From NCBI RefSeq assembly GCF_003172895.1, contig NZ_QGKL01000006.1, forward strand, positions 1 through 64,000: a DNA stretch of 64,000 bases, read 5' to 3'. Position 1 is the first letter of the stretch, and the number at the start of each line of letters is the position of its first letter. The position numbers and the translations under genes are program-made. Under the pieces are notes generated by a model. That model was not told the origin of the DNA. It saw only the letters and a program-made list of their open reading frames with translations, and made no database searches. Source of the stretch: Leucothrix arctica (lineage in GTDB: Bacteria; Pseudomonadota; Gammaproteobacteria; Thiotrichales; Thiotrichaceae). Shown here piece by piece: positions 1-64,000 of this stretch.

Positions 1-443
<443 letters not shown>

Positions 444-651
444 AGTATTCACGTTTCCTTGTAGAACTTACATATTCAATCTACCATAATCAGTCTAAAT
501 ACTGTGTCCCCACGCAACTAAGTAGATCATTCTTGCGTATATAAATTTAAAGGATTGTGGCGTATGAAACGCCTCACAAACTGGTTAGCTTCGAAGCCAT
601 AAAGCTTTCAATCGCTTTAGCCCCTAATCAACACCGCTGCAAAGGTTCAAT

Positions 652-1344
652 ATGAAAAAAATACTACTCATCCTAGTTCTTATTACCGTTGCAGCTGCTG
701 TTTACTGGAAAACACGACCATCACCATTCGATACTGGTGACCAGTTGCTAGCAAGCGGTGATTCTGTCGCACTATTGGCAGGTCTCAACACTGAGGAGCT
801 ACCATCAGGTTGGGTGCATCGAAAATTTATGACGGTAAGCCCTGCGGACTATCAAATGGTCGAAGACGATGGGAAATCAGTGTTGCGCTGCTCCACAGAC
901 AATAGCGCGTCTATCTTTGCCCGTGATACTGCTATCCCGCTCGATACACTTCCAATGCTCTCATGGCGCTGGAAAGTCACTCAACCAATCGACAGTGACG
1001 TTGATGAAGCCACCCACGAAGGAGACGATCACCCTGTCCGATTCTATCTAACCTTCTCGAACGAGAACGGAGAGCGCCGTTCGATGGAAATTATCTGGAG
1101 TAACAAAAAGTATGCCTCAGGCGATTACAAAATAATCGGTAACTTTTACCACTACGTAGCAAATGGTCTAAATAGTAATGTCGGAAAATGGTTTGATCAG
1201 AAAGTCGACCTTAGACAACTATACAAAGACATCGGTGGTACTGGCACAGCAACACTCGAAACCCTTGGTTTCTTTTGTGATAGCGACGAAACCGCGGCCA
1301 AAAGTGAAGCTCTAGTCAGTGATGTCGTGCTTTCGGCAAATTAA
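652..1344 (+). CDS. DUF3047 family exported protein
   Basis: A 230-residue protein with an N-terminal hydrophobic segment (residues 3-18) that could be a signal peptide or membrane anchor. The body matches the DUF3047 family as I know it: a beta-rich domain with the LSWRWKV block (about residue 104), the VRFYLTFSN block, and a C-terminal stretch ending in LGFFCDSDET. The family is usually periplasmic and has no assigned activity. The start is supported by AAAGG eight bases upstream. It stands alone between the IS and a convergent small gene. Confidence 0.75.
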   Translation: MKKILLILVLITVAAAVYWKTRPSPFDTGDQLLASGDSVALLAGLNTEELPSGWVHRKFMTVSPADYQMVEDDGKSVLRCSTDNSASIFARDTAIPLDTLPMLSWRWKVTQPIDSDVDEATHEGDDHPVRFYLTFSNENGERRSMEIIWSNKKYASGDYKIIGNFYHYVANGLNSNVGKWFDQKVDLRQLYKDIGGTGTATLETLGFFCDSDETAAKSEALVSDVVLSAN

Positions 1345-1353
1345 AATTTACGT

Positions 1354-1563
1354 CTATCGAGCCTTGTGCTTTAACGCACAAGGTTTACAGATACAGGCTT
1401 TATTTTTAGCGGCCACTTCAACTTGATTGAGTAGGCTTTCTGGAAACGTAAATTTTTCGTCCATACACCAACACGGCTTATTACTGTTTGATAAATTACC
1501 GCAGTCATTAGCTTTATTACACAATGGGCAGTTTTCAGGACTGACGTACTCTTCATTACTCAT
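1354..1563 (-). CDS. Small cysteine-rich CWC-type protein
   Basis: The protein has about 69 residues if it begins at the ATG at 1563; an upstream start at 1641 would add 26 unconserved residues. It contains CPLCNKANDCG, then PCWC, and near the end CICKPC. This cysteine spacing is typical of the cysteine-rich CWC family of small bacterial proteins, probably metal-binding, with unknown function. It converges on the DUF3047 gene. The Shine-Dalgarno is weak, so the start is the main doubt. Confidence 0.65.
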   Translation of the reverse strand: MSNEEYVSPENCPLCNKANDCGNLSNSNKPCWCMDEKFTFPESLLNQVEVAAKNKACICKPCALKHKAR

Positions 1564-1645
1564 AAGCAGCTCATATAAAAAATCACGTGATCTTGGTTGT
1601 AATTTATCCATTCCAGATGCCTTGCAGTATCTGGTTACCAACCGC

Positions 1646-1870
1646 TTAGTCCTTGTGCTGTTGGTTCGTTTCCCCTTTGTAAATCATATATGTCTCAAAT
1701 ATATTAACCAATCCTATGATCAGGAAAAACCACGCGCCATTTTGAATCATCCAATTATCGCTTTCTATCAATCCTAGAAATAGAACCACTGCGCCTACAA
1801 ACCAAAGCAAGGTAACAGCACTTCGGAGGTATACTTTTTTAGAAATTTTCATCCAGTCAATCCCGATCAA
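1646..1870 (-). CDS. Small two-helix membrane protein
   Basis: A 74-residue protein with two hydrophobic segments (about residues 17-35 and 44-62) and charged ends, so probably an inner-membrane hairpin. I do not recognise a family. Translation could begin at the first ATG or at the ATG seven codons later (1852). It lies just upstream of the CWC-type gene on the same strand and could be cotranscribed with it. Confidence 0.5.
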   Translation of the reverse strand: MIGIDWMKISKKVYLRSAVTLLWFVGAVVLFLGLIESDNWMIQNGAWFFLIIGLVNIFETYMIYKGETNQQHKD

Positions 1871-1941
1871 TAATCATCAGTGCCATGGTAAACCAATGTC
1901 TTTAGTAGGCACGAATACTTTGACCTCTTTAATGATAAGTC

Positions 1942-2058
1942 TTACTCAGAAAACTCAATCAGAATTCCCTCGCCTGTTTCGGTATCAATCCCAACCAAGC
2001 ACTCACCAAGCACTCTAGGAATACTAGGGAGTAATTGAAATGCCCATTTAGGTCTCAT
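1942..2058 (-). CDS. Possible 38-residue ORF or gene remnant
   Basis: A short minus-strand frame runs from an ATG at 2058 to a TAA at 1942. It encodes a compact peptide with VLGECLVGIDTETGEG near its C-terminus, which reads like the end of a folded domain. It may be a tiny gene or the 3' remnant of a decayed one. The rest of 1871-2150 shows nothing I can identify. Confidence 0.25.
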   Translation of the reverse strand: MRPKWAFQLLPSIPRVLGECLVGIDTETGEGILIEFSE

Positions 2059-2150
2059 AAATTTAAGGTTCTTATTTGGTAGTTTGGGATTCTATTATTA
2101 CAACTCACCACTTGTTAGTTATGTTAATTAAGGTTTATTGAAAAGTCTTG

Positions 2151-3176
2151 TTAGGTATTTTCAGAACCACTCGGATTTAGAGTGTAGTCACCCTCTGGAA
2201 ACATACTAGTAACGGATTTGAAGCCTGACTCATGTACCTCTTTTTCTGTGGGGCTACCAGTATTAACTCTCACATTATCACTGAAAGTAGCATCTCCCGA
2301 GCAATGTACTTTTTTAAACTCAGTATCATGGAATTTAGCATTACTAAAATCTGTATTAAAAACACTAGATTTATTTAGTTTACAAAAACTAAACTCCGCA
2401 CCAGAGAAATCAGCTTTGTTTAATCGAGTTTTTTCCATAATTGCATAGGTAAAAATCGCATCTTTACATCTACAACTCTCAAAGCTTGAGGATTCAGAGT
2501 TTGCATACTCGAAGTTGGACTTCTCTAAATCAGATCCTTCAAAATCAATAATTTTACATTCAGACTTACTAAAGTCAGCACCAACAAGGTATGAACCTCT
2601 TAGATTTGCACTATTCAAAATATCATCGAAATGTTTTTTAAATAAGCCATCTTCCTTGAAAAGGAGATCAATCGTAACTTGAACTTCATTAGAAGGCGCG
2701 TTCGAATTATTAAGTTGATAATCTTTCTCTTGAGTTCTACTACGTATATATGAACACAGAATATTTGCAATAGTATTTCTATACTTATCTTCTTCAGTAG
2801 CTAAATAAAATAACGAGTAAATTCCACCAATTCTTACAGATATGTCGTCACCACCTAATAACTCAATAGATGACTTGAACCTGTCATCTATTCGATGCTT
2901 AATTTGCAGTTCAATTTGTTCTTTTTGATTAGCAGTTTGTTGAATCTGGATATCCACTTGCTTCTCTTGGTGATGGAGCCTAAGTGCAAAAAAGTATAGG
3001 GTAATAACTGCTGCTATATGAGTGAATATTTCAATATAACCACCACACTTTTCAGCTTCACATGTAAATTCAGAGAATAAACCTTTACTCAACCAAAAGT
3101 AATGTACCGCTATTACAATGCCGGCAAGTAATATAGGAAAAGACCATTTTATAATTTTCATAACGCTTTTCACCAT
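2151..3176 (-). CDS. Membrane-anchored pentapeptide-repeat protein
   Basis: A 341-residue protein with two N-terminal membrane segments (about residues 10-30 and 47-66). A glutamine-rich, probably coiled-coil stretch follows (70-95). The C-terminal region (about 190-270) carries pentapeptide repeats of the A(D/N)LXX type, seen as ANLRG, ADFSK, SDLEK, SNFEY, ADFSG and TDFSN. These fold as a right-handed beta-helix. The layout resembles other membrane-tethered pentapeptide proteins of unknown function. An alternative start is the ATG at 3161. It is AT-richer than its neighbours and looks accessory. Confidence 0.7.
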   Translation of the reverse strand: MVKSVMKIIKWSFPILLAGIVIAVHYFWLSKGLFSEFTCEAEKCGGYIEIFTHIAAVITLYFFALRLHHQEKQVDIQIQQTANQKEQIELQIKHRIDDRFKSSIELLGGDDISVRIGGIYSLFYLATEEDKYRNTIANILCSYIRSRTQEKDYQLNNSNAPSNEVQVTIDLLFKEDGLFKKHFDDILNSANLRGSYLVGADFSKSECKIIDFEGSDLEKSNFEYANSESSSFESCRCKDAIFTYAIMEKTRLNKADFSGAEFSFCKLNKSSVFNTDFSNAKFHDTEFKKVHCSGDATFSDNVRVNTGSPTEKEVHESGFKSVTSMFPEGDYTLNPSGSENT

Positions 3177-3534
3177 TAATTAATACGTAAAAACTAACTG
3201 AATAGTACCATTTTTACCCAAAGCAACAACGCTACATCTACAATATGGATGTATAAACATCTCCGAAAAAGCTAATTAATCCCAAGCCTTAACAATCAAC
3301 CGCACCACTATTCGCACACTCATTGTTATAGGCAATTTCAGCAATGCATCCAAGCCTACAACTCGCCTACGAGGCACACGAGCCGAAACAGTCTGTACAT
3401 ATTTTAAAATAATTCCAGCCAACATTTAAATAACAGCAATTACAACCGCTTGTGGACTACACTTCAATCCACGAAAAACATATACTCCAGAGTACAACTT
3501 AGGATTTATTCCACCCTACTCTAGGAGCGCAAAA
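3177..3534. other. Intergenic region, promoter side of two divergent genes
   Basis: These 358 bases separate the pentapeptide-repeat gene (minus) from the LysE-type exporter gene (plus). I see no convincing ORF or structured RNA. The right end carries a ribosome binding site (TAGGAGCG, about 3523-3530) for the exporter. Promoters for both genes presumably lie here, but no strong -35/-10 pair stands out. Confidence 0.5.
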
Positions 3535-4164
3535 ATGGACCTGACAACATGGCTTGCTTACTTAGGCGTCGTATCGCTATTAATAGCAACGCCCGGGCCT
3601 TCATGTTTGTTAGCGACGCTCCACGGATACCAATACGGGGTTAAAAAAACTAACGCGACCATCATCGGGGATGTCACGGGGAGTTTTATCCTTATGCTTA
3701 TCTCAGCATTGGGACTTGGAGTATTACTTGCCTCTTCTGACACGCTCTTCATCGTGCTCAAAATTGCAGGTGCGGCATACCTTGTTTACCTAGGCGTTCA
3801 AACATGGCGTAAGCCTGTCACGACAACGGATCCTTTAGCCGTTGATGGCAAAGCCGACGAGTCATCTCGGCAGCTATTTAAAAAAGGCCTTATCACCAGC
3901 CTTACTAACCCAAAAGACCTACTGTTTTTTGCGGCACTTTTTCCAGCATTTTTAAATAACCAACAACCGTTCTTCACACAGTTAACCATCCTAATGGTGA
4001 CATGGATCACGGTGAATTATGTGATTACACTGCTGTATGCCATCGCTGGTACCAAAGTGAATAAACAATTTTCTAAACCGAGCTTTATGAAAGTATTTAA
4101 CCGCGTGACCGGTGGTATTTTCATAAGTTTCGGTGCGCTACTGGCTGGCTCTACGAGTTCTTAA
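3535..4164 (+). CDS. LysE/RhtB-family amino-acid exporter
   Basis: A 209-residue inner-membrane protein with about six hydrophobic segments. The N-terminal ATPGPSCLL block (about residues 18-26) is the signature of the LysE/RhtB translocator family, as is LTNPKDLLFFAALFP near residue 124. Members export amino acids such as homoserine, threonine or lysine; the substrate here cannot be told from sequence. The start is supported by TAGGAGCG upstream. It appears monocistronic. Confidence 0.88.
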   Translation: MDLTTWLAYLGVVSLLIATPGPSCLLATLHGYQYGVKKTNATIIGDVTGSFILMLISALGLGVLLASSDTLFIVLKIAGAAYLVYLGVQTWRKPVTTTDPLAVDGKADESSRQLFKKGLITSLTNPKDLLFFAALFPAFLNNQQPFFTQLTILMVTWITVNYVITLLYAIAGTKVNKQFSKPSFMKVFNRVTGGIFISFGALLAGSTSS

Positions 4165-4260
4165 ACGCCGTCATCACGTACAAAAAACAACACTTTTAAT
4201 AATAATTTTTGAACATTTCTAATTATTATTAACACATAAAACTACTAACACACCGACGAT

Positions 4261-6033
4261 ATGCCTCGAATGCGGACCACAAAAGCAATTAGAAAGATCT
4301 GGCAACACTGGCTGGAAAACGAACGTATTCAGTTATCGCAACCTGACGCTCCCATGCACCTTGCATTGGTGGGACTCATTACCGGTTTTTTAGCGGGTGG
4401 TGTGATCATTGTTTTCCGACTACTCGTCGAGACAATTCAAGAGAATATTCTCCCCGGTCAAGGCTCAGAAAACTATGAAGGTTTAGATGCGTTTGGTCGC
4501 TTCTTGCTGCCTGTATTAGGCGGTATTTTACTCGCCTTATTATTCTATTTTTACTCAACAAAAAACCTGCGTGTTTTAGGTATCGCTAAAGTGATCGACA
4601 GACTGACTTACCATCAAGGTTACTTCAGTGTTCGTGGGTTTATGTTGCAGTTCTTTGGTGCCGCTATCGCTATAATTTGCGGTCACTCCGTAGGTCGAGA
4701 AGGCCCACACGTTTACCTTGGCGCATCCATCAGTAGTTTGTTTGCACAGAGCGTATCGCTGCCTAATAACAGTATGCGTACCATGGTGGCCTGTGGCGCA
4801 GCGGCAGGTATTGCAGCGTCATTTAACACACCACTGGCGGGCGTATTATTCGCACTAGAAGTGGTGATGATGGAGTTCAGCCTTGCGAGCTTCATTCCCA
4901 TCATGCTGGCTTCAGTGGTTGCCACTAGCTTGTCTAACGCAGTGTTTGGTATCGAGCCCTCTTTCGTTGTGCCAGATATGAATTTAAGCTCGCTCAAACA
5001 GTTGCCAATTATTATCGTGCTAGGCGTGTGTATCGGTGGCGCTGCGGCCCTGATGAACCACATGTTAGAAAACATATCCAAACACACACGTGAGATAGAG
5101 ATCTGGTGGAAGCTAGCTGCCGCCGGTGTTATTGCAGGCATATGCTCAGTGATTGAGCCAGCAGTCATGGGCGTTGGTTATGACACGGTTATCAATCTAT
5201 TAAGAGACCCGCAATCATTCACCGTATTAGCGCTGTTTAGCCTCGTGGCCTTTAAGTTGGTCGCGACGAGCTTCTGTGTTGGGTTGGGTGTGCCTGCGGG
5301 AATGATTGGCCCTGCCTTTATTATAGGTGCAGGTATCGGTGCTATCGCTGGGTTTGCAGTGAGTTTTACCGAAGGTTGGACGCCTGCAGATATTGGCTTC
5401 TACGCCCTACTCGGCATGGGCGCAATGGTTGGCGCTAGCTTACAAGCCCCCCTTGCCGCACTGACTGCGATTATCGAGCTCACTTACAGTCCGGGCATCG
5501 TTATGCCGGGCATGTTAACCATTATTGCCGCACAGCTGACTTCACGCGTTATCTTCAAGAAAGAGTCGCTGTTTCTCACCATGCTACGCAGCAATGAGCA
5601 GGACTACCAAGTCAATCCTGCTTCTAAAGTTTTGCAGCAAATTGGTGTTGCTAGCGTACTGGCTAGAAACTTCACACGCTCCACGCGAGTCATCACACAG
5701 AGTCGTGCCGAGGATATTGTGAAGAGTCAGATAGAGTGGATTATATTGAGTGAAAATGGCGCACCAACTCGCGCATTCCCGACGGTGGATTTAGCGAAAT
5801 ACCTGAGTTTAAGTACTGAAGATTTAGCTGAGATTGACTTAATCAACATCCCTGGTGGACGTTTACACTTAGACCCAATCTCGCTGCAAAAGAACCTCTA
5901 CGAAGCGCACCAAAAGTTCCAGTCTGGGGCTGAGGCATTGTTCGTGGTATTTAAAGAGAAAGAAGCCACCGACCAGTCCAGAATTTATGGAGTGTTAGTT
6001 CCGGACATGGTCGAAGCGGCTTATCGTATCTAG
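4261..6033 (+). CDS. ClC-family chloride channel or H+/Cl- antiporter
   Basis: A 590-residue protein. Residues about 30-440 form the ClC membrane domain, with the selectivity-filter motifs GREGPHVYLG (about 148-157) and GVPAGMIGPAFIIG near residue 343. The glutamate in GREGP is the gating glutamate of the family. The C-terminal 130 residues are soluble and resemble a degenerate CBS-type regulatory region. No Shine-Dalgarno is obvious before the ATG, so the start is less certain. The exporter upstream is unrelated. Confidence 0.9.
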   Translation: MPRMRTTKAIRKIWQHWLENERIQLSQPDAPMHLALVGLITGFLAGGVIIVFRLLVETIQENILPGQGSENYEGLDAFGRFLLPVLGGILLALLFYFYSTKNLRVLGIAKVIDRLTYHQGYFSVRGFMLQFFGAAIAIICGHSVGREGPHVYLGASISSLFAQSVSLPNNSMRTMVACGAAAGIAASFNTPLAGVLFALEVVMMEFSLASFIPIMLASVVATSLSNAVFGIEPSFVVPDMNLSSLKQLPIIIVLGVCIGGAAALMNHMLENISKHTREIEIWWKLAAAGVIAGICSVIEPAVMGVGYDTVINLLRDPQSFTVLALFSLVAFKLVATSFCVGLGVPAGMIGPAFIIGAGIGAIAGFAVSFTEGWTPADIGFYALLGMGAMVGASLQAPLAALTAIIELTYSPGIVMPGMLTIIAAQLTSRVIFKKESLFLTMLRSNEQDYQVNPASKVLQQIGVASVLARNFTRSTRVITQSRAEDIVKSQIEWIILSENGAPTRAFPTVDLAKYLSLSTEDLAEIDLINIPGGRLHLDPISLQKNLYEAHQKFQSGAEALFVVFKEKEATDQSRIYGVLVPDMVEAAYRI

Positions 6034-6074
6034 GCCAGTTGAGTTGTGTTTAGCCCAACTTAATCTAAGCTAAC

Positions 6075-7058
6075 CTAGTCTTCGTCTTTATCAGAGTAGG
6101 CAAACTTGGTTAGGCTCTTATCGTCACGCTTTGACATCCCTTGAGGATGCTCAGGGTCGACTTGTAAGTCAGTCACATTAGTCGCGTTGCGCTTGCCTTG
6201 TTTAAGCAAGTTCAACACGTTCATACCGCGATAGCACAGCTCTTTAAACGCAGGCACAACACCTTCAAGCTCAGTCGAGCGCTGTGTGATACCCAACGGC
6301 TTCAAAATGTGGTGATTAGCGCCATGAACACTCAGCTGACGACGGCTCTCTGCCGAGCCATAACTAGTCGTCAAAGACACATTAAAGTCCACGTTCTCCA
6401 CACGATGCGGTGAATGCTGCGGCCAACTAATGGCTTCGCCCGGCTGCAACTCATGACTAATGGCATGATCATCATACCAACGCTCATAAGGAATATCTTC
6501 ATGGCGGTCTTGGCCAATAATTTCTTCAATATACGTCTGCGGTGTGAAACGTTCATCTCGTGCAGGATAAACCCAAACACGCTTGCGACCTTTTAAATGC
6601 CACAACATATTCGCATCTGCATCGATATGACAGTAAACCTGCACACCCGGTGACGACAAGATCAGTGCACTAAAGGCCGATTTAGCATTGGTAATATGAT
6701 CACATTTATCATTGATGGTCACGTACATCTGCCTGATTAGCTCGGCATACTCGCCGTTATACTTATCAATATTGATGACGTTGACCCACATACGGCCGCG
6801 CTGCAATGCTTCTAAAATCTCTGCGCCAGTGTTATCTGCAATATGGACAGGCGTCCAGTCTTGATGATTTTCAGGGTCAAAGCCCATGGTGTAACACTGC
6901 AACCACTTACGTGGATAGTTATCTAATAATGCTGTTAGCGTTTCGTCGCTAAACAGATCCAGCTTGTGATAAGTATGGGGGGATACTTGGGGTACTTTAC
7001 CGAAGTTATTAAACTCGTCCGCACTCCACTGAATACACTCGGAATAATTCTTTGCCAT
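6075..7058 (-). CDS. Cupin/JmjC-like oxygenase family protein
   Basis: A 327-residue protein of the cupin-like (JmjC-related) superfamily. The iron-binding HxD appears in VYCHIDADANMLWHLKGRKRVWVYP-like sequence (around residue 147), and the distal histidine is in QHSPHRVEN (about 217). This arrangement suggests a 2-oxoglutarate/Fe(II)-type hydroxylase fold, although the substrate is unknown. Family members often modify proteins or secondary metabolites. It converges with the ClC gene and has no partner in an operon. Confidence 0.7.
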   Translation of the reverse strand: MAKNYSECIQWSADEFNNFGKVPQVSPHTYHKLDLFSDETLTALLDNYPRKWLQCYTMGFDPENHQDWTPVHIADNTGAEILEALQRGRMWVNVINIDKYNGEYAELIRQMYVTINDKCDHITNAKSAFSALILSSPGVQVYCHIDADANMLWHLKGRKRVWVYPARDERFTPQTYIEEIIGQDRHEDIPYERWYDDHAISHELQPGEAISWPQHSPHRVENVDFNVSLTTSYGSAESRRQLSVHGANHHILKPLGITQRSTELEGVVPAFKELCYRGMNVLNLLKQGKRNATNVTDLQVDPEHPQGMSKRDDKSLTKFAYSDKDED

Positions 7059-7158
7059 AATTCAAACTCTATACTGTTTTTATTGATTAATTGAGTAAGA
7101 TTAATTACTTAATAACCAGTATAGAGTCACAGACAGTAGCCTGACAAACTTTTATAGA

Positions 7159-7926
7159 TTAGTGGCTTAAACGCAGCTTAGCTTGTGACTTTTGCAGGGT
7201 AATCTGCATCTGAGTTTGCAGTGTATTGGCCAGCTCTTTACGAGGCATGTCACCTGTTTCAACGGGGGGTAAGAAATAGACATTAGCGTTTAAGTCCTTA
7301 CAACCCAACACCGCCCACAAGTTAGCTATGAGCGTTTGCTTACCAATATAAGGCACTCGCTCACTCTGTTGCGCATCCGTATTATTATCGGTGTAGTGAA
7401 TAACAATAGGCTGAACAGGTGCAGACACCTTAATCGGTGCGCCAAACAAACGGGCATGAAGTCGACCCACGACCTTGCCGTCAGTGGTTGTACCTTCGGG
7501 GAAAATAAGGATTTGGCTTTTCTCTTCCAACCCCTCAACAATCGCTGCACTCGCCGCTTCTGCAGCCGTGCGATCGCCACGCACAATAAACAATGTGTTT
7601 ACCTTGCGAGCTAACCAACCAATCACAGGCCAACTGCTGATTTCTGATTTAGACAAAAACCGAGGACTCGCCACGCTGGCAACCAAAGGAATATCTAACC
7701 ACGAGACATGGTTCGCAATAAACAACACCGGCCCATCAATAGGCTCGCCCTGCTGATTAATCGTGATACCAAGGATGTGACATGACTTAGCAAACCACTG
7801 TCTAATACGTGCCTGAACTTCTGGGTTTTGCGCGCTACGTTTCTTAATTCGAGTTTGATAAAACACCAACCAAACACCCGAAAATAAATGCGCAAACATG
7901 CGTAAAAACTTCAGCACTTTTATCAT
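7159..7926 (-). CDS. Lysophospholipid acyltransferase (PlsC type)
   Basis: A 255-residue protein with the HX4D acyltransferase motif in NHVSWLDIP (about residues 71-79) and the FPEGTTTDG substrate-binding motif (about 141-149). It is predicted to transfer an acyl chain to 1-acyl-glycerol-3-phosphate or another lysolipid at the inner membrane; an N-terminal hydrophobic segment fits. It lies 7 bp downstream of lpxH on the same strand, so the two lipid-metabolism genes are probably cotranscribed. Which lysolipid it uses is unknown. Confidence 0.88.
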   Translation of the reverse strand: MIKVLKFLRMFAHLFSGVWLVFYQTRIKKRSAQNPEVQARIRQWFAKSCHILGITINQQGEPIDGPVLFIANHVSWLDIPLVASVASPRFLSKSEISSWPVIGWLARKVNTLFIVRGDRTAAEAASAAIVEGLEEKSQILIFPEGTTTDGKVVGRLHARLFGAPIKVSAPVQPIVIHYTDNNTDAQQSERVPYIGKQTLIANLWAVLGCKDLNANVYFLPPVETGDMPRKELANTLQTQMQITLQKSQAKLRLSH

Positions 7927-7933
7927 GTCGAAA

Positions 7934-8662
7934 TTAACTCAGTTTGAAAGTATCAGCATTGACTTCTAAACAACTCATTTGCTCATACCAGTCACCCAAT
8001 ACAACACGCTTTGCAGGTTGGCCCGCAAGCTCAAACTCATGAATAGCGGGACGATGAGTATGGCCGTGGATCAATTGCTGAACCCCTGCTTCCTGCATCG
8101 CTAACTCAACCGCTTGCTGATTCACATCCATAATCTCGGATGACTTCTCTTTCATTTTCGCTTGGCTTGCTTGACGAATACGATCAGCCTCGGCCACACG
8201 TTGTTCAAAGCTAAAGCTCAAAAATTGCTTACGACGCTCGACGTCATAAAACATTTTGCGTAACTCTATGTACTCAACATCGTCAGTACATAAGGTGTCA
8301 CCGTGCATCAATAAGGTCTGTGTGCCGTATAGATCGATAACTTTCTTTTCTGGTAATAACTCGCAACCAGTCATTTCAGAAAAACGCTCGCCAACTAAGA
8401 AGTCTCGGTTGCCGTGCGTAAAATACAACTGGGTGCCGCTGTCAGATAACTGACGCAGGCCACCCAGTAATGGCGTCACTATTTGGCCGGCTGGCGAGTC
8501 AACAATATCGTCACCAATCCAATACTCAAACAGGTCGCCCAAGATATACAGCGAGTCCGCTTTACCGTGGATGCTACCAAGGAACTGCATAAACGCCTGC
8601 ACAATGTGAGGACGCTTAGCGTCTAAATGTAAATCCGAAATAAACCAAGTACTCTTCTGCAT
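7934..8662 (-). CDS. lpxH: UDP-2,3-diacylglucosamine diphosphatase
   Basis: A 242-residue metallophosphoesterase that hydrolyses UDP-2,3-diacylglucosamine to lipid X in lipid A synthesis, peripheral to the inner membrane. The metal-binding motifs are in order: SDLHLD (residues 9-14), GDLFEYWIGDD (about 42-52), HGNRDFLVG (about 84-92) and GHTHRP near residue 199. Length and motifs match the LpxH family well. It sits between the peptidyl-prolyl isomerase and acyltransferase genes, an arrangement usual in gammaproteobacteria, opposite cysS. Confidence 0.95.
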   Translation of the reverse strand: MQKSTWFISDLHLDAKRPHIVQAFMQFLGSIHGKADSLYILGDLFEYWIGDDIVDSPAGQIVTPLLGGLRQLSDSGTQLYFTHGNRDFLVGERFSEMTGCELLPEKKVIDLYGTQTLLMHGDTLCTDDVEYIELRKMFYDVERRKQFLSFSFEQRVAEADRIRQASQAKMKEKSSEIMDVNQQAVELAMQEAGVQQLIHGHTHRPAIHEFELAGQPAKRVVLGDWYEQMSCLEVNADTFKLS

Positions 8663-8676
8663 ATCTAAGACCTCAA

Positions 8677-9318
8677 TTACTCAACAATAGTCATGCTGTT
8701 GATAGTGATAGTCTCTGTAGGCACGTCACCGTGGTAGCCTTTTTGGCCAGTCTCTACTGCAGCGATTAGATCAACAACATCCATACCGTCAGTTACTTTA
8801 CCAAATACTGTGTAGCCCCAACCTGCTGGAGACTCACTTGTAAAGTTTAGGAAGTCGTTGTCTTTCAAGTTGATGAAGAACTGTGAAGACGCAGAATGAG
8901 GATCGTTAGTACGAGCCATTGCCAACGTACCACGGTCATTTTTCAAGCCGTTGTTAGCTTCATTCTTTACAGGAGGACGCTTGTCTGCTTTCTCAGACAT
9001 GTCAGGATTCATACCACCACCCTGAACCATGAAATTAGGAATTACGCGGTGAAAGATCACACCTTCATAAAAACCATCTTTGATATACGCTTCGATGTTA
9101 GCAACCGTTAAAGGTGCTTTTTCAGCGTCAAGCTCAAGCATGATTACGCCCTTGCTAGTATCCATTTTTACATTAGTCATCGACTTTTTATCTCCAGGAG
9201 GTTGTGTTTGTGGTTTAGTACTTGGTTCAGCCACTACTTCTGCAGACTTGTGTGAGTCAGCATTGCAGCCACTGATTAAAACGAAAAAGGTCAGAAATCC
9301 TATCAGAAAACGATTCAT
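8677..9318 (-). CDS. Peptidyl-prolyl cis-trans isomerase, cyclophilin lipoprotein
   Basis: A 213-residue cyclophilin-type isomerase. Residues 1-18 form a lipoprotein signal with lipobox LISGC (Cys18), so the mature protein should be membrane-anchored in the periplasm. The catalytic region shows [15 protein letters not shown] (around residue 84) and the SQFFINL block (about 145). Its place beside lpxH and opposite cysS is that of ppiB in relatives, but ppiB is normally cytoplasmic without a lipid anchor. The linker after the signal is rich in Pro, Gln and Lys. Confidence 0.9.
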
Positions 9319-9546
9319 AGTTTCATCCTAGATTATTCTTTGCATTAAATGGCGCATGATAGCTGATTCATTGGGTCGCTGCTACTTTCCACAACACCTC
9401 TACTAGCTCAAGCTTTAAACAAAAAAAACACCTTGCTAAAACACGACTATTTATAGCCTTTAAAGCGCTGCTCATAGCAGATTCAAAATACCTCTGATAC
9501 TATGCGATGAAGCCCTATCACACTCATCGGTACGTTGAAAAAATAT

Positions 9547-10932
9547 ATGTTACAGATCTATAACAGCCTAACTAATAAGAAAGAAAAATTTGAACCACGC
9601 ACAGCTGGTGAAGTAAAACTTTACGTCTGCGGTATGACGGTATACGACCACTGCCACCTTGGCCATGCACGCGTATTAGTTGCCTTTGATGTGGTTTATC
9701 GTTACCTACAAGCACGTGGTTTGAATGTAACTTATGTGCGTAACATCACTGATATTGATGACAAGATCATTGCGCGTGCAAACGAGAATGGCGAAGAGTT
9801 TTTGGCATTGACTGAGCGTTTCATTGACGCGATGCATGAAGACGAGCGTGCGCTGGGTGTACTACCGCCTACACATGAGCCAAAAGCGACTGAGAATATT
9901 CCAGAGATCATTGCGATGATCGAGACGCTTATTGAGAAAGGCAATGCTTACCAAGGTAAGAGCGGTGACGTTTACTTTGACGTTTCAAGCTTCCCTGACT
10001 ACGGCAAGCTGTCTGGTCGTAAAGTTGAAGACTTACGTGCTGGCGAGCGTGTTGCGGTTGACACCTCAAAGAAAGATCCACTAGATTTCGTTCTTTGGAA
10101 ACCTGCTAAAGAAGGCGAGCCTTCTTGGGAGTCTCCATGGGGCAACGGTCGTCCGGGCTGGCACATTGAGTGCTCTGCTATGTCGACTAAGATTCTGGGT
10201 AATAGCTTTGATATTCACGGTGGCGGACACGATCTTCAGTTCCCTCATCATGAAAACGAGATTGCACAGAGTGAAGCTTGCACTGGTGAGCACTTTGCAA
10301 ACTACTGGATGCACAACGGCTTTATCCGTATTGATGACGAGAAAATGTCTAAGTCTTTGGGCAACTTCTTCACTATTCGTGACGTGCTAAAGACTTACTC
10401 TCCAGAAGCAGTGCGTTACTTCTTGATCTCTAGCAACTACCGCAGCCCGCTTAACTACAGCACTGAGTCACTTGACGCCGCTACATCTGCCCTTGACCGT
10501 TTGTACAACGCGCTACGTGGCATTCCAGAAGTGGAATACACGCGTTGGACAGCTTATGAAGATAAGTTTTACGCGGCGATGGATGATGACTTTAATACGG
10601 CTGAGGCGTTGGCTTCGTTGTTTGAGTTGGCACGTGACGTAAACAAATTGAACCAGACTAAGGGTGAAGCAGAAGCTGCACCGTTGGCTGCTTTGTTGAA
10701 GCACTTGGGTGGTTTACTTGGATTGTTGCAGCAAGACCCTGATCAGTGGCTACAGAAAGATGCTGGCGAAGATGGTTTGGATGCTGACGCGATTGAAGCG
10801 AAGATTCAAGAACGTATTCAGGCTAAAGCTGATAAGGACTGGGGTAAGGCTGATGGCATTCGTGATGAATTGAAGGCTGCTGGTGTTACGTTGGAAGATA
10901 AAGGTACTGAGACTTCTTGGCGTCGTGACTAA
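9547..10932 (+). CDS. cysS: Cysteinyl-tRNA synthetase
   Basis: A class I aminoacyl-tRNA synthetase of 461 residues that charges tRNA-Cys. It shows the HIGH-type motif as HLGHA (about residue 34), the KMSKS loop (about 265) and the zinc-binding histidines and cysteine around [15 protein letters not shown] prefer the ATG at 9547 over the in-frame TTG at 9535, because the family begins M-L-Q-I-Y-N. Codon use is that of a highly expressed gene. A strong terminator follows. Confidence 0.96.
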
Positions 10933-10982
10933 TCATAGCGTTTATAGAAAGTGAATTAGATGAACATCTTATCTAATTGAGA

Positions 10983-11013
10983 AAGGGCCTCATTTACCTG
11001 AGGCCTTTTTTGT
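10983..11013 (+). terminator. Rho-independent terminator after cysS
   Basis: The stem GGCCTCA (10986-10992) pairs with TGAGGCC (10999-11005) around a six-base loop and is followed by a run of T. It lies about 50 bp after the cysS stop on the same strand. Confidence 0.9.
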
Positions 11014-11072
11014 TTAAAATCAGGCTGATGATCCAACATATTTCAAGAGCGATTTAAGGGAAGGAAAAGTAC

Positions 11073-12725
11073 ATGGAAGCTTTAAACTTACACCAATTGA
11101 GAACCAAGCTACTTAACCTTAGAGCACAAGGAGAACACGACGCAACTATTGAAGGCTTCAAAGGACTCCTCAACCAATATCCCGATGATCAGCGCTCATA
11201 CATCGATATAGCCATTTCTTTTCGTGAAGTTGGAAATTTAGAAGAGAGCATCAATTACATTAACGCCTTACTTAAACGAGAAGATACCCAAGACAATTGG
11301 CGACAAGTGGCTGAAAAAAACTTAGTGCAAGCTCTATTCCCTTATGTAAACCAACTCATATCAAAAGGACACTTCAACAGAGCACGTTTATTCTGGCAAA
11401 ACCATCTTAAAGAGCAAATCATTCTAGAGGCCGATATCCCCAGAGTTTCTCTAATAAATTTTCGCTTTTCTTGTGAAGCAGGCCTTGGAACAATAGCTTC
11501 TTTTGAGCACTACTACTTCCTAGAAAAACTAAAAGATCGAAATAAATATGAAGCACTCGCTCGAGAAGTTGCATTCTATTGCTTTAAAACTGGTGAATAT
11601 ACGTTAGCTGACACTATTGCAAGCTGGTACCAGTTACACCCTTGGTCAGACCTTTTAAAATTAAACGTATCTTTGGAAACTAAAACATTTATTCAAACTT
11701 TACAACTCTCTGACCAAATACTTGCTAAACCTAAGCTACCATTACATTTGAAGCATAACGTCTATCAAAAGCGCTTTAGTTTAGGTTTACTACTTGCCGA
11801 ACCTCAAATAACTGATGATGCACTAGGCCAACTACTTAAATTAAGTAATACCGAGAATCAATGGGGACAGGCAATGTTAAATATTCGCAGACAATATTTA
11901 AACGTGTATAAAACTGTCGATGTTGTGCAACTTGCGAAACAGACCGATAAGCAGAACCTGTCATTAACTTACATACAACAAATCAAAAATGAAGAGAACT
12001 TCTTCAAACAAGTTGTAGTGTCGTCTTTATATCTATCCAAGCTAATACTGCCTAACGGTCATAACGCAAAAATCTCTGGCGAACCTACTCATGTCCCTAA
12101 AAAAATAATGCAATATTGGGATCAACAGACACCTCCTGATGATGTATTAGTGAATATCGAAAGCTGGAAAAAAGCTTACTCAGACTACGAATATAAACTA
12201 TTTAATTTTGAGTCAGCCAGTAACTATCTGCTGACTCACTTCGGTCAAGAGCAAGTTGATCTGTTCCAAAAGCGTAACCACCCAGCAATGCAAGCAGATA
12301 TATTCCGACTTTTCTTTTTATATAACGAAGGCGGGGTTTATGCAGATGTGGACATTTATTGCCAAAGAAAAGTATCAGCAAATAATTCCGCGACTCTTAG
12401 GTATCAAATATTCAATATTTTGGAAATCACGAATGACTTTATAGCTCTCCCTAAACAGTCGCCCATTATTAAATTAGCACTCGAAACATTGGCTACGTTT
12501 GAAGAGGACTTGCTGCAAGACAAAAATGTATGGTGGGTCACAGGTCCTGGTCTGTTTAACTACTGCTTAGCTCAAGCCTTTAGCCACAGTTTGGTTAACC
12601 AAACTGAATTTGACCACGAAATCACACTAATTCATAACTGCAACTACCGACAATCCATTAAAAGCTCAGAGCTAGAATACAAAAAAAGTACACGTGCTTG
12701 GCAGCTCCAAGTAACCAGCGAATAA
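11073..12725 (+). CDS. TPR protein with C-terminal DXD sugar transferase domain
   Basis: A 550-residue protein. The first 330 residues are helical and TPR-like. The C-terminal part (about 345-520) matches glycosyltransferases of the Gly_transf_sug/OCH1-like type: MQYWDQQTPP, then MQADIFRLFFLYNEGGVYAD with the DVD metal-binding motif at residues 425-427, and a WWVTGPGLF motif near residue 489. It probably transfers a sugar to a polysaccharide or protein, with the TPR part binding a partner. No signal peptide is present. The gene stands alone. Confidence 0.75.
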   Translation: MEALNLHQLRTKLLNLRAQGEHDATIEGFKGLLNQYPDDQRSYIDIAISFREVGNLEESINYINALLKREDTQDNWRQVAEKNLVQALFPYVNQLISKGHFNRARLFWQNHLKEQIILEADIPRVSLINFRFSCEAGLGTIASFEHYYFLEKLKDRNKYEALAREVAFYCFKTGEYTLADTIASWYQLHPWSDLLKLNVSLETKTFIQTLQLSDQILAKPKLPLHLKHNVYQKRFSLGLLLAEPQITDDALGQLLKLSNTENQWGQAMLNIRRQYLNVYKTVDVVQLAKQTDKQNLSLTYIQQIKNEENFFKQVVVSSLYLSKLILPNGHNAKISGEPTHVPKKIMQYWDQQTPPDDVLVNIESWKKAYSDYEYKLFNFESASNYLLTHFGQEQVDLFQKRNHPAMQADIFRLFFLYNEGGVYADVDIYCQRKVSANNSATLRYQIFNILEITNDFIALPKQSPIIKLALETLATFEEDLLQDKNVWWVTGPGLFNYCLAQAFSHSLVNQTEFDHEITLIHNCNYRQSIKSSELEYKKSTRAWQLQVTSE

Positions 12726-12825
12726 TAACAACCTCCATCATTCCTACACATTCCTTTTGTACTATAGTGATATATAAAACTGGCTAATAAATTTAAACAT
12801 TGGCAGTCACAAAAGGACGTAAACC

Positions 12826-13926
12826 ATGAGTCTATCAATTCATAAATCACTACTCGGTATTGTTACCTTGAGTGCATTTGCTTTAGCTGGGTGTAACAGC
12901 ACCCCAAGCGACGCGAAGCCAGCAGCGACGGAAGTGGCAAAGGTTGCTGAGAAGGTTGTCGAAGTTGCTGAAACAGCCGTCAAAACAACAAGTAAAACGG
13001 TCAATGAAGGCATCAATCTTTCGATGTTTGTCAAAGATGCGTTTACCTCAGAGCCAACCATCGTTGACTGTGAAACTAGCGCGGGCACGGCCACTAAGTG
13101 CTATCAGTTTGTTACTGCTGGCGCACCGGCAGGTCGTGAGCCTGGTCCTTATTGCCCAAGAACAACGTCTGATAGTGCAGAAGTCGGTGGTGGTTGGTTT
13201 AGTAAAGAAGGCTCGGGCGACCTTGTCGACATCACGGGTGAATTCATCCTAAATCTTAGTAGCTACTATGACGATGACAAGTGGATGCTTTATGACCCTG
13301 AAACAAACAAAATCCGCTATACCGCAACGAAGGCTGCGTGCTTAGGTGCTGCAAAACCAGACGTTGAAGAAGAGTACATGCAGAACTGTATTGAGTGTGA
13401 GCTTTCATACCTTGATGACGATTTCTCTCGTACCTTCCTAATCCCTGTGACGCCAATCCCTGCTGCTGAGACAGGTCGCGTTAGTACTGCGGGTATCGCA
13501 CTAGACGGTAGTGAGCTTTCAGGCTCAGCGCCTATTGACGCTATTTTAGGTGCTTACACGATTGCTGCATTCGATGACTGCGGCGGTCACGTGAATACTC
13601 ACCAAGGCTACCACTATCACTCAACAACGGGGTGTTCAGACGCTGCTGAAAAGTCAGATGACGGACACGCGGTTCTGATTGGTTATGCGGCCGACGGTTA
13701 TGGCATGTACGCGATGAAAGACGCAGAAGGCAAAGAAGCGATAGGTCTAGATGAATGTCGTGGTCAAACGGATGATGTGCGTGGTTACCATTACCATGTT
13801 GCCAGCCCGAGCGAAAACATGTTTATCGGTTGTCTTCACGGGGAGTCAATTCAATCGGGTCGAGGCCCTGGTGGCCCTCCTCCCGGCGGTCGTCCTGACG
13901 GCCCTCCACCACATGATGCAGGTTAA
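12826..13926 (+). CDS. YHYH-domain lipoprotein
   Basis: A 366-residue lipoprotein. The lipobox is LAGC with Cys23. The C-terminal half carries the YHYH family signature twice, in GYHYHSTTGC and GYHYHVASP. Cysteines are spread through the mature part and suggest disulfides. The tail is Gly/Pro-rich (GPGGPPPGGRPDGPPP). YHYH proteins are secreted or surface-attached and of unknown function; the histidines suggest metal binding. The next gene begins 12 bp downstream and is probably cotranscribed. Confidence 0.85.
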   Translation: MSLSIHKSLLGIVTLSAFALAGCNSTPSDAKPAATEVAKVAEKVVEVAETAVKTTSKTVNEGINLSMFVKDAFTSEPTIVDCETSAGTATKCYQFVTAGAPAGREPGPYCPRTTSDSAEVGGGWFSKEGSGDLVDITGEFILNLSSYYDDDKWMLYDPETNKIRYTATKAACLGAAKPDVEEEYMQNCIECELSYLDDDFSRTFLIPVTPIPAAETGRVSTAGIALDGSELSGSAPIDAILGAYTIAAFDDCGGHVNTHQGYHYHSTTGCSDAAEKSDDGHAVLIGYAADGYGMYAMKDAEGKEAIGLDECRGQTDDVRGYHYHVASPSENMFIGCLHGESIQSGRGPGGPPPGGRPDGPPPHDAG

Positions 13927-13938
13927 TAGGATTTACTC

Positions 13939-14238
13939 ATGACATTTAAAAAAGTGTTAAATAAAGCACTGCCAGTATTGGCAACGATAGCCGCAGTACT
14001 CACCTTTAGTGTTGCCTCGGCACACACTGGCGCGCCTAGTGGTGCAGCTTTGCTAGCATGTGAAGCCAAGCAAAAGTCACAAGCCTGTCAGTATGAAGGT
14101 GCGCATAGCGACCTATACATTGGTACTTGCCAATACATGCCTGATCAATTGTTGTGTGTTAGAAACCAACCAATCCAAAAAAAGGTTGAGTCTGAAAAGA
14201 CAGAGACTGAAGAAAAGCACGAACCTCACAAAAAGTGA
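13939..14238 (+). CDS. Small secreted cysteine-containing protein
   Basis: A 99-residue protein with a clear signal peptide (residues 1-29, cleavage after VASA). The mature part has four cysteines (near ACEAK, QACQY, GTCQY, LLCVR), probably forming two disulfides, and a highly charged Lys/Glu tail. I do not recognise a family. It follows the YHYH lipoprotein by 12 bp on the same strand, so the two may act together in the envelope. Confidence 0.65.
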   Translation: MTFKKVLNKALPVLATIAAVLTFSVASAHTGAPSGAALLACEAKQKSQACQYEGAHSDLYIGTCQYMPDQLLCVRNQPIQKKVESEKTETEEKHEPHKK

Positions 14239-14253
14239 GTTAACGCTTGTTAC

Positions 14254-14294
14254 AAAAATGGCGCAGCTTGTTTTCAAGTCTGCGCCATTTTTTT
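14254..14294. terminator. Bidirectional terminator
   Basis: An inverted repeat, AATGGCGCAG and CTGCGCCATT, is flanked by T runs on both strands. It lies between the convergent small secreted protein gene and yghU and can serve both. Confidence 0.85.
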
Positions 14295-14320
14295 AGCCGT
14301 AAAACTTAAGTTTGAACCGC

Positions 14321-15103
14321 TTACAAAGCAGTCGCTAAACCTTTCTTAACCGCTTCTCTTTCTTCGATGCGCTTCGCCCATGCTAAAACGTTTGTGTACG
14401 ACTTCGTATCTAAAAACTCTTCCGCACCATACACATCACCCGTTGCAACACGCCCGTACCAAGGCCAAATCGCGATATCTGCAATTGAGTAGCCACTCGC
14501 ACACATGTAATCCTGCTCGGCCAAGTGACGGTCTAATACGTCTAACTGACGCTTAGTTTCCATCGTGTAGCGATCAATTGGATACTCCATTGGGTACGGC
14601 GCATAGCTGTAGAAGTGCCCGAAGCCACCACCTAAGAATGACGCACTGCTCTCCTGCCAGAACAACCACGAAATACACTCCATACGCTCCACAGGATCTG
14701 TCGGTATAAATGCGTCGAACTTTTCGCCCAATGAAAGCAAGATTGCACATGACTCAAAAACAGGCTGTGGCGGTGTTTTGGAGTAGTCGACCAATACAGG
14801 GATTTTTGAATTTGGGTTTAGCTTTACGAAGTCAGAACCAAACTGCTCGCCTTCACCGATGTTGACGATGTGCAAGTCATAGGCTGCTTCTGTTTTGCCA
14901 AGTGCTAATAGCTCTTCAAGCATAACAGTGATTTTAACGCCGTTGGGTGTGCCTAGTGAGTACAACTGTAGTGGCTTATCACCGATTGGCAGCACTTTAT
15001 CATGCGTTGGGCCTGCGATTGGACGGTTGATGCTTGCCCATTTGCCGCCGCTTTCGCTGTCCCATTTCCAGACTTTTGGTGGGGTGTAGTTGTTGTCGCT
15101 CAT
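14321..15103 (-). CDS. yghU: Glutathione S-transferase-like disulfide-bond oxidoreductase
   Basis: A protein of about 260 residues of the YghU/Ure2p-like class of glutathione transferases, cytoplasmic, with disulfide reductase activity toward glutathionyl substrates. Hallmarks are YTPPKVWKWD at the N-terminus, SLGTPNGVKITVMLEE, NPNSKIPVLVDY with the cis-proline, FESCAIL for glutathione binding, and the C-terminal FGHFYSYAP and IADIAIWPWYG blocks. I prefer the second ATG (15103), because homologues begin MSDN-like. It is transcribed divergently from the AAA/nuclease pseudogene. Confidence 0.93.
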   Translation of the reverse strand: MSDNNYTPPKVWKWDSESGGKWASINRPIAGPTHDKVLPIGDKPLQLYSLGTPNGVKITVMLEELLALGKTEAAYDLHIVNIGEGEQFGSDFVKLNPNSKIPVLVDYSKTPPQPVFESCAILLSLGEKFDAFIPTDPVERMECISWLFWQESSASFLGGGFGHFYSYAPYPMEYPIDRYTMETKRQLDVLDRHLAEQDYMCASGYSIADIAIWPWYGRVATGDVYGAEEFLDTKSYTNVLAWAKRIEEREAVKKGLATAL

Positions 15104-15284
15104 TATCAACGCCTCTGTTATTCGTCAGAAATCTAAGTTAGAGCATAAAGACTACCACGGAGGTCTTTGACCGCAAAATAGTACCTATTCATCATGGTAT
15201 ACCTGAAACGCTAACGATGAATATAAACGTAGCTTACAAACATGTTAAAGTATCAAGCAGTTAACCACAGTCAACGCTACGTTT

Positions 15285-16868
15285 ATGAGCCAGAAAAAAA
15301 GACTTCCAATCGGCATTCAAACTTTTCGCGAAATACGCGAGAACAATTACTATTATGTTGATAAGACTCAGATGGCGCTTAACCTCATCAATGAAGCAAA
15401 GCACTTTTTTCTGTCTCGTCCACGCCGCTTCGGTAAGAGCTTATTCCTTGATACTTTAAAAGAATTGTTTGAAGGAAAAGAGACGTTATTTACAGACTTA
15501 GCTATCCATAAACAATGGGATTGGTCTGTTAGTTACCCTGTGATTCGGTTTAGCTTTGGTGGTGGTGAATATACTGCAATCGATGAGCTGCAGCAGAACA
15601 TCACTGAACAGCTGGATGACTTAGACAAAGCATTCAACCATCACACAACACACACGACCCTCTCTGGCCGTTTTAAAGCCCTCATGCGTCACATCCATGA
15701 GCAAAGTGGCTTACAGGTAGTTGTGTTAGTTGATGAATACGACAAACCTATCCTTGATGCCCTACAGCAACCAGACGTGGCGAAAACAAACCGCGATGTG
15801 CTGCGGGGCTTTTACGGCACGGTGAAAGATAGTGAGGCTCACGTAAAGTTTAGTTTTTTTACAGGGGTCAGTAAGTTCGCTAAGGTGAGTATTTTTTCGG
15901 GTTTGAATAATTTAACCGACATCAGTTTAGATCATCGCTACTCTACGTTATGCGGTTATACAGACCGTGATATTGATTTGGTGTTTGCCGCTGAACTTGA
16001 CGGGCTTGAACGTGATGAAATTCGTCGCTGGTATAACGGCTACAACTGGCTAGGTGATGGTGTTTACAACCCTTTCGACATTCTTCAGCTCTTTAATAAA
16101 CGAGAGTTTCAGAACTACTGGTTTGAAACGGGCACACCGACATTCTTAGTTAACTGGTTAATCAACCATAAGATTGCTACACCTAAAATTGGCAGTTTAC
16201 TGTCGAGTAGCGATATGCTCTCTAGTTTTGATATTGAGAATATGAATGCTCAAGCGCTATTGTTTCAAACAGGCTACCTAACGATTAAAGACAGCAAGCG
16301 ACTCGGCGGGCAAACCTACTACACCTTGGGTTACCCCAATCAAGAAGTACTACAAAGCCTCAACGAAAGTTTGTTATCAGTACTAGTGCATAATGAAAAT
16401 GAGCGCAGTCAAAATACCGTTTCACTGATTGAGCGTTTGACGGTTAATGACTTTGATTGACTAAAACAACTGTTTCATAGCTTCTACTCCAGCATCCCGC
16501 ATCAGTGGTATACCAATAACGAAATACAAAATTACGAAGGCTATTACGCCTCAGTATTTTACTCTTACTTTGCATCGTTGGGTTTGAATATCATCGTAGA
16601 AGATAGCACCAGCCTTGGTCGTATCGATATGACACTGAAGTTTAACGGCCAAGTATATATTTTTGAGTTTAAGGTGGTTGAGCTAACGCCTGAAGGTAAA
16701 GCGCTACAACAAATCAAAGATAGAAATTACGCGGATAAATACCAAGCTCTGAACCAAGTAATACACTTGATTGGTGTGGAGTTTAGTAAAGAGACTCGTA
16801 ATATTGTTGGGTTTGAAGCCGAAACAATGTCATCACTTTCTAGCAAAACTACTCCTCCACAGAAATAA
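15285..16868 (+). pseudogene. AAA-ATPase-like/PD-(D/E)XK gene broken by one in-frame TGA
   Basis: The first 391 residues match the AAA-ATPase-like family: LPIGIQTFREIRENNYYYVDKT, a SRPRRFGKS P-loop variant (about residue 43) and VVLVDEYDKP (Walker B-like). A TGA at 16458-16460 stops it. The same frame continues without a gap to 16868 and encodes the usual C-terminal nuclease-like domain, with GRIDMTLKF and IFEFK supplying D and ExK. Without the stop the protein would be 527 residues, normal for this family. A single substitution is the simplest cause. The family is abundant and of uncertain role, sometimes near defence genes. Confidence 0.85.
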
Positions 16869-17039
16869 ACAACTCAACAAAGGGTTGTGGAATGGGCCCT
16901 TGAAAGCCAAAGCGCTATTGTTTGAGGCTCTACCCGTTGTGACAGTTTATTACTCTAATTTAATTGGTAAATTAGTTCACTTTTGCAACAATAAGTCCCT
17001 TGTGCCGACAGTCGGTAACATTCTAAGGGGATTAAAATA
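16869..17039 (+). other. Intergenic leader of the phosphoesterase gene
   Basis: There is no gene here. The right end carries a good ribosome binding site (AGGGGAT, about 17027-17033) for the phosphoesterase. A stretch rich in AT near 16945-16980 may hold its promoter. Confidence 0.4.
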
Positions 17040-17663
17040 ATGAAAATAACAGTTATTAGTGACACACACGGACAGCACAAACAACTAGGTGCGATGTCGG
17101 GCGATGTTCTGATTCATTGTGGCGACATGTTTAATCTGTTTGAACCCAGCGGCTACGATGTCGATATGATGGATCATTGGTTCGGTAAGCAAAAGTTTGA
17201 TCTCATTCTTTGCGTGGGTGGTAACCATGATAATAACTTGCAAGACAGGTATGAAGTAGAGGGCAATCCTTTCAATAATGCCGTGTTTTTATGTGACGAG
17301 AGCTACGAATACAAAGGCATCCAGTTTTACGGTTCGCCTTGGGTGCCAGAGCTTTACCAACAAGCATTCTTTAAGGAAAACGAAGAACTTGAAGAGGCTT
17401 GGTCAAAGATTCCTAATGAAACTGACATCCTGATTACTCATACACCGCGAAAGGGTGTGTTGGACAAGTCGAGCCGTGGCGCTTCGTATGGTTGCCCTTA
17501 CCTATCAAAGGCGCTTGAGAGAGTTAAGCCGCGCTTTCATTGCTTTGGGCATGTGCATAATAGTGCTGGTTCGTTGACTAAGAATGGTACGACCTATATC
17601 AATGCGGCTATGGCTGGTCGGAGGCATGAGTTGGTTCGGGGTGGGTTTCAGTTTGAGATTTAA
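17040..17663 (+). CDS. Calcineurin-like metallophosphoesterase
   Basis: A 207-residue cytoplasmic metallophosphoesterase. Metal ligands are visible in order: SDTHGQ (residues 7-12), HCGDMF (about 27-32), GGNHDN (about 59-64), THTPRKG (about 138) and FGHVH near residue 172. The short form resembles MPPED-type phosphodiesterases, which often act on small nucleotides. The substrate is unknown. It is followed at 60 bp by the deoxyribosyltransferase-like gene on the same strand; both lie just outside the CRISPR locus. Confidence 0.88.
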   Translation: MKITVISDTHGQHKQLGAMSGDVLIHCGDMFNLFEPSGYDVDMMDHWFGKQKFDLILCVGGNHDNNLQDRYEVEGNPFNNAVFLCDESYEYKGIQFYGSPWVPELYQQAFFKENEELEEAWSKIPNETDILITHTPRKGVLDKSSRGASYGCPYLSKALERVKPRFHCFGHVHNSAGSLTKNGTTYINAAMAGRRHELVRGGFQFEI

Positions 17664-17722
17664 TTGAACTTAGGTTATGACTACAGCGCACGAAAATGTA
17701 ATACAGGTAAGGAGAAACTAAA

Positions 17723-18130
17723 ATCGAACACAGAAACATAGCACTATGCGGCTCCATGATGTTTATCGGACAAATGAAAGAGATTTCAGTACTACTAACC
17801 AAGGCTGGAATATCGAGTTATTACCCCATAGAACAAGAACGTGATTTATCACGGGCTGAAATAGGCGAAGAAGCTTTTGCCGTTCAAAAAGGTGACTATA
17901 TTCGTGCCCACCTTATTAAGATTGAAAAGTCGGACAAGGTCTTAATCGCTAACTACACCAAAAATGGAATAGAGGGCTATGTTGGCCCCAACTCATTGAT
18001 TGAGCTTGCGTTTGGGTATGCGCTAGGTAAACCACTCTATTTGTTGAATGAGCCGGGTGAGCAGTCGTGTAAGCCTGAGATACTTGGCATGAAACCAATC
18101 ATACTGAATGGCGACCTGAAGAACCTATAA
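17723..18130 (+). CDS. Nucleoside 2-deoxyribosyltransferase-like protein, probable ATC start
   Basis: About 135 residues. GPNSLIELAFGYALGKPLYLL near the C-terminus matches the conserved glutamate region of the nucleoside 2-deoxyribosyltransferase fold. The first ATG (17756) would remove the essential IALCGSMMFIG nucleotide-binding strand that lies in frame just upstream. The upstream frame is open to a TAA at 17708 and has no ATG, GTG or TTG. An excellent TAAGGAG lies at 17708-17714, eight bases before ATC at 17723, so ATC is the best start. The enzyme would cleave or swap bases on deoxynucleosides; related domains occur in some defence systems. Confidence 0.6.
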   Translation: MEHRNIALCGSMMFIGQMKEISVLLTKAGISSYYPIEQERDLSRAEIGEEAFAVQKGDYIRAHLIKIEKSDKVLIANYTKNGIEGYVGPNSLIELAFGYALGKPLYLLNEPGEQSCKPEILGMKPIILNGDLKNL

Positions 18131-18334
18131 CAACATCCCTAACGATGTTGTCATCAATGACGGGAACCATCTTGAAACGAAAGGTGTTTGCGGCGTCGTT
18201 CCTGTTGAGATTAAAATTTCTCTTTCTCGATAAAAAAACAAGTTTGAACGTTGGTTCGGGTGTGTTTTTACATGCCCGTTTTAAATGAGTTCATTACATT
18301 AACTTGATACTCAATAGTTAAGTAGTGAACTTAC
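18131..18334. other. Intergenic region left of array 1
   Basis: No gene is supported. It contains an open stretch without a start codon (to 18233), a run of A around 18232-18239 and a weak inverted repeat (CGGGTGTG... to CATGCCCG). Transcripts of array 1, which run leftward, would end here. Confidence 0.35.
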
Positions 18335-19067
18335 GTTTTTATCCCTTCTTCATCAGGGCACTGTTTTCACCTCACCTGTTTGATCAGCGTGAATTCAATA
18401 ACGTGTCTTAATCCCTTCTTCATCAGGGCACTGTTTTCACACATCATCAATGAGCGTATGCAACTAGCCAAGAAGTCTTAATCCCTTCTTCATCAGGGCA
18501 CTGTTTTCACGGTTTTGAAGCAGCAGAGTCAGGTCTTAATCCCTTCTTCATAAGGGCACTGTTTTCACGCCTTAGCCGCTCCTGTGTGCCTAGCTCAGTA
18601 CGTCTTAATCCCTTCTTCATCAGGGCACTGTTTTCACCTTGAAGTTGAAGACGAGCCAGTAAAGAAAGCACCAGTCTTAATCCCTTCTTCATCAGGGCAC
18701 TGTTTTCACGGTAGAATTGAAACCGTGTGTTATGTGGAAAACTTTTTGGTCTTAATCCCTTCTTCATCAGGGCACTGTTTTCACGAGATTAAAGAAGCAG
18801 GGTTTAAATATAGCGGCGGTCTTAATCCCTTCTTCATCAGGGCACTGTTTTCACTTAATGATTGTGGCGCGAGCGGTGAAAACACTATACGTCTTAATCC
18901 CTTCTTCATCAGGGCACTGTTTTCACCACGTTGATAACATGGTATTGGTTACAAATACTCTGTCTTAATCCCTTCTTCATCAGGGCACTGTTTTCACCGC
19001 GTTGGTCGGAGGAAGAAGCCGATAAATTTGGGTCTTAATCCCTTCTTCATCAGGGCACTGTTTTCAC
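18335..19067 (-). CRISPR. CRISPR array 1: 11 repeats, 10 spacers
   Basis: Repeats are 36 bp and, on the sense (minus) strand, begin GTGAAAACAGTGCCC and end GGGATTAAGAC. They start at 18335, 18405, 18475, 18533, 18602, 18674, 18749, 18819, 18891, 18962 and 19032. Spacers are 33-39 bp, except one of only 22 bp (18511-18532). The leader lies at the right, so the leftmost repeat is the oldest; its tag end has decayed (GTTTTTAT on the plus strand). The repeat at 18533 has one substitution. The inner CCCT and AGGG can pair, placing the Cas6 cut before the 8-nt tag ATTAAGAC. Confidence 0.98.
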
Positions 19068-19267
19068 TGCAAGGCACCTTTTCGACCTTTTTAAACAACC
19101 ACTTACAGAGGGGGTTGGCTAAAATTTTCAAATCAAAAAAGTTAGGTTTGGGCACTTACTCTCCCAAAAGCCAGTAAAATCACAGATCAACTTATCACCA
19201 TTCTCCCAAACTTATCATTCATTGTCACGTCGTCAAAAGCTTGTTAAACAAGCAACCACATTTATGT
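19068..19267 (-). promoter_or_regulatory. Leader of array 1
   Basis: The first 82 bp (19068-19149) match the leaders of the other four arrays (TGCAAGGCACCTTTTCGACC at the array edge, GTTAGGTTT at the far end). At 19224-19246 a diverged copy of the distal element is recognisable: GTCACG followed by AAAAGCTTGTTA. This is 157 bp from the array, close to the 160 bp in leaders 3-5. No TATAAT as strong as theirs is visible. The leader lies just downstream of the cas6 stop. Confidence 0.85.
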
Positions 19268-20236
19268 TTAAAGACTCACTTTAGGCACCACGTTTTCTGC
19301 ATGTAGAGTGAAGCGCCCTAGCCCCATTCCTGTGCCTTTTCCTGCGTGTATAAACTGACCTAAATACAGAATAGACCAAAATGCTTTCAAGTTTGCGCCA
19401 TCGAGCGTGATGCTACCCATTAGACCGCCCATTTTTACCGACGTTTTTTGACGAGATGAGTAACGCGACCAGTCATGCCAATGTAACTCACTGCGCAATA
19501 TAGTCATGGCTCTAGCCTGATCAGAAAGCTCCTTAAAGTCCAACGCTAGCTGTGTGTCTGTGTGAAACTGACGCAACATAGATAGTCGCCTCATAAGGAC
19601 ACTAAAGAGCGAATAAAAGTCTAAGTTTTTAGGGCCAACTTCGCGCTCTTTTAAACGCAGTCTTAGCGGTGTTTCTAAGCGCAAAACCACCTCACCTTGC
19701 GGACACTCGGGTATAACGGGCAACTGCTGCGGCAACGCTTGCAAACTTCCTCCCGCTTCATAAATGCATTGCCAATCATCTTGCTGCTGCCACAAGGAAG
19801 TCACAGAGAACTGCCCTTGCTTAGTACCCAAGCCTCTTTCTCCTGCCTTTTCTAAAGCGTAGAGAATGTATGGCAAGTGCTGATTGGCTTTTCCAAACAA
19901 CGTGAAATCGAGCAGCAGTTCGTCACCTTGCTTGACCTCAGTGGACTGATTGGCGTTAGGAATCAATACAAAGGGGTGTGGCGCTGCGGTGTATTTACGC
20001 ATGACTTGAGTACCCGCTGGTGGCGGTGTTTCAAAGACGTAGCTATACACACAGTTTTGATACAGCAAACAACCTTTGCACTCAGGCTTCCCCGTGACAC
20101 ATACGGCTGACCTCAAGGCGTGACCAAACAGCCCACGCCACGCTGAACCTGTGTAGGCGGGTAGTTGAATATCTTCCTTGGCTATCGCTTTGAGGCGGTA
20201 CTGAGCCATTGGCAGTTGTATTTCGTTTTCTTTCAT
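19268..20236 (-). CDS. cas6: Pre-crRNA processing endoribonuclease Cas6
   Basis: A 322-residue RAMP protein that cuts pre-crRNA within each repeat. The N-terminal SAWRGLFGHALR block, the cysteine cluster C46, C53, C56, C62 (probably zinc-binding) and the glycine-rich GKGTGMGLGRFTL near the C-terminus are typical of the Cas6 family that accompanies Cmr systems. The ATG at 20236 directly abuts the last repeat of array 2, and the only ribosome binding site, AGAAGG, lies within that repeat. An internal ATG at 20209 has no Shine-Dalgarno. The gene is therefore cotranscribed with array 2 and perhaps with the cmr operon. Confidence 0.93.
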   Translation of the reverse strand: MKENEIQLPMAQYRLKAIAKEDIQLPAYTGSAWRGLFGHALRSAVCVTGKPECKGCLLYQNCVYSYVFETPPPAGTQVMRKYTAAPHPFVLIPNANQSTEVKQGDELLLDFTLFGKANQHLPYILYALEKAGERGLGTKQGQFSVTSLWQQQDDWQCIYEAGGSLQALPQQLPVIPECPQGEVVLRLETPLRLRLKEREVGPKNLDFYSLFSVLMRRLSMLRQFHTDTQLALDFKELSDQARAMTILRSELHWHDWSRYSSRQKTSVKMGGLMGSITLDGANLKAFWSILYLGQFIHAGKGTGMGLGRFTLHAENVVPKVSL

Positions 20237-20834
20237 ATTTTATCCCTTCTTCATCAGGGCACCGTTTTCACTACATGGGCAGAGATATTGAGGCAGTTGC
20301 TAAAGTCTTAATCCCTTCTTCATCAGGGCACCGTTTTCACCGACTAAGACTTGCTGTAGTAGAGTTTAACGATGGGTCTTAATCCCTTCTTCATCAGGGC
20401 ACCGTTTTCACCATATACACTAGCCGCAAGAATCGTATCTCTTAGTCTTAATCCCTTCTTCATCAGGGCACCGTTTTCACTTACAAGGAAGGGGCTACAT
20501 TCAAGCAAAAAGCACAGTCTTAATCCCTTCTTCATCAGGGCACCGTTTTCACCTTAAGCCTAAGGCAGAGCAAACAGAGCAAGAGTAGTCTTAATCCCTT
20601 CTTCATCAGGGCACCGTTTTCACCTAAAGAGCTAGGCAACCACGGGTATTTTATAGCCGTCTTAATCCCTTCTTCATCAGGGCACCGTTTTCACATAAGA
20701 CTAAACGAGAAGCAGTGACCGCAGCAAAGTCTTAATCCCTTCTTCATCAGGGCACCGTTTTCACCTACTCAAACCTACCATCTAAAAGCTTTTTCGTAGT
20801 CTTAATCCCTTCTTCATCAGGGCACCGTTTTCAC
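20236..20834 (-). CRISPR. CRISPR array 2: 9 repeats, 8 spacers, leading into cas6
   Basis: Repeats start at 20236, 20305, 20376, 20445, 20517, 20588, 20659, 20729 and 20799; spacers are 33-36 bp. The sense-strand repeat begins GTGAAAACGGTGCCC, differing from array 1 at one base. The leader is at the right (20835). The leftmost repeat keeps its first 29 or so bases and then diverges into the cas6 start (GGGATAAAATATG). Sense transcripts run directly into cas6. Confidence 0.98.
20237..20250 (-). promoter_or_regulatory. cas6 ribosome binding site inside a CRISPR repeat
   Basis: AGAAGG (20250-20245) lies eight bases before the cas6 ATG and is part of the repeat stem-loop: AGGG pairs with CCCT upstream. 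By analogy with other Cas6 enzymes the cut should fall after GGG, between 20244 and 20243, separating the Shine-Dalgarno from the start codon. Sequestration and cleavage could both reduce cas6 translation. Pairing and cut site are inferred. Confidence 0.7.
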
Positions 20835-20916
20835 TGCAAGGCCTCTTTTCGACCTTTTTAATCAACCACTTGCAGAGGGGGCTGGTTAAAATTTTCAATT
20901 CCAAAAAGTTAGGTTT
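20835..20916 (-). promoter_or_regulatory. Short leader of array 2
   Basis: Only the 82-bp proximal part of the shared leader is present (TGCAAGGCCTCTTTTCGACC to GTTAGGTTT). The distal part with -10 and palindrome is missing, because the gene for the small membrane protein ends at 20930. Array 2 therefore probably depends on transcription arriving from the cmr operon. Confidence 0.8.
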
Positions 20917-20929
20917 CATCCCTCCTCCT

Positions 20930-21352
20930 TTAGATTTCGCTAATCTCACAAAAGGTCTCCAGTCTCGCTTTATCAAACTGCATCAAATCATCGTTAGTAC
21001 ATAAAATATTTACCTCATAAATATCTCTAGACACCTGAGCCTTTTCAAGCGAGGAAAAAAAGTCTACATGGTTAAGCCCGTCAAGCTCATATCGTTTTCC
21101 TTTTTCATTCATCGGCAGCATACCTAACAAGCCCTGCAACTCAGCCCTTGTTAAGTTCTTACGACGAATTTTGCAGGGTAACGTCGCTTTGTAACCCACC
21201 GATAAGTCCAGCAAATTAACCGCTATTAAGTCGTTGTCTTTTTTCTCACGCCATTTTAGATGTAACCAAATCAGCATCGTTATCACACCAGTAATCAGTC
21301 CGATAATGATGCCAAAGCGATCTAGCTGTTCCCAAAAAAAACCCCACGTCAT
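20930..21352 (-). CDS. Small membrane-anchored CRISPR ancillary protein
   Basis: A 140-residue protein with one N-terminal membrane helix (about residues 13-31: GIIIGLITGVITMLIWLHL) followed by a positive WREKK stop and a soluble domain of about 100 residues. I do not recognise the soluble domain; it contains RKNLTRAELQGLLGMLP and a YEVNILCTNDD strand. It overlaps csx16 by 4 bp and is the last protein gene of the cmr operon before array 2. By position it may be a membrane effector or regulator of the cyclic-oligoadenylate response, like Cam1-type proteins, but no CARF motif is evident. Confidence 0.6.
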   Translation of the reverse strand: MTWGFFWEQLDRFGIIIGLITGVITMLIWLHLKWREKKDNDLIAVNLLDLSVGYKATLPCKIRRKNLTRAELQGLLGMLPMNEKGKRYELDGLNHVDFFSSLEKAQVSRDIYEVNILCTNDDLMQFDKARLETFCEISEI

Positions 21353-21645
21353 CTATCTAGTCTCTTTGCGCTATAGTGCTCTAGTCGCGCCCCGTATTGT
21401 TTCATATCCTCAGCGGTAATCTCTTTACCACGAATCTCAGAAGGAAGGTCTAGTGAGAGGTGGTAATAATCGCCACCACGCTCGTTCACTTCTGCTACAA
21501 GGTTAATGGGTAACGTGCCTAGGACTTTGTCACCTTGTTTGACTTGCTTAGGGTCAAAGTGCGCTAGTTGCTCATCTACATGATGACCCTCGGAGGTTGC
21601 CCAATCGACAGCCCCTGGGTGACGGGAAATAAAGTATGTTGTCAT
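21349..21645 (-). CDS. csx16: Csx16 (VVA1548 family), possible ring nuclease
   Basis: A 98-residue protein beginning MTTYFISRHPGAVDWA, the signature of the Csx16/VVA1548 family linked to type III CRISPR loci. The family has been proposed to degrade cyclic oligoadenylates (ring nuclease), which would switch off the effectors encoded next to it. The gene lies 4 bp after the Card1-like gene and overlaps the membrane-protein gene by 4 bp. The family assignment is firm; the activity is from general knowledge of the family. Confidence 0.85.
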   Translation of the reverse strand: MTTYFISRHPGAVDWATSEGHHVDEQLAHFDPKQVKQGDKVLGTLPINLVAEVNERGGDYYHLSLDLPSEIRGKEITAEDMKQYGARLEHYSAKRLDR

Positions 21646-21649
21646 TTTA

Positions 21650-22789
21650 CTATGCTCGATTAATCCAGTTTTTTAGTTTTACTCTGAGTTGTTTCAACTC
21701 ACTACCGTGAATAATTTTCACACCCATTTCAGAAGCCCGCTTTTTGTCATACTCGCTTAGCGGTTGGTAACTGACCAACAACGACTCCGCTTTAAGACCG
21801 CCGACAGCTTCAACCAAGCTATCAAGTTTATAGAGCGTTTCTGCACCGCTCGTTGCAGTACCAGCCTTAAAATTCTTTGCCTTACACTCAATAATATGTA
21901 AACGGTTATCTGCTAAAAACACAACATCTAGCTCATTTTTAACCCCATCACCACGAACAATTTCAACACTAGAAGCAGTGTCCTGAATCGAAGGTAGATC
22001 TTTCTTTAGACTATTAAGCACAGATAAAACGTACTGCTCAAGCCACCCACCATTAGCAAAAAAACGCGCTTCTTCACTACTAAACTTCAACCGACCATTA
22101 ACTAAACTAACGAGATTAAGGTCACTTAGTTCTCCAAGTAATTCACGAAACCCGTGATTTCGAATTGCAGAGTCATGAACAATATCTGATGATAACGTTT
22201 TCATCGCACTACTCGCATACCAGTTCAACGTACCCAATGACCTTGCATACTGCTCAATGTTATCAATCAATGTATTAGCAAAATCACGATAGCTTGGTGG
22301 AATACTAGAAGCTCCCGTAGAAACAACCTTGCCGCCATAAGACTGAATAAAGTGCGGTATCTTCACTCGATCAGCAAGTCGATGACTAGGCTGGTGACTA
22401 GGGAACAACCAAACCAATTCATCTCGCTCTGGATGTACATAAAAAATAGGCTTTTTATCTGCACGAAATACTTCATACGCGCCAATACTCATTGGCTTGG
22501 TGCCGCCAGTTGCATTCAAAGCAATGGAGTCATCATCTAACTCAGCAATTAAATCTAAAATACGATCTTGTACGTGAGAAATATTCCACGGGTGATTAAT
22601 AGGCCATAGAGAAACTTTAACGCCAGCTGCTGACTTCAACACATCTGATAACCATTCAGCTTGCTTTTCCATGTCAGGACTCACAACTAAGACGACTGAC
22701 TCTGGGCGCGTTCCACTATCTAGAGCAGGTGTAATATTAGGCGTTGCCTGAGCAGATACTAAATATACATGCGTATTTATTTTGTTCAT
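21650..22789 (-). CDS. can2: Card1/Can2-type CARF nuclease (DUF1887)
   Basis: A 379-residue protein. Residues 1-150 form a CARF domain with ALNATGGTKPMSIGAYEVF, which binds cyclic oligoadenylate. A winged-helix-like linker follows, then a C-terminal PD-(D/E)XK nuclease with GGWLEQYV, D288 in NELDVVF, and E301 and K303 in IIECKAK. Family members are activated by cA4 and nick or degrade nucleic acids in the cytoplasm. The catalytic residues look intact. The start overlaps the end of the CARF-HEPN gene by 4 bp, indicating tight co-expression with the Cmr complex that makes the second messenger. Confidence 0.92.
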   Translation of the reverse strand: MNKINTHVYLVSAQATPNITPALDSGTRPESVVLVVSPDMEKQAEWLSDVLKSAAGVKVSLWPINHPWNISHVQDRILDLIAELDDDSIALNATGGTKPMSIGAYEVFRADKKPIFYVHPERDELVWLFPSHQPSHRLADRVKIPHFIQSYGGKVVSTGASSIPPSYRDFANTLIDNIEQYARSLGTLNWYASSAMKTLSSDIVHDSAIRNHGFRELLGELSDLNLVSLVNGRLKFSSEEARFFANGGWLEQYVLSVLNSLKKDLPSIQDTASSVEIVRGDGVKNELDVVFLADNRLHIIECKAKNFKAGTATSGAETLYKLDSLVEAVGGLKAESLLVSYQPLSEYDKKRASEMGVKIIHGSELKQLRVKLKNWINRA

Positions 22790-24051
22790 TTTAATAAGCC
22801 AATCAGCTCAGTTGGCAACTGAACTTTATTTAGCTTTATTTTTTGCTTTTGAGCTTGCTGAGTTAACAATGGTATTAATCCATCTTCAATGAAATTAAGC
22901 ATACGACTCCACTGAGCTTCCGTAATTGGGTCAAAACCATGAGCAAGTATCGAGTTATTTCGAATGCTCAATAAGTCCTTCATTCTCATTTCATTTTCTT
23001 GCCAATATTCCTGAACGTCTTCACTACACTTGATCGATGCAAGCTGCCACGAGTCAAGCAATGCTGTTTGCTTTATTCCTTTACTATTCGCGTAAATCAC
23101 CATTCCTTCTGGAATTTGCTCATCTTGTATATTGCTCGCATCAATCCCAGCTTGAGACTGTAACAACCACTGTGCTGACCATTCTAATAGTCGATAAGCT
23201 CTAGACGTAGCATCATCAAAACGTCGCTGTTCTGCTCTTCGTTGCGCATTTAGCCACAGGTCAAAGAGCAACACTGGTACTTTTTTAGGGGAGTCTGTTG
23301 TAATTAATCGAAGCTGTGTCAGGTAAGGAATCAGCTGAACACCAAACCGCTTCACATAAGACTCAATAATACTGAACGCTTCCTGATGCTCAAAACGATC
23401 CCAAGCTGCAAATGCACGACTCAAGTTTCTAACAGCAGATAAGTCAGCACGATCATCACGATAAGTCGGAGACTGCTGTGCAAGCTGCAAAATTGTATCG
23501 TCATATGCATAAACTTCCCAAGACGCTAAAGCCTGTCGCAGCTTCAAGCGGAAACGAGTTCTACCGATGCTTGCCTGAACAGCTTGCTGAGTTCCATCGC
23601 TCACTTTATTCAAATCGGCTCGCATACCAGTAACAAGCTGTAAACTTACCGACTCAAAGTCAAGCGCGGCCAAACACAGAGCAGCAGACATAGACTTAGT
23701 GCCGCCCGTATAGTCCACAAGCACCTCATCACCACGCTCAACAAAGTCACTGACTCTCTGTGAGATTTTGCTATAAGCATCATCTAAGTCATCAGAGTGC
23801 ACACATAAAACCTCAAACGAGTCGTCTATCATTTCAAGCTGACTCGGGATATTAGCCTTCGTTGGCTTTTCATCCTTAAAGTTACTTTTTAAGAAAACAC
23901 CTTTCTTCGTTATCTGCTCATAAGACCCAGATCGGCCTGTGTCTAAGTCATCCTCAGAACATACGAACAGAACAAAGTCAGGCTTAGTTGCCAAGACTGC
24001 TGTCACGATTGGCTGATACGAGCCGCCTACTGTGCAAACTAACGTTTTCAT
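22786..24051 (-). CDS. CARF-HEPN ribonuclease (TIGR02710/Csm6-like)
   Basis: A 421-residue protein. The N-terminal CARF domain carries CTVGGSYQPIV (residues 6-16) and VLVDYTGGTKSMSAAL near residue 110. The C-terminal HEPN domain has the R-X6-H motif as R364 to H371 in RNNSILAH. It should cleave RNA when cyclic oligoadenylate binds. It lies 2 bp after cmr6 and overlaps the Card1 gene. It is the second predicted effector of the system. Which ring size activates it cannot be told. Confidence 0.88.
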   Translation of the reverse strand: MKTLVCTVGGSYQPIVTAVLATKPDFVLFVCSEDDLDTGRSGSYEQITKKGVFLKSNFKDEKPTKANIPSQLEMIDDSFEVLCVHSDDLDDAYSKISQRVSDFVERGDEVLVDYTGGTKSMSAALCLAALDFESVSLQLVTGMRADLNKVSDGTQQAVQASIGRTRFRLKLRQALASWEVYAYDDTILQLAQQSPTYRDDRADLSAVRNLSRAFAAWDRFEHQEAFSIIESYVKRFGVQLIPYLTQLRLITTDSPKKVPVLLFDLWLNAQRRAEQRRFDDATSRAYRLLEWSAQWLLQSQAGIDASNIQDEQIPEGMVIYANSKGIKQTALLDSWQLASIKCSEDVQEYWQENEMRMKDLLSIRNNSILAHGFDPITEAQWSRMLNFIEDGLIPLLTQQAQKQKIKLNKVQLPTELIGLLK

Positions 24052-24053
24052 CG

Positions 24054-25166
24054 TTAACCGACCCGCCCTGTTTGGTTCTTCAATTTCTTAAACGCTTTTT
24101 CGGGTGCTGAATTCTTCGGTGCGTTTGCCCATGCCTCGATTTTAGATCTCTTCACATCAAACAACGCATCCAACATAGTCTCCCAGCTATCACCTGCTGA
24201 CTTCAGCGTCTTATTAAAATCTTTACCAAACATCTGAGCTAATGTCTTCTCTTCCATGTCAGAGAACATCTCTCGGTAACGTGCATCTTCAGGCAACTCC
24301 GCCAACGCAGCTTGTTTTTGCGCCTTCTCAATGTTTCGGTTGGCTTTTTCATCCGCTTCCATACGGCCATAACCAGCGGCTGTTTTTGAGCCCGCACCAA
24401 GCTGCTCTAAAGCATAAGACAACACTTCCATTACTTGCTTGATGTCGTCTTTTGCATCTTCGGTTCTAGCACCCACAGAAAACAGAAACTTTGCTTTCTT
24501 AACCACTAAAAATGGTACGGGTACAGGGTCGTGCCAATCAGCAGGAATTGCAGTACTATCCTTTGAAACATCACTAATTTGGCTCCCTTTCGAGTACCAC
24601 TCTTTCATGTGTGGCGTCATAATGTCACAGCCTAAGCTGACAGGCTCAAACGGCACCGCATCAAAGAAGATAATACTGCCAGCACGGTTGTCTTTAAGCT
24701 GCTCCTTAGGTTCTTTGGATTCGCTTCCAAACCACCTTAGCGATGCAGCACGTAACTCATCACCTTCCAAACCAGACCAACTTTCAATCCATTCACGTAC
24801 CAAGCCTTTAACTGATGCACCACTCAGATAAGGTGTTCCAAGTGTTGGGTGCCAGCTAAAGCCGTTCTCAATGGGATGTGAATTTCCCATACCTGTCACA
24901 AAATTCCATGTCGTCTCAAAAATACGAGACTGTCCGCCAAGTTGTTGTGCAAGCTGTTGTTGAGACTCAGCAAAAACTTGAAGCTGTTCACTATCTCCAG
25001 CATTACCACTGACAGAGTCTATCCAGTTACTTTTATCTTCGTCAGCCAACTCCCAATATTGGTCATACTTATCAAAAAAGCGTTCAAACCATAACCCTTT
25101 ATGGGCACCTAGTTTTTTTCTGCGAGAAGCTCGAAGCCGAGTCTCATCATATAAAGGCGCTGTCAT
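24054..25166 (-). CDS. cmr6: Cmr6, type III-B backbone RAMP protein
   Basis: A 370-residue RAMP subunit that caps the 3' side of the Cmr backbone on the crRNA. Hallmarks are HPTLGTPYLSGASVKGLVR (about residues 105-123), HMKEWYSKG and the glycine-rich GAGSKTAAGYGRM near residue 257. The C-terminal extension after residue 270 is Lys/Glu/Ala-rich and probably helical. It overlaps cmr5 by 4 bp. Confidence 0.93.
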   Translation of the reverse strand: MTAPLYDETRLRASRRKKLGAHKGLWFERFFDKYDQYWELADEDKSNWIDSVSGNAGDSEQLQVFAESQQQLAQQLGGQSRIFETTWNFVTGMGNSHPIENGFSWHPTLGTPYLSGASVKGLVREWIESWSGLEGDELRAASLRWFGSESKEPKEQLKDNRAGSIIFFDAVPFEPVSLGCDIMTPHMKEWYSKGSQISDVSKDSTAIPADWHDPVPVPFLVVKKAKFLFSVGARTEDAKDDIKQVMEVLSYALEQLGAGSKTAAGYGRMEADEKANRNIEKAQKQAALAELPEDARYREMFSDMEEKTLAQMFGKDFNKTLKSAGDSWETMLDALFDVKRSKIEAWANAPKNSAPEKAFKKLKNQTGRVG

Positions 25167-25588
25167 TTCTTAGGTTCCTCCATATACGCTTTTGCAAACT
25201 TCTTCACCCAATCTAAAAGCGCCTGTGCTTCTGACTGAGCTAACATGTAAGTCTGCATATTTTCTTTAGTCAAACCATGTAATAAGCCACTATCACGAGC
25301 ATTCTCATTATCACGATGTGCTGAATAAGGTTGACCCGCATTAGTAAGCCAGTCAGATAGCAATTTATAAAGACAACCATAAGCAATTGCCTTACTGTCT
25401 TTGCCCGCTGACTTACTACGGTAAAACGCAGCCGCCTGCCCCAAACCATTCATTTGAATCATCGCAGGCAAGCCAGACGCATAACTTTTATAAGCGCTCT
25501 GAAAGCCCTTGGTATTCATGTTTGCATCACGGTCTCGCTCGACACGCTCCAGAGCAAACGCCGCTCGCTGTTGTTGTATCGTCTGCAT
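25163..25588 (-). CDS. cmr5: Cmr5, small subunit of the Cmr complex
   Basis: A 141-residue helical small subunit that lines the target-RNA side of the complex. It begins MQTIQQQRAAFALERV, typical of Cmr5. I chose the ATG at 25588, which overlaps the cmr4 stop as TAATG; an upstream start at 25624 would add residues that only exist inside cmr4. The C-terminus overlaps cmr6 by 4 bp. Confidence 0.92.
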   Translation of the reverse strand: MQTIQQQRAAFALERVERDRDANMNTKGFQSAYKSYASGLPAMIQMNGLGQAAAFYRSKSAGKDSKAIAYGCLYKLLSDWLTNAGQPYSAHRDNENARDSGLLHGLTKENMQTYMLAQSEAQALLDWVKKFAKAYMEEPKK

Positions 25589-26502
25589 TATCGGCCACCC
25601 ACAAGTTCTGTCGTTACAGCACACCAGCCCATTCCGACCGTTTCGTTACCACCAACTTGTAACCACTTATTACTCTCTCCAAATAAACCGTTCTCAACCA
25701 TATTTGCAACGGCCAAAGCATCCAACCGAGTCGGTTGTGCTTCGCCTTCTTTAGCCTTTGGAACTCGCGAGCTATTCGCCATAATCGGCGTGTATAAAAC
25801 AGTTTCTGGTGGCAGTGTTTCTTCGTACCACAAAGCGCCCTCTTTCACCGTTTTGCTGCCATCGCTATTAATAGCAATATGAGCATTAACAGGCGTTGCG
25901 TTTTGCACTAAGTAAGCAAACATATCGTCGCTCACAATGACCAACTGTTTCTCAAGCGTCTCCTCAAAACCTTCACGATTGACCAAGCTAGCTATAGCAC
26001 TAATTGTGGCGCTCAGATCCTGCTGTTCAGCTTCAAAGCGATACTCTTCCAAATAGAGATCATCATTTTCCGCAGACCAAAGCGCTTGCGACTCACCACT
26101 TACACTAATTTTAGATAGCGTCAGAGACTTACCCAACATTCCAAGGTCACGCTCATAACGACTCAAAGCCGCTGGGCATGTTACCCACTTAAACGCTGAA
26201 GTCAGCGAGCGAATAGGCAATAACAACAAACGCGCATCACCCACCGAAATAGCACCTGCGTGGGTCACTTGACTACCAGATGGAGGCCCAAAAATTGTAT
26301 CAATCAACGGCTGATCATCTTTAAAGACAGCATCAGCCTTAGCTCTCAACGCTCCTTTAACAGAAGAACCAAAAATACAAGGCCAACCATTATGACCTTC
26401 ACGCTGAATCGGTAAGTCAACAACACCCGCAGAGCTTCCTGCTCCAGCATGAATGCTCGTTTGAGCGATTAAACCAACGATTAAATTTGCTTGCTGACTC
26501 AT
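25588..26502 (-). CDS. cmr4: Cmr4, backbone subunit and target-RNA nuclease
   Basis: A 304-residue RAMP (Cas7-type) protein, present in several copies along the crRNA, which cuts target RNA every six nucleotides. The N-terminus shows SIHAGAGSSAGVVDLPIQRE with the conserved D29, matching the catalytic aspartate of Cmr4. GSSVKGALR (about 46-54) and the C-terminal LQVGGNETVGMGWC glycine loop are also typical. Catalysis is predicted to be intact. It overlaps cmr3 by 4 bp. Confidence 0.94.
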   Translation of the reverse strand: MSQQANLIVGLIAQTSIHAGAGSSAGVVDLPIQREGHNGWPCIFGSSVKGALRAKADAVFKDDQPLIDTIFGPPSGSQVTHAGAISVGDARLLLLPIRSLTSAFKWVTCPAALSRYERDLGMLGKSLTLSKISVSGESQALWSAENDDLYLEEYRFEAEQQDLSATISAIASLVNREGFEETLEKQLVIVSDDMFAYLVQNATPVNAHIAINSDGSKTVKEGALWYEETLPPETVLYTPIMANSSRVPKAKEGEAQPTRLDALAVANMVENGLFGESNKWLQVGGNETVGMGWCAVTTELVGGR

Positions 26503-27683
26503 AGTGTTGTTCCTGTAAATTCTGATTCATTCCATAGAGCGCACACGATACGTCCGCGCCCCAATTCTGTTTGATTTCCAATAGTTTGACCGTGCAACGC
26601 ATTAATCGCGGCCTGTATGTCATCACCACTATCGACGGTGCAGTAAAAACAGCTACCTGCTGGTATAAGGCTTTCAACGGCTCTTGGTTTATGCTCTGCA
26701 ACATTCCAACCACCCTCACGTTGAGACTTACCAATCACAGCGGCATGAAGTGTTAGATTTACGCCTGCGACTTCACCATTCCAATGTTTTATTTCTGAAG
26801 TCTCATTGACAACGAAGCCAGAAGGCAGCCAACTTCCTTCAGAAAAGTGTGCAGGTGTCAGTAGTACCAAAATAAGCCCTTTAGTGTTCGCAGCTACCAC
26901 TGGCGCTTCAGGCAAAGCTTGAACGCTGTCAGTCCCGACTAACTCAACCCCAGACATTCGCCCCTCAGCACCCAAACGTAAAACCCGCTTATTGAGTAAA
27001 CCATCTGGCACGCCTGAAATATCAACCTCAACCGTTAAATCATCGACAGGTCGAATGTGCTTAGATTGATAAAGCATTTTGTCCTTAACAGCCCCCGTTT
27101 GACGGTCAATAGCGATACCAAGGCGTGACTCCTGACTAAACAGCTGCTTACTTTCATACACATCACCAGCCGAAGGCTTTTCACCAGCCAATACTTTAGC
27201 TAGACCAGACTGAGTTAACCAATCAGAATCAAGAGGCGTATAACCCACTTTATTCGTTGGCATCTCTGGCAAACAAACCTTGCCAAGATGTGTTGTCACA
27301 GGCTTCCCTATCTGTAATCGCTCAAACTCCTTGCTCCCATCGTCAGTCGACTTTTGCAGAAGTAATAACGGCACTGGATATAAGCGCTGCTTCTCAGAGC
27401 CAATCGAAAACCAAATACCATCTAGTGATAAGGCTCCTAAGTCATCACCATAACCAATGATGTCTTGCACCTCTCGCGTCTCTTCTGAGCCTTTAGAAAA
27501 GGCAGCCCAGTTCACTCCTTTCGCGTCCCCAATCGCGGTGCGAATAGCTCCCATAATCGTTCTAGGCGGTGGTGGAAACACACTGGAAAGCTCAGAGCCA
27601 CCAATCGATTCAAACGGTCGCGACTCTTTAAAAAACAACGTATCAAACGCACCAAAGCGGAATGTCTTTTGATTTGTACTCAT
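26499..27683 (-). CDS. cmr3: Cmr3, Cas5-like subunit
   Basis: A 394-residue RAMP protein of the Cas5 type, which binds the 5' tag of the crRNA and contacts Cas10. It starts FRFGAFDTLFFKESRPF and has FPPPPRTIMGAIRTAIG (about 36-52) and a C-terminal ELGRGRIVCALW. These match Cmr3. It overlaps cas10 upstream and cmr4 downstream by 4 bp each. Confidence 0.93.
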   Translation of the reverse strand: MSTNQKTFRFGAFDTLFFKESRPFESIGGSELSSVFPPPPRTIMGAIRTAIGDAKGVNWAAFSKGSEETREVQDIIGYGDDLGALSLDGIWFSIGSEKQRLYPVPLLLLQKSTDDGSKEFERLQIGKPVTTHLGKVCLPEMPTNKVGYTPLDSDWLTQSGLAKVLAGEKPSAGDVYESKQLFSQESRLGIAIDRQTGAVKDKMLYQSKHIRPVDDLTVEVDISGVPDGLLNKRVLRLGAEGRMSGVELVGTDSVQALPEAPVVAANTKGLILVLLTPAHFSEGSWLPSGFVVNETSEIKHWNGEVAGVNLTLHAAVIGKSQREGGWNVAEHKPRAVESLIPAGSCFYCTVDSGDDIQAAINALHGQTIGNQTELGRGRIVCALWNESEFTGTTL

Positions 27684-29731
27684 CGCTCAATCCCCTTGTT
27701 CGCCAGAAAACGGACTAAGAGCGCGCCATCAGCACTAAACCCTTTATCCTGATCTACCTGAAAGCTCACTGCTCCTGAGTCTTTCAAGTCTCTAACAATA
27801 TATTGGCACTGCTCCATCAAAGGGCGAACCATGTCCCGAGCAGCATCCATACTGGAAACTATAGACTCACCCGAGTTGAGATACTCCATAGCCATCAATG
27901 ACACTGCTTTTTCAAACCCACCGTCATGATTAAATACACCAACCGCTTCTTGGTTATCGTTCTTAACAGTCTTGCCATCTTTATCCTTTAACGGATTCAA
28001 CACATCGAAACGCTCACGAATACGATAGAAAAATTTACTCGCAAACTTACCCAGTTCCGCTTCATCATCGCCGATGGAAGCTCTAAAACTGTCGGCCAAA
28101 TTCTCAATAATGACCTTGCCCGAGTCTTTACTATCTAACGCTTTTGACCAAGGCATCGCCCACTCAATCTGTAAACCGCCCGGCTTCCAGACTCGACAAG
28201 CAACTGCATCTCGCCCTCTTGAGCTTTTAGCCACGTTGTCCAATAAATCGTGCGCATCACTTAACACACTACCTAGCGGCATTTTGATATTCGTGTATTG
28301 AATAGCCGCGGAAATAGACGTCACTATCTGATTTTCATCATTCAAGCTTTGATTCTGCTTATCAAAGCACTGGTTATAAAACCCTCTTAACTCAGCTGCG
28401 CACGACAACGCATGTTCAAGCGGTAAAATAGCGAGTACATCATCACCACCCGCATAGATCAGAAAGCCGTTATGATCATCAACAAAGTCAGTAACACCTT
28501 TTGTAAACTCGGATAAACCAGCCGTAATACCTGGCTGCTTTTCTGGTTTACTCATTTGCTTACCTAGCTGATCACCATCCATCAGCAAGACTGCATAGAA
28601 AGGCGACACAGGCTCTATGTCCGCAGCTTTACAAAGTTTCTTAAGCTCGTGCAAAACCAAGTCTGCATCAATAAGGTCATCATTATCCCAAGCGTTTGGG
28701 TTGCTTAACACCGACTCAAAAAAGACACTACCATCCAGCGCAGCAAAGTCTTTAAGCAGACTATTTTCACCCGTCTCTTGAGTAATACTCTTTATATTAC
28801 TGTCTCTTTCGCCATACTCACCAGTGAGAGTATGAGCAACATCATGGAATGCTCGGATACGTTCATTTAACGCATCGTCGACAGCAGCCTTTTGCAATAC
28901 TTTTGTTAACCAAGGCACTGCCGCCAAATACTGCACCGATGGCACATTACTAGGTAGCTTCCAACCTTTTACAGCCCACGCGCCATCCTGAATTTCAATC
29001 GTTAAACGACTATCAAACACTCTAGAAAAACGTCGCTTGATATAAGCAAGTGCACACAACTGCTCACCTTCTCGGAGATCTGTTTTAATACCTGCTTTGC
29101 CTTGCTCTCTCAGCGTTTGCCAGAATGTTGCAGAACTCTGTTTGCTACTTGTATATTTACCCGGTGACTCAACTCCTGAAAGCTCCTGCCAACCAGACAT
29201 CAACATGCACTTTTGACCCGGCTCACTTGGTGCCATATGTGTACGGAAATTTTTCATACGATCAAGTGTGTTTGACGTTGTTTCATCCTCAATCAAAGCC
29301 CACTGAATATCCCAAAAACCTTTAACCTGACGATCCCATATTGCCTTAGTGTCAGTCGTATCTATGCTGAGCGGCTGGAAGTCATGATTCCAAACTGCAT
29401 TTGCAAGTCCTTCCCATGCGTCATTCACCGCACTTACTACAAGCTCTGGTTTAAAGTCATTAGTAACTTCTGCCTTAAAGCGATTAGGCACATTACCCTG
29501 CTTGATGTTGGAATTACCCAACTCAAGCGCTTTCATAAACTCCATATCAGGCACTGGGAACTTAATTGATTCGTTACCCGCTTGAGCTATCACTGCTTTC
29601 ATCGCAACGGAAGATAGCCACGATAAAATAAACGAGCCCGCCCAAAAGTCGCGAGTACGTCTAGCCTGTGCCACAAAGCCTTGAACAGGGCCTATTGTGA
29701 AGTGGAAGTATTCTTTGTTGTCGATACTCAT
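27680..29731 (-). CDS. cas10: Cas10/Cmr2 without HD domain, cyclic oligoadenylate synthase
   Basis: A 683-residue large subunit. It begins almost directly with the FTIGPVQGFVAQARRTRDFWAGS block and lacks the N-terminal HD nuclease domain found in many Cas10 proteins. The second palm domain carries YAGGDDVLAI with GGDD at residues 428-431, so it should make cyclic oligoadenylates when the complex binds target RNA. MDGDQLGKQM lies before it in the conserved place. Without HD it probably relies on the CARF effectors downstream rather than on its own DNase. Confidence 0.95.
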   Translation of the reverse strand: MSIDNKEYFHFTIGPVQGFVAQARRTRDFWAGSFILSWLSSVAMKAVIAQAGNESIKFPVPDMEFMKALELGNSNIKQGNVPNRFKAEVTNDFKPELVVSAVNDAWEGLANAVWNHDFQPLSIDTTDTKAIWDRQVKGFWDIQWALIEDETTSNTLDRMKNFRTHMAPSEPGQKCMLMSGWQELSGVESPGKYTSSKQSSATFWQTLREQGKAGIKTDLREGEQLCALAYIKRRFSRVFDSRLTIEIQDGAWAVKGWKLPSNVPSVQYLAAVPWLTKVLQKAAVDDALNERIRAFHDVAHTLTGEYGERDSNIKSITQETGENSLLKDFAALDGSVFFESVLSNPNAWDNDDLIDADLVLHELKKLCKAADIEPVSPFYAVLLMDGDQLGKQMSKPEKQPGITAGLSEFTKGVTDFVDDHNGFLIYAGGDDVLAILPLEHALSCAAELRGFYNQCFDKQNQSLNDENQIVTSISAAIQYTNIKMPLGSVLSDAHDLLDNVAKSSRGRDAVACRVWKPGGLQIEWAMPWSKALDSKDSGKVIIENLADSFRASIGDDEAELGKFASKFFYRIRERFDVLNPLKDKDGKTVKNDNQEAVGVFNHDGGFEKAVSLMAMEYLNSGESIVSSMDAARDMVRPLMEQCQYIVRDLKDSGAVSFQVDQDKGFSADGALLVRFLANKGIER

Positions 29732-30729
29732 ACAGCCGACCCTCTTGCAAACTCAGCAACCTTATCGATTTTGATACCACTGTACTTCTCATCAAAATGG
29801 AATTGACTACTCGGTAGATAAATCATCGCTGTAGTAAAACTTTCATTCTCAAGCTCGTGAACATGAAAAATCAAAGGGCTTGCTCTACGTTGCTTCTCAT
29901 CTCCAAACTCCTTTAAAGGTAGACCAAAGCCCGCTTTCGCAAATGACTGCCCTTTTAACGTCGACCGAAATTCTTTGTATCGACTACCCGTCTTTGTCAG
30001 CGCTTCTCTTGCTTTGCGGTTGCTATCCACAGTCCTATGAACACTATCTTTACTAAAGGCAGTGTAAGGCGACGTTGAAACTTCTGAATAATCACCCAGT
30101 AATGCTTCCACACGATCTTGATAACTCGCTTTAGTCAGCAACGTATTCTCACCATTTAACGAGATCTGTGTAACAGAACCCATACCTCTACGAGAACGCC
30201 CACCAAGACCACCAAATAAAGACCAAGCTTCCAGCGTTTTCTCTATTTCAGCAACGTCACCATCGACCATTCTTTTAGGGTTAAAGACTAACTTCAGACT
30301 AAACTCTGTGCCTTCAATAATTGCCCCTCGGTGATCATCATCACCCTCACCCAAGAGACCATAAGCCATAAAGCTTGCGCCATGCTCTGGCTTTTTTTCT
30401 GGCGGCCAGTCATAGACTTTTTGCTGAGAGGCTATGTCCTGCTGAATAGATAATAAGAACACTCCCTGCCCCCCAGTAACTTTCTCTGCATTCATTGCCG
30501 CACCAAATAACCGTGCTTCTTCAAGGTTCAATGCCTTTAAAGCTTCAGAGGCACTCATGCCTTGAAACTTTCCCCAACTTAACGCTCGCCACCAAAACCG
30601 TAAAGCACCTTTAACAGAGGGTGGGCGCACACCATCGGTTGTGTTTTGATTAGCATCACCAATAAACATCGGTGTCACAATTCGATAGGTCGCCCTAATG
30701 ATGTGAGGTTCTTTAAAATTAAGAGACAT
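29728..30729 (-). CDS. cmr1: Cmr1, type III-B RAMP subunit
   Basis: A 333-residue RAMP protein located near the 3' end of the crRNA. It has MFIGDANQ, then the strongly conserved PSVKGALRFWWRAL (residues about 37-50), and GGLGGRSRRGMGSV near residue 173. It is the first gene of the coupled operon cmr1-cas10-cmr3-cmr4-cmr5-cmr6-CARF/HEPN-can2-csx16-membrane protein, in which gene borders overlap or lie within 4 bp. A promoter region with a palindromic element precedes it. Confidence 0.94.
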   Translation of the reverse strand: MSLNFKEPHIIRATYRIVTPMFIGDANQNTTDGVRPPSVKGALRFWWRALSWGKFQGMSASEALKALNLEEARLFGAAMNAEKVTGGQGVFLLSIQQDIASQQKVYDWPPEKKPEHGASFMAYGLLGEGDDDHRGAIIEGTEFSLKLVFNPKRMVDGDVAEIEKTLEAWSLFGGLGGRSRRGMGSVTQISLNGENTLLTKASYQDRVEALLGDYSEVSTSPYTAFSKDSVHRTVDSNRKAREALTKTGSRYKEFRSTLKGQSFAKAGFGLPLKEFGDEKQRRASPLIFHVHELENESFTTAMIYLPSSQFHFDEKYSGIKIDKVAEFARGSAV

Positions 30730-30912
30730 AAACAGCCTTTTGAAAGATATGATTCAGCTTAGAGAATACGCTGAGAATAAACACACAGTCACGCCTTACA
30801 AGCTTGTAAGACAGTATCAAGAATGAAAAATCGGTAGAAATAAAACCAATAGTACCCAAGTAAAGACAAACGGTATATTAGTTAAAGTAATTACTTAGAA
30901 TAAATAACGACT
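30730..30912 (-). promoter_or_regulatory. cmr operon promoter with leader-type palindrome
   Basis: A perfect 16-bp palindrome, CTTACAAGCTTGTAAG, lies at 30795-30810, preceded on the plus strand by GTCACG (30789-30794). The same pair, in the same orientation, occurs in CRISPR leaders 3, 4 and 5. On the sense strand CGTGAC and TCAGC are also shared at nearly the same spacing, and TATTCT lies where a -10 could be. It is a probable operator for a regulator common to the cmr genes and the arrays. Confidence 0.7.
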
Positions 30913-32034
30913 TTAAGCCAACGTAATGACGCTAGCTGACAACGTTAAGCCAAACCTTGTGTTCGGTCTTTTACCATGCGAATCAATAATATAATGCGTA
31001 GAAAGACGCTTGCCTAACGCTTCTCTGAGTTGACGATTAACGCGTGACTTCCGTTGCTCAAAATACTCTTTCGTCATACCGTTTATCAGCGTTTTCTTAG
31101 CACGATCATAGCCACCGTTTAGGCCATTCAACGACTGGTACACGTCTAAAAAATCGTCACCCAAACCTGTGTCCGTCCAACGCACAGGCTCCAAGTCCAA
31201 CGCACATCGACGCAGCATCATCACGTAAAAGCTTAGCTCGACAGCGTTCATACTCACCTGTGTTTCACCACAAAATAACTGCACTGTCAGCGCGTTAAAC
31301 ACCACCTTTGCAGGTAACAACTCCGCTTGAGCAGCGTCAACCGTATCACTAAAGCTGGTCTGTCCACTGAGTAAGCGAGACGGCAACCCTTCACGCAAAC
31401 GCACAAAAGGAATATCCGCTAACGTCACCTCAACCTTACTGGCGTCAAAGCCCGTATTATCCTCACGAACGACCCATGTTTCGGTTGGTGGTGGGTAGAA
31501 AAAGTCACTGTTAAAAAAGTATTCATCTTCTACTAACACATGCGTCAGCCGATCTTGAGGGCGACCGTATAAAGACAAGGCATAACCCACGTAAAACGTC
31601 ATGGTGCGTCGCCCACCAGACAGTGACACAACCATTTTGCTATCTAGGTCTGCGGTTAACTGCTGGACTGTTTGAGTTATAAAGTCAGCGGCATCGGTGT
31701 TATCCGCCCGAGTGCGAACATCATCCAAAGGCTGTCCGTCCGCATCAGATATAACGTGAATATGTAACTTACTTTGGGCTGGGCAAGGTAGCGAGTAGTC
31801 GTCACATAAACGGTGCAACCAACCTTGTTTGCCTTCTTCACCAAAGACTTGATGAATGTACGACTGACCAAGCAAGGTCGTGATGACGTGAATCTCCGTC
31901 GGCATAAACGCAGGCTCAGTCTGCTGCGTTAGCGCGTAAATCGTCTCGGTGATAATTTGTGGCGAATGAGAGGCTACCGCAAGTAAAATGCGGCGCTCTG
32001 GCAGTGGGTGATTCCGTGGCTTGTGGTCAGTCAT
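30913..32034 (-). CDS. NE0113-family CARF protein (TIGR02584), possible ring nuclease/regulator
   Basis: A 373-residue protein beginning RILLAVASHSPQIITETIYAL and followed by EIHVITTLLG, the signature of the NE0113 family (also called Csm6/ring nuclease in some annotations). A CARF-type GGRRTM motif (SLSGGRRTMTFYVGYAL, about residue 137) should bind cyclic oligoadenylate. The C-terminal 90 residues look helical and winged-helix-like, with no HEPN R-X4-6-H pair that I can find. It may be a ring nuclease or a ligand-responsive transcription factor. It lies between array 3 and cmr1. Confidence 0.8.
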   Translation of the reverse strand: MTDHKPRNHPLPERRILLAVASHSPQIITETIYALTQQTEPAFMPTEIHVITTLLGQSYIHQVFGEEGKQGWLHRLCDDYSLPCPAQSKLHIHVISDADGQPLDDVRTRADNTDAADFITQTVQQLTADLDSKMVVSLSGGRRTMTFYVGYALSLYGRPQDRLTHVLVEDEYFFNSDFFYPPPTETWVVREDNTGFDASKVEVTLADIPFVRLREGLPSRLLSGQTSFSDTVDAAQAELLPAKVVFNALTVQLFCGETQVSMNAVELSFYVMMLRRCALDLEPVRWTDTGLGDDFLDVYQSLNGLNGGYDRAKKTLINGMTKEYFEQRKSRVNRQLREALGKRLSTHYIIDSHGKRPNTRFGLTLSASVITLA

Positions 32035-32092
32035 GTTGAGATTATAAACATACTAAGCGTTTATCTACCACCGACATTCAATCTAGCACTGG

Positions 32093-33035
32093 TGTTAAAT
32101 CCCTTCTTCATCAGGGCATCGTTTTCACATACATTCTCACGCATAGCGATGGTGGAATATGCGTCTTAATCCCTTCTTCATCAGGGCATCGTTTTCACAT
32201 ATTCAGGGTTTCGTAGCGATGGCGGGTATTCGGTCTTAATCCCTTCTTCATCAGGGCATCGTTTTCACATTATATCAGCAATTATGTTAGCAGTGATTAT
32301 TAGTCTTAATCCCTTCTTCATCAGGGCATCGTTTTCACGTGCAGAGCATGGTTGTCTTAACTGGTTCTCTGCGTCTTAATCCCTTCTTCATCAGGGCATC
32401 GTTTTCACCTATCTTTAGCGACTGCTGTGATGGTAATTATGTCTTAATCCCTTCTTCATCAGGGCATCGTTTTCACCTCAAACACTAGACAACTTACCAG
32501 AAACACACAGTCTTAATCCCTTCTTCATCAGGGCATCGTTTTCACTGAATAGTTTGGATATGCCTATCGAATATATCAATGAGTCTTAATCCCTTCTTCA
32601 TCAGGGCATCGTTTTCACCGCAGAGCTAGGTAAGACTGGTCAGGACTGGGCGGTCTTAATCCCTTCTTCATCAGGGCATCGTTTTCACCTAAGGCGCTAA
32701 AGGTGTTGGACGTGCATCACCTGTCTTAATCCCTTCTTCATCAGGGCATCGTTTTCACCCAAATGGTTTGAGTGATACCGAAGTAATGACCGAAGGTCTT
32801 AATCCCTTCTTCATCAGGGCATCGTTTTCACAAACAATTGGGTGTACATGGATTTCTCAAACGGTCTTAATCCCTTCTTCATCAGGGCATCGTTTTCACA
32901 GTAAAATAAGCTGTAAACCACCGTATATACGGTCTTAATCCCTTCTTCATCAGGGCATCGTTTTCACAGTAAAATAAGCTGTAAACCACCGTATATACGG
33001 TCTTAATCCCTTCTTCATCAGGGCATCGTTTTCAC
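32093..33035 (-). CRISPR. CRISPR array 3: 14 repeats, 13 spacers
   Basis: Repeats start at 32093, 32163, 32233, 32303, 32373, 32441, 32510, 32583, 32653, 32723, 32796, 32864, 32932 and 33000; the sense repeat begins GTGAAAACGATGCCC. Spacers are 32-37 bp. The two leader-proximal spacers (32900-32931 and 32968-32999) are identical. The leftmost repeat has a decayed tag (TGTTAAAT). Sense transcripts run toward the NE0113-family gene about 60 bp away. Confidence 0.98.
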
Positions 33036-33255
33036 TGCAGGGCACCTTTTCGACCTTTTTAATCAACCACTTGCAGAGGGGGTTGGCTAAAGTTTTCAAT
33101 TTCAAAAAGTTAGGTTTTAGCATTTTCATCACTTCAACCTCATGCATAACAGCGAATTAACTCATTATACATTGTGCTGAAACAAACGCCACCTGTCACC
33201 TCCCCACAAGCTTGTAAGCCGAGTAATACGGTTTATTTTCGGTTTAAATCATCGC
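33036..33255. promoter_or_regulatory. Leader of array 3 and divergent promoter of the adaptation operon
   Basis: The 82-bp proximal leader (33036-33117) is followed by a distal part shared with leaders 4 and 5. On the minus strand a perfect TATAAT lies at 33164-33169, 129 bp from the array. GTCAC and ACAAGCTTGTAAG lie at 33195-33218, 160 bp from the array. The remaining 37 bp lead to the cas2 start on the plus strand, so one element may serve both the array and cas2-cas1. Confidence 0.85.
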
Positions 33256-33540
33256 ATGAAAAATCGAACTCTACACCTCATCGCTTACGACATCAGCAAA
33301 CCTAAATGCCTAAGAGCAGCCCTCAAAGCGACTCGGGACTATGCAACAGGCGGGCAACAGTCCGTTCACGAGTGCTGGATGACCGATGCAGAGCGAGGCG
33401 ACCTACTGGCCACTCTCAGCATGCTAATTGACGAATCAACAGACAGCCTCATTTGCATTCACCTAGACACGCGCCAACAAGTCATCACCCTCGGTAAAGC
33501 GAAGTCTCCCAATGACACCGACTTATTCTATATAGGCTAA
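33256..33540 (+). CDS. cas2: Cas2, first copy
   Basis: A 94-residue Cas2 with the ferredoxin-like start LHLIAYDISKPKCLRAAL (conserved aspartate in AYD) and the GGQQSVHECWM strand. With Cas1 it inserts new spacers next to the leader. It starts the plus-strand operon cas2-cas1-cas1'-cas2'. No clear Shine-Dalgarno precedes the ATG. It is only distantly similar to the second Cas2 of the same operon. Confidence 0.9.
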   Translation: MKNRTLHLIAYDISKPKCLRAALKATRDYATGGQQSVHECWMTDAERGDLLATLSMLIDESTDSLICIHLDTRQQVITLGKAKSPNDTDLFYIG

Positions 33541-33544
33541 CACC

Positions 33545-34513
33545 ATGACAACCTTATATATCGACCGTAAAGAAACAGAGCTAAAAATAGAGTCCAAGAC
33601 CATCGTGTGCTTTATCAGCGGTGAGCGTCAACGCCCTATTCCATTGCTATTACTCGACCATGTCGTGGTCAGCAGCACTGTTCAGTTTAAAAGCTCGGTG
33701 CTATTAAAGCTTTCAGAGCACGGTATCTGCGTTACTTTTATCAATCCTCGAAACAGTAAACAACAAGCAATGCTAGCGGGGCCTTTGGGTAAGAATCCAA
33801 ACATTCGACTCGCGCAATATATCGCCCAGCAGAACCAAGAAGCCAGTGAAGTGATTGCTCAGCAGTTGATCATTGCTAAGGTTCGAAACCAGCGTCGCTT
33901 ATTAGAAAAATACCTAATCACTAGGGACGACTTACGCTTCCCTCTGACTCAGGCAGTGCAACAACTAGCCCAGTCACTTAAGACATTAGAGCAACCTGTC
34001 AGCGTTGAGCGTTTACGGGGGATAGAAGGTAGCGCTGCGCGTGTGAGTTTCATCGCTTATCAAGCTATTTTGCCCGATGCCTTGGCATTTACTGGCCGCA
34101 AGCGACGCCCACCCCCTGATCCTGTTAACGCCTGTTTGTCATTGGCCTATACGCTGCTGCACGTTCGAGCGACACAGCAAGCATATGCGCAAGGTTTTGA
34201 CCCGATGCTTGGCTTTTTGCATGAGCCAAAATACAGCCGCGACTCCTTAGCCGCTGACCTTATAGAGCCGTGGCGTCCACACGTGGATGAGTGGGTGTTG
34301 GAGTTGTTCACTAGCCGTAAGCTTCGCCAACAAGACTTCACCACCGACCAAGGAAGTTGCTTACTGGGCAAGGCAGGACGGCAGCAGTTTTACTCAAGTT
34401 ATGAGCCTGTGCTTAAGGTCATTAGCCGTGGTATGCGCTTGCAGTTATTTAAACTAAAGAAGGCACTCTTGTCTCAACAGGAGGAGGCACTCGATGAAAC
34501 CTCTGTATCTTAA
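33545..34513 (+). CDS. cas1: Cas1 integrase, catalytically complete
   Basis: A 322-residue Cas1. The metal-binding catalytic residues are E161 in GIEGSAA, H226 in GFLHEP and E241 in DLIEPWRP, so integrase activity is predicted. The N-terminal beta-domain (about 1-85) is normal. There is no reverse transcriptase fusion. It follows cas2 by 4 bp, and its last 20 bp overlap the start of the Cas1-like gene. Confidence 0.95.
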   Translation: MTTLYIDRKETELKIESKTIVCFISGERQRPIPLLLLDHVVVSSTVQFKSSVLLKLSEHGICVTFINPRNSKQQAMLAGPLGKNPNIRLAQYIAQQNQEASEVIAQQLIIAKVRNQRRLLEKYLITRDDLRFPLTQAVQQLAQSLKTLEQPVSVERLRGIEGSAARVSFIAYQAILPDALAFTGRKRRPPPDPVNACLSLAYTLLHVRATQQAYAQGFDPMLGFLHEPKYSRDSLAADLIEPWRPHVDEWVLELFTSRKLRQQDFTTDQGSCLLGKAGRQQFYSSYEPVLKVISRGMRLQLFKLKKALLSQQEEALDETSVS

Positions 34514-35258
34514 CGGTAACACCGTCGAAAGCATTCGCTTAGAGCATGAAACACTGCGCATTGTGTCGCGCCAGTACTCTGACACTTGGCTACCACTTAA
34601 CCGTGTTTCACGCATTATTTTGAGTGGTGACATTGCCTTATCCACACCTGTTTTAGCGGCGTGTTTGTCAAACAGTATTGCGATCACCGTGACAGGCAAG
34701 CAAGGTGAATTTGTGGGTATTTGTTTTGGCACAAATTACAAAGACCAATCCTTACAATCTCACTTGGCAGAACTTCAAGACTCACCCAATCGACAATTCA
34801 TTTTGGATAACTGGTTTTCAGCGCAGCAGCGCAAGAGTGTTTTACGCATCCAAAAGAAGTTTCATTTACCGCGCGAGCTACTTGCACCAGCTGAGGTGAA
34901 AGCGAAGTTAAGTGAGCAAATTAGTCTGAGTTACAGCTTTTACGATTGGCAAACGTGTTTAACAAAAATCATCCCGATGCTGGCCGCTCAGTTAACCATG
35001 TTGCTGAAAAGTTTTGGACTACGCAGTGAAGTGTTGAGACCCGCGCCTTCTGACATTGGCTTGCTACAACGCTTTATCAACCTTTTAGAGTGGGAACTCT
35101 GGCAGGCAGCGGCAAACGGCAACTTGCCTTCGGGAACACTGCGCAACCAACTGATTCACTATTATCAATCCCACTCGTCAAAGGTCGAGCGCTTAACTCG
35201 TTTCTCCATTGACCAGTTGTGGCACCGTTTTTATGAGGTAGAACATGAGCAAAACTAA
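34494..35258 (+). CDS. Degenerate Cas1-like protein (cas1')
   Basis: A 254-residue paralogue of Cas1. The N-terminal domain is recognisable (LYLNGNTVESIRL, LPLNRVSRIILSGDIALSTPVL, ITVTGKQGEFVG), as is the helical start with RKSVLRIQKKF. The EGxxA, H and E catalytic motifs are missing and the C-terminus is short. A strong AGGAGG at about 34482-34487 drives it. It may be a structural partner in the integration complex or an adaptation regulator. The reading frame is intact and tightly embedded in the operon, which argues against decay. Confidence 0.75.
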   Translation: MKPLYLNGNTVESIRLEHETLRIVSRQYSDTWLPLNRVSRIILSGDIALSTPVLAACLSNSIAITVTGKQGEFVGICFGTNYKDQSLQSHLAELQDSPNRQFILDNWFSAQQRKSVLRIQKKFHLPRELLAPAEVKAKLSEQISLSYSFYDWQTCLTKIIPMLAAQLTMLLKSFGLRSEVLRPAPSDIGLLQRFINLLEWELWQAAANGNLPSGTLRNQLIHYYQSHSSKVERLTRFSIDQLWHRFYEVEHEQN

Positions 35259-35541
35259 AGTTACACCGTATTTAATCGCTTACGATATTGCTGACCCACG
35301 TCGTTTAAAACGAGTGCACCGCATACTCAAAAATAACGCCATCGCGATGCAAAAGTCGGTGTTTATTACCGTGATGAATCGCGCTGACTGTCTAGGCTTA
35401 GTGGATGAGTTGGAAGCAGTTATAAACCCTAAAGAAGATGATATTCGGTTTTATCCGCTGCCGCAGAAGCCGCAATGGTACGCGTGGGGAAATACCTTGT
35501 GGCCAGATGGATTGGTTGGGGTCTTGAGTAGTAAATCCTAA
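35245..35541 (+). CDS. cas2: Cas2, second copy (cas2')
   Basis: A 98-residue Cas2 of standard type: YLIAYDIADPRRLKRVHRIL with the conserved aspartate, QKSVFITVM, and the DDIRFYPL strand. It overlaps cas1' by 14 bp. It is closer to ordinary Cas2 proteins than the first copy. Its stop codon (35539-35541) directly abuts the last repeat of array 4, which is read in the opposite direction. Confidence 0.93.
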   Translation: MSKTKVTPYLIAYDIADPRRLKRVHRILKNNAIAMQKSVFITVMNRADCLGLVDELEAVINPKEDDIRFYPLPQKPQWYAWGNTLWPDGLVGVLSSKS

Positions 35542-36135
35542 TTTTTTATCCCTTCTTCGTCAGGGCATGGTTTTCACACAACGACATTAGCTTATACAAG
35601 GTCGTTGATCAGTCTTAATCCCTTCTTCATCAGGGCATCGTTTTCACTGAATTCAGAATCTAATCCGCAATTCAAATTGGCGTCTTAATCCCTTCTTCAT
35701 CAGGGCATCATTTTCACTAAGTCAGAGGCGGTGGCTGATTATCTCGTTGGGTCTTAATCCCTTCTTCATCAGGGCATCATTTTCACTGCCAACCCTGCTA
35801 AAATTTACCCAGACTTAGTTGTCTTAATCCCTTCTTCATCAGGGCATCATTTTCACGATTTCCTCAGCAACACCAAAATGAACGTCCGTCTTAATCCCTT
35901 CTTCATCAGGGCATCATTTTCACAAAGCAGCAGACAAGGCAGTGCCAAAGAGTAACAAGGTCTTAATCCCTTCTTCATCAGGGCATCATTTTCACGAAGA
36001 AGATACACCTACTGACTAACAGAAACCCGTCTTAATCCCTTCTTCATCAGGGCATCATTTTCACAGTTGGCATCTATGTGAATCGATGATTGATGAAGGG
36101 TCTTAATCCCTTCTTCATCAGGGCATCATTTTCAC
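35542..36135 (-). CRISPR. CRISPR array 4: 9 repeats, 8 spacers
   Basis: Repeats start at 35542, 35612, 35682, 35751, 35821, 35888, 35960, 36029 and 36100; spacers are 31-36 bp. The newer repeats begin GTGAAAATGATGCCC on the sense strand; the repeat at 35612 still has C at the eighth position as in array 3. The terminal repeat at 35542 has two further substitutions and a decayed tag (TTTTTTAT). Transcripts run convergently against cas2'. Confidence 0.98.
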
Positions 36136-36318
36136 TGCAGGGCACCTTTTCGACCTTTTTAATCAACCACTTGCAGAGGGGATTGGCTAAAATTTTCAAT
36201 TTCAAAAAGTTAGGTTTTAGCATTTTCATCACTCCAACCTTATGCATAACAGCGAATTAACTCATTATACATTGTGCTGAAACAAACGCCATTTGTCACG
36301 CATTCGCAAGCTTGTAAG
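36136..36318 (-). promoter_or_regulatory. Leader of array 4
   Basis: A full-length leader nearly identical to leaders 3 and 5: proximal 82 bp, TATAAT on the minus strand at 36264-36269, and GTCACG plus GCAAGCTTGTAAG at 36295-36318. It ends at the stop of the DUF4143 ATPase gene, which is read in the same direction. Confidence 0.88.
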
Positions 36319-36319
36319 G

Positions 36320-37702
36320 CTAAGCAATCAACGCGCCCAAGCGATTAACCAAGTAAAACGGTAAGTTCACTAGCTTAAAGTCGCGCGTTTTATTATTACT
36401 TTTAGCTACCAACTCATTAACCGATGGTTTGCCTGAACTCACTCTTACCGCTACATCAGCCTGTTTTTTTATCACGTAAGACTGCAATGACTTTATCGTT
36501 CCCGTGCTGCCCGCCTTCACTTCGACAGGAATAATGGTGTTACCTGCAACATACAAAAAGTCGACTTCCGCTTGTGCCTCAGACCTTGGCGGGTGCCAGT
36601 AGTAAAGCTCAGGGTTTACATATTCAGGTTTTGAGTAAAGCAGCTGCTGTCCAACAAACTGCTCAGCAAGTGAGCCACGGTTTGCTAACTCTAAGGTGTT
36701 ACTCATGACCTCTTGAGCGGGGATACCTTGAGCAGATAACAGCAACCCCACATCAATAAACAGAAACTTACTAATCCGCACTTTTGTCTCAGAACCTAGC
36801 GGAACCGTTTGCGCGTTACTGTGCAGCACTCTGTAAAAAAGACGCGCTTCTTGAAACTGTTCCAATGCGGCATTGAGCTCTCGATTATTGCCACTGCTAT
36901 TACGTGCTATTTCATTCGCTTGCTTGTGAGAAAACTGCTGCCCAACCTGCCCTAGTGCGCCATTAAAAAACGCGTTGAGCATCAAAGCACTTTGCGAACC
37001 TCGGTACTTGGCAAAGTCGTCTTTATAGGTTTGCAGCAAGGCGGTTTGGTATCTCAATATATCGGCATGGTTGAAGTGACTGTTAATACCAATTTGTACA
37101 CAGTGCGGCATGCCACCGCTTAAGGTATAGCGGCGCACTAAACCCAGCAGCTGTTCGTGCAAGCTGTCAGGGATCAGGTGCATATTATCCAAGGTCAACA
37201 TATCCAACGCACGAAGTTCTGTTTCAGCACCAATCGCTACTAGAAATTCGTCGAACTTCAGCGGCCCCATAAAGTAAGGCTCGATACGTCCAACAGGGCT
37301 GGGGAGTTTGTAATTATTCAGCACTTGGTCAAGCAGTGAGCCAGTTAAGATGACGGCCATATTTGGCATATCTTCGTAAAAATAACGTAAGCAGGCATAG
37401 GCCGATGGAATAGCCTGAGCTTCATCTAAAAACAGTATCGCAGGGCTGTCTTTACTCAGCGCCTGCCCTGACAGTAGTGAGAAGTTAAACAACAAGTCAT
37501 CTAATCGGAAACCATCAAACAATGGTGCAAGGTCTGTATGACGCTCCAAGTTGATCTCTATCATCGGGACATTTAACTGCTCGGCAGCCATGCGCACACT
37601 GGTGGTTTTGCCAACCTGCCGCGCACCCCGTATGACTAAAGGTTTGCGCTGTGTTTGCTTATACCAATGAGTGATATCTGAGACTGCTTCACGAATGAAC
37701 AT
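36320..37702 (-). CDS. ATP-binding protein with DUF4143 domain
   Basis: A 460-residue AAA-type ATPase. Walker A is GARQVGKT (residues 26-33), Walker B is ILFLDEAQ (about 89-96), followed by the family block RIEPYFMGPLKFDEFL. The C-terminal DUF4143 part ends with EVDFLY and IIPVEVKAG, a PD-(D/E)XK-like arrangement. The family is common, sometimes in defence islands or as orphan cargo, and its role is unknown. It is enclosed between array 5, whose transcript runs into it, and leader 4. Confidence 0.85.
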   Translation of the reverse strand: MFIREAVSDITHWYKQTQRKPLVIRGARQVGKTTSVRMAAEQLNVPMIEINLERHTDLAPLFDGFRLDDLLFNFSLLSGQALSKDSPAILFLDEAQAIPSAYACLRYFYEDMPNMAVILTGSLLDQVLNNYKLPSPVGRIEPYFMGPLKFDEFLVAIGAETELRALDMLTLDNMHLIPDSLHEQLLGLVRRYTLSGGMPHCVQIGINSHFNHADILRYQTALLQTYKDDFAKYRGSQSALMLNAFFNGALGQVGQQFSHKQANEIARNSSGNNRELNAALEQFQEARLFYRVLHSNAQTVPLGSETKVRISKFLFIDVGLLLSAQGIPAQEVMSNTLELANRGSLAEQFVGQQLLYSKPEYVNPELYYWHPPRSEAQAEVDFLYVAGNTIIPVEVKAGSTGTIKSLQSYVIKKQADVAVRVSSGKPSVNELVAKSNNKTRDFKLVNLPFYLVNRLGALIA

Positions 37703-37785
37703 AAACCACCATAACTCTTAAGCTGAATTAAAGTGTAACACTTTTTTATATTATTTGAATTAAAGTGGTTGATTTAAAAACGAGG

Positions 37786-38771
37786 TGTTTAATCCCTTCT
37801 TCATCAGGGCATCGTTTTCACTCTCACGCTCGTCTACGCCTCCTGTACGAGCTTCGTCTTAATCCCTTCTTCATCAGGGCGTCGTTTTCACGAATATCGA
37901 GTATGACCTTCTGCCTCAAGCCTTTACGTCTTAATCCCTTCTTCATCAGGGCGTCGTTTTCACTTGGATTAATGCCGTAGCAGTCAACACGGAACGGTCT
38001 TAATCCCTTCTTCATCAGGGCATCGTTTTCACTTGGATTAATGCCGTAGCAGTCAACACGGAACGGTCTTAATCCCTTCTTCATCAGGGCATCGTTTTCA
38101 CAGCACCATCAAGCCAAACTATGTTGACTATCGATGTCTTAATCCCTTCTTCATCAGGGCATCGTTTTCACAGGTAGAGCAGGTCGCACTAGATCCAAAG
38201 GCTAAGTCTTAATCCCTTCTTCATAGCACAGCCATCATTCAAGGAAATGTCTTAATCCCTTCTTCATCAGGGCATCGTTTTCACCCAAGCTATTATCAAC
38301 TACCTTGAATCGAAAGGTCTTAATCCCTTCTTCATCAGGGCATCGTTTTCACTTTTGTAAGTAAGTCGCAGTCATTTTTTGACGCACAGTCTTAATCCCT
38401 TCTTCATCAGGGCATCGTTTTCACGGAGTTAGTATTCTTTAACAATGGAAAATTAAACGTCTTAATCCCTTCTTCATCAGGGCATCGTTTTCACTGATGT
38501 TTTAAATCTGGCAGCGGAAAACTTACGTCTTAATCCCTTCTTCATCAGGGCATCGTTTTCACCCAAAAAAAGGAACAGTTTGGATGACTGACAAAGGTCT
38601 TAATCCCTTCTTCATCAGGGCATCGTTTTCACTATATACTTAAACAATATAGGAAGTAATACAAAGTCTTAATCCCTTCTTCATCAGGGCATCGTTTTCA
38701 CTTCTAGCGAAAGCCGAAGCGATGCAAGCCGAAGCGTCTTAATCCCTTCTTCATCAGGGCATCGTTTTCAC
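37786..38771 (-). CRISPR. CRISPR array 5: 15 repeats (one truncated), 14 spacers
   Basis: Repeats start at 37786, 37856, 37928, 37997, 38066, 38136, 38206, 38249, 38317, 38389, 38459, 38527, 38597, 38666 and 38736. The copy at 38206 keeps only 19 bp and is followed by a 24-bp spacer remnant, the trace of a deletion. Spacers 37964-37996 and 38033-38065 are identical. Repeats at 37856 and 37928 carry GTCG instead of ATCG. The leftmost repeat has a decayed tag (TGTTTAAT). Confidence 0.98.
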
Positions 38772-38954
38772 TGCAGGGCACCTTTTCGACCTTTTTAATC
38801 AACCACTTGCAGAGGGGGTTGGCTAAAATTTTCAATTCCAAAAAGTTAGGTTTTAGCATTTTCATCACTTCAACCTTATACACAACAGCTAATTAACTCA
38901 TTATACATTGTGCTGAAACAAACGCCACTTGTCACGTATTCACAAGCTTGTAAG
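38772..38954 (-). promoter_or_regulatory. Leader of array 5
   Basis: Full-length leader with TATAAT on the minus strand at 38900-38905, 129 bp from the array, and GTCACG plus ACAAGCTTGTAAG at 38931-38954, 160 bp from the array. It marks the right edge of the CRISPR locus; 38955-39005 shows nothing else. Confidence 0.88.
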
Positions 38955-39005
38955 GCTAAGTCAGCTTGCTTCTTAGGTACATTTAACTACGCCAGCAGCA
39001 CACAC

Positions 39006-39032
39006 AAAAAAACCCAGCAAGCGCTGGGTTCT
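39006..39032 (-). terminator. Terminator of the HPF-family gene
   Basis: Inverted repeat AACCCAGC and GCTGGGTT around a short loop. On the minus strand it is followed by a run of T. It lies about 40 bp after the HPF-family stop. Confidence 0.88.
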
Positions 39033-39070
39033 TTATCAATCTAAATTTGTACTTACACAGTCACAAAGAC

Positions 39071-39391
39071 CTATTCAGACACTTCAGCCCTCTTAGCTCT
39101 ACGACGTTTCACTCGACGCAAGGTAGTACGAGAAGCACGTGACATGGCACTGCGAATACTCGCATAAGCGTCAGTACTACGTTTACTTACAACAATAGGC
39201 GGCTGCCTAGCTAATTTCACCTCAACCGTGCACTCTTTGTCTTGCAGTGGACCGTTGATTTTTTTAAGTCGGACAATCAAACTTTCAACTCTATCTGAGC
39301 ACTTAGTCATCGATTGACCAGCCTGTTCTTTGATAAAAGTTTCTAGTGCGTCAGTTAGTGCGAAGTCGCTTGAGTGTATTGTTGTTTGCAT
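39071..39391 (-). CDS. HPF/RaiA-family ribosome-associated protein
   Basis: A 106-residue protein with the beta-alpha-beta-beta-beta-alpha pattern of the sigma-54 modulation/HPF family: SSDFALTDALETFIKEQ, VRLKKINGPLQDKECTVEVKL, and SIRSAMSRASRTTLRRVKRRR. The basic C-terminus fits rRNA binding. Relatives bind the 30S subunit and help ribosomes hibernate in stationary phase. AGGAGT lies before the ATG. A terminator follows. Confidence 0.85.
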   Translation of the reverse strand: MQTTIHSSDFALTDALETFIKEQAGQSMTKCSDRVESLIVRLKKINGPLQDKECTVEVKLARQPPIVVSKRSTDAYASIRSAMSRASRTTLRRVKRRRAKRAEVSE

Positions 39392-39692
39392 TGTGGTACT
39401 CCTAAACTTAAGTGATTAATTAGTTCGTTAAAAATAAACTCGTTGTCTGTGCCTCTACTATTTAAAAAAACGCTTACATAACAGTCGAAAAAGCTAACGG
39501 CGTTAACTTCATCGACCAATAAATCTTAAATTCAACATAGCAATTTTTTGCTTCAATGCCAAATATTCCACACATCTTTAATGAATACGTAATGATGTAA
39601 CTAAGGAATCGATCTTTCGTTATTCGTAAAAGATGCGTTTAAATTTTAGTAGTATGATACGAAAACCAACTAAACAAACTTAGGCCTTCTGA
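39392..39692. other. Divergent intergenic region
   Basis: These 301 bases separate the HPF-family gene (minus) from the membrane phosphatase gene (plus). They hold the HPF ribosome binding site (about 39398-39403) and presumably promoters for both genes. The sequence is AT-rich with no ORF or clear structure. Confidence 0.45.
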
Positions 39693-40811
39693 ATGTTTCC
39701 GATACTTGTTATTTGCACATTGCTGACACTCTTAGTAACCCTACTACCGTTGTCACGACAGTCGCATTGGGTTATCAGAGGCCTCGACTTTCCACGCTTA
39801 CAGTTCACTGTCTTTTCAGCGGTTTTATTAGTCGCTCATTTCATCTTTCTAGATACTCAAGCACTCAACTCTAAGCTTCTCATTTTAGTCACGACTTCAT
39901 GTCTAATCTGGCAGTTATGGTGGATATTGCCCTATACTTTTTTATGGCCCAATGAAGTTAAAACGTCCAAAGATGACAGCCCAGATAGGCAACTCAGCAT
40001 CCTCACCTCAAACGTACTCACGCCTAATCGCAATGTTGATGCGCTCATAAAGCTAGTGGAAAAACACCGTCCCGATATTTTAGTCACACTAGAGTCTGAT
40101 CAGTGGTGGGAAGATAAGCTCCAAGTGTTAGAAGCGGAGATGCCTTTCAGTATTAAATGCCCACTTGATAACCTCTATGGCATGCATGTTTATTCGAGAC
40201 TCCCTCTGCATGACACAAAAGTCTGCTATCTCGTTGAGAAAGATGTCCCATCCATGCACGCCTCCGTAGAGTTGCTAACTGGGGACAAAGTACGAGCGCA
40301 CTTTCTCCACCCTGCTCCACCGAGCCCAACAGAAAACACCGAGTCAGCAGAGCGAGATGCTGAGTTAGTTATCGTCGCTCGAAGTGTTGCAGACAGTGAT
40401 CAACCGGTGGTGGTAACAGGTGATTTAAATGACGTTGCATGGTCAGCAACGACTCGGCTTTTTCGTAAAATAAGTGGGTTGCTAGACCCGCGTGTCGGAC
40501 GTGGCGTCTGTAACACCTTCCATGCTGACTACCCGCTTGTGCGCTGGCCCTTAGATCACTTATTTCATAGTCATCACTTCACCTTGCAAAACATTCAACG
40601 ACTACCTTCGATTGGCTCAGACCACTTTCCATTACTCGCAAGACTATCGTTTACCCCCGTTCAAGGTGTTAATCAAGCAGGCGTAGAAGCGGATGAGTCG
40701 GATAAAGAGTGGGCAAAGGAAATATCTGATGAAAAAAATGTTAGCAAATACGATGTGCCAAAGCCGGGCGAGATATCCACAAAAACTAACCCCCACCCTT
40801 ACAAAAACTAG
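39693..40811 (+). CDS. Membrane endonuclease/exonuclease/phosphatase-family protein
   Basis: A 372-residue protein. Three N-terminal membrane segments (about 2-18, 36-52, 64-83) lead into an EEP domain with SNVLTPNRN (about residue 109), DILVTLESD (catalytic Glu, about 134), GDLNDVAWS (about 247), WPLDHLF and GSDHFPLL. The catalytic set is complete, so it should hydrolyse phosphodiesters or phosphates, probably on the periplasmic side. The C-terminal 55 residues are charged and probably disordered. Confidence 0.83.
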   Translation: MFPILVICTLLTLLVTLLPLSRQSHWVIRGLDFPRLQFTVFSAVLLVAHFIFLDTQALNSKLLILVTTSCLIWQLWWILPYTFLWPNEVKTSKDDSPDRQLSILTSNVLTPNRNVDALIKLVEKHRPDILVTLESDQWWEDKLQVLEAEMPFSIKCPLDNLYGMHVYSRLPLHDTKVCYLVEKDVPSMHASVELLTGDKVRAHFLHPAPPSPTENTESAERDAELVIVARSVADSDQPVVVTGDLNDVAWSATTRLFRKISGLLDPRVGRGVCNTFHADYPLVRWPLDHLFHSHHFTLQNIQRLPSIGSDHFPLLARLSFTPVQGVNQAGVEADESDKEWAKEISDEKNVSKYDVPKPGEISTKTNPHPYKN

Positions 40812-40896
40812 CCCTCAACCACCTTCTCCCTGTAATAGTTTTATGCGCATAATAAGCGTAGGTTAAACAATCATAACGACAAGGGAACGAACCTGT

Positions 40897-41859
40897 ATGG
40901 CTGACATGAGCTATGTTCATATCATCGATTATTATCACCTGCACACTGAATCTATTAACGAACTAATGGACTCAATACTCAGTGGCGTTAACGACGCGTC
41001 TATATACATAGACGCTGACACACTACAATCGGCAATGTCTCGTCTCGAAGAAAAGTACCCGTTTGTAAGCATGCTTTACACCCTTGACCCAGACGGTAAG
41101 CAAAACAGTCCCAACATCTCCCCCAACCCAAAGCTGTCTGACCCAAGTCCAATCGGTAAAGACAGAAGTCACCGCCCTTACTTTGTTCAAACAAATGAAG
41201 ACCCTACACACACAATTACGTCGCCCTATCTTTCTATATCGGGTCGTAGTTTATGTGTTTCGGTCATGGCTAAAGTCTATTCCGATGACCGCGAAGTGAT
41301 TGGCTACATCGTACTAGATGCGTCACTCACTGAAGTGATTTCATTCATGATGGGTGATCAACGTCGCCGCCAATTTAACGGTGTGTTTAAGTGCATTTAT
41401 GCCGCTATTTCAATCGGTCTATTTTGCGTGGTTGGTATACTGTTTTACTTCGCCATGTCGGAGCTTGTGAGCATATTTACCGCGCCCGAAGGGGAAACAG
41501 TTGAGCACTACGCCAAACCCTTTGGCACCATTATCTACCTGACCTTAGCCCTCGCCATATTCGACTTGGCCAAGACAACGCTGGAGGAAGAAGTGTTGAT
41601 GCACAAAGATATCTTCCGACACAGCTCAACGAGGCGCACCATCACCCGTTTCATGGCCGCTATCTTAGTGGCGGTATCTATTGAAGCGCTGGTTCTGATG
41701 TTTAAGTCAGTGATGAGTGACAGCGGCATGTTAACGGGCGCGGTGATGATGTTGTTAGCCGCTGCGGCGTTGCTTTTATCGCTAGGTGCTTACGTTTACT
41801 TGGGCGCTAAAGCTGAAGTATTGATGCTGGAATCAAACCAACCTCGACCTCGACGTTAA
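40897..41859 (+). CDS. PDC/Cache-sensor membrane protein
   Basis: A 320-residue protein. Residues 1-155 resemble a PDC (Cache-like) sensor domain, with DRSHRPYFVQ and SPYLSISGRSLCVSVMAKV. Four hydrophobic segments follow (about 168-188, 207-226, 248-268, 278-300). There is no output domain such as HAMP or kinase, and no N-terminal signal helix, so topology is unclear. AAGGGA lies before the ATG. It may be a stand-alone sensor. Confidence 0.7.
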   Translation: MADMSYVHIIDYYHLHTESINELMDSILSGVNDASIYIDADTLQSAMSRLEEKYPFVSMLYTLDPDGKQNSPNISPNPKLSDPSPIGKDRSHRPYFVQTNEDPTHTITSPYLSISGRSLCVSVMAKVYSDDREVIGYIVLDASLTEVISFMMGDQRRRQFNGVFKCIYAAISIGLFCVVGILFYFAMSELVSIFTAPEGETVEHYAKPFGTIIYLTLALAIFDLAKTTLEEEVLMHKDIFRHSSTRRTITRFMAAILVAVSIEALVLMFKSVMSDSGMLTGAVMMLLAAAALLLSLGAYVYLGAKAEVLMLESNQPRPRR

Positions 41860-42084
41860 ATCCCCCTTAACGTCGGGTCCAAAGTAATGGGCGATAACTT
41901 ACACTTATTAGCCCATTATCAGCCTAAATTGTCGCAACAACATTTATTCAGGTCATTATTAAACAAATTGTAATTTTAAAGGAGCAAAGACATAAAACCG
42001 TAACATTCCCCGATTAGTCTGGCGCAATTCGACGTGTTTTCGAAACCCAAACTATAAAATATCATCACACCAAAAAGGCCCTGT

Positions 42085-44778
42085 ATGAAATTAAGACCCT
42101 TTCTATATTCAGCTACTGCGATGCTTTCTCTCAATGGTGCTGCATCTGCAGAACTGATTTTCTCTGAGTACATCGAAGGTAGTGGCAATAATAAAGCGCT
42201 AGAAATCTACAACTCATCTACAGCAGATGTTGACCTCTCAACTTACAGTGTCGTTGGTTATCAGAATGGTGGGGCAGACGCTGGTTACAGCGTTGACCTA
42301 AGCGGTACTTTGACCGCTGGTAGTGTTTATATCATTGCTCACAGCTCGGCAGATGCTGAGATTCTTGCGAAAGCAGACCAACAATATGGCTTACAGTTTA
42401 ACGGTGATGACGCAGTTACGTTGCAAAACAGCGGCACGATTGTTGACTCGATTGGAAAGATCGGAGAAGACCCGGGCAGCGAATGGGGTAGCGGCGACAG
42501 TACAACTAAAGACCACACCCTACGCAGACAGGCTGGCCTAACAACTGGTGACACTGACGCCACAGACGACTTCGACCCAGCAACACAGTGGGATGCATTT
42601 GAAAAAGACGACTTCAGTGGCATAGGCGCACACGGCTCACTGGTTGTTTCAGACGGTTTACCCGTTGCCAATGCGGGTACTGATCAGTCTGGAATTACAG
42701 CAGGCGCAGTCGTTACCTTAGATGGCTCAGGCAGTGTTGATACGAGCGAAGGTGGTTCGATTATCGACTACAACTGGACACAAACATCAGGCACAACCGT
42801 TGCGTTGGATACTACTGACCCAACCATGCCAAGCTTTACTACTCCGTTGGCAGAAGACTCGCTAACATTCATGCTAACTGTCACGGATAATGACGGAAAC
42901 ACGGCTACCGATACTGTCACAGTGAACGTAAATGCTGTGCTGATTAGTCAGTGTAACGCTCAAACACATGTGATTTCACAGATTCAAGGCAGTGGCGACA
43001 CTTCTCCTTTAGTTGATGAAGTTGTTACGGTTCAAGCGGTTGTGACTAAGCTATTACCTGAGCTGACGGGTTACATGATTCAGGAAGAAGCGGCTGATGA
43101 AGATGGCGATGCAGCGACTTCAGAAGGTGTTTTTGTATACGACTACGCAAATAGCCCAAGTGTTGGTGACGTGGTGTCTATCGTTGGAACGGTTGCCGAG
43201 TACTACGACCTGACTCAACTAAAAAGTGTTTCCAATTTTGATGTCTGTGACACGGGCGTAAGCATTGCAGCAACGGATGCGAGCCTACCTTTCACTGCTG
43301 CAACTGACATTGAAATGTACGAAGGTATGTTGATCACATTCCCTCAGGAGTTGACGGTCACAGAAACATACTCGCTAGGCCGTTACGGTCAGGTTGCGTT
43401 ATCGTCTTCAGGTAAGCGCCCTAACCCAACACAAGTCGCTGCTCCGGGTGAAGATGCTGTTGCACAAGCTGCCGCAAACGCGCTAAACCTAATCATTATG
43501 GATGACGGTAGCAATGCGCAAAATGCGACTATTAGCTACCCAGGTTTTGGTGAGTTAACTTACGACAACGCTATTCGTGGTGGCAACACAATCACTGGCC
43601 TAACAGGCGTAGTGAATTACACATTTAGTACTTACAGTGTCGTGCCTACTGCTGACGTTGCATTTGAAGATGACAACGCACGTACAGCAACGCCAGAAGA
43701 TGTTGGCGGCGAGCTAAAAGTGTCTGGTTTCAACGTGCTGAACTACTTTACAACACTGACAAGTGCTGGCTCTGAGATCTGTGGAAGTGGTGACAACTAC
43801 TGCCGTGGTGCTGACGATGCAGCTGAGTTTGAACGTCAAAACGCTAAGTTAATGAGTGCGCTTTCAGCGATCGATGCTGACATTTTTGGTTTGATCGAAA
43901 TTGAAAATAACGCAGAAGATACAGCGGTATCAACTCTGGTTGAAAACCTAAATGGTGAAGTGGGTGCTGACACTTACAGCTACGTTATGACGGGTATGAT
44001 CGGTGAAGACTCTATCAAGCAAGCGTTGATTTATAAGCCTGCTAAGGTCGAGCCTTTCGGTGACTTCTCTATCGTGGATTATAACGATAGCAAGAACCGC
44101 CCTAGCCTCATTCAAACGTTTAAAACAGTTGGCGGTGAAGATGAGGATGCGTTTACTGTTGTTGTTAATCATCTGAAGTCGAAAGGTTCTGACTGTGATG
44201 AGTTGGGTGATCCTGACTTAGAAGACGGCCAAGGTAACTGTAACCTGACACGTTTAGGTGCAGTTGAAACACTTTTAACTTCACTAAACAGCATGGATAA
44301 CCAAAACATCCTACTATTGGGTGACTTCAACTCATACGCGATGGAAGATCCTATCACTGCTCTGAAAGACGCAGGTTATGTTGACTTAGGTGCAGAAGCC
44401 GGTGAAACAGCGTCTTACGTTTTCGATGGTGAGTGGGGAACATTGGACTATGCATTCGCAAGTGCGTCATTGGCTGACAAGGTTAGCGACACAACAGAAT
44501 GGCATATCAATGCAGACGAGCCGATCAGCTTTGACTACAACACAGACTTTAAAGCCGATACTGAAATCGCTTCTTACTATGGTGATAGTGCATACCGCTC
44601 TTCTGACCATGACCCTGTGATTGTTGGTTTAAACATTACTCCTGTTGTTGATGACGGTAGCAATGATGATGACGATGACGATGACGACAGTAGCGTCGGT
44701 GGTGGACTGGCTATGTCTCCATTATTCATGCTGTTCTCATTACTTGGTTTTGCTGCGATTCGTTTACGTCGTAAATAA
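42085..44778 (+). CDS. ExeM/NucH-type extracellular nuclease
   Basis: An 897-residue secreted nuclease. The layout is: signal peptide (1-23); lamin-tail domain (about 24-150, IFSEYIEGSGNNKALEIYN); PKD-like domain (about 197-285); OB-fold region (about 290-420); EEP nuclease domain (about 550-855) with FGLIEIENN, GDFNSYAMEDP and SSDHDPVIVG; an Asp-rich linker; and a GlyGly-CTERM tail (GGGLAMSPLFML to LRRK). It should degrade extracellular DNA, for nutrients or biofilm turnover. The tail implies rhombosortase processing and type II secretion. Confidence 0.93.
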   Translation: MKLRPFLYSATAMLSLNGAASAELIFSEYIEGSGNNKALEIYNSSTADVDLSTYSVVGYQNGGADAGYSVDLSGTLTAGSVYIIAHSSADAEILAKADQQYGLQFNGDDAVTLQNSGTIVDSIGKIGEDPGSEWGSGDSTTKDHTLRRQAGLTTGDTDATDDFDPATQWDAFEKDDFSGIGAHGSLVVSDGLPVANAGTDQSGITAGAVVTLDGSGSVDTSEGGSIIDYNWTQTSGTTVALDTTDPTMPSFTTPLAEDSLTFMLTVTDNDGNTATDTVTVNVNAVLISQCNAQTHVISQIQGSGDTSPLVDEVVTVQAVVTKLLPELTGYMIQEEAADEDGDAATSEGVFVYDYANSPSVGDVVSIVGTVAEYYDLTQLKSVSNFDVCDTGVSIAATDASLPFTAATDIEMYEGMLITFPQELTVTETYSLGRYGQVALSSSGKRPNPTQVAAPGEDAVAQAAANALNLIIMDDGSNAQNATISYPGFGELTYDNAIRGGNTITGLTGVVNYTFSTYSVVPTADVAFEDDNARTATPEDVGGELKVSGFNVLNYFTTLTSAGSEICGSGDNYCRGADDAAEFERQNAKLMSALSAIDADIFGLIEIENNAEDTAVSTLVENLNGEVGADTYSYVMTGMIGEDSIKQALIYKPAKVEPFGDFSIVDYNDSKNRPSLIQTFKTVGGEDEDAFTVVVNHLKSKGSDCDELGDPDLEDGQGNCNLTRLGAVETLLTSLNSMDNQNILLLGDFNSYAMEDPITALKDAGYVDLGAEAGETASYVFDGEWGTLDYAFASASLADKVSDTTEWHINADEPISFDYNTDFKADTEIASYYGDSAYRSSDHDPVIVGLNITPVVDDGSNDDDDDDDDSSVGGGLAMSPLFMLFSLLGFAAIRLRRK

Positions 44779-44823
44779 ACTGGTAGCTGTTTTAGTGGCT
44801 TAGTCAGCACAACAAACACAAAA

Positions 44824-44855
44824 TCGCCCGCTTTAGTAAGTGGGCGTTTTTGTTT
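44824..44855 (+). terminator. Terminator after the extracellular nuclease gene
   Basis: CGCCCGC pairs with GTGGGCG around an eight-base loop and is followed by TTTTTG. It lies about 50 bp after the nuclease stop. Confidence 0.85.
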
Positions 44856-44891
44856 CTATAATGACCGCTTTTATTTAAGAGTCACAACGAA

Positions 44892-45884
44892 TTATTGACC
44901 GCTACCATCATGAAGAAAGCACCGTACAAAGTGCTTCTCTGAGATCTTGGTTATCTCAGGCATACTTTGCGAACACTTATCCATTGCATGAATACAGCGT
45001 CCTACAAACGGACAACCGACGCTAGAGGCTGTCCAAGTAGGGATATCTTTATTCTTAACATGCAGTGACTTCTCCTCCTTCTGGTGACGCTTTAACGGAC
45101 TAGGAACAGCAGAGATCAATAGTTGCGTATACGGGTGCTGTGGGTCTTGAATGATATCTTCAGTTTCGCCCCACTCAACCATGTGCCCGACATACATTAC
45201 CGCTGTTCTTTCAGCAAAATAACGCGCTGTCGCCAAGTCATGAGTGATATACATAAACGCAACGTTATGCTCGCGCTTCATCTTCTGCATGAGGTTCAGC
45301 ACACCCAGACGAATCGAGACATCCAAGGCTGAGGTTGGCTCATCAGCAAGTACCACATCCGCACCGATAGCCAGTGTCTTAGCGATACAAACACGCTGTC
45401 GTTGGCCACCACTTAGCTCAAAGGGAAACTTCTTTGCTGTTTCTACAGCAGGCGTTAGTCCCACCTCTTCCAACAAGGCATGAATCTTATCTGGCAGCTC
45501 TTTCTTACTCTTAACTTTTTTATGTATCAGTAATGGGCGCGCCAAGTGATGATAGATAGTATGAACTGGGTTTAGCGAACCGTAAGGATCCTGAAAAATC
45601 ATCTGCACCTGCTGTCGGTAGCGTTTGATTTCTTCACCAGAAAACCCACTGATCTCAGTTTCTTTAAAGTTAAGATCACCAGCGCTTTTGTCGTGCAACA
45701 AACTTAACACACGCGCTATTGTGCTCTTACCGCTACCAGACTCTCCTACGACGGCCATTGCTTCACCAGAAAATAGCTCAAAGCTTACGTCATTCAATGC
45801 ACGTATTGAGTTGGGGCCACCAGCAGTTGGAAAATCCTTAACCAACTTTTTGACGGAAAAAATCGGCTTAGACTCTGAAGACAT
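44892..45884 (-). CDS. ABC importer ATPase (OppF/DppF type)
   Basis: A 330-residue ATPase with Walker A GESGSGKST (about residue 44), signature LSGGQRQR, and Walker B VVLADEPTSALD. The C-terminal GCPFVGRC and CSQSMPEI region holds the cysteines that mark the oligopeptide-transporter ATPase family and may bind an Fe-S cluster. It pairs with the OppD-like ATPase. In this locus it probably energises import of oligosaccharides rather than peptides. It is the last gene of the transporter operon. Confidence 0.9.
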   Translation of the reverse strand: MSSESKPIFSVKKLVKDFPTAGGPNSIRALNDVSFELFSGEAMAVVGESGSGKSTIARVLSLLHDKSAGDLNFKETEISGFSGEEIKRYRQQVQMIFQDPYGSLNPVHTIYHHLARPLLIHKKVKSKKELPDKIHALLEEVGLTPAVETAKKFPFELSGGQRQRVCIAKTLAIGADVVLADEPTSALDVSIRLGVLNLMQKMKREHNVAFMYITHDLATARYFAERTAVMYVGHMVEWGETEDIIQDPQHPYTQLLISAVPSPLKRHQKEEKSLHVKNKDIPTWTASSVGCPFVGRCIHAMDKCSQSMPEITKISEKHFVRCFLHDGSGQ

Positions 45885-45953
45885 AGCAGTACACCTTTGC
45901 AGAAAAATTTAATTTAAATAGACACATAACAATCGCTAAATGACGCTTCACAA

Positions 45954-46937
45954 CTAACTTAACAAGTGACATTTTGCTTTGTGCTGAGAGTTTAAGGTAA
46001 TTAACGTAGGGTCTGATTTTTTGCATTGCTCAGTACTCTCAGGACAACGCTCTTCGAAATAGCAACCCGCTGGCGGGTTAAATAAATTCATTGGGTTACC
46101 TGCGATCCCAGTCAGTTCTTTTTTCTCACCGAGCAAGTCTGGGAATGAGTTCACCAAGCCTTTTGTGTAGGGATGTTGCGGTCTAAACAGCACATCTTCA
46201 GTCGGTGCTATTTCAACCAGTTTTCCCGCATACATGACAGCAATACGGTCGGTGATTTCGCCCATCAAACTCAAGTCATGACTAATCAACAAAATCGAGA
46301 AGCCAAATTGTTCTTTTAACTCAGACAGCTGATCCATGATTTCACGTTCCACCACAACATCAAGCGCGGTGGTAGGCTCATCCATTATGATTAGCTGTGG
46401 TTTGAGTGCTAGAGAAATCGCGAGTACTGCACGCTGACGCATTCCACCACTGAACTGATGAGGATACTGATTTAACCTGTCAGGATGGATACCTACAATT
46501 CGTAGTAACTCTCTCGCTCTATCCTGTAATTCACCACGATTCATCGCAGGGTTGTGCACACGGAGTACATCGCAAATCTGCTGATTGATCGAAATGACAG
46601 GGTTGAGGCAGTTCATGGCACTCTGAAACACCACGCTAGTTTCTTTCCAGCGAAAGCGTCGCAGCTCTTCCTCGTCAAATGCCAATACATCCTTACCATC
46701 AAAGATCACTTCACCTTCAACAATTAAAGCGGGTGGCTTTTGCAGTTTTGTTAAGGCAAACGCCAAGGTGCTTTTACCGCAACCAGACTCACCTGCAAGC
46801 CCGACGGTTTCACCTTTATTAATGGTGAAGCTGACATTATCGACCGCACGGAGTCTTCTATCACCGACTAAATATTCAACGCTTAAGCCTCGAATATCCA
46901 TCAATGGCTGTGACTGTTTTACCGATTGTTCACTCAT
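45954..46937 (-). CDS. ABC importer ATPase (OppD/DppD type)
   Basis: A 327-residue ATPase with Walker A AGESGCGKST (about residue 39), signature FSGGMRQR and Walker B LIIMDEPTTALD. The C-terminal oligopeptide-type extension carries GCYFEERCPESTEQC. It overlaps the downstream end of the permease gene by 4 bp (translationally coupled) and precedes the second ATPase by 69 bp. Confidence 0.9.
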   Translation of the reverse strand: MSEQSVKQSQPLMDIRGLSVEYLVGDRRLRAVDNVSFTINKGETVGLAGESGCGKSTLAFALTKLQKPPALIVEGEVIFDGKDVLAFDEEELRRFRWKETSVVFQSAMNCLNPVISINQQICDVLRVHNPAMNRGELQDRARELLRIVGIHPDRLNQYPHQFSGGMRQRAVLAISLALKPQLIIMDEPTTALDVVVEREIMDQLSELKEQFGFSILLISHDLSLMGEITDRIAVMYAGKLVEIAPTEDVLFRPQHPYTKGLVNSFPDLLGEKKELTGIAGNPMNLFNPPAGCYFEERCPESTEQCKKSDPTLITLNSQHKAKCHLLS

Positions 46938-47872
46938 CCTTCCACCACCTCACCCGCGATTTTACGGGACTCTTGCTTCTTTTTACGATTGGCTTGCAAC
47001 TCATCATTCAACTTCTTCCACTGCTTAAGGTTTTTACTTCCTTTCAACTGCGGATTACTAATCTGATCCATTCCCATGTTTAGTAGTGCTAGACCCATCG
47101 CAAAAACTGCAATAGCAACACCAGGGACAATGGCATCCCACCAAGCGCCAACAATAAGAGCGGAGTTATTTTGAGCCCAAAACAGCATGGTTCCCCATGA
47201 AATAACGTTGGGATCACCTAGTCCAATAAACTCTAAGGCAGCCTGCCCCATTACGGCTCCAAGTGCTGCACCTGTAAAGGTTCCCACAATCAGTGACACC
47301 ATATTGGGCAATATCTCTACCACAACAATTCGCCACTTGGACTCACCAATGACTTCTGCAGCGGTCACAAACTCTTTTTCCCGAATCGACAGTGCCTGCG
47401 CCCGCATTACTCGCGCCCCACCCGGCCAACCAAACAGCCCAAGAATAAGTGCAATGGATAAGGGCCCGACCTCCCCGAGAAAGGCCGCTAGCACGACGAT
47501 TAAGGGCAGTCCCGGCAACACCAGAAACACATTTGTCAGAAACATTAAAAAGGCATCGACTCTCCCACCTACATAAGCAGAGGTCACACCTAGTAGTACC
47601 GCGATCACTGTCGCGATCAATCCAGATGCAAACCCAACCGTCAATGATATACGCCCGGCATAAAGCACTTGGCTTAACACGTCTTTTCCTGAACGCGTGG
47701 TTCCTAGTATATGCTCTGCGCTTGGTGGTTGATGTCCACGTGCGACTCTTTTCTCAGCATCGTACGGAGCAATCCAAGGCGCTAGGGCACTCAGTAATAT
47801 AAACGTAAAAACGATAATACTGCCCATTAAGGCCGGTGTATTACCTCTATAAAATGCAAAAATACTTTTCAT
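46934..47872 (-). CDS. ABC importer permease (OppC/DppC type)
   Basis: A 312-residue inner-membrane permease with about six helices and the BPD_transp_1 EAA loop (AAEVIGESKWRIVVVEILPN). The N-terminal HILGTTRSGKDVLSQVLYAGRIS-like block is typical of DppC proteins. The C-terminal 30 residues are charged and cytoplasmic. It follows the DppB-type permease by 17 bp. Confidence 0.9.
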   Translation of the reverse strand: MKSIFAFYRGNTPALMGSIIVFTFILLSALAPWIAPYDAEKRVARGHQPPSAEHILGTTRSGKDVLSQVLYAGRISLTVGFASGLIATVIAVLLGVTSAYVGGRVDAFLMFLTNVFLVLPGLPLIVVLAAFLGEVGPLSIALILGLFGWPGGARVMRAQALSIREKEFVTAAEVIGESKWRIVVVEILPNMVSLIVGTFTGAALGAVMGQAALEFIGLGDPNVISWGTMLFWAQNNSALIVGAWWDAIVPGVAIAVFAMGLALLNMGMDQISNPQLKGSKNLKQWKKLNDELQANRKKKQESRKIAGEVVEG

Positions 47873-47889
47873 GGTAAATACATCCGTTC

Positions 47890-48870
47890 TTATGATTTAC
47901 GTAGACGAGGGTCTAGCCAAAGGTAAGCTAGATCTGCCAAGAAATTAGCAACAAGCACACACCCAACGATGGTCAGTAATAAGCCCTGCAATAATGGATA
48001 ATCTCTGCCAGAAACGGCAGTTAGCATCATATTACCAACGCCCGGATAGTTGAAAATCATCTCAATAATCAACAGTCCCGCAACAAGGAAACCAATATTG
48101 AGTGCGACCGCAGTCACTACCGGCAAAATGGCATTTCGCGCTGCATATTGAACCATGACACGTCGACCTGATAAGCCTTTGGCTTTACCCATGGTTATGT
48201 AGTCTTCGCCTAAGGTATTGATCATGCTGTTACGCATCAAAAACAACCAACCACCTAATCCAGAAATCACCAGCGTTAATAGTGGTAACGCGGCATGACT
48301 GGCAACGCTTAGGAAAAACTCTAACGTCCAACCAGCATCAATATCAGGGTCGTAGCCATAACTAATCGGCAGCCAATCTAGATGCAAACCGAATAAAAAT
48401 AAGATCAGCATGGCAGAGACCATCTGCGGAAAAGCACCCAGCAGTGTCAAGCCAGGCGAAGCTATTGAGTCTAGCTTTCCGCCACGGTGGTAAGCCGCAA
48501 ATATACCTAGCGAAAGACCAACCGTAATACTGATAAAAGAAGAGACGCCTGCCAACAATAAAGTCCAAGGCATAGAGCCTGCAATTATCTCAGTCACTGG
48601 TGTTGGGTAATAAATTAGGGATGGTCCCAAATCACCACTGAAAATCCCTTTAATATACTCCCAGAACTGCACATGCCAAGGCCCAGAAACAAAACCGAAT
48701 TGCTCCTTTAATACTTCCAGTTGCGCAGGTTGTATTTTGCCTTGTGATGCCGCAAACATAATTTCAAAAGGATCCCCCGGCATTAGCCGAGGGAGCAGAA
48801 AGTTAAATGTTAATGCGACTGCGAAGGCTGCTATGTAATAAAACAGCCGACTACTTAAGTATCCTCCCAT
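47890..48870 (-). CDS. ABC importer permease (OppB/DppB type)
   Basis: A 326-residue permease with the usual DppB start (RLFYYIAAFAVALTFNFLLPRLMPGDP) and the coupling EAA loop (GEDYITMGKAKGLSGRRVM). It forms a heterodimer with the DppC-type permease. It lies 13 bp downstream of the binding-protein gene. Confidence 0.9.
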   Translation of the reverse strand: MGGYLSSRLFYYIAAFAVALTFNFLLPRLMPGDPFEIMFAASQGKIQPAQLEVLKEQFGFVSGPWHVQFWEYIKGIFSGDLGPSLIYYPTPVTEIIAGSMPWTLLLAGVSSFISITVGLSLGIFAAYHRGGKLDSIASPGLTLLGAFPQMVSAMLILFLFGLHLDWLPISYGYDPDIDAGWTLEFFLSVASHAALPLLTLVISGLGGWLFLMRNSMINTLGEDYITMGKAKGLSGRRVMVQYAARNAILPVVTAVALNIGFLVAGLLIIEMIFNYPGVGNMMLTAVSGRDYPLLQGLLLTIVGCVLVANFLADLAYLWLDPRLRKS

Positions 48871-48883
48871 ATCAGATCCAACC

Positions 48884-50530
48884 CTATTTCAGATACAATT
48901 TATTGATCATTAATGCACGTGAACCGTCATCATAAAATCGTGGATTGATGTAAGGGTCTTCTGCCGTAGGCCAGCCCGCGAATTTCTTAGTGCTGTACTG
49001 ATACCACTCAGGGTTTGAGAAGATCGGCACCAACATTAGGTTCTTCGCAACGAACGCTTGAAGTTTGGCACTAATTTCACGTTGACGAGTGTTGTCTGTC
49101 GTACGTGTAAACTCATCCAGCAAGCTATCCATTTCATCACTGAAGATACCGTGGCTTGCTTGTAATGCGACGCCTTTTCCTTTGGTATGCAGTACATTTT
49201 GGTAAACAGAATGTGGTGTTGAACCTACATCTCCCCAAAGAATACCTGCGTCAAAGTCAGACTTTTTGAAGTTTTCAATCAAGTTACCAATTTCGACCGT
49301 TCGGGTACTAGCATCAATACCGACTTCACGAAGGTATTCCGTTGCCATCTGCACTGTCTGTACCCAATCCGTCCAGCCGTTTACCACCATGATTTTGATC
49401 TTGGCTTCACTACCATCTGGGTTTTCACGCAGACCATCACCATTGATATCTTTGTAGCCCGCTTCGTCTAACAGCGCTTTCGCTTTCTCAGGGTTGTACT
49501 CATTAAGATAGTCGTATTTCGCATTCACTTCATCGTCGTACCACTCACTGAAAAAGTCACCTATTCCTGTGATATGCGGGTTCACTGAAGCATAACCATA
49601 CGTCGCTAGGTCAACAATTTCAGGGCGATTCAGCGCCATACTGAAAGCCTGACGGAAGGCTAAGTTATCCATTGGCTTACGTTTAGTATTTAGATAAATA
49701 CTGACGGTAGGCCCTGCTGGGTACCAAAAATGGTTATTTTCAGGGTCTTTAGCAACAAAGGTTTTCTCAACATCAGGAATGAAGTTAGAACCCCAGTCGA
49801 TTTCACCACGCATCAAGGCAGTCTGTACCTGATCATTGCTTTTGAACTGTCTTAGCTTCAGGCAATCAATATGTGGTTTACCCGCAGCCCAATAATTTGG
49901 ATTGCGACAAATAATCATTTGCTGTGGTTTAAAATTCTTAATTTCGGTTAATGGACCACTACCCACCGGCTTTTTATTTCTAAACTCAACAGGATTTTTT
50001 TGCTCAGACCAAATGTGTTTTGGCACAATATAATGCGCAGCAATTAGACCATGAACACTGGAATCTGGCTCTGCCATGGTGAAACGAATGGTCTGCTTAT
50101 CCAGCGCTTCCATGCCACTTAGCTTAGGCTTATCACCCTGCCATAGTGCATAGACATCAATCTTGGCATCTTTCTTTGCCATACCATGCGAGAACAAAAT
50201 ATCTTCAGTCGTCAGCGGCTTGCCATCTGACCACTTCAGTCCGTCTCGTAGTTTAAAGGTAATTGTTTTCAGGTCGTCAGAGTATTCAAACGACTCTGCT
50301 AGTCGATACTCAACTTTATTGCGCAATGTATTTTGGAACAGCATTGGCTCATAAATAAACCCACGTGATGGGTTTGCACCAGCCTGCTGAGTATAGGGAT
50401 TAAAGTTCTCTATCAGCGTATTGGCGATGACTGGCCCTGTTACAGTGCCACCCTTTTTAGGTTCTTCAGCATGCACTGACGAGCCCATAAGCATTAGGCC
50501 CGATAGTAGACCCGGTAAGATACGATTCAT
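48884..50530 (-). CDS. Family 5 periplasmic solute-binding protein
   Basis: A 548-residue SBP_bac_5 protein. I chose the ATG at 50530, because residues from there (MNRILPGLLSGLMLMGSSVHA) form a clean signal peptide; an in-frame start at 50545 adds five residues. The SGPLTEIKNF block and LRDGLKWSDGKPLTTEDI are typical. The family is named for peptides, but many members bind cello- or beta-glucan oligosaccharides. Next to glycosidases that is the likely ligand. It begins the transporter operon. Confidence 0.88.
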   Translation of the reverse strand: MNRILPGLLSGLMLMGSSVHAEEPKKGGTVTGPVIANTLIENFNPYTQQAGANPSRGFIYEPMLFQNTLRNKVEYRLAESFEYSDDLKTITFKLRDGLKWSDGKPLTTEDILFSHGMAKKDAKIDVYALWQGDKPKLSGMEALDKQTIRFTMAEPDSSVHGLIAAHYIVPKHIWSEQKNPVEFRNKKPVGSGPLTEIKNFKPQQMIICRNPNYWAAGKPHIDCLKLRQFKSNDQVQTALMRGEIDWGSNFIPDVEKTFVAKDPENNHFWYPAGPTVSIYLNTKRKPMDNLAFRQAFSMALNRPEIVDLATYGYASVNPHITGIGDFFSEWYDDEVNAKYDYLNEYNPEKAKALLDEAGYKDINGDGLRENPDGSEAKIKIMVVNGWTDWVQTVQMATEYLREVGIDASTRTVEIGNLIENFKKSDFDAGILWGDVGSTPHSVYQNVLHTKGKGVALQASHGIFSDEMDSLLDEFTRTTDNTRQREISAKLQAFVAKNLMLVPIFSNPEWYQYSTKKFAGWPTAEDPYINPRFYDDGSRALMINKLYLK

Positions 50531-50604
50531 TTTTCCTCCACACACTTTGAATATAATTTAGCAGTTTTATTTAAGTAAACACTTGCTCTATAAGCATTTA
50601 TTAG

Positions 50605-50634
50605 CCACCACACTGCTATATAGCAATATGGTGG
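50605..50634. promoter_or_regulatory. Nested palindrome upstream of the transporter operon
   Basis: The site reads CCACCA, three bases, TGCTATATAGCA, three bases, TGGTGG: a 30-bp dyad. The core GCTATATAGC (50615-50624) recurs upstream of the glycosidase-barrel gene (58097-58106). It lies 75 bp before the binding-protein start and is a probable repressor or activator site. The T run is on the wrong side for a terminator of the minus-strand genes. Confidence 0.6.
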
Positions 50635-50701
50635 TTTTTTAACATACTGTCAAGTAAAACGACCTTAAAAAAGACTAACAGTTAGTTCAGTACCAACCCT
50701 A

Positions 50702-53700
50702 TTAACCCTTGAATAACAAGTCACTAGTTACATTGAACGTTATTCTGCTGACCTTTCCTGTGTGCCTAAAGATCTCATCACTCAACGCGGCTGATAAACA
50801 TAACTCAGTGAGGTGCTGTTGCGTTCCATCTGCAAACTCAATAGTAATACCTGCTTGCTTCTGGTCACTTAATAGATAGACAAACGGGATTTGACACCAA
50901 GTAAACGCTAAGCCAGATATCGGCACATCGATGCTTTTGTTATCCCCTTGTGAGTCGATATAGTTAAACGTGACTGGCTCCGTTAAAAACTCTCTCTCTC
51001 TTAACAGACACGTATCAATTTGAATCTGCCCGTCATTCACATGAATACCTAGCTCACCGAAGCGGGTTAATACCTCTTCTTTCACTTGGCCAGTCATGCC
51101 CGGCTGTTGTGCACCTGCATGTTTTGGTGTGTGTGAGTAAGGATCGGTAGGAAAGGCGCCGTATTCAGCTGGCGTCTTATTAAAACCAATACCTTCACGT
51201 ACTCGATAATATGACTGACCTAAACGCTGAGTTAGTGCCGCATCAGCCCCTTGTTTTTTCGCCTCAAAGTAGTTTTCTTGCGCAGCCAATAATAGCTTCG
51301 ACACCATGTGCCAATAAATACTACCCAAACCTTCAAAACCAAACATACCACCAGAGCGGCCTGTAAATGCTTTGTGATTAAACACGGTCTCGTAGAGCGC
51401 CTGAACATCACTTCGCAGCGATTCATACTCATCACCATGAGTCATCACTAGCTGGTTAAAGGCCTGGTCAAGATCTTCTTTATTGGTCAAAGCCGCATTG
51501 AAGTGATATTTACCTTCAACATCTTTCTCCAGAATACTGCTTTCCCCTAAGGCAAACAGTTTTGACAACGCTGGGTAAGTATCGATTGTCTGTTGAGAAA
51601 TACTGTTCTTTTCGAAAAAGCCAGGTAAGTCACGGTCAGGATAAAGAATAAACGTATGCTGATCAGCGCGGTACAAACTCGTCTCAAACAGTGACTCAAG
51701 CATGCCTGCTGCTTCATCCAGAGGTAGCGCTCCAGAGCTCAGTGCGGCCACCTGCCCTTCAAGCATTGGATAAAGATAATCAACACCCAAAGAACCATCC
51801 TTCAGGTTTAATAAATTGTAAGCGTGGTAAAGACCGTCTTCTCTTTTATTATGCTCGATAGAAGTGTCAATGACTTCAAGTGCGTTAGCAAATAGCTGCT
51901 TAACACTCTCCATGGTTTGCTCAGTTTTACCTGTAAAACCACGCTGATAAACCGCTGAACGATACTGATCTGATGACTGCTGTAATGCTTCAAACACAGA
52001 GAATCGACGCTCCTGCGTTAACTCACCTTGTTTGTAGTTACTCGCAATCGTTCCAAAAATATCGGTAGTTTCAGTCAACCAAACCGCGACTTCGTTGGAT
52101 AACTCAAACGACGCCTGCTCTGACTCTAATATGTTTTGTAAGAAGCAGATATGTCGACGTAAGTAGTTCAACGTCACCATCGACAAGCCATGACCTACTA
52201 ATGCGTTATTTGCATCATTCCACTCTGGGCGCTGTGCGTTTAACCAAATACCACCATCTGGCACTAGGTTACTTAGCTTGCAGAGTATCGGGATAAGCAG
52301 CTTTTCCAGAAGGTTTACTTGATAGACCTTGTCATCTTGGTCTAACAACAGCTTGCCATCAGCACCTATCGTGCTCACTCGCTGATCTATAGTTGCAGAG
52401 AGCTCGAAGTCATAATCTACTGTATCTTTCGGGTTTTCGCACATAGATGCAAAAGGCTTAATTCGATACGGCACATTGGCGTAACAATAGATGGGGTGCC
52501 TTAGCAATTGGTTTAACTTGCCAGGGTGGAAGTTTGAGGATAGCTCCAGCAGCTTCAACAGATAGATGATCTGATGATCACCCCAATATCCGATATAGCT
52601 CCATGGGTTACCCTCTTCCTGAACTTCCCAATCAATCCCTTGCTTGGTAATTCGATAAGGGTTGTAACCATCTACCGTACTCGCATTCACAAACTTGGCG
52701 ATAATGTTTTCAACAAACTCAGGGTAACTAAATAACAACGCTTCCCAGTTCTGGAAAATATCACGCCAGTTACCTTGGTACGACAACAGTGGGTCACCGT
52801 GCTCATCTTTCAGCTTAATAGCGAACTCATTCCACGGACGGCTTGGGTCACCATGACGTCGACCAAAAGTAATCGGTAAATACTCATAGGCTAAACGTTC
52901 GAGATCTAAATCTTTACACGCCTGAATAGTGCCAATGAAGTCGCTCAGCTCCATTGATGCAGGACTGTTCTCTAACTGTGCGCGGTTCTTTTCATAAACA
53001 GAGCTATTGAAGTGACTCAACATCCCCATAAAGTCTGCTTTATCGATCTTATATTGCTGATCAAAAACACCACCACGCATACTATTAAACAGTACATTGG
53101 CGTAATGATGAACACTGACATTTTCTTCTGCGGTCAGCTGAAAACCATCTACTGCTGCAATGATTTTTATAAGATCTTCAGAACCTTCAGCAACTGACTG
53201 TTCGATGGCTAACTCAATTTTCTTTTCCTGAACTACCTTTTGGCGTAATGCGACTACCTGCGTTTGCGTTTGCTCCACATTCGCAATCAACTGCCATTCT
53301 TTAGCGCTACTAGCGTCCAGCTTGAAACTACTGTTAACCAAATACGCACCGCGTAAACCACGAATGCAAGTTTCAGGCTTTAGCGTATGACCTTTGCGAA
53401 ATGCAGCTAACTGTTTCGATGAGAGTAAGACAGTAGGTTTATCTAATCCAATAGAAAATACCGTATTTGCCCACATGGATTCCGCAGGTGCAGCTCGGTC
53501 ACTGATTCCCGAATATAGGGTAAATGATCCAATGCCCGATTTTAGGTCTAGTTCATTCCACTTATACGCATTCACAAGATTACTTGAAGAAGACTGCACT
53601 TCTCTCGGTGTTGCACCGGCTAGCAGGTTCTGCAACCCATCGACCATATCGATATCAACAACATTTCTGTCTAAATTTTCCAGCTCACAGTGACGCACAA

Positions 53701-54187
53701 ACCCAAATTCATCGGATGTCATCCACGTATAGCGAAAAACCAACTCAAGGTCATGGTTAACTTCTTCAAAGCACAGCTTGTTACCAAGTGTGTTTTTATA
53801 AAGATTCCTTGTTAACTCATACTTGTCTGTTTGCTCTTCGTTGAACGGCTCCCAGTTCACAACAGCCGAGTGCTGCTGCTTCACTTTGAGAATAGTCTTA
53901 CAGCCTGTATGAGCAGCGCTGTCTTCGATTCTGTCGACTGGGCCATAAGGGAATAAGGCCGAATCAGGTGATACTCGTCCGGCGGTAATTCCGCCATTGG
54001 AAGAAGCAAACAGCCAGTGGTCGCTATTAGATACGACACTAATGAAAAATGCAGGCATTTGGTCAACATTACGAATCGCATAAAAGCGTTCATTGCCTCG
54101 GGTAATAAACTCCCCGTAAGCATCTGGCATTAAGTTTAAATCGGTAGTCATTTCATGATTTGGTATTTTAACAGCTGGTGGAACCAT
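50702..54187 (-). CDS. Large cytoplasmic glycoside phosphorylase (GH94/GH149/GH161-like)
   Basis: An 1161-residue protein with no signal peptide. RRHGDPSRPWNEFAI, YQGNWRDIFQNWEALLFSYP, DGYNPYRITKQGIDWE and WSYIGYWGDHQIIYLLKLLE form the conserved core. RPEWNDANNALVG places the probable catalytic acid at D658. This resembles inverting phosphorylases of clan GH-Q, and the length fits the beta-1,3-glucan phosphorylases of GH149 or GH161. It would split imported beta-glucan oligosaccharides with phosphate into glucose 1-phosphate. A GGGAG site precedes the ATG. The exact family needs a profile search. Confidence 0.7.
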   Translation of the reverse strand: MVPPAVKIPNHEMTTDLNLMPDAYGEFITRGNERFYAIRNVDQMPAFFISVVSNSDHWLFASSNGGITAGRVSPDSALFPYGPVDRIEDSAAHTGCKTILKVKQQHSAVVNWEPFNEEQTDKYELTRNLYKNTLGNKLCFEEVNHDLELVFRYTWMTSDEFGFVRHCELENLDRNVVDIDMVDGLQNLLAGATPREVQSSSSNLVNAYKWNELDLKSGIGSFTLYSGISDRAAPAESMWANTVFSIGLDKPTVLLSSKQLAAFRKGHTLKPETCIRGLRGAYLVNSSFKLDASSAKEWQLIANVEQTQTQVVALRQKVVQEKKIELAIEQSVAEGSEDLIKIIAAVDGFQLTAEENVSVHHYANVLFNSMRGGVFDQQYKIDKADFMGMLSHFNSSVYEKNRAQLENSPASMELSDFIGTIQACKDLDLERLAYEYLPITFGRRHGDPSRPWNEFAIKLKDEHGDPLLSYQGNWRDIFQNWEALLFSYPEFVENIIAKFVNASTVDGYNPYRITKQGIDWEVQEEGNPWSYIGYWGDHQIIYLLKLLELSSNFHPGKLNQLLRHPIYCYANVPYRIKPFASMCENPKDTVDYDFELSATIDQRVSTIGADGKLLLDQDDKVYQVNLLEKLLIPILCKLSNLVPDGGIWLNAQRPEWNDANNALVGHGLSMVTLNYLRRHICFLQNILESEQASFELSNEVAVWLTETTDIFGTIASNYKQGELTQERRFSVFEALQQSSDQYRSAVYQRGFTGKTEQTMESVKQLFANALEVIDTSIEHNKREDGLYHAYNLLNLKDGSLGVDYLYPMLEGQVAALSSGALPLDEAAGMLESLFETSLYRADQHTFILYPDRDLPGFFEKNSISQQTIDTYPALSKLFALGESSILEKDVEGKYHFNAALTNKEDLDQAFNQLVMTHGDEYESLRSDVQALYETVFNHKAFTGRSGGMFGFEGLGSIYWHMVSKLLLAAQENYFEAKKQGADAALTQRLGQSYYRVREGIGFNKTPAEYGAFPTDPYSHTPKHAGAQQPGMTGQVKEEVLTRFGELGIHVNDGQIQIDTCLLREREFLTEPVTFNYIDSQGDNKSIDVPISGLAFTWCQIPFVYLLSDQKQAGITIEFADGTQQHLTELCLSAALSDEIFRHTGKVSRITFNVTSDLLFKG

Positions 54188-54223
54188 CTTTATGATATCT
54201 CCCTAAGGAATCTTTAGCTTTTT

Positions 54224-54259
54224 AAAAAAGCAAAGACCTGGTTTGACAAGGCCTTTGCT
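54224..54259 (-). terminator. Terminator after the lipoprotein gene
   Basis: AGCAAAG and CTTTGCT form an imperfect stem (54229-54235 with 54253-54259). On the minus strand a run of T (54229-54224) follows. It lies between the lipoprotein stop and the phosphorylase start. Confidence 0.75.
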
Positions 54260-54274
54260 GCAAGGGGAATCGAG

Positions 54275-54937
54275 TTAGTTGGTCTTTTTTGAAAGGGTCT
54301 GGGTACCGCTATTATACAAATACCCCCAATCGTCCAGCGATTGAATGGCTAATGACTGGTCATCATACAACTGAGGTAACCCTATCGCTGTTGGGTTTAC
54401 CAAGCGGTCAGCAACCCAGTTTCTCAACAAGTTTTCAGTCTGAGCACTAACAGGTCCAGTAAACGTCACTGAGCCATAAAAGTTATCCAATACCGAACGA
54501 TAGCCCTTTTTAGCTTGCTCCTGAGCGAGAACACTGCCCTCTTCTCTGTAGATGTTATGAAGACTATCCGCCGTGTAAAACTGGTTTTCACCTTGAGGGT
54601 TATTGACCAATGCCGTTGCCCAAAGGTAAAACTTAGACTTAAAGGAAGGCGCATCAGCGGCTAAATCCCACTTAGTGATATCGTTTACCAAGGCATTTGC
54701 ATAAGGGTTTACTGGATCGTAAAGTACACAGTTTTCTTCACCCACTCCTATGTCCTCGCAATACAACGATGTGAATTCATCTGTTGGTAGCTCGATATAA
54801 TTCGCTATCTGACCGCTATCCGATCCAGAGTCCCCGCCACAACCGACAAGAGACACGGTTATTAGCGACACCGCAAGTACCATTTGAAACGCCTTAGACT
54901 TTTCAAAATGACCATTCTGGTTTGTTAAATATTTCAT
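54275..54937 (-). CDS. Lipoprotein of the glucan locus
   Basis: A 220-residue lipoprotein with lipobox SLVGC (Cys33) followed by a Gly/Ser/Asp-rich tether. The mature part is helical with conserved-looking aromatic residues (FYLWATALV, DNFYGSVTF, LLRNWVADRLV). I do not recognise a family. It lies 24 bp downstream of the glycosidase-barrel gene on the same strand, so it may bind glucan or help the barrel protein in the outer membrane. Confidence 0.7.
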   Translation of the reverse strand: MKYLTNQNGHFEKSKAFQMVLAVSLITVSLVGCGGDSGSDSGQIANYIELPTDEFTSLYCEDIGVGEENCVLYDPVNPYANALVNDITKWDLAADAPSFKSKFYLWATALVNNPQGENQFYTADSLHNIYREEGSVLAQEQAKKGYRSVLDNFYGSVTFTGPVSAQTENLLRNWVADRLVNPTAIGLPQLYDDQSLAIQSLDDWGYLYNSGTQTLSKKTN

Positions 54938-54961
54938 TTGTAATCCTCCTGACGCTTCAAC

Positions 54962-57900
54962 TTAAAAGTTATATTCAAAGAATGCTTGTATCTCGAGCAT
55001 GTCTTCATTCAGCCCATCTTGGTAATAATCGTCTTCAGAGTTTTCATCCAAAGTCCGATACAAGGTTTTTACACCAACTTTACTAGACGTAGCCTCAGTC
55101 TTACCTTTATTCAACAGTCGGGTATAAGCCAGCTCGATTTGGTCTGGGTATTTAATATTGAAGTCTCGTTGGTAATTGTAAGACCCCCAAGCATCCTTCT
55201 TATAAGTCGCTGAGAATATATGCTGATCATTCAGAATGTATTTACCTTGGGCACTGTAATACTCATTCGTGTCAGCAGCTTCACCCGCAAATTTCATTGT
55301 CGGCTGTTGTCTACCCGCTTCAAGGTTTATCACTGCCTTAGAACCAGACCTAGGATTGAAAACCATCTTACTTTTTAGCAGCCAAACATCTTCAGCAGCT
55401 AATGAGCCACCTGAACTAACTTGCCCCTCAACATCATCGTTGTAATACACCGATGAGTCAGTACCCGTCCCATAACTCGTCGCAGTTACACCGATATTAA
55501 AGGCAAACTTTGCGTCTTCTCGTAGGTCGTTATCCCAGTCATAAAAATAAGTCCCTGGTGTTGGATCATAAGTCAGATAAACCTCAGCTGATTTAGCCGC
55601 ACGATTACCCAAGACAGCAAACGGGTCATCATTGGTATTACGCGTATCGATACCTGTGTAGAAAAGATTCCCTTCAGTTCGTGACGCTTGAGGGTCATCA
55701 TTTGCATCAACAATATTCTCTCTGTAAAACAGGCGAGGTACAATACTTACGTTTCCTCGTGTAACTTTCATGCCTATTTCAAACTCTCTTTTATTTCCAA
55801 GACCAGAGTAAGGTAGCTGGCTCGCTTCTTCAAGAATGGGGTCACCACCATCGGCAACAATACCTGCTTCAGTCACGGCAGTATAAGCCTGAATATTAGA
55901 AGCGGCATCCCAAGTCAATTTTGCCTTATAAGCTAATGTATCTTGCCATTTAACTTCTGCCTGAACCACATCACTGCCGTCTAGACGATCATACTTATCA
56001 CCAAGCTTATGTGTACCAGACATCAGTCCACCTACTCTGAACTCCATACCAGGCTTAGGCTGGAATTTTGCTTGTAGCGTCGTTTGGCGCGTTTTGCTAC
56101 TGCTTGACTCCCCAAGACCTGTTGAGTCTTCCTCAGACAAATCCTCTGAGTGAATAAAGCTATATTGCTTATTTTTACCAAACTGGTACTTCAGCATTGC
56201 CTTAGGGTTAGCACCCCAATAAATCTCAGGACCCGCAACAACGGTTAAGCCATCCATCCAACCTTTTTTGCCCGAAAACTCGAATCCAGAAGGTGCTTTA
56301 GCGTTCCAGATATCCTGACCTTCCATATCCGTTGCTTCTCTAAGAAGACCAAAGAAGTCTCCTTTGTCTCCCCAGTGATAACGAGGCACATGATAAAAGC
56401 CCAATAAATCGAAGCTATTTCCCGTGTATCCCACTTCAAAGTCATATATCTCAACCTTGTTACCGCCATTGGTTAGTCCAACGTCTTTAACACGATCGCC
56501 ATAGCGTTTTTCAAAGTCACTCTCAAATGCAGTTGGTGTCACATTAACAGTGAAACTACCTTCAATATTTCGGGTTGGATTGAACTCAAAATCAACACTC
56601 CCCATGACTTCACGACTATACTTTACACCGTCTTCACCATTCGCATTCCAGTCTTCACGAAGTGTGCCTGCAAGCTGACCGACTCTCAAACTACCGCCTG
56701 AAACCTTAAATTTCGCATGCTCTTTTCGTATAATATGACGATCTCTCTTCTCACTAGCTGCTGCCAGTGATTTCATATCGATTCGCTTTAATGCGCTTTG
56801 AACAGAAGCTTTGTCAGCGGCATATGGGTCAACCTTCCAAACCTGACTTAACACGTCATATGCCATTCTTGGTTGAGTAGTATAGATACCGGCTTTATTA
56901 ATAGGTCCAAGACGAGTGATACCCCACCACTCTTCATTCATATTATTCTGACCTTTGACATAATCGTACGCGTAACCACCATTCGCCCAAGACGCATTGC
57001 GGTCATGCTTATCCAAATTCACTGTCTGTCCGAACTTCCACCACTCATCACGCCACTGGAATACAAATCCACCAATCGAATTACCTTCTTGTCGATGACC
57101 ATAACTCTTTTGGTACATCTCATCCCACTGCCCTTTCAAGTAAGTACCTTGAGCGACTTGGTCTTCTCTAAACTCTTTCGCGTTAAATGCGTCACTACCA
57201 AATTCGAACAGGGCAATCGGTAAATCTAGCTTAGCTTTAGTTTTTGACCATAGGTCAGTAAAGCTAATTCCGCGATAGGTGTTAGTCCCGATCAAATCCC
57301 AATTCTTTCGGTACTTAGCAATAATATCGATGTACTGAAGGTCGCCATTTACAATAGTGAATGGGTGATTGGGGTCAATCTTTTTTCCCTCGACGATCAC
57401 TTCATTGAACAAGCTGTAGAGGAATTCTGCACGCGCTTTATTTTGTTCGCCTTCCGGTAAGTTTTCGATTTCAAAACTCTTCCAAGAAAGACCGTAGTTA
57501 CTCTCGTTACCCAAGGCAAACATAAGTACACCTGGCACGTCTTTATACTTACGGACGTCTTTAAGCACTTCTTCTTTCAGTGTTTTACGGGTAAGTGGGT
57601 CTGCGTAGTCTGTATTTGGACGCCATGTACCACCAATGCTCGCACCGTAACGACCCATCAACGGATTAATCGCCGTCATAATGCCGTACTTTTGGTAGAC
57701 GTAGGTCACCCATTTAGGAGGGATGGTTGCAAATGAACGGATTGCATTGACGTTCGCTTTTTTCATCAAGCCAAAGTCATAATCCAAGATTTTGCGAATG
57801 GTTGCTTCGGGCTGCGCCCAAAGATTGAATGTGTAGTTTTGACCTCTTGGAGAGTAACCCCAGACCACACCTTTGATGTAAAAGTCATTACCATCAACTT

Positions 57901-58057
57901 TTAATTTCCAGCCTTGAGCGTCCTGCTGCGTAGTGACCACTTGTGGTGACTGTGCGAATGATGGGCTGCTTAAAAATAAGCACATCATTAGCGATAAGAC
58001 GACGCTAAGCTTTCTGAAAGAAATATTATTTCTCAGAGTTTCCATTTCCTCTCCCAT
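54962..58057 (-). CDS. Secreted TIM-barrel glycosidase fused to an outer-membrane beta-barrel
   Basis: A 1031-residue protein. After a signal peptide (to about residue 36, SFAQ) comes a clan GH-A-like catalytic domain (about 45-395): LKVDGNDFYIKGVVWGYSP, the acid/base E185 in LGNESNYG and the nucleophile E285 in ALFEFGSD. From about residue 440 to the end the sequence alternates in amphipathic beta-strands and closes with AFFEYNF, the terminal-Phe signal for BAM insertion. It thus seems to be an enzyme displayed by its own barrel or porin. An internal ATG five codons in is an alternative start. Family GH2 or a neighbour is likely. Confidence 0.75.
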   Translation of the reverse strand: MGEEMETLRNNISFRKLSVVLSLMMCLFLSSPSFAQSPQVVTTQQDAQGWKLKVDGNDFYIKGVVWGYSPRGQNYTFNLWAQPEATIRKILDYDFGLMKKANVNAIRSFATIPPKWVTYVYQKYGIMTAINPLMGRYGASIGGTWRPNTDYADPLTRKTLKEEVLKDVRKYKDVPGVLMFALGNESNYGLSWKSFEIENLPEGEQNKARAEFLYSLFNEVIVEGKKIDPNHPFTIVNGDLQYIDIIAKYRKNWDLIGTNTYRGISFTDLWSKTKAKLDLPIALFEFGSDAFNAKEFREDQVAQGTYLKGQWDEMYQKSYGHRQEGNSIGGFVFQWRDEWWKFGQTVNLDKHDRNASWANGGYAYDYVKGQNNMNEEWWGITRLGPINKAGIYTTQPRMAYDVLSQVWKVDPYAADKASVQSALKRIDMKSLAAASEKRDRHIIRKEHAKFKVSGGSLRVGQLAGTLREDWNANGEDGVKYSREVMGSVDFEFNPTRNIEGSFTVNVTPTAFESDFEKRYGDRVKDVGLTNGGNKVEIYDFEVGYTGNSFDLLGFYHVPRYHWGDKGDFFGLLREATDMEGQDIWNAKAPSGFEFSGKKGWMDGLTVVAGPEIYWGANPKAMLKYQFGKNKQYSFIHSEDLSEEDSTGLGESSSSKTRQTTLQAKFQPKPGMEFRVGGLMSGTHKLGDKYDRLDGSDVVQAEVKWQDTLAYKAKLTWDAASNIQAYTAVTEAGIVADGGDPILEEASQLPYSGLGNKREFEIGMKVTRGNVSIVPRLFYRENIVDANDDPQASRTEGNLFYTGIDTRNTNDDPFAVLGNRAAKSAEVYLTYDPTPGTYFYDWDNDLREDAKFAFNIGVTATSYGTGTDSSVYYNDDVEGQVSSGGSLAAEDVWLLKSKMVFNPRSGSKAVINLEAGRQQPTMKFAGEAADTNEYYSAQGKYILNDQHIFSATYKKDAWGSYNYQRDFNIKYPDQIELAYTRLLNKGKTEATSSKVGVKTLYRTLDENSEDDYYQDGLNEDMLEIQAFFEYNF

Positions 58058-58096
58058 TGTATTTGGTGATTAGCGGCACTTATATAACAATATACC

Positions 58097-58106
58097 GCTA
58101 TATAGC
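58097..58106. promoter_or_regulatory. GCTATATAGC site upstream of the glycosidase-barrel gene
   Basis: The 10-bp palindrome lies 40 bp before the gene start. Thirteen bases (ACTGCTATATAGC) are shared with the site at 50613-50624. A one-mismatch copy, TGCTATCTAGCA, occurs at 58211-58222. Together they suggest a regulator common to the glycosidase and transporter operons. Confidence 0.55.
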
Positions 58107-58148
58107 AGTTTGTACAAAACAGACATAATTGTCAAGAAAATAAAAACA

Positions 58149-58188
58149 ATAAAACACTTATAAACCCACAATTTATAAGTGTTTTATT
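58149..58188. terminator. Perfect inverted repeat, terminator after the GH30 gene
   Basis: AAAACACTTATAAA and TTTATAAGTGTTTT form a 14-bp stem with a short loop, flanked by AAT and ATT. It lies about 60 bp after the GH30 stop and can act on both strands. The stem is AT-rich, so its strength is uncertain. Confidence 0.7.
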
Positions 58189-58246
58189 GAAAATATATGC
58201 CAACAAAATCTGCTATCTAGCAACCCTTACTGGCAGAGCAATTGAT

Positions 58247-59857
58247 TCATAGCTGAACAACAAGTGTTTGCAAAGTATTGGCAGGAATAACAACTTCTGC
58301 ATGCTGTTCACCGACTTGCAATGCATAATCAAGAGGCTGCTTCCCAGAGTTAAACACTTGAACGCTCAACTTTTTCTGAGGGCTGATTGATGCACTAGCA
58401 ATTAACACCCCCTTCAAGTCAGACTCAAGGTTAAGACTAGTTTCCACCACCACATCATTCGGGCGAATGGTTTGACTAAACTGCTTTAAAATTGAAAAAA
58501 CGGGTGTGTAATAAACATATCCCGAGTCGGTATCAATCATAATCGGCGCGCCACAATAGTTGCCAACATGGTTCGGGCCACCGCGCTTATCCAATACAAT
58601 ATTCCAATCAATCCACCCTGAAAGCCAGTGGTTCATACCGGTAATTATGTGCTGTGCATAGCGGTGTACGGGTGCGTAAATAGGATGATCTTCAACGATC
58701 ACACTTTCCCAATCGGCACTGTAGCCCCAGTCTGTTGCATTCTCGTTCCACCAGAACTCATCGTTATCAAACCAGCCTGATTCTTTATATCTAATCGGAT
58801 CTTGAATCCCCGGCTTTGCATCATTACCCAAGTCGTCGATACAACCTTCGGTATGGATAATTGGGAATGTTGGGTATTTCTCATGAACTCGGTCAAAGAC
58901 GTCCTCAAACACCTTTTTAGTACCTTCATACCAATGCACAGCTGAGCCATAAACGTATTGATTGGTTTCCTCATCACCTAAAATCGTGTCAGCCCAATCT
59001 TCTAACGCACCCGAGTTATGGTCGAACATCATTAGGTTGATAGCTTCATTACCACTTTGCTTTAACTTGGGGCCCAAGTGGTTTTTAATGAAGGTATTTT
59101 GAGTCTCTGGGGTGAAGTGCATACTTTCCCAGTTTCCGTTATTACCACCTGGCTCATTGACAGGTGTTAGCCCCCAAATATCGACACCTTCTGAGCGATA
59201 GGCCTCTAGGTATTTAACTAGGTAATCCGCATAAACAGACTCGCACTCTGGCTTTAGCGCACCACCGTACCCTTGAAACCCATTCTCTTCGGTTCCAACG
59301 TCATGCCAACTATTGTTATCTTTCATCCAAGGCGGAGCTGTCCAAGCTGACGCTACTATTTTAAGCTCGGTATCTTGCTGTGCCGCCTTAATAGATTGCG
59401 CCTGCTTTATCATTGGCAACAGATCAAAAGAGCTATCCTTGATACCCGAGTATTTATCTACCGAAAAACCATCCTGATCAACTTCAATCGAGAAGTCTTT
59501 CAGATCCTTATTTTCTTCCGTGTCGGCATAGGAGTAATGGCCTTCTACACAAAAGTCACAAGAGGCTATATGAGTACGAGTAATAGAGAAGTTAGCACCC
59601 TCTTCAGAGAAAATATTGTGCATAACTTCCTTTCGCTTTACTGGCTCAAGGTGTGCGAGAACAAAAGCCGAGGACTCAGTAAAAGAGGTACCGATACCCT
59701 GTAAAGTCTGCTTTTTTTTGTCTAAGTCTACTTTGATAGTATTGCCATTGGCGCTACCTGTCTGCATGGAAATACTAGCTTTGGGGGTGACTTTATCCCC
59801 TTGTTCTGATGTTTGTATAATCTGAATTTTAGTCATAAATTTATCACTGCTCTGCAT
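58247..59857 (-). CDS. GH30 family glycosidase, cytoplasmic
   Basis: A 536-residue GH30 enzyme (clan GH-A). The acid/base is E235 in TPVNEPGG and the nucleophile is E337 in IIHTEGCID; the QGIGTSFTESSAFVL start and the C-terminal beta-sandwich are typical of GH30 glucosylceramidase/beta-1,6-glucanase subfamilies. No signal peptide is present, so it should act on imported oligosaccharides. The ATG at 59836 (MTKIQII) is an alternative start. It fits with the phosphorylase in hydrolysing branched beta-glucan fragments. Confidence 0.9.
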   Translation of the reverse strand: MQSSDKFMTKIQIIQTSEQGDKVTPKASISMQTGSANGNTIKVDLDKKKQTLQGIGTSFTESSAFVLAHLEPVKRKEVMHNIFSEEGANFSITRTHIASCDFCVEGHYSYADTEENKDLKDFSIEVDQDGFSVDKYSGIKDSSFDLLPMIKQAQSIKAAQQDTELKIVASAWTAPPWMKDNNSWHDVGTEENGFQGYGGALKPECESVYADYLVKYLEAYRSEGVDIWGLTPVNEPGGNNGNWESMHFTPETQNTFIKNHLGPKLKQSGNEAINLMMFDHNSGALEDWADTILGDEETNQYVYGSAVHWYEGTKKVFEDVFDRVHEKYPTFPIIHTEGCIDDLGNDAKPGIQDPIRYKESGWFDNDEFWWNENATDWGYSADWESVIVEDHPIYAPVHRYAQHIITGMNHWLSGWIDWNIVLDKRGGPNHVGNYCGAPIMIDTDSGYVYYTPVFSILKQFSQTIRPNDVVVETSLNLESDLKGVLIASASISPQKKLSVQVFNSGKQPLDYALQVGEQHAEVVIPANTLQTLVVQL

Positions 59858-59898
59858 TCATTGAAAATTTGAGGCTGACAAATCGCCTCCTTAAAACA

Positions 59899-59930
59899 CA
59901 AAAGCCACCGTTTTTAAGCGGTGGCTTTTG
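59899..59930 (-). terminator. Terminator after the carbohydrate-binding protein gene
   Basis: AAAGCCACCG and CGGTGGCTTT form a strong stem with a six-base loop. On the minus strand it is followed by a T-rich stretch. It lies about 20 bp after the stop of the long gene. Confidence 0.88.
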
Positions 59931-59947
59931 CTACTAACACTTACGGT

Positions 59948-62900
59948 CTATTCAAAATTGATACCATCAATCAGGATGTCAACGGCAACATATGGAGGTG
60001 CACTTTCACCCGAACTTGTTGGGTTCCAGAAACCAATTGCTTTGATAACCGCTGGATTAAATTGACCATTAAACAAAACAAAGTCTGCTAACGGGATAGA
60101 GTAAACATCCCAATCACCTGTCGTTACTGGCGTATAGTTTAGGATATTAAGTTGGCTATCCGTTCCTACACCATCACTCTCAAGCTTCACACCTAAGTAG
60201 CTAACCGTGTCTGGAACATTTGATAATGCAAAAACCAGATTAGTTTTACTACTTTGATCTAATACCGGACTAAAGACAGTATAAAAACCACCCCAGTCCT
60301 GATCACCATTGTGCATAAACCTCAGTGACTCTGATCCTTCATAAGCTGTACTACTCGTTGAAATACTCACTTTATTAAGCGCTTCAGCTTGACCAAAAGA
60401 CCACGTTGCAGCAGCGGCATCATTCATTCCAACTTGAATAGTCGCTAATGCTGATGAAGGTTCAGCAGCACTCTGAGCAATGTCATCGGCATAAAATGTC
60501 CATGCTTCCGAACCATCACCTTCGTTACCAAGATCAACGATCATAACTACTCTAACAACATTACCTAAGGCAGCTGTTTGTCCAGAGAAGTCAAATGTCA
60601 ACGACTCCCAGACACTACCACCACTGTGATTTGCAGAAACTTCTGCATTGCCACCAGTACCTTCAAACTTAAACAATACCGACTTTGCGCTAGCTGACCA
60701 GAAGTTCATCGTAAACGACTCACCCTGTGTAAAGTCAATCGCACTATCCAGTGTTAACACACTACCAGCCCATACAGCACCAACACCTTTAACCAGTTGG
60801 ATTACTTTGCTACTACTGTTTCCTGTCGTTTGAGGGTTATCAATAATAGTGGCTACACCACCATCAAAATCTTCCAGATTGAAAGTTAAGCTATCACTTT
60901 CGAAATCAACCGGTACCGTTACGCCTTCAACACCACTATCCTCAACGACACTTTGCTCAATATCATCAATATAGAAAGTCCAGTCTACAGAGCCATCGCC
61001 TTCTGCTCCGTTTTCAACAATAACGGTCATGTTGACAACGTCACCTAAAGAGCTGGTCAAATTACTAAAGTCAAACTCCAATAGCTCCCATTCACCACTA
61101 CCCGTGTGATTAGCGGTAATCTCAACATTTCCAAGACTTCCCTCTAACTTCAGTAACACTGGCTTTAGACTAGCTGACCAGAAGTTCATGGTGAACAAAT
61201 CACCCTGAGTAAAGTCGACTGCTGTATCAAGCGCTAGCGTACTACCAGCCCATGACTGTCCTTCACCCTTAACTAGCTGGGTCACTTTTGCACTGGTATT
61301 ACCTGCGGCTTGCGGGTTATCTATTATCGTTGCTTCACCACCATCGAAGTCTGTCCATGTATAAGCTAGCTCAGCATCTTCAAAAGTAACAGGAAGAACA
61401 ACGCTGCCTGTAGCTGTTTCTGGTGGAGTCACCGTTGCCGTAGCTCCGACGATTGAAATATCATCAATCACAACCAACCCATCTTCGCCTGCCAATTCAA
61501 AGAAGACACGGTTTAGATCGCCACCAAAATCAGTAGCCGTTAATGTGACTTCAAAATCTTGCCAATCTGTCGTCAAAGCAACACTCTCTTTAACGTTAGT
61601 CCAAGGATCTTGATTAAGCCCAATTCCTACAAAGATACTTCTACTTCTATCTGACTTTGCCTTAAACATGACTGTATAAGACTCACCCTGCGTAATAGGA
61701 ATTACCTGTTGAAAGTTTCGGTTCCAAGGTGCGTCCGGCGTCGCTGTACCATCTGGAATAGTCACTGAGTTAACACTGTTTCCATTATCATCGATGATAT
61801 TTACGCTTCCATTATCACTCGTCCATTCGCCTGCCGCTGCAAAGTCACCATCAGTCACAAGATTGGTATCACCATCATCTGGCGTAGTTGTATCGTCTTC
61901 ATCAGTTGGCGTTGACGTCGTGTCACCGCCAGTTTTGTGGAAGTAGATGTTATCTAAGTACACATCAAACGACTCAGTGTTTGCACTACCATCGCCATTA
62001 AACTGACCGTCAAACTTCATCTGTAGGACAGAGTCCCAAGTCATTCCCGTAAAGGCACTCTTAGGTAAGTCCACACTATTCCAAGCACCCGGTGTCACTG
62101 GAACAGTAACCAGTACCTCACCTGCTCCGGTACCATTATTGATTGGGCTCACTTTCACCAAACGATCGGTTCCTTCTGGCACCCAAATATCAACATGCAA
62201 ATACTCCATCGCTGAAGCATCAATGGCTGCTAGCTCTGTGCCCTGATAATTGAAGTTCACATAAGCTAACGATAAATCACCATCGCCTGGATTGTAAGAA
62301 TCGTTCAAGTCATTAACACCTGACTGACCCCAATCTGGGTTGTAGTTCAAACCAGCGGTTGCGGCATATGCCTCACCGTAGACTGAGATTACATCACTTG
62401 CAGTTCGTGCTGGCGGCGTTGCAGCCGAATCCGCTGGTGCAGCAGCTGAGTCTACAACTGGCGTTTCCCCACCCACTGGCACGTCAAAGGATATATCATC
62501 AAAATAGCTGACGGTGTCTGCCGCGCGGCCATCTAGATTGTAGTCTGGGAAGACAACAACTTGATCAACTTGCTCTGAAGCATAAACAGCCTGTCCAATA
62601 TAACCAGAGAAATCAAAGGTCAACTCCTCCCATTGGTTAACGACAGTATTTGGTACTTTTAACTCTCCAAGAGCACCTCCAGACGTAGTCACTAGCTTAA
62701 TACCAACATCGCTGATTACTGTCTTATAAACCAATATCTTTATGATGCTTTCATCAGCACTTAGGATAAATGGCCCGATAGCACCGTGAGCGGTTTCTGT
62801 TCCAGCCCAAGGCTGACCCGCTTGTCTTGCTGTAAATTTAGCAACCGTCGCCGAGGTATTTCCCTCACCCGAGACTGGGTTAGCAATTATCTCTAATGCT

Positions 62901-64000
62901 GGATTATCATCATTTTCAAAAACAGACCAGGTTGAAGTCGTTGTTGCCGTTTCAAAGTCAAAAGCAGCTGAAGATGCAACCGGTTCAGTTGGCTCAGTTG
63001 GCTCTGCCGTTACTTCAGCAGTACCCTGTGCAAAATCATCTGCATAGAATGTCCAGTCTGCTGATCCATCACCTGCGGCACCGTTTTCAACAATAACCGT
63101 GACTTTAACAACATCACCTAAAGCGCTGGTCAAACTTGTGAAATCAAATTCTAATGACTCCCAAGTGCCACTACCCGTATGACTAGCAGTTACCTCAGCC
63201 TCTGCAAGACTTCCCTCTAATTTAACTAATACAGGCTTTAAACTAGCTGACCAGAAATTTACAGTGAGCAATTCACCTTGAGTAAAATCAATGGGTGTAT
63301 CAAGTGTTAGAAAACTTCCGGCCCATGGCTGCCCTTCGCCTTTAACAAGCTGGGTTACTTTTGCACTGCTATTGCCTGTGGTTTGAGGGTTATCAATAAT
63401 CGTAGCTTGACCGCCATCGAAGCCTTCCCAAGTGTAAGCTAAGGCATCATCTTCAAAAGTAACGGGAAGAGAAACGCTGCCAGTACCTACTTGTGGTGTT
63501 TCACTCGCTACATCAATTGAGACATCATCAATCAACACCGATCCATCTGCATTCGCAAGCTCAAAAAAGATGCGGCTTTCTACGTCCGCCCCGCCAAAAT
63601 CAGCGGCAGCCAAAGTAACTTCAAAATCTTGCCATTCAGTAGACAAAGTCACGCTTTCTTTTATATTTGCCCAAGGTGACGCATTTTCACCAATCCCTAC
63701 AAGAATATCTCTATCTCTATCAGACTTAGCCTTAAATTTTATTGTATACGACTCACCTTGTGTAAGTGTGACTACGTGTTGAAAGTTTCGATTCCAAGGC
63801 GCGTCAGGCGTTGCTGTACCATCTGGGATAACAACCGAATTAACATTATTACCGATATCATCAACGATATTGACACTGCCATTATCGCTAGTCCATTCAC
63901 CTACCGTATCAAACCCACCGGCACTCCCAAGTAGAAGGCCATCAAACGTTACTTGAGTGGTTGGTGTATCTGTGGAAGGTGTATCAGTAGATGGTGCGTC
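59948..64000 (-). CDS. Multi-module carbohydrate-binding protein, partial
   Basis: The frame is open from the right window edge; at least 1350 residues of the C-terminal part are visible. It is built of beta-sandwich modules of two alternating kinds. One is CBM4/9-like (EWTSDNGSVNIIDD, then WNRNFQ and FKAKSDR). The other begins LPVTFEDDALAYTW and ends FYADD, and occurs three times. Other modules lie between and at the end, joined by Thr/Pro/Asp-rich linkers. No catalytic domain is visible; one may lie upstream. It probably binds beta-glucan at or outside the cell surface. There is no C-terminal sorting signal. Confidence 0.8.
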   Translation of the reverse strand, partial: DAPSTDTPSTDTPTTQVTFDGLLLGSAGGFDTVGEWTSDNGSVNIVDDIGNNVNSVVIPDGTATPDAPWNRNFQHVVTLTQGESYTIKFKAKSDRDRDILVGIGENASPWANIKESVTLSTEWQDFEVTLAAADFGGADVESRIFFELANADGSVLIDDVSIDVASETPQVGTGSVSLPVTFEDDALAYTWEGFDGGQATIIDNPQTTGNSSAKVTQLVKGEGQPWAGSFLTLDTPIDFTQGELLTVNFWSASLKPVLVKLEGSLAEAEVTASHTGSGTWESLEFDFTSLTSALGDVVKVTVIVENGAAGDGSADWTFYADDFAQGTAEVTAEPTEPTEPVASSAAFDFETATTTSTWSVFENDDNPALEIIANPVSGEGNTSATVAKFTARQAGQPWAGTETAHGAIGPFILSADESIIKILVYKTVISDVGIKLVTTSGGALGELKVPNTVVNQWEELTFDFSGYIGQAVYASEQVDQVVVFPDYNLDGRAADTVSYFDDISFDVPVGGETPVVDSAAAPADSAATPPARTASDVISVYGEAYAATAGLNYNPDWGQSGVNDLNDSYNPGDGDLSLAYVNFNYQGTELAAIDASAMEYLHVDIWVPEGTDRLVKVSPINNGTGAGEVLVTVPVTPGAWNSVDLPKSAFTGMTWDSVLQMKFDGQFNGDGSANTESFDVYLDNIYFHKTGGDTTSTPTDEDDTTTPDDGDTNLVTDGDFAAAGEWTSDNGSVNIIDDNGNSVNSVTIPDGTATPDAPWNRNFQQVIPITQGESYTVMFKAKSDRSRSIFVGIGLNQDPWTNVKESVALTTDWQDFEVTLTATDFGGDLNRVFFELAGEDGLVVIDDISIVGATATVTPPETATGSVVLPVTFEDAELAYTWTDFDGGEATIIDNPQAAGNTSAKVTQLVKGEGQSWAGSTLALDTAVDFTQGDLFTMNFWSASLKPVLLKLEGSLGNVEITANHTGSGEWELLEFDFSNLTSSLGDVVNMTVIVENGAEGDGSVDWTFYIDDIEQSVVEDSGVEGVTVPVDFESDSLTFNLEDFDGGVATIIDNPQTTGNSSSKVIQLVKGVGAVWAGSVLTLDSAIDFTQGESFTMNFWSASAKSVLFKFEGTGGNAEVSANHSGGSVWESLTFDFSGQTAALGNVVRVVMIVDLGNEGDGSEAWTFYADDIAQSAAEPSSALATIQVGMNDAAAATWSFGQAEALNKVSISTSSTAYEGSESLRFMHNGDQDWGGFYTVFSPVLDQSSKTNLVFALSNVPDTVSYLGVKLESDGVGTDSQLNILNYTPVTTGDWDVYSIPLADFVLFNGQFNPAVIKAIGFWNPTSSGESAPPYVAVDILIDGINFE

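What the first reader, a model, noticed from the sequence alone, without database searches (positions are those of the whole stretch)
20234..20271. cas6 is translated from a ribosome binding site inside a CRISPR repeat that Cas6 should cut
The last repeat of array 2 runs directly into the cas6 ATG. The only good Shine-Dalgarno, AGAAGG, is at 20250-20245, eight bases before the ATG. It lies in the 3' half of the repeat hairpin (CCCT paired with AGGG). In the other repeats the 8-nt tag ATTAAGAC implies a Cas6 cut just after GGG; here that cut falls between the Shine-Dalgarno and the start codon. Free Cas6 would thus bind or cleave its own leader and reduce its own synthesis, a feedback circuit that needs no transcription factor. 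The terminal repeat has kept the stem and lost only the tag bases, as expected if the stem is under selection.
Basis: partly seen in the sequence, partly recalled or inferred. Interest (0 to 1): 0.88.

Follow-up and report, generated by a model that had tools for sequence, protein, structure and literature searches.

The report
Cas6 gene starts inside CRISPR repeat
In a marine Leucothrix bacterium the last repeat of a CRISPR array supplies the ribosome-landing site of the gene for the enzyme that cuts those repeats, so the enzyme probably disables its own message each time it cuts there; the layout is real and rare, but the feedback itself is untested.

Summary
The ninth repeat of array 2 runs into the cas6 ATG (20236). 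The only plausible Shine-Dalgarno, AGAAGG (20250-20245), overlaps the 3' arm of the repeat hairpin, and the expected Cas6 cut (20244/20243) falls between it and the start. All 28 bases upstream of the cut match the array's other eight repeats; folding pairs the AGGG core at 0.98-1.0.

One argument fails. "Stem kept, tag lost" is no sign of selection for this circuit: all five window arrays end that way, and four do not precede cas6.

The best reading is RBS capture. Array 2 sits in the tail of the cmr operon; its leader lacks the promoter-bearing half, and cas6 lacks the palindromic box (CAAGCTTG-like) found upstream of cas6 in 58 of 190 surveyed loci. Of 201 Cas6 loci, one other (G045: Cas6 31% identical, different repeat and neighbours) shows the same fusion; close relatives of both lack it. 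Loss of intervening DNA probably left the repeat as sole RBS.

If Cas6 cuts this repeat, negative feedback follows mechanically; whether it is strong or selected is unknown. Ten literature searches listed no precedent.

The parts
19268..20236 (-). cas6, 322 aa, ATG start at 20236
   Evidence: PF10040, 58.3 bits; single match in the genome; start agrees with L. pacifica
20237..20271 (-). terminal repeat of array 2: 28 intact nt (20271-20244) plus altered tag ATAAAAT (20243-20237)
20245..20250 (-). Shine-Dalgarno AGAAGG, inside the repeat
   Evidence: duplex energies
20256..20259 (-). 5' arm of repeat hairpin (CCCT)
20244..20247 (-). 3' arm of repeat hairpin (AGGG); expected Cas6 cut between 20244 and 20243
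   Evidence: cut site inferred from the 8-nt tag ATTAAGAC in 52 of 52 non-terminal repeats
20240..20254 (-). mini-ORF ATG AAG AAG GGA TAA inside the terminal repeat, stop 3 nt before cas6 ATG
   Evidence: no evidence of translation
20272..20834 (-). rest of array 2 (eight full repeats and their spacers), read towards cas6
20835..20924 (-). proximal part of the CRISPR leader of array 2; the distal box/TATAAT part seen in arrays 3-5 is missing
20930..30729 (-). ten-gene block (cmr1-cmr6, CARF/HEPN protein, Card1-like, Csx16, 140-aa protein), gaps -4 to +4 nt, upstream of array 2 and cas6
   Evidence: for gaps; Cmr2, Cmr5, Card1-like, Csm6-HEPN, Csx16, Cmr3; cmr1, cmr4 and cmr6 match only the RAMP superfamily and are named by gene order
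30799..30806 (.). palindromic box CAAGCTTG about 70 nt before cmr1; proposed promoter region of the operon that ends in cas6
18335..18370 (-). control: terminal repeat of array 1 (...AGAAGGGATAAAAACG), stem kept and tag lost; the next gene (17756-18130) is on the other strand

Best explanation
Array 2 lies inside the cmr-cas6 transcription unit. In an ancestor cas6 (or the short operon it belonged to) had a promoter region with a CAAGCTTG-like box and its own RBS. A rearrangement or deletion brought the terminal repeat of the array up to the cas6 start, and only arrangements that left an SD at a workable distance kept cas6 expressed; the repeat's 3' arm (AAGAAGGG) served. cas6 is therefore translated only from uncut transcript. 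Each time Cas6 matures the pre-crRNA of array 2 at its last repeat it removes the SD, and when bound it covers the SD, so Cas6 limits its own synthesis in cis. Shown here: anatomy, intact substrate, SD predicted in the stem, missing box and leader half, one recurrence elsewhere. Inferred: readthrough transcription, the cut, the loss of translation, the feedback.
For: Junction and intact 28-nt substrate. SD core paired at 0.98-1.0; no SD duplex after the cut. Ten upstream genes on the same strand with gaps of -4 to +4, then array 2, then cas6. No terminator-like site in 19000-21700 (shuffles give 2.5) and no promoter-like site on the minus strand between 20236 and 21020. Array 2 keeps only the proximal ~90 nt of the leader; arrays 3-5 carry a box and TATAAT further up. 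CAAGCTTG is the commonest of 256 8-mer palindromes in the 150 nt upstream of cas6: 40 of 190 loci, next best 3; [CA]AAGCTTG 58 of 190 against a mononucleotide-shuffle mean of 0.74, maximum 3. It is absent between cas6 and the 140-aa gene but present before cmr1. Second fusion in G045, also the tail of a row of same-strand genes starting at a box (221-aa gene, cas1, RT, array, cas6). Relatives lack the fusion: L. pacifica has box and csx16 between array and cas6; G060 (Cas6 62% identical to that of G045) has about 170-250 nt between, by choice of start codon; G056 (59%) has no array within the 8 kb taken.
Against: No transcript, cut or expression data. The repeat stem is only 4 bp, so binding strength is unknown. 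In the G045 junction the SD core is predicted paired, but the lowest-energy fold pairs it with the last spacer, not with the repeat's own 5' arm. Recurrence is 2 of 201 loci; with about a dozen arrays upstream of cas6, one extra abutting case could arise by chance at roughly 0.17 (my arithmetic, uniform spacing assumed, not a tool result). 132 of 190 loci have no box in the window searched either, so its absence before the window cas6 is not remarkable by itself. Terminal-repeat anatomy carries no sign of selection beyond that of other arrays. Cas6 held by other pre-crRNAs (57 repeats in five arrays) might rarely reach this one.
Confidence: 0.5

Rival explanations
1. Passive RBS capture. The array was placed before cas6 by rearrangement, the repeat happens to contain an SD, and cutting has no appreciable effect because ribosomes load before Cas6 acts or most Cas6 is occupied on other repeats.
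For: The repeat class contains AAGG by itself, so a gene 6-8 nt behind it gains an SD; terminal repeats elsewhere look the same.
Against: Free Cas6 with an intact substrate in the 5' UTR must at least compete with ribosomes; pairing of the SD core is near complete even without Cas6.
Confidence: 0.33
2. Cleavage activates. The natural cas6 mRNA is the cut form, translated as a nearly leaderless message starting 7 nt before the ATG, because the uncut hairpin hides the SD.
For: The SD is predicted sequestered; both fusions would leave 6-7 nt leaders.
Against: No SD pairing remains; short leaders are usually poor in gammaproteobacteria (recalled knowledge).
Confidence: 0.07
3. cas6 is transcribed from a promoter inside a spacer or the terminal repeat, or initiates at a later codon (M10), so the full repeat is not in the mRNA that matters.
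For: None direct; the promoter scan covers only sigma-70-type consensus.
Against: No promoter-like site in the stretch; no evident SD before M10 (by eye); M1 is conserved in L. pacifica.
Confidence: 0.1

Closest known systems
Haloferax volcanii s479 (PMC8155600; passages read)
   Same: RNA between a CRISPR array and the cas cassette holding an almost complete repeat; its processed forms are lost in a cas6 deletion strain
   Different: A separate small RNA with its own start site acting on znu mRNA; not described as the RBS of cas6
CRISPR autoregulation by repeat-derived guides: long-form tracrRNA with Cas9 (as described in PMC8730458, passages) and CreA/CreT (PMC8501985, search listing and abstract start only)
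   Same: A degenerate or duplicated repeat is turned to control of the system's own or associated genes
   Different: Guide-directed repression; here cis-cleavage of an mRNA leader by the processing enzyme would act
DevTRS feedback of Myxococcus xanthus type I-C (as described in PMC8616872, passages)
   Same: Cas proteins reduce their own operon
   Different: Cas3 and Cas6 activity not required; mechanism unknown
Synthetic Csy4/direct-repeat 5'-UTR switches (5' DREDGE, PMC12191184; abstract and outline only)
   Same: A repeat in a 5' UTR lets a Cas RNase lower expression
   Different: Engineered for chosen target genes, not a natural autoregulatory site
RNase E and RNase III autoregulation through their own 5' UTRs (recalled, no call)
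   Same: An endoribonuclease cuts its own leader and lowers its synthesis
   Different: The site is not a CRISPR repeat and is not shared with the enzyme's main product

Membership tests
Cas6 pre-crRNA endoribonuclease | Cas6 domain (PF10040) | tested here: met
   58.3 bits, cut-off 25; the NCBIfam TIGR01877 score of 21.7 is below its 58.65 cut-off
Cas6 pre-crRNA endoribonuclease | C-terminal glycine-rich loop | tested here: met
   GKGTGMGLG at residues 299-307; GKGTSMGLG in L. pacifica; the motif itself is recalled
Cas6 pre-crRNA endoribonuclease | Cuts the repeat 8 nt from its 3' end | not testable with these tools
   Inferred from tag ATTAAGAC in 52 of 52 non-terminal repeats
Type III-B CRISPR-Cas | cmr2/cas10 with palm domain, cmr3 and cmr5 | tested here: met
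   PF22335, PF12469, PF09701, PF09700
Autoregulated ribonuclease mRNA | Enzyme's own recognition site in the 5' UTR overlapping the RBS | tested here: met
   by sequence and predicted fold:
Autoregulated ribonuclease mRNA | Cleavage in vivo | not testable with these tools
   no RNA data
Autoregulated ribonuclease mRNA | Expression falls when the enzyme is supplied | not testable with these tools
   no expression data
Autoregulated ribonuclease mRNA | Site conserved in orthologues | tested here: not met
   Closest orthologue (L. pacifica, 67%) lacks it; one distant, apparently independent case, G045

The most novel reading that the evidence does not exclude
Cas6 senses pre-crRNA load. Because its own RBS is one of its substrates, unprocessed repeats elsewhere titrate Cas6 away and release cas6 translation, while surplus Cas6 cuts it off, matching enzyme supply to array transcription without a transcription factor. 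The same circuit arose at least twice by capture of a terminal repeat.
Probability: 0.3. Interest if true: 0.78.

Novelty: new variant of a known kind. Interest (0 to 1): 0.6.

Why it matters
How Cas6 supply is matched to pre-crRNA supply is, as far as I know, poorly understood. Here the question reduces to an element of about 70 nt that can be put in front of a reporter in a laboratory strain, with a second natural element (G045) as a replicate. It would also show that a terminal CRISPR repeat can become a gene's RBS, a route by which arrays rewire neighbouring genes.

Tried and rejected
Selection on the stem, argued from the loss of the tag alone: rejected, since all five terminal repeats in the window look alike, as do those of arrays in L. 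pacifica, G045 (array A), G060 and three G028 arrays. A contrary case: the last repeat before cas6 in G1139 keeps its whole tag.

Pattern search of 369 class genomes for repeat core plus ATG: 18 places in 10 genomes; only the window's own opens a cas6 frame. The rest are mostly spacers beginning with ATG and short frames; frames of 229, 173 and 163 codons do not resemble cas6 by eye and were not scanned.

Survey limits: 201 Cas6 loci in 178 genomes were examined. 190 of them (173 genomes) have at least 200 nt upstream of the open frame and are the base of the box counts; 11 have less. Dropped beforehand from the rows: fragments, most frames of about 600-1050 aa (likely fusions), duplicates, and rows without a locus that I did not fetch (two, about a dozen). 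Arrays were found by exact 14-mers repeated at 55-90 nt, so solitary or decayed repeats can be missed; the G028 two-repeat array was found by a looser search. Box counts use mononucleotide shuffles only. Loci L139-L143 and L049 were fetched and not analysed.

Plasmids: 11 and 8 records, best identity 38% and 29%; not followed. Rfam: 0 hits. PDB sequence search: 0 hits. AlphaFold model of Cas6 with 2 sequences: mean pLDDT 54.4, not used. An HTH protein near the G045 locus as candidate reader of the box: significant matches only in G045 itself and in one other genome, dropped.

Literature: the ten searches listed no paper whose title, abstract start or passages seen describe an RBS inside a repeat or Cas6 cutting its own leader; several had more hits than were listed, and the library lacks most subscription journals.

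Full report
The window lies in G000:C41, a genome of the same genus as G029; G029:C63 has the contig length and cas6 of Leucothrix pacifica JCM 18388, so I infer Leucothrix. It carries a type III-B CRISPR locus with five arrays of one repeat class and one match to this Cas6. The finding was checked base by base. The ninth repeat of array 2 is intact for its first 28 nt, its last 8 nt are replaced by ATAAAAT, and cas6 starts at once with ATG. AGAAGG at 20250-20245 is the only sensible Shine-Dalgarno, 8 nt from the ATG. It overlaps the AGGG arm of the repeat hairpin, which is paired at 0.98-1.0 in the folded junction. A Cas6 cut at the place implied by the ATTAAGAC tag would leave a 7-nt leader without SD pairing (+1.6 against -5.3 or -7.3 kcal/mol, depending on the length of 16S tail used).

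The five window arrays (11, 9, 14, 9 and 14 repeats for arrays 1 to 5) keep the tag in every non-terminal repeat (52 of 52) and lose it in every terminal repeat (5 of 5), and all five terminal repeats keep the stem (the search pattern required the stem, and one search shows no further copy beyond, the best being 12 mismatches in 28). Arrays 1 and 4 even share GGGATAAAA with array 2. Terminal repeats of arrays in L. pacifica, G045 (array A), G060 and three arrays of G028 behave the same way. G1139 is an exception: its last repeat keeps the tag. So the state of the array 2 terminal repeat is what terminal repeats of this class usually look like.

What is unusual is what follows the repeat. I examined 201 Cas6 loci from 178 genomes (selection described under Tried and rejected). 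About a dozen have an array upstream in the same orientation within roughly 550 nt. Two abut the start codon: the window (7 nt from cut to ATG) and G045 (6 nt). The nearest other is G1139 at 86 nt, then G028 at about 96 nt; the rest are about 150 nt or further. G045 belongs to another genus of the same family. Its Cas6 is 31% identical, its repeat is GTTTGAGTGGTTACCTGATGAATAAGGTATTAAGAC, and its neighbours are cas1 and a reverse transcriptase. Its SD, TAAGG, lies in the 3' arm of the repeat hairpin (isolated repeat -5.2 kcal/mol), and AAGG is paired at 0.85-1.0 in the junction fold, but there the lowest-energy structure pairs it with the last spacer rather than with the repeat's own 5' arm. 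Its closest Cas6 relatives (G060, 62%; G056, 59%) do not abut, nor does L. pacifica, closest to the window. Two origins are therefore more likely than one. By my own arithmetic, with about a dozen arrays spread over some 400 nt, a second abutting case could be chance at about 0.17, so recurrence is suggestive, not proof.

The surroundings suggest how cas6 is expressed. Ten genes from cmr1 to the 140-aa gene lie on the same strand with gaps of -4 to +4 nt. Array 2 and cas6 follow. A consensus scan gives no promoter-like site on that strand between 20236 and 21020 and no terminator-like site in 19000-21700; such scans are weak evidence. The leaders of arrays 3, 4 and 5 align over about 170 nt, including a palindrome CAAGCTTG 172 nt before the first repeat and a TATAAT. 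Array 1 has a weaker form at 169 nt. Array 2 keeps only the proximal 90 nt. The same palindrome lies about 70 nt before cmr1. In L. pacifica it stands between the array and csx16-cas6. Across Cas6 loci it is the commonest of all 256 8-mer palindromes in the 150 nt upstream: 40 of 190, next best 3. With [CA]AAGCTTG the count is 58 of 190, against a shuffle mean of 0.74 and maximum of 3. The window cas6 and the G045 cas6 both lack it directly upstream, as do 132 of the 190. Both are tails of same-strand gene rows that begin at such a box (30799 in the window; L046 position 5629 for G045).

The most economical reading is RBS capture: loss of the DNA between array and cas6 removed promoter and RBS, and the repeat's own AAGG replaced the latter. 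Selection for continued translation would fix the 6-7 nt spacing without any need for regulation. Yet once cas6 depends on that SD, cutting at the terminal repeat and translating cas6 exclude each other on one RNA molecule. Feedback is then an expected by-product, whose strength depends on how fast Cas6 reaches the repeat compared with the ribosome. That is the step no computation here can settle.

Literature: ten searches of the open-access library listed no report of an RBS inside a CRISPR repeat or of Cas6 cutting its own leader. The nearest natural case is s479 of Haloferax volcanii, a small RNA with an almost complete repeat between an array and the cas cassette, whose processed forms are lost without cas6 (PMC8155600, passages read). 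A solitary repeat of a phage binds Cas6f and is cut by it (PMC10651486, passages read), which makes cutting of a lone or terminal repeat plausible. Engineered 5'-UTR repeats lower expression when Csy4 is supplied (PMC12191184, abstract and outline). Passages of PMC10013973 and PMC5576922 were also seen and held nothing on this point.

Verdict: a real and rare arrangement, correctly read in its anatomy, overstated in its evolutionary argument, with a plausible and directly testable mechanism.

Noticed in passing
window 30799-30806, 33207-33214, 36307-36314, 38943-38950, weaker at 19236-19243; upstream of cas6 in many loci: Palindrome of the form GRCAAGCTTGYC stands before cmr1, before cas2 (41 nt), 172 nt before the first repeats of arrays 3-5, and, mostly 50-80 nt before the start, upstream of cas6 in 58 of 190 surveyed loci. 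It looks like the operator of a shared CRISPR regulon; the regulator is unknown.
   Followed up: partly
window leaders of arrays 1-5 (e.g. 20919 downwards on the minus strand); L047, L040, L048: The leaders hold a small open frame, start codon then KPNF or similar, in frame with the first repeat (..ALMKKGLR) in all five window arrays, L. pacifica and two G028 arrays; in G018 it meets a stop at the start of the repeat; four other leaders checked (L041, two of L046, one of L040) lack it. In array 2 it has a strong SD (AAAGGAGGAGGG-ATG). Possible translated leader peptide running into the array.
   Followed up: partly
L040 14936-15476 (G028): A two-repeat array of the G045 repeat type is fused to a truncated cas6 (C-terminal part, 63% identical to the window's); the fragment's frame starts at an ATG inside the repeat.
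   Followed up: partly
window arrays 1, 2, 3 and 5: Arrays differ by repeat allele at positions 9-10 (AG in array 1, GG in array 2, GA in arrays 3 and 5), and the terminal repeats of these four carry the allele of their array.
   Followed up: no
window 32861-32996: Array 3 contains an exact tandem duplication of one 68-nt repeat-spacer unit.
   Followed up: no
window 20930-21352: 140-aa protein with no Pfam or NCBIfam hit between csx16 and array 2, hydrophobic near its N-terminus by eye; a similar 140-aa frame sits before the array in L. pacifica (L047 13703-14125). Possibly a membrane-anchored accessory protein of type III.
   Followed up: no
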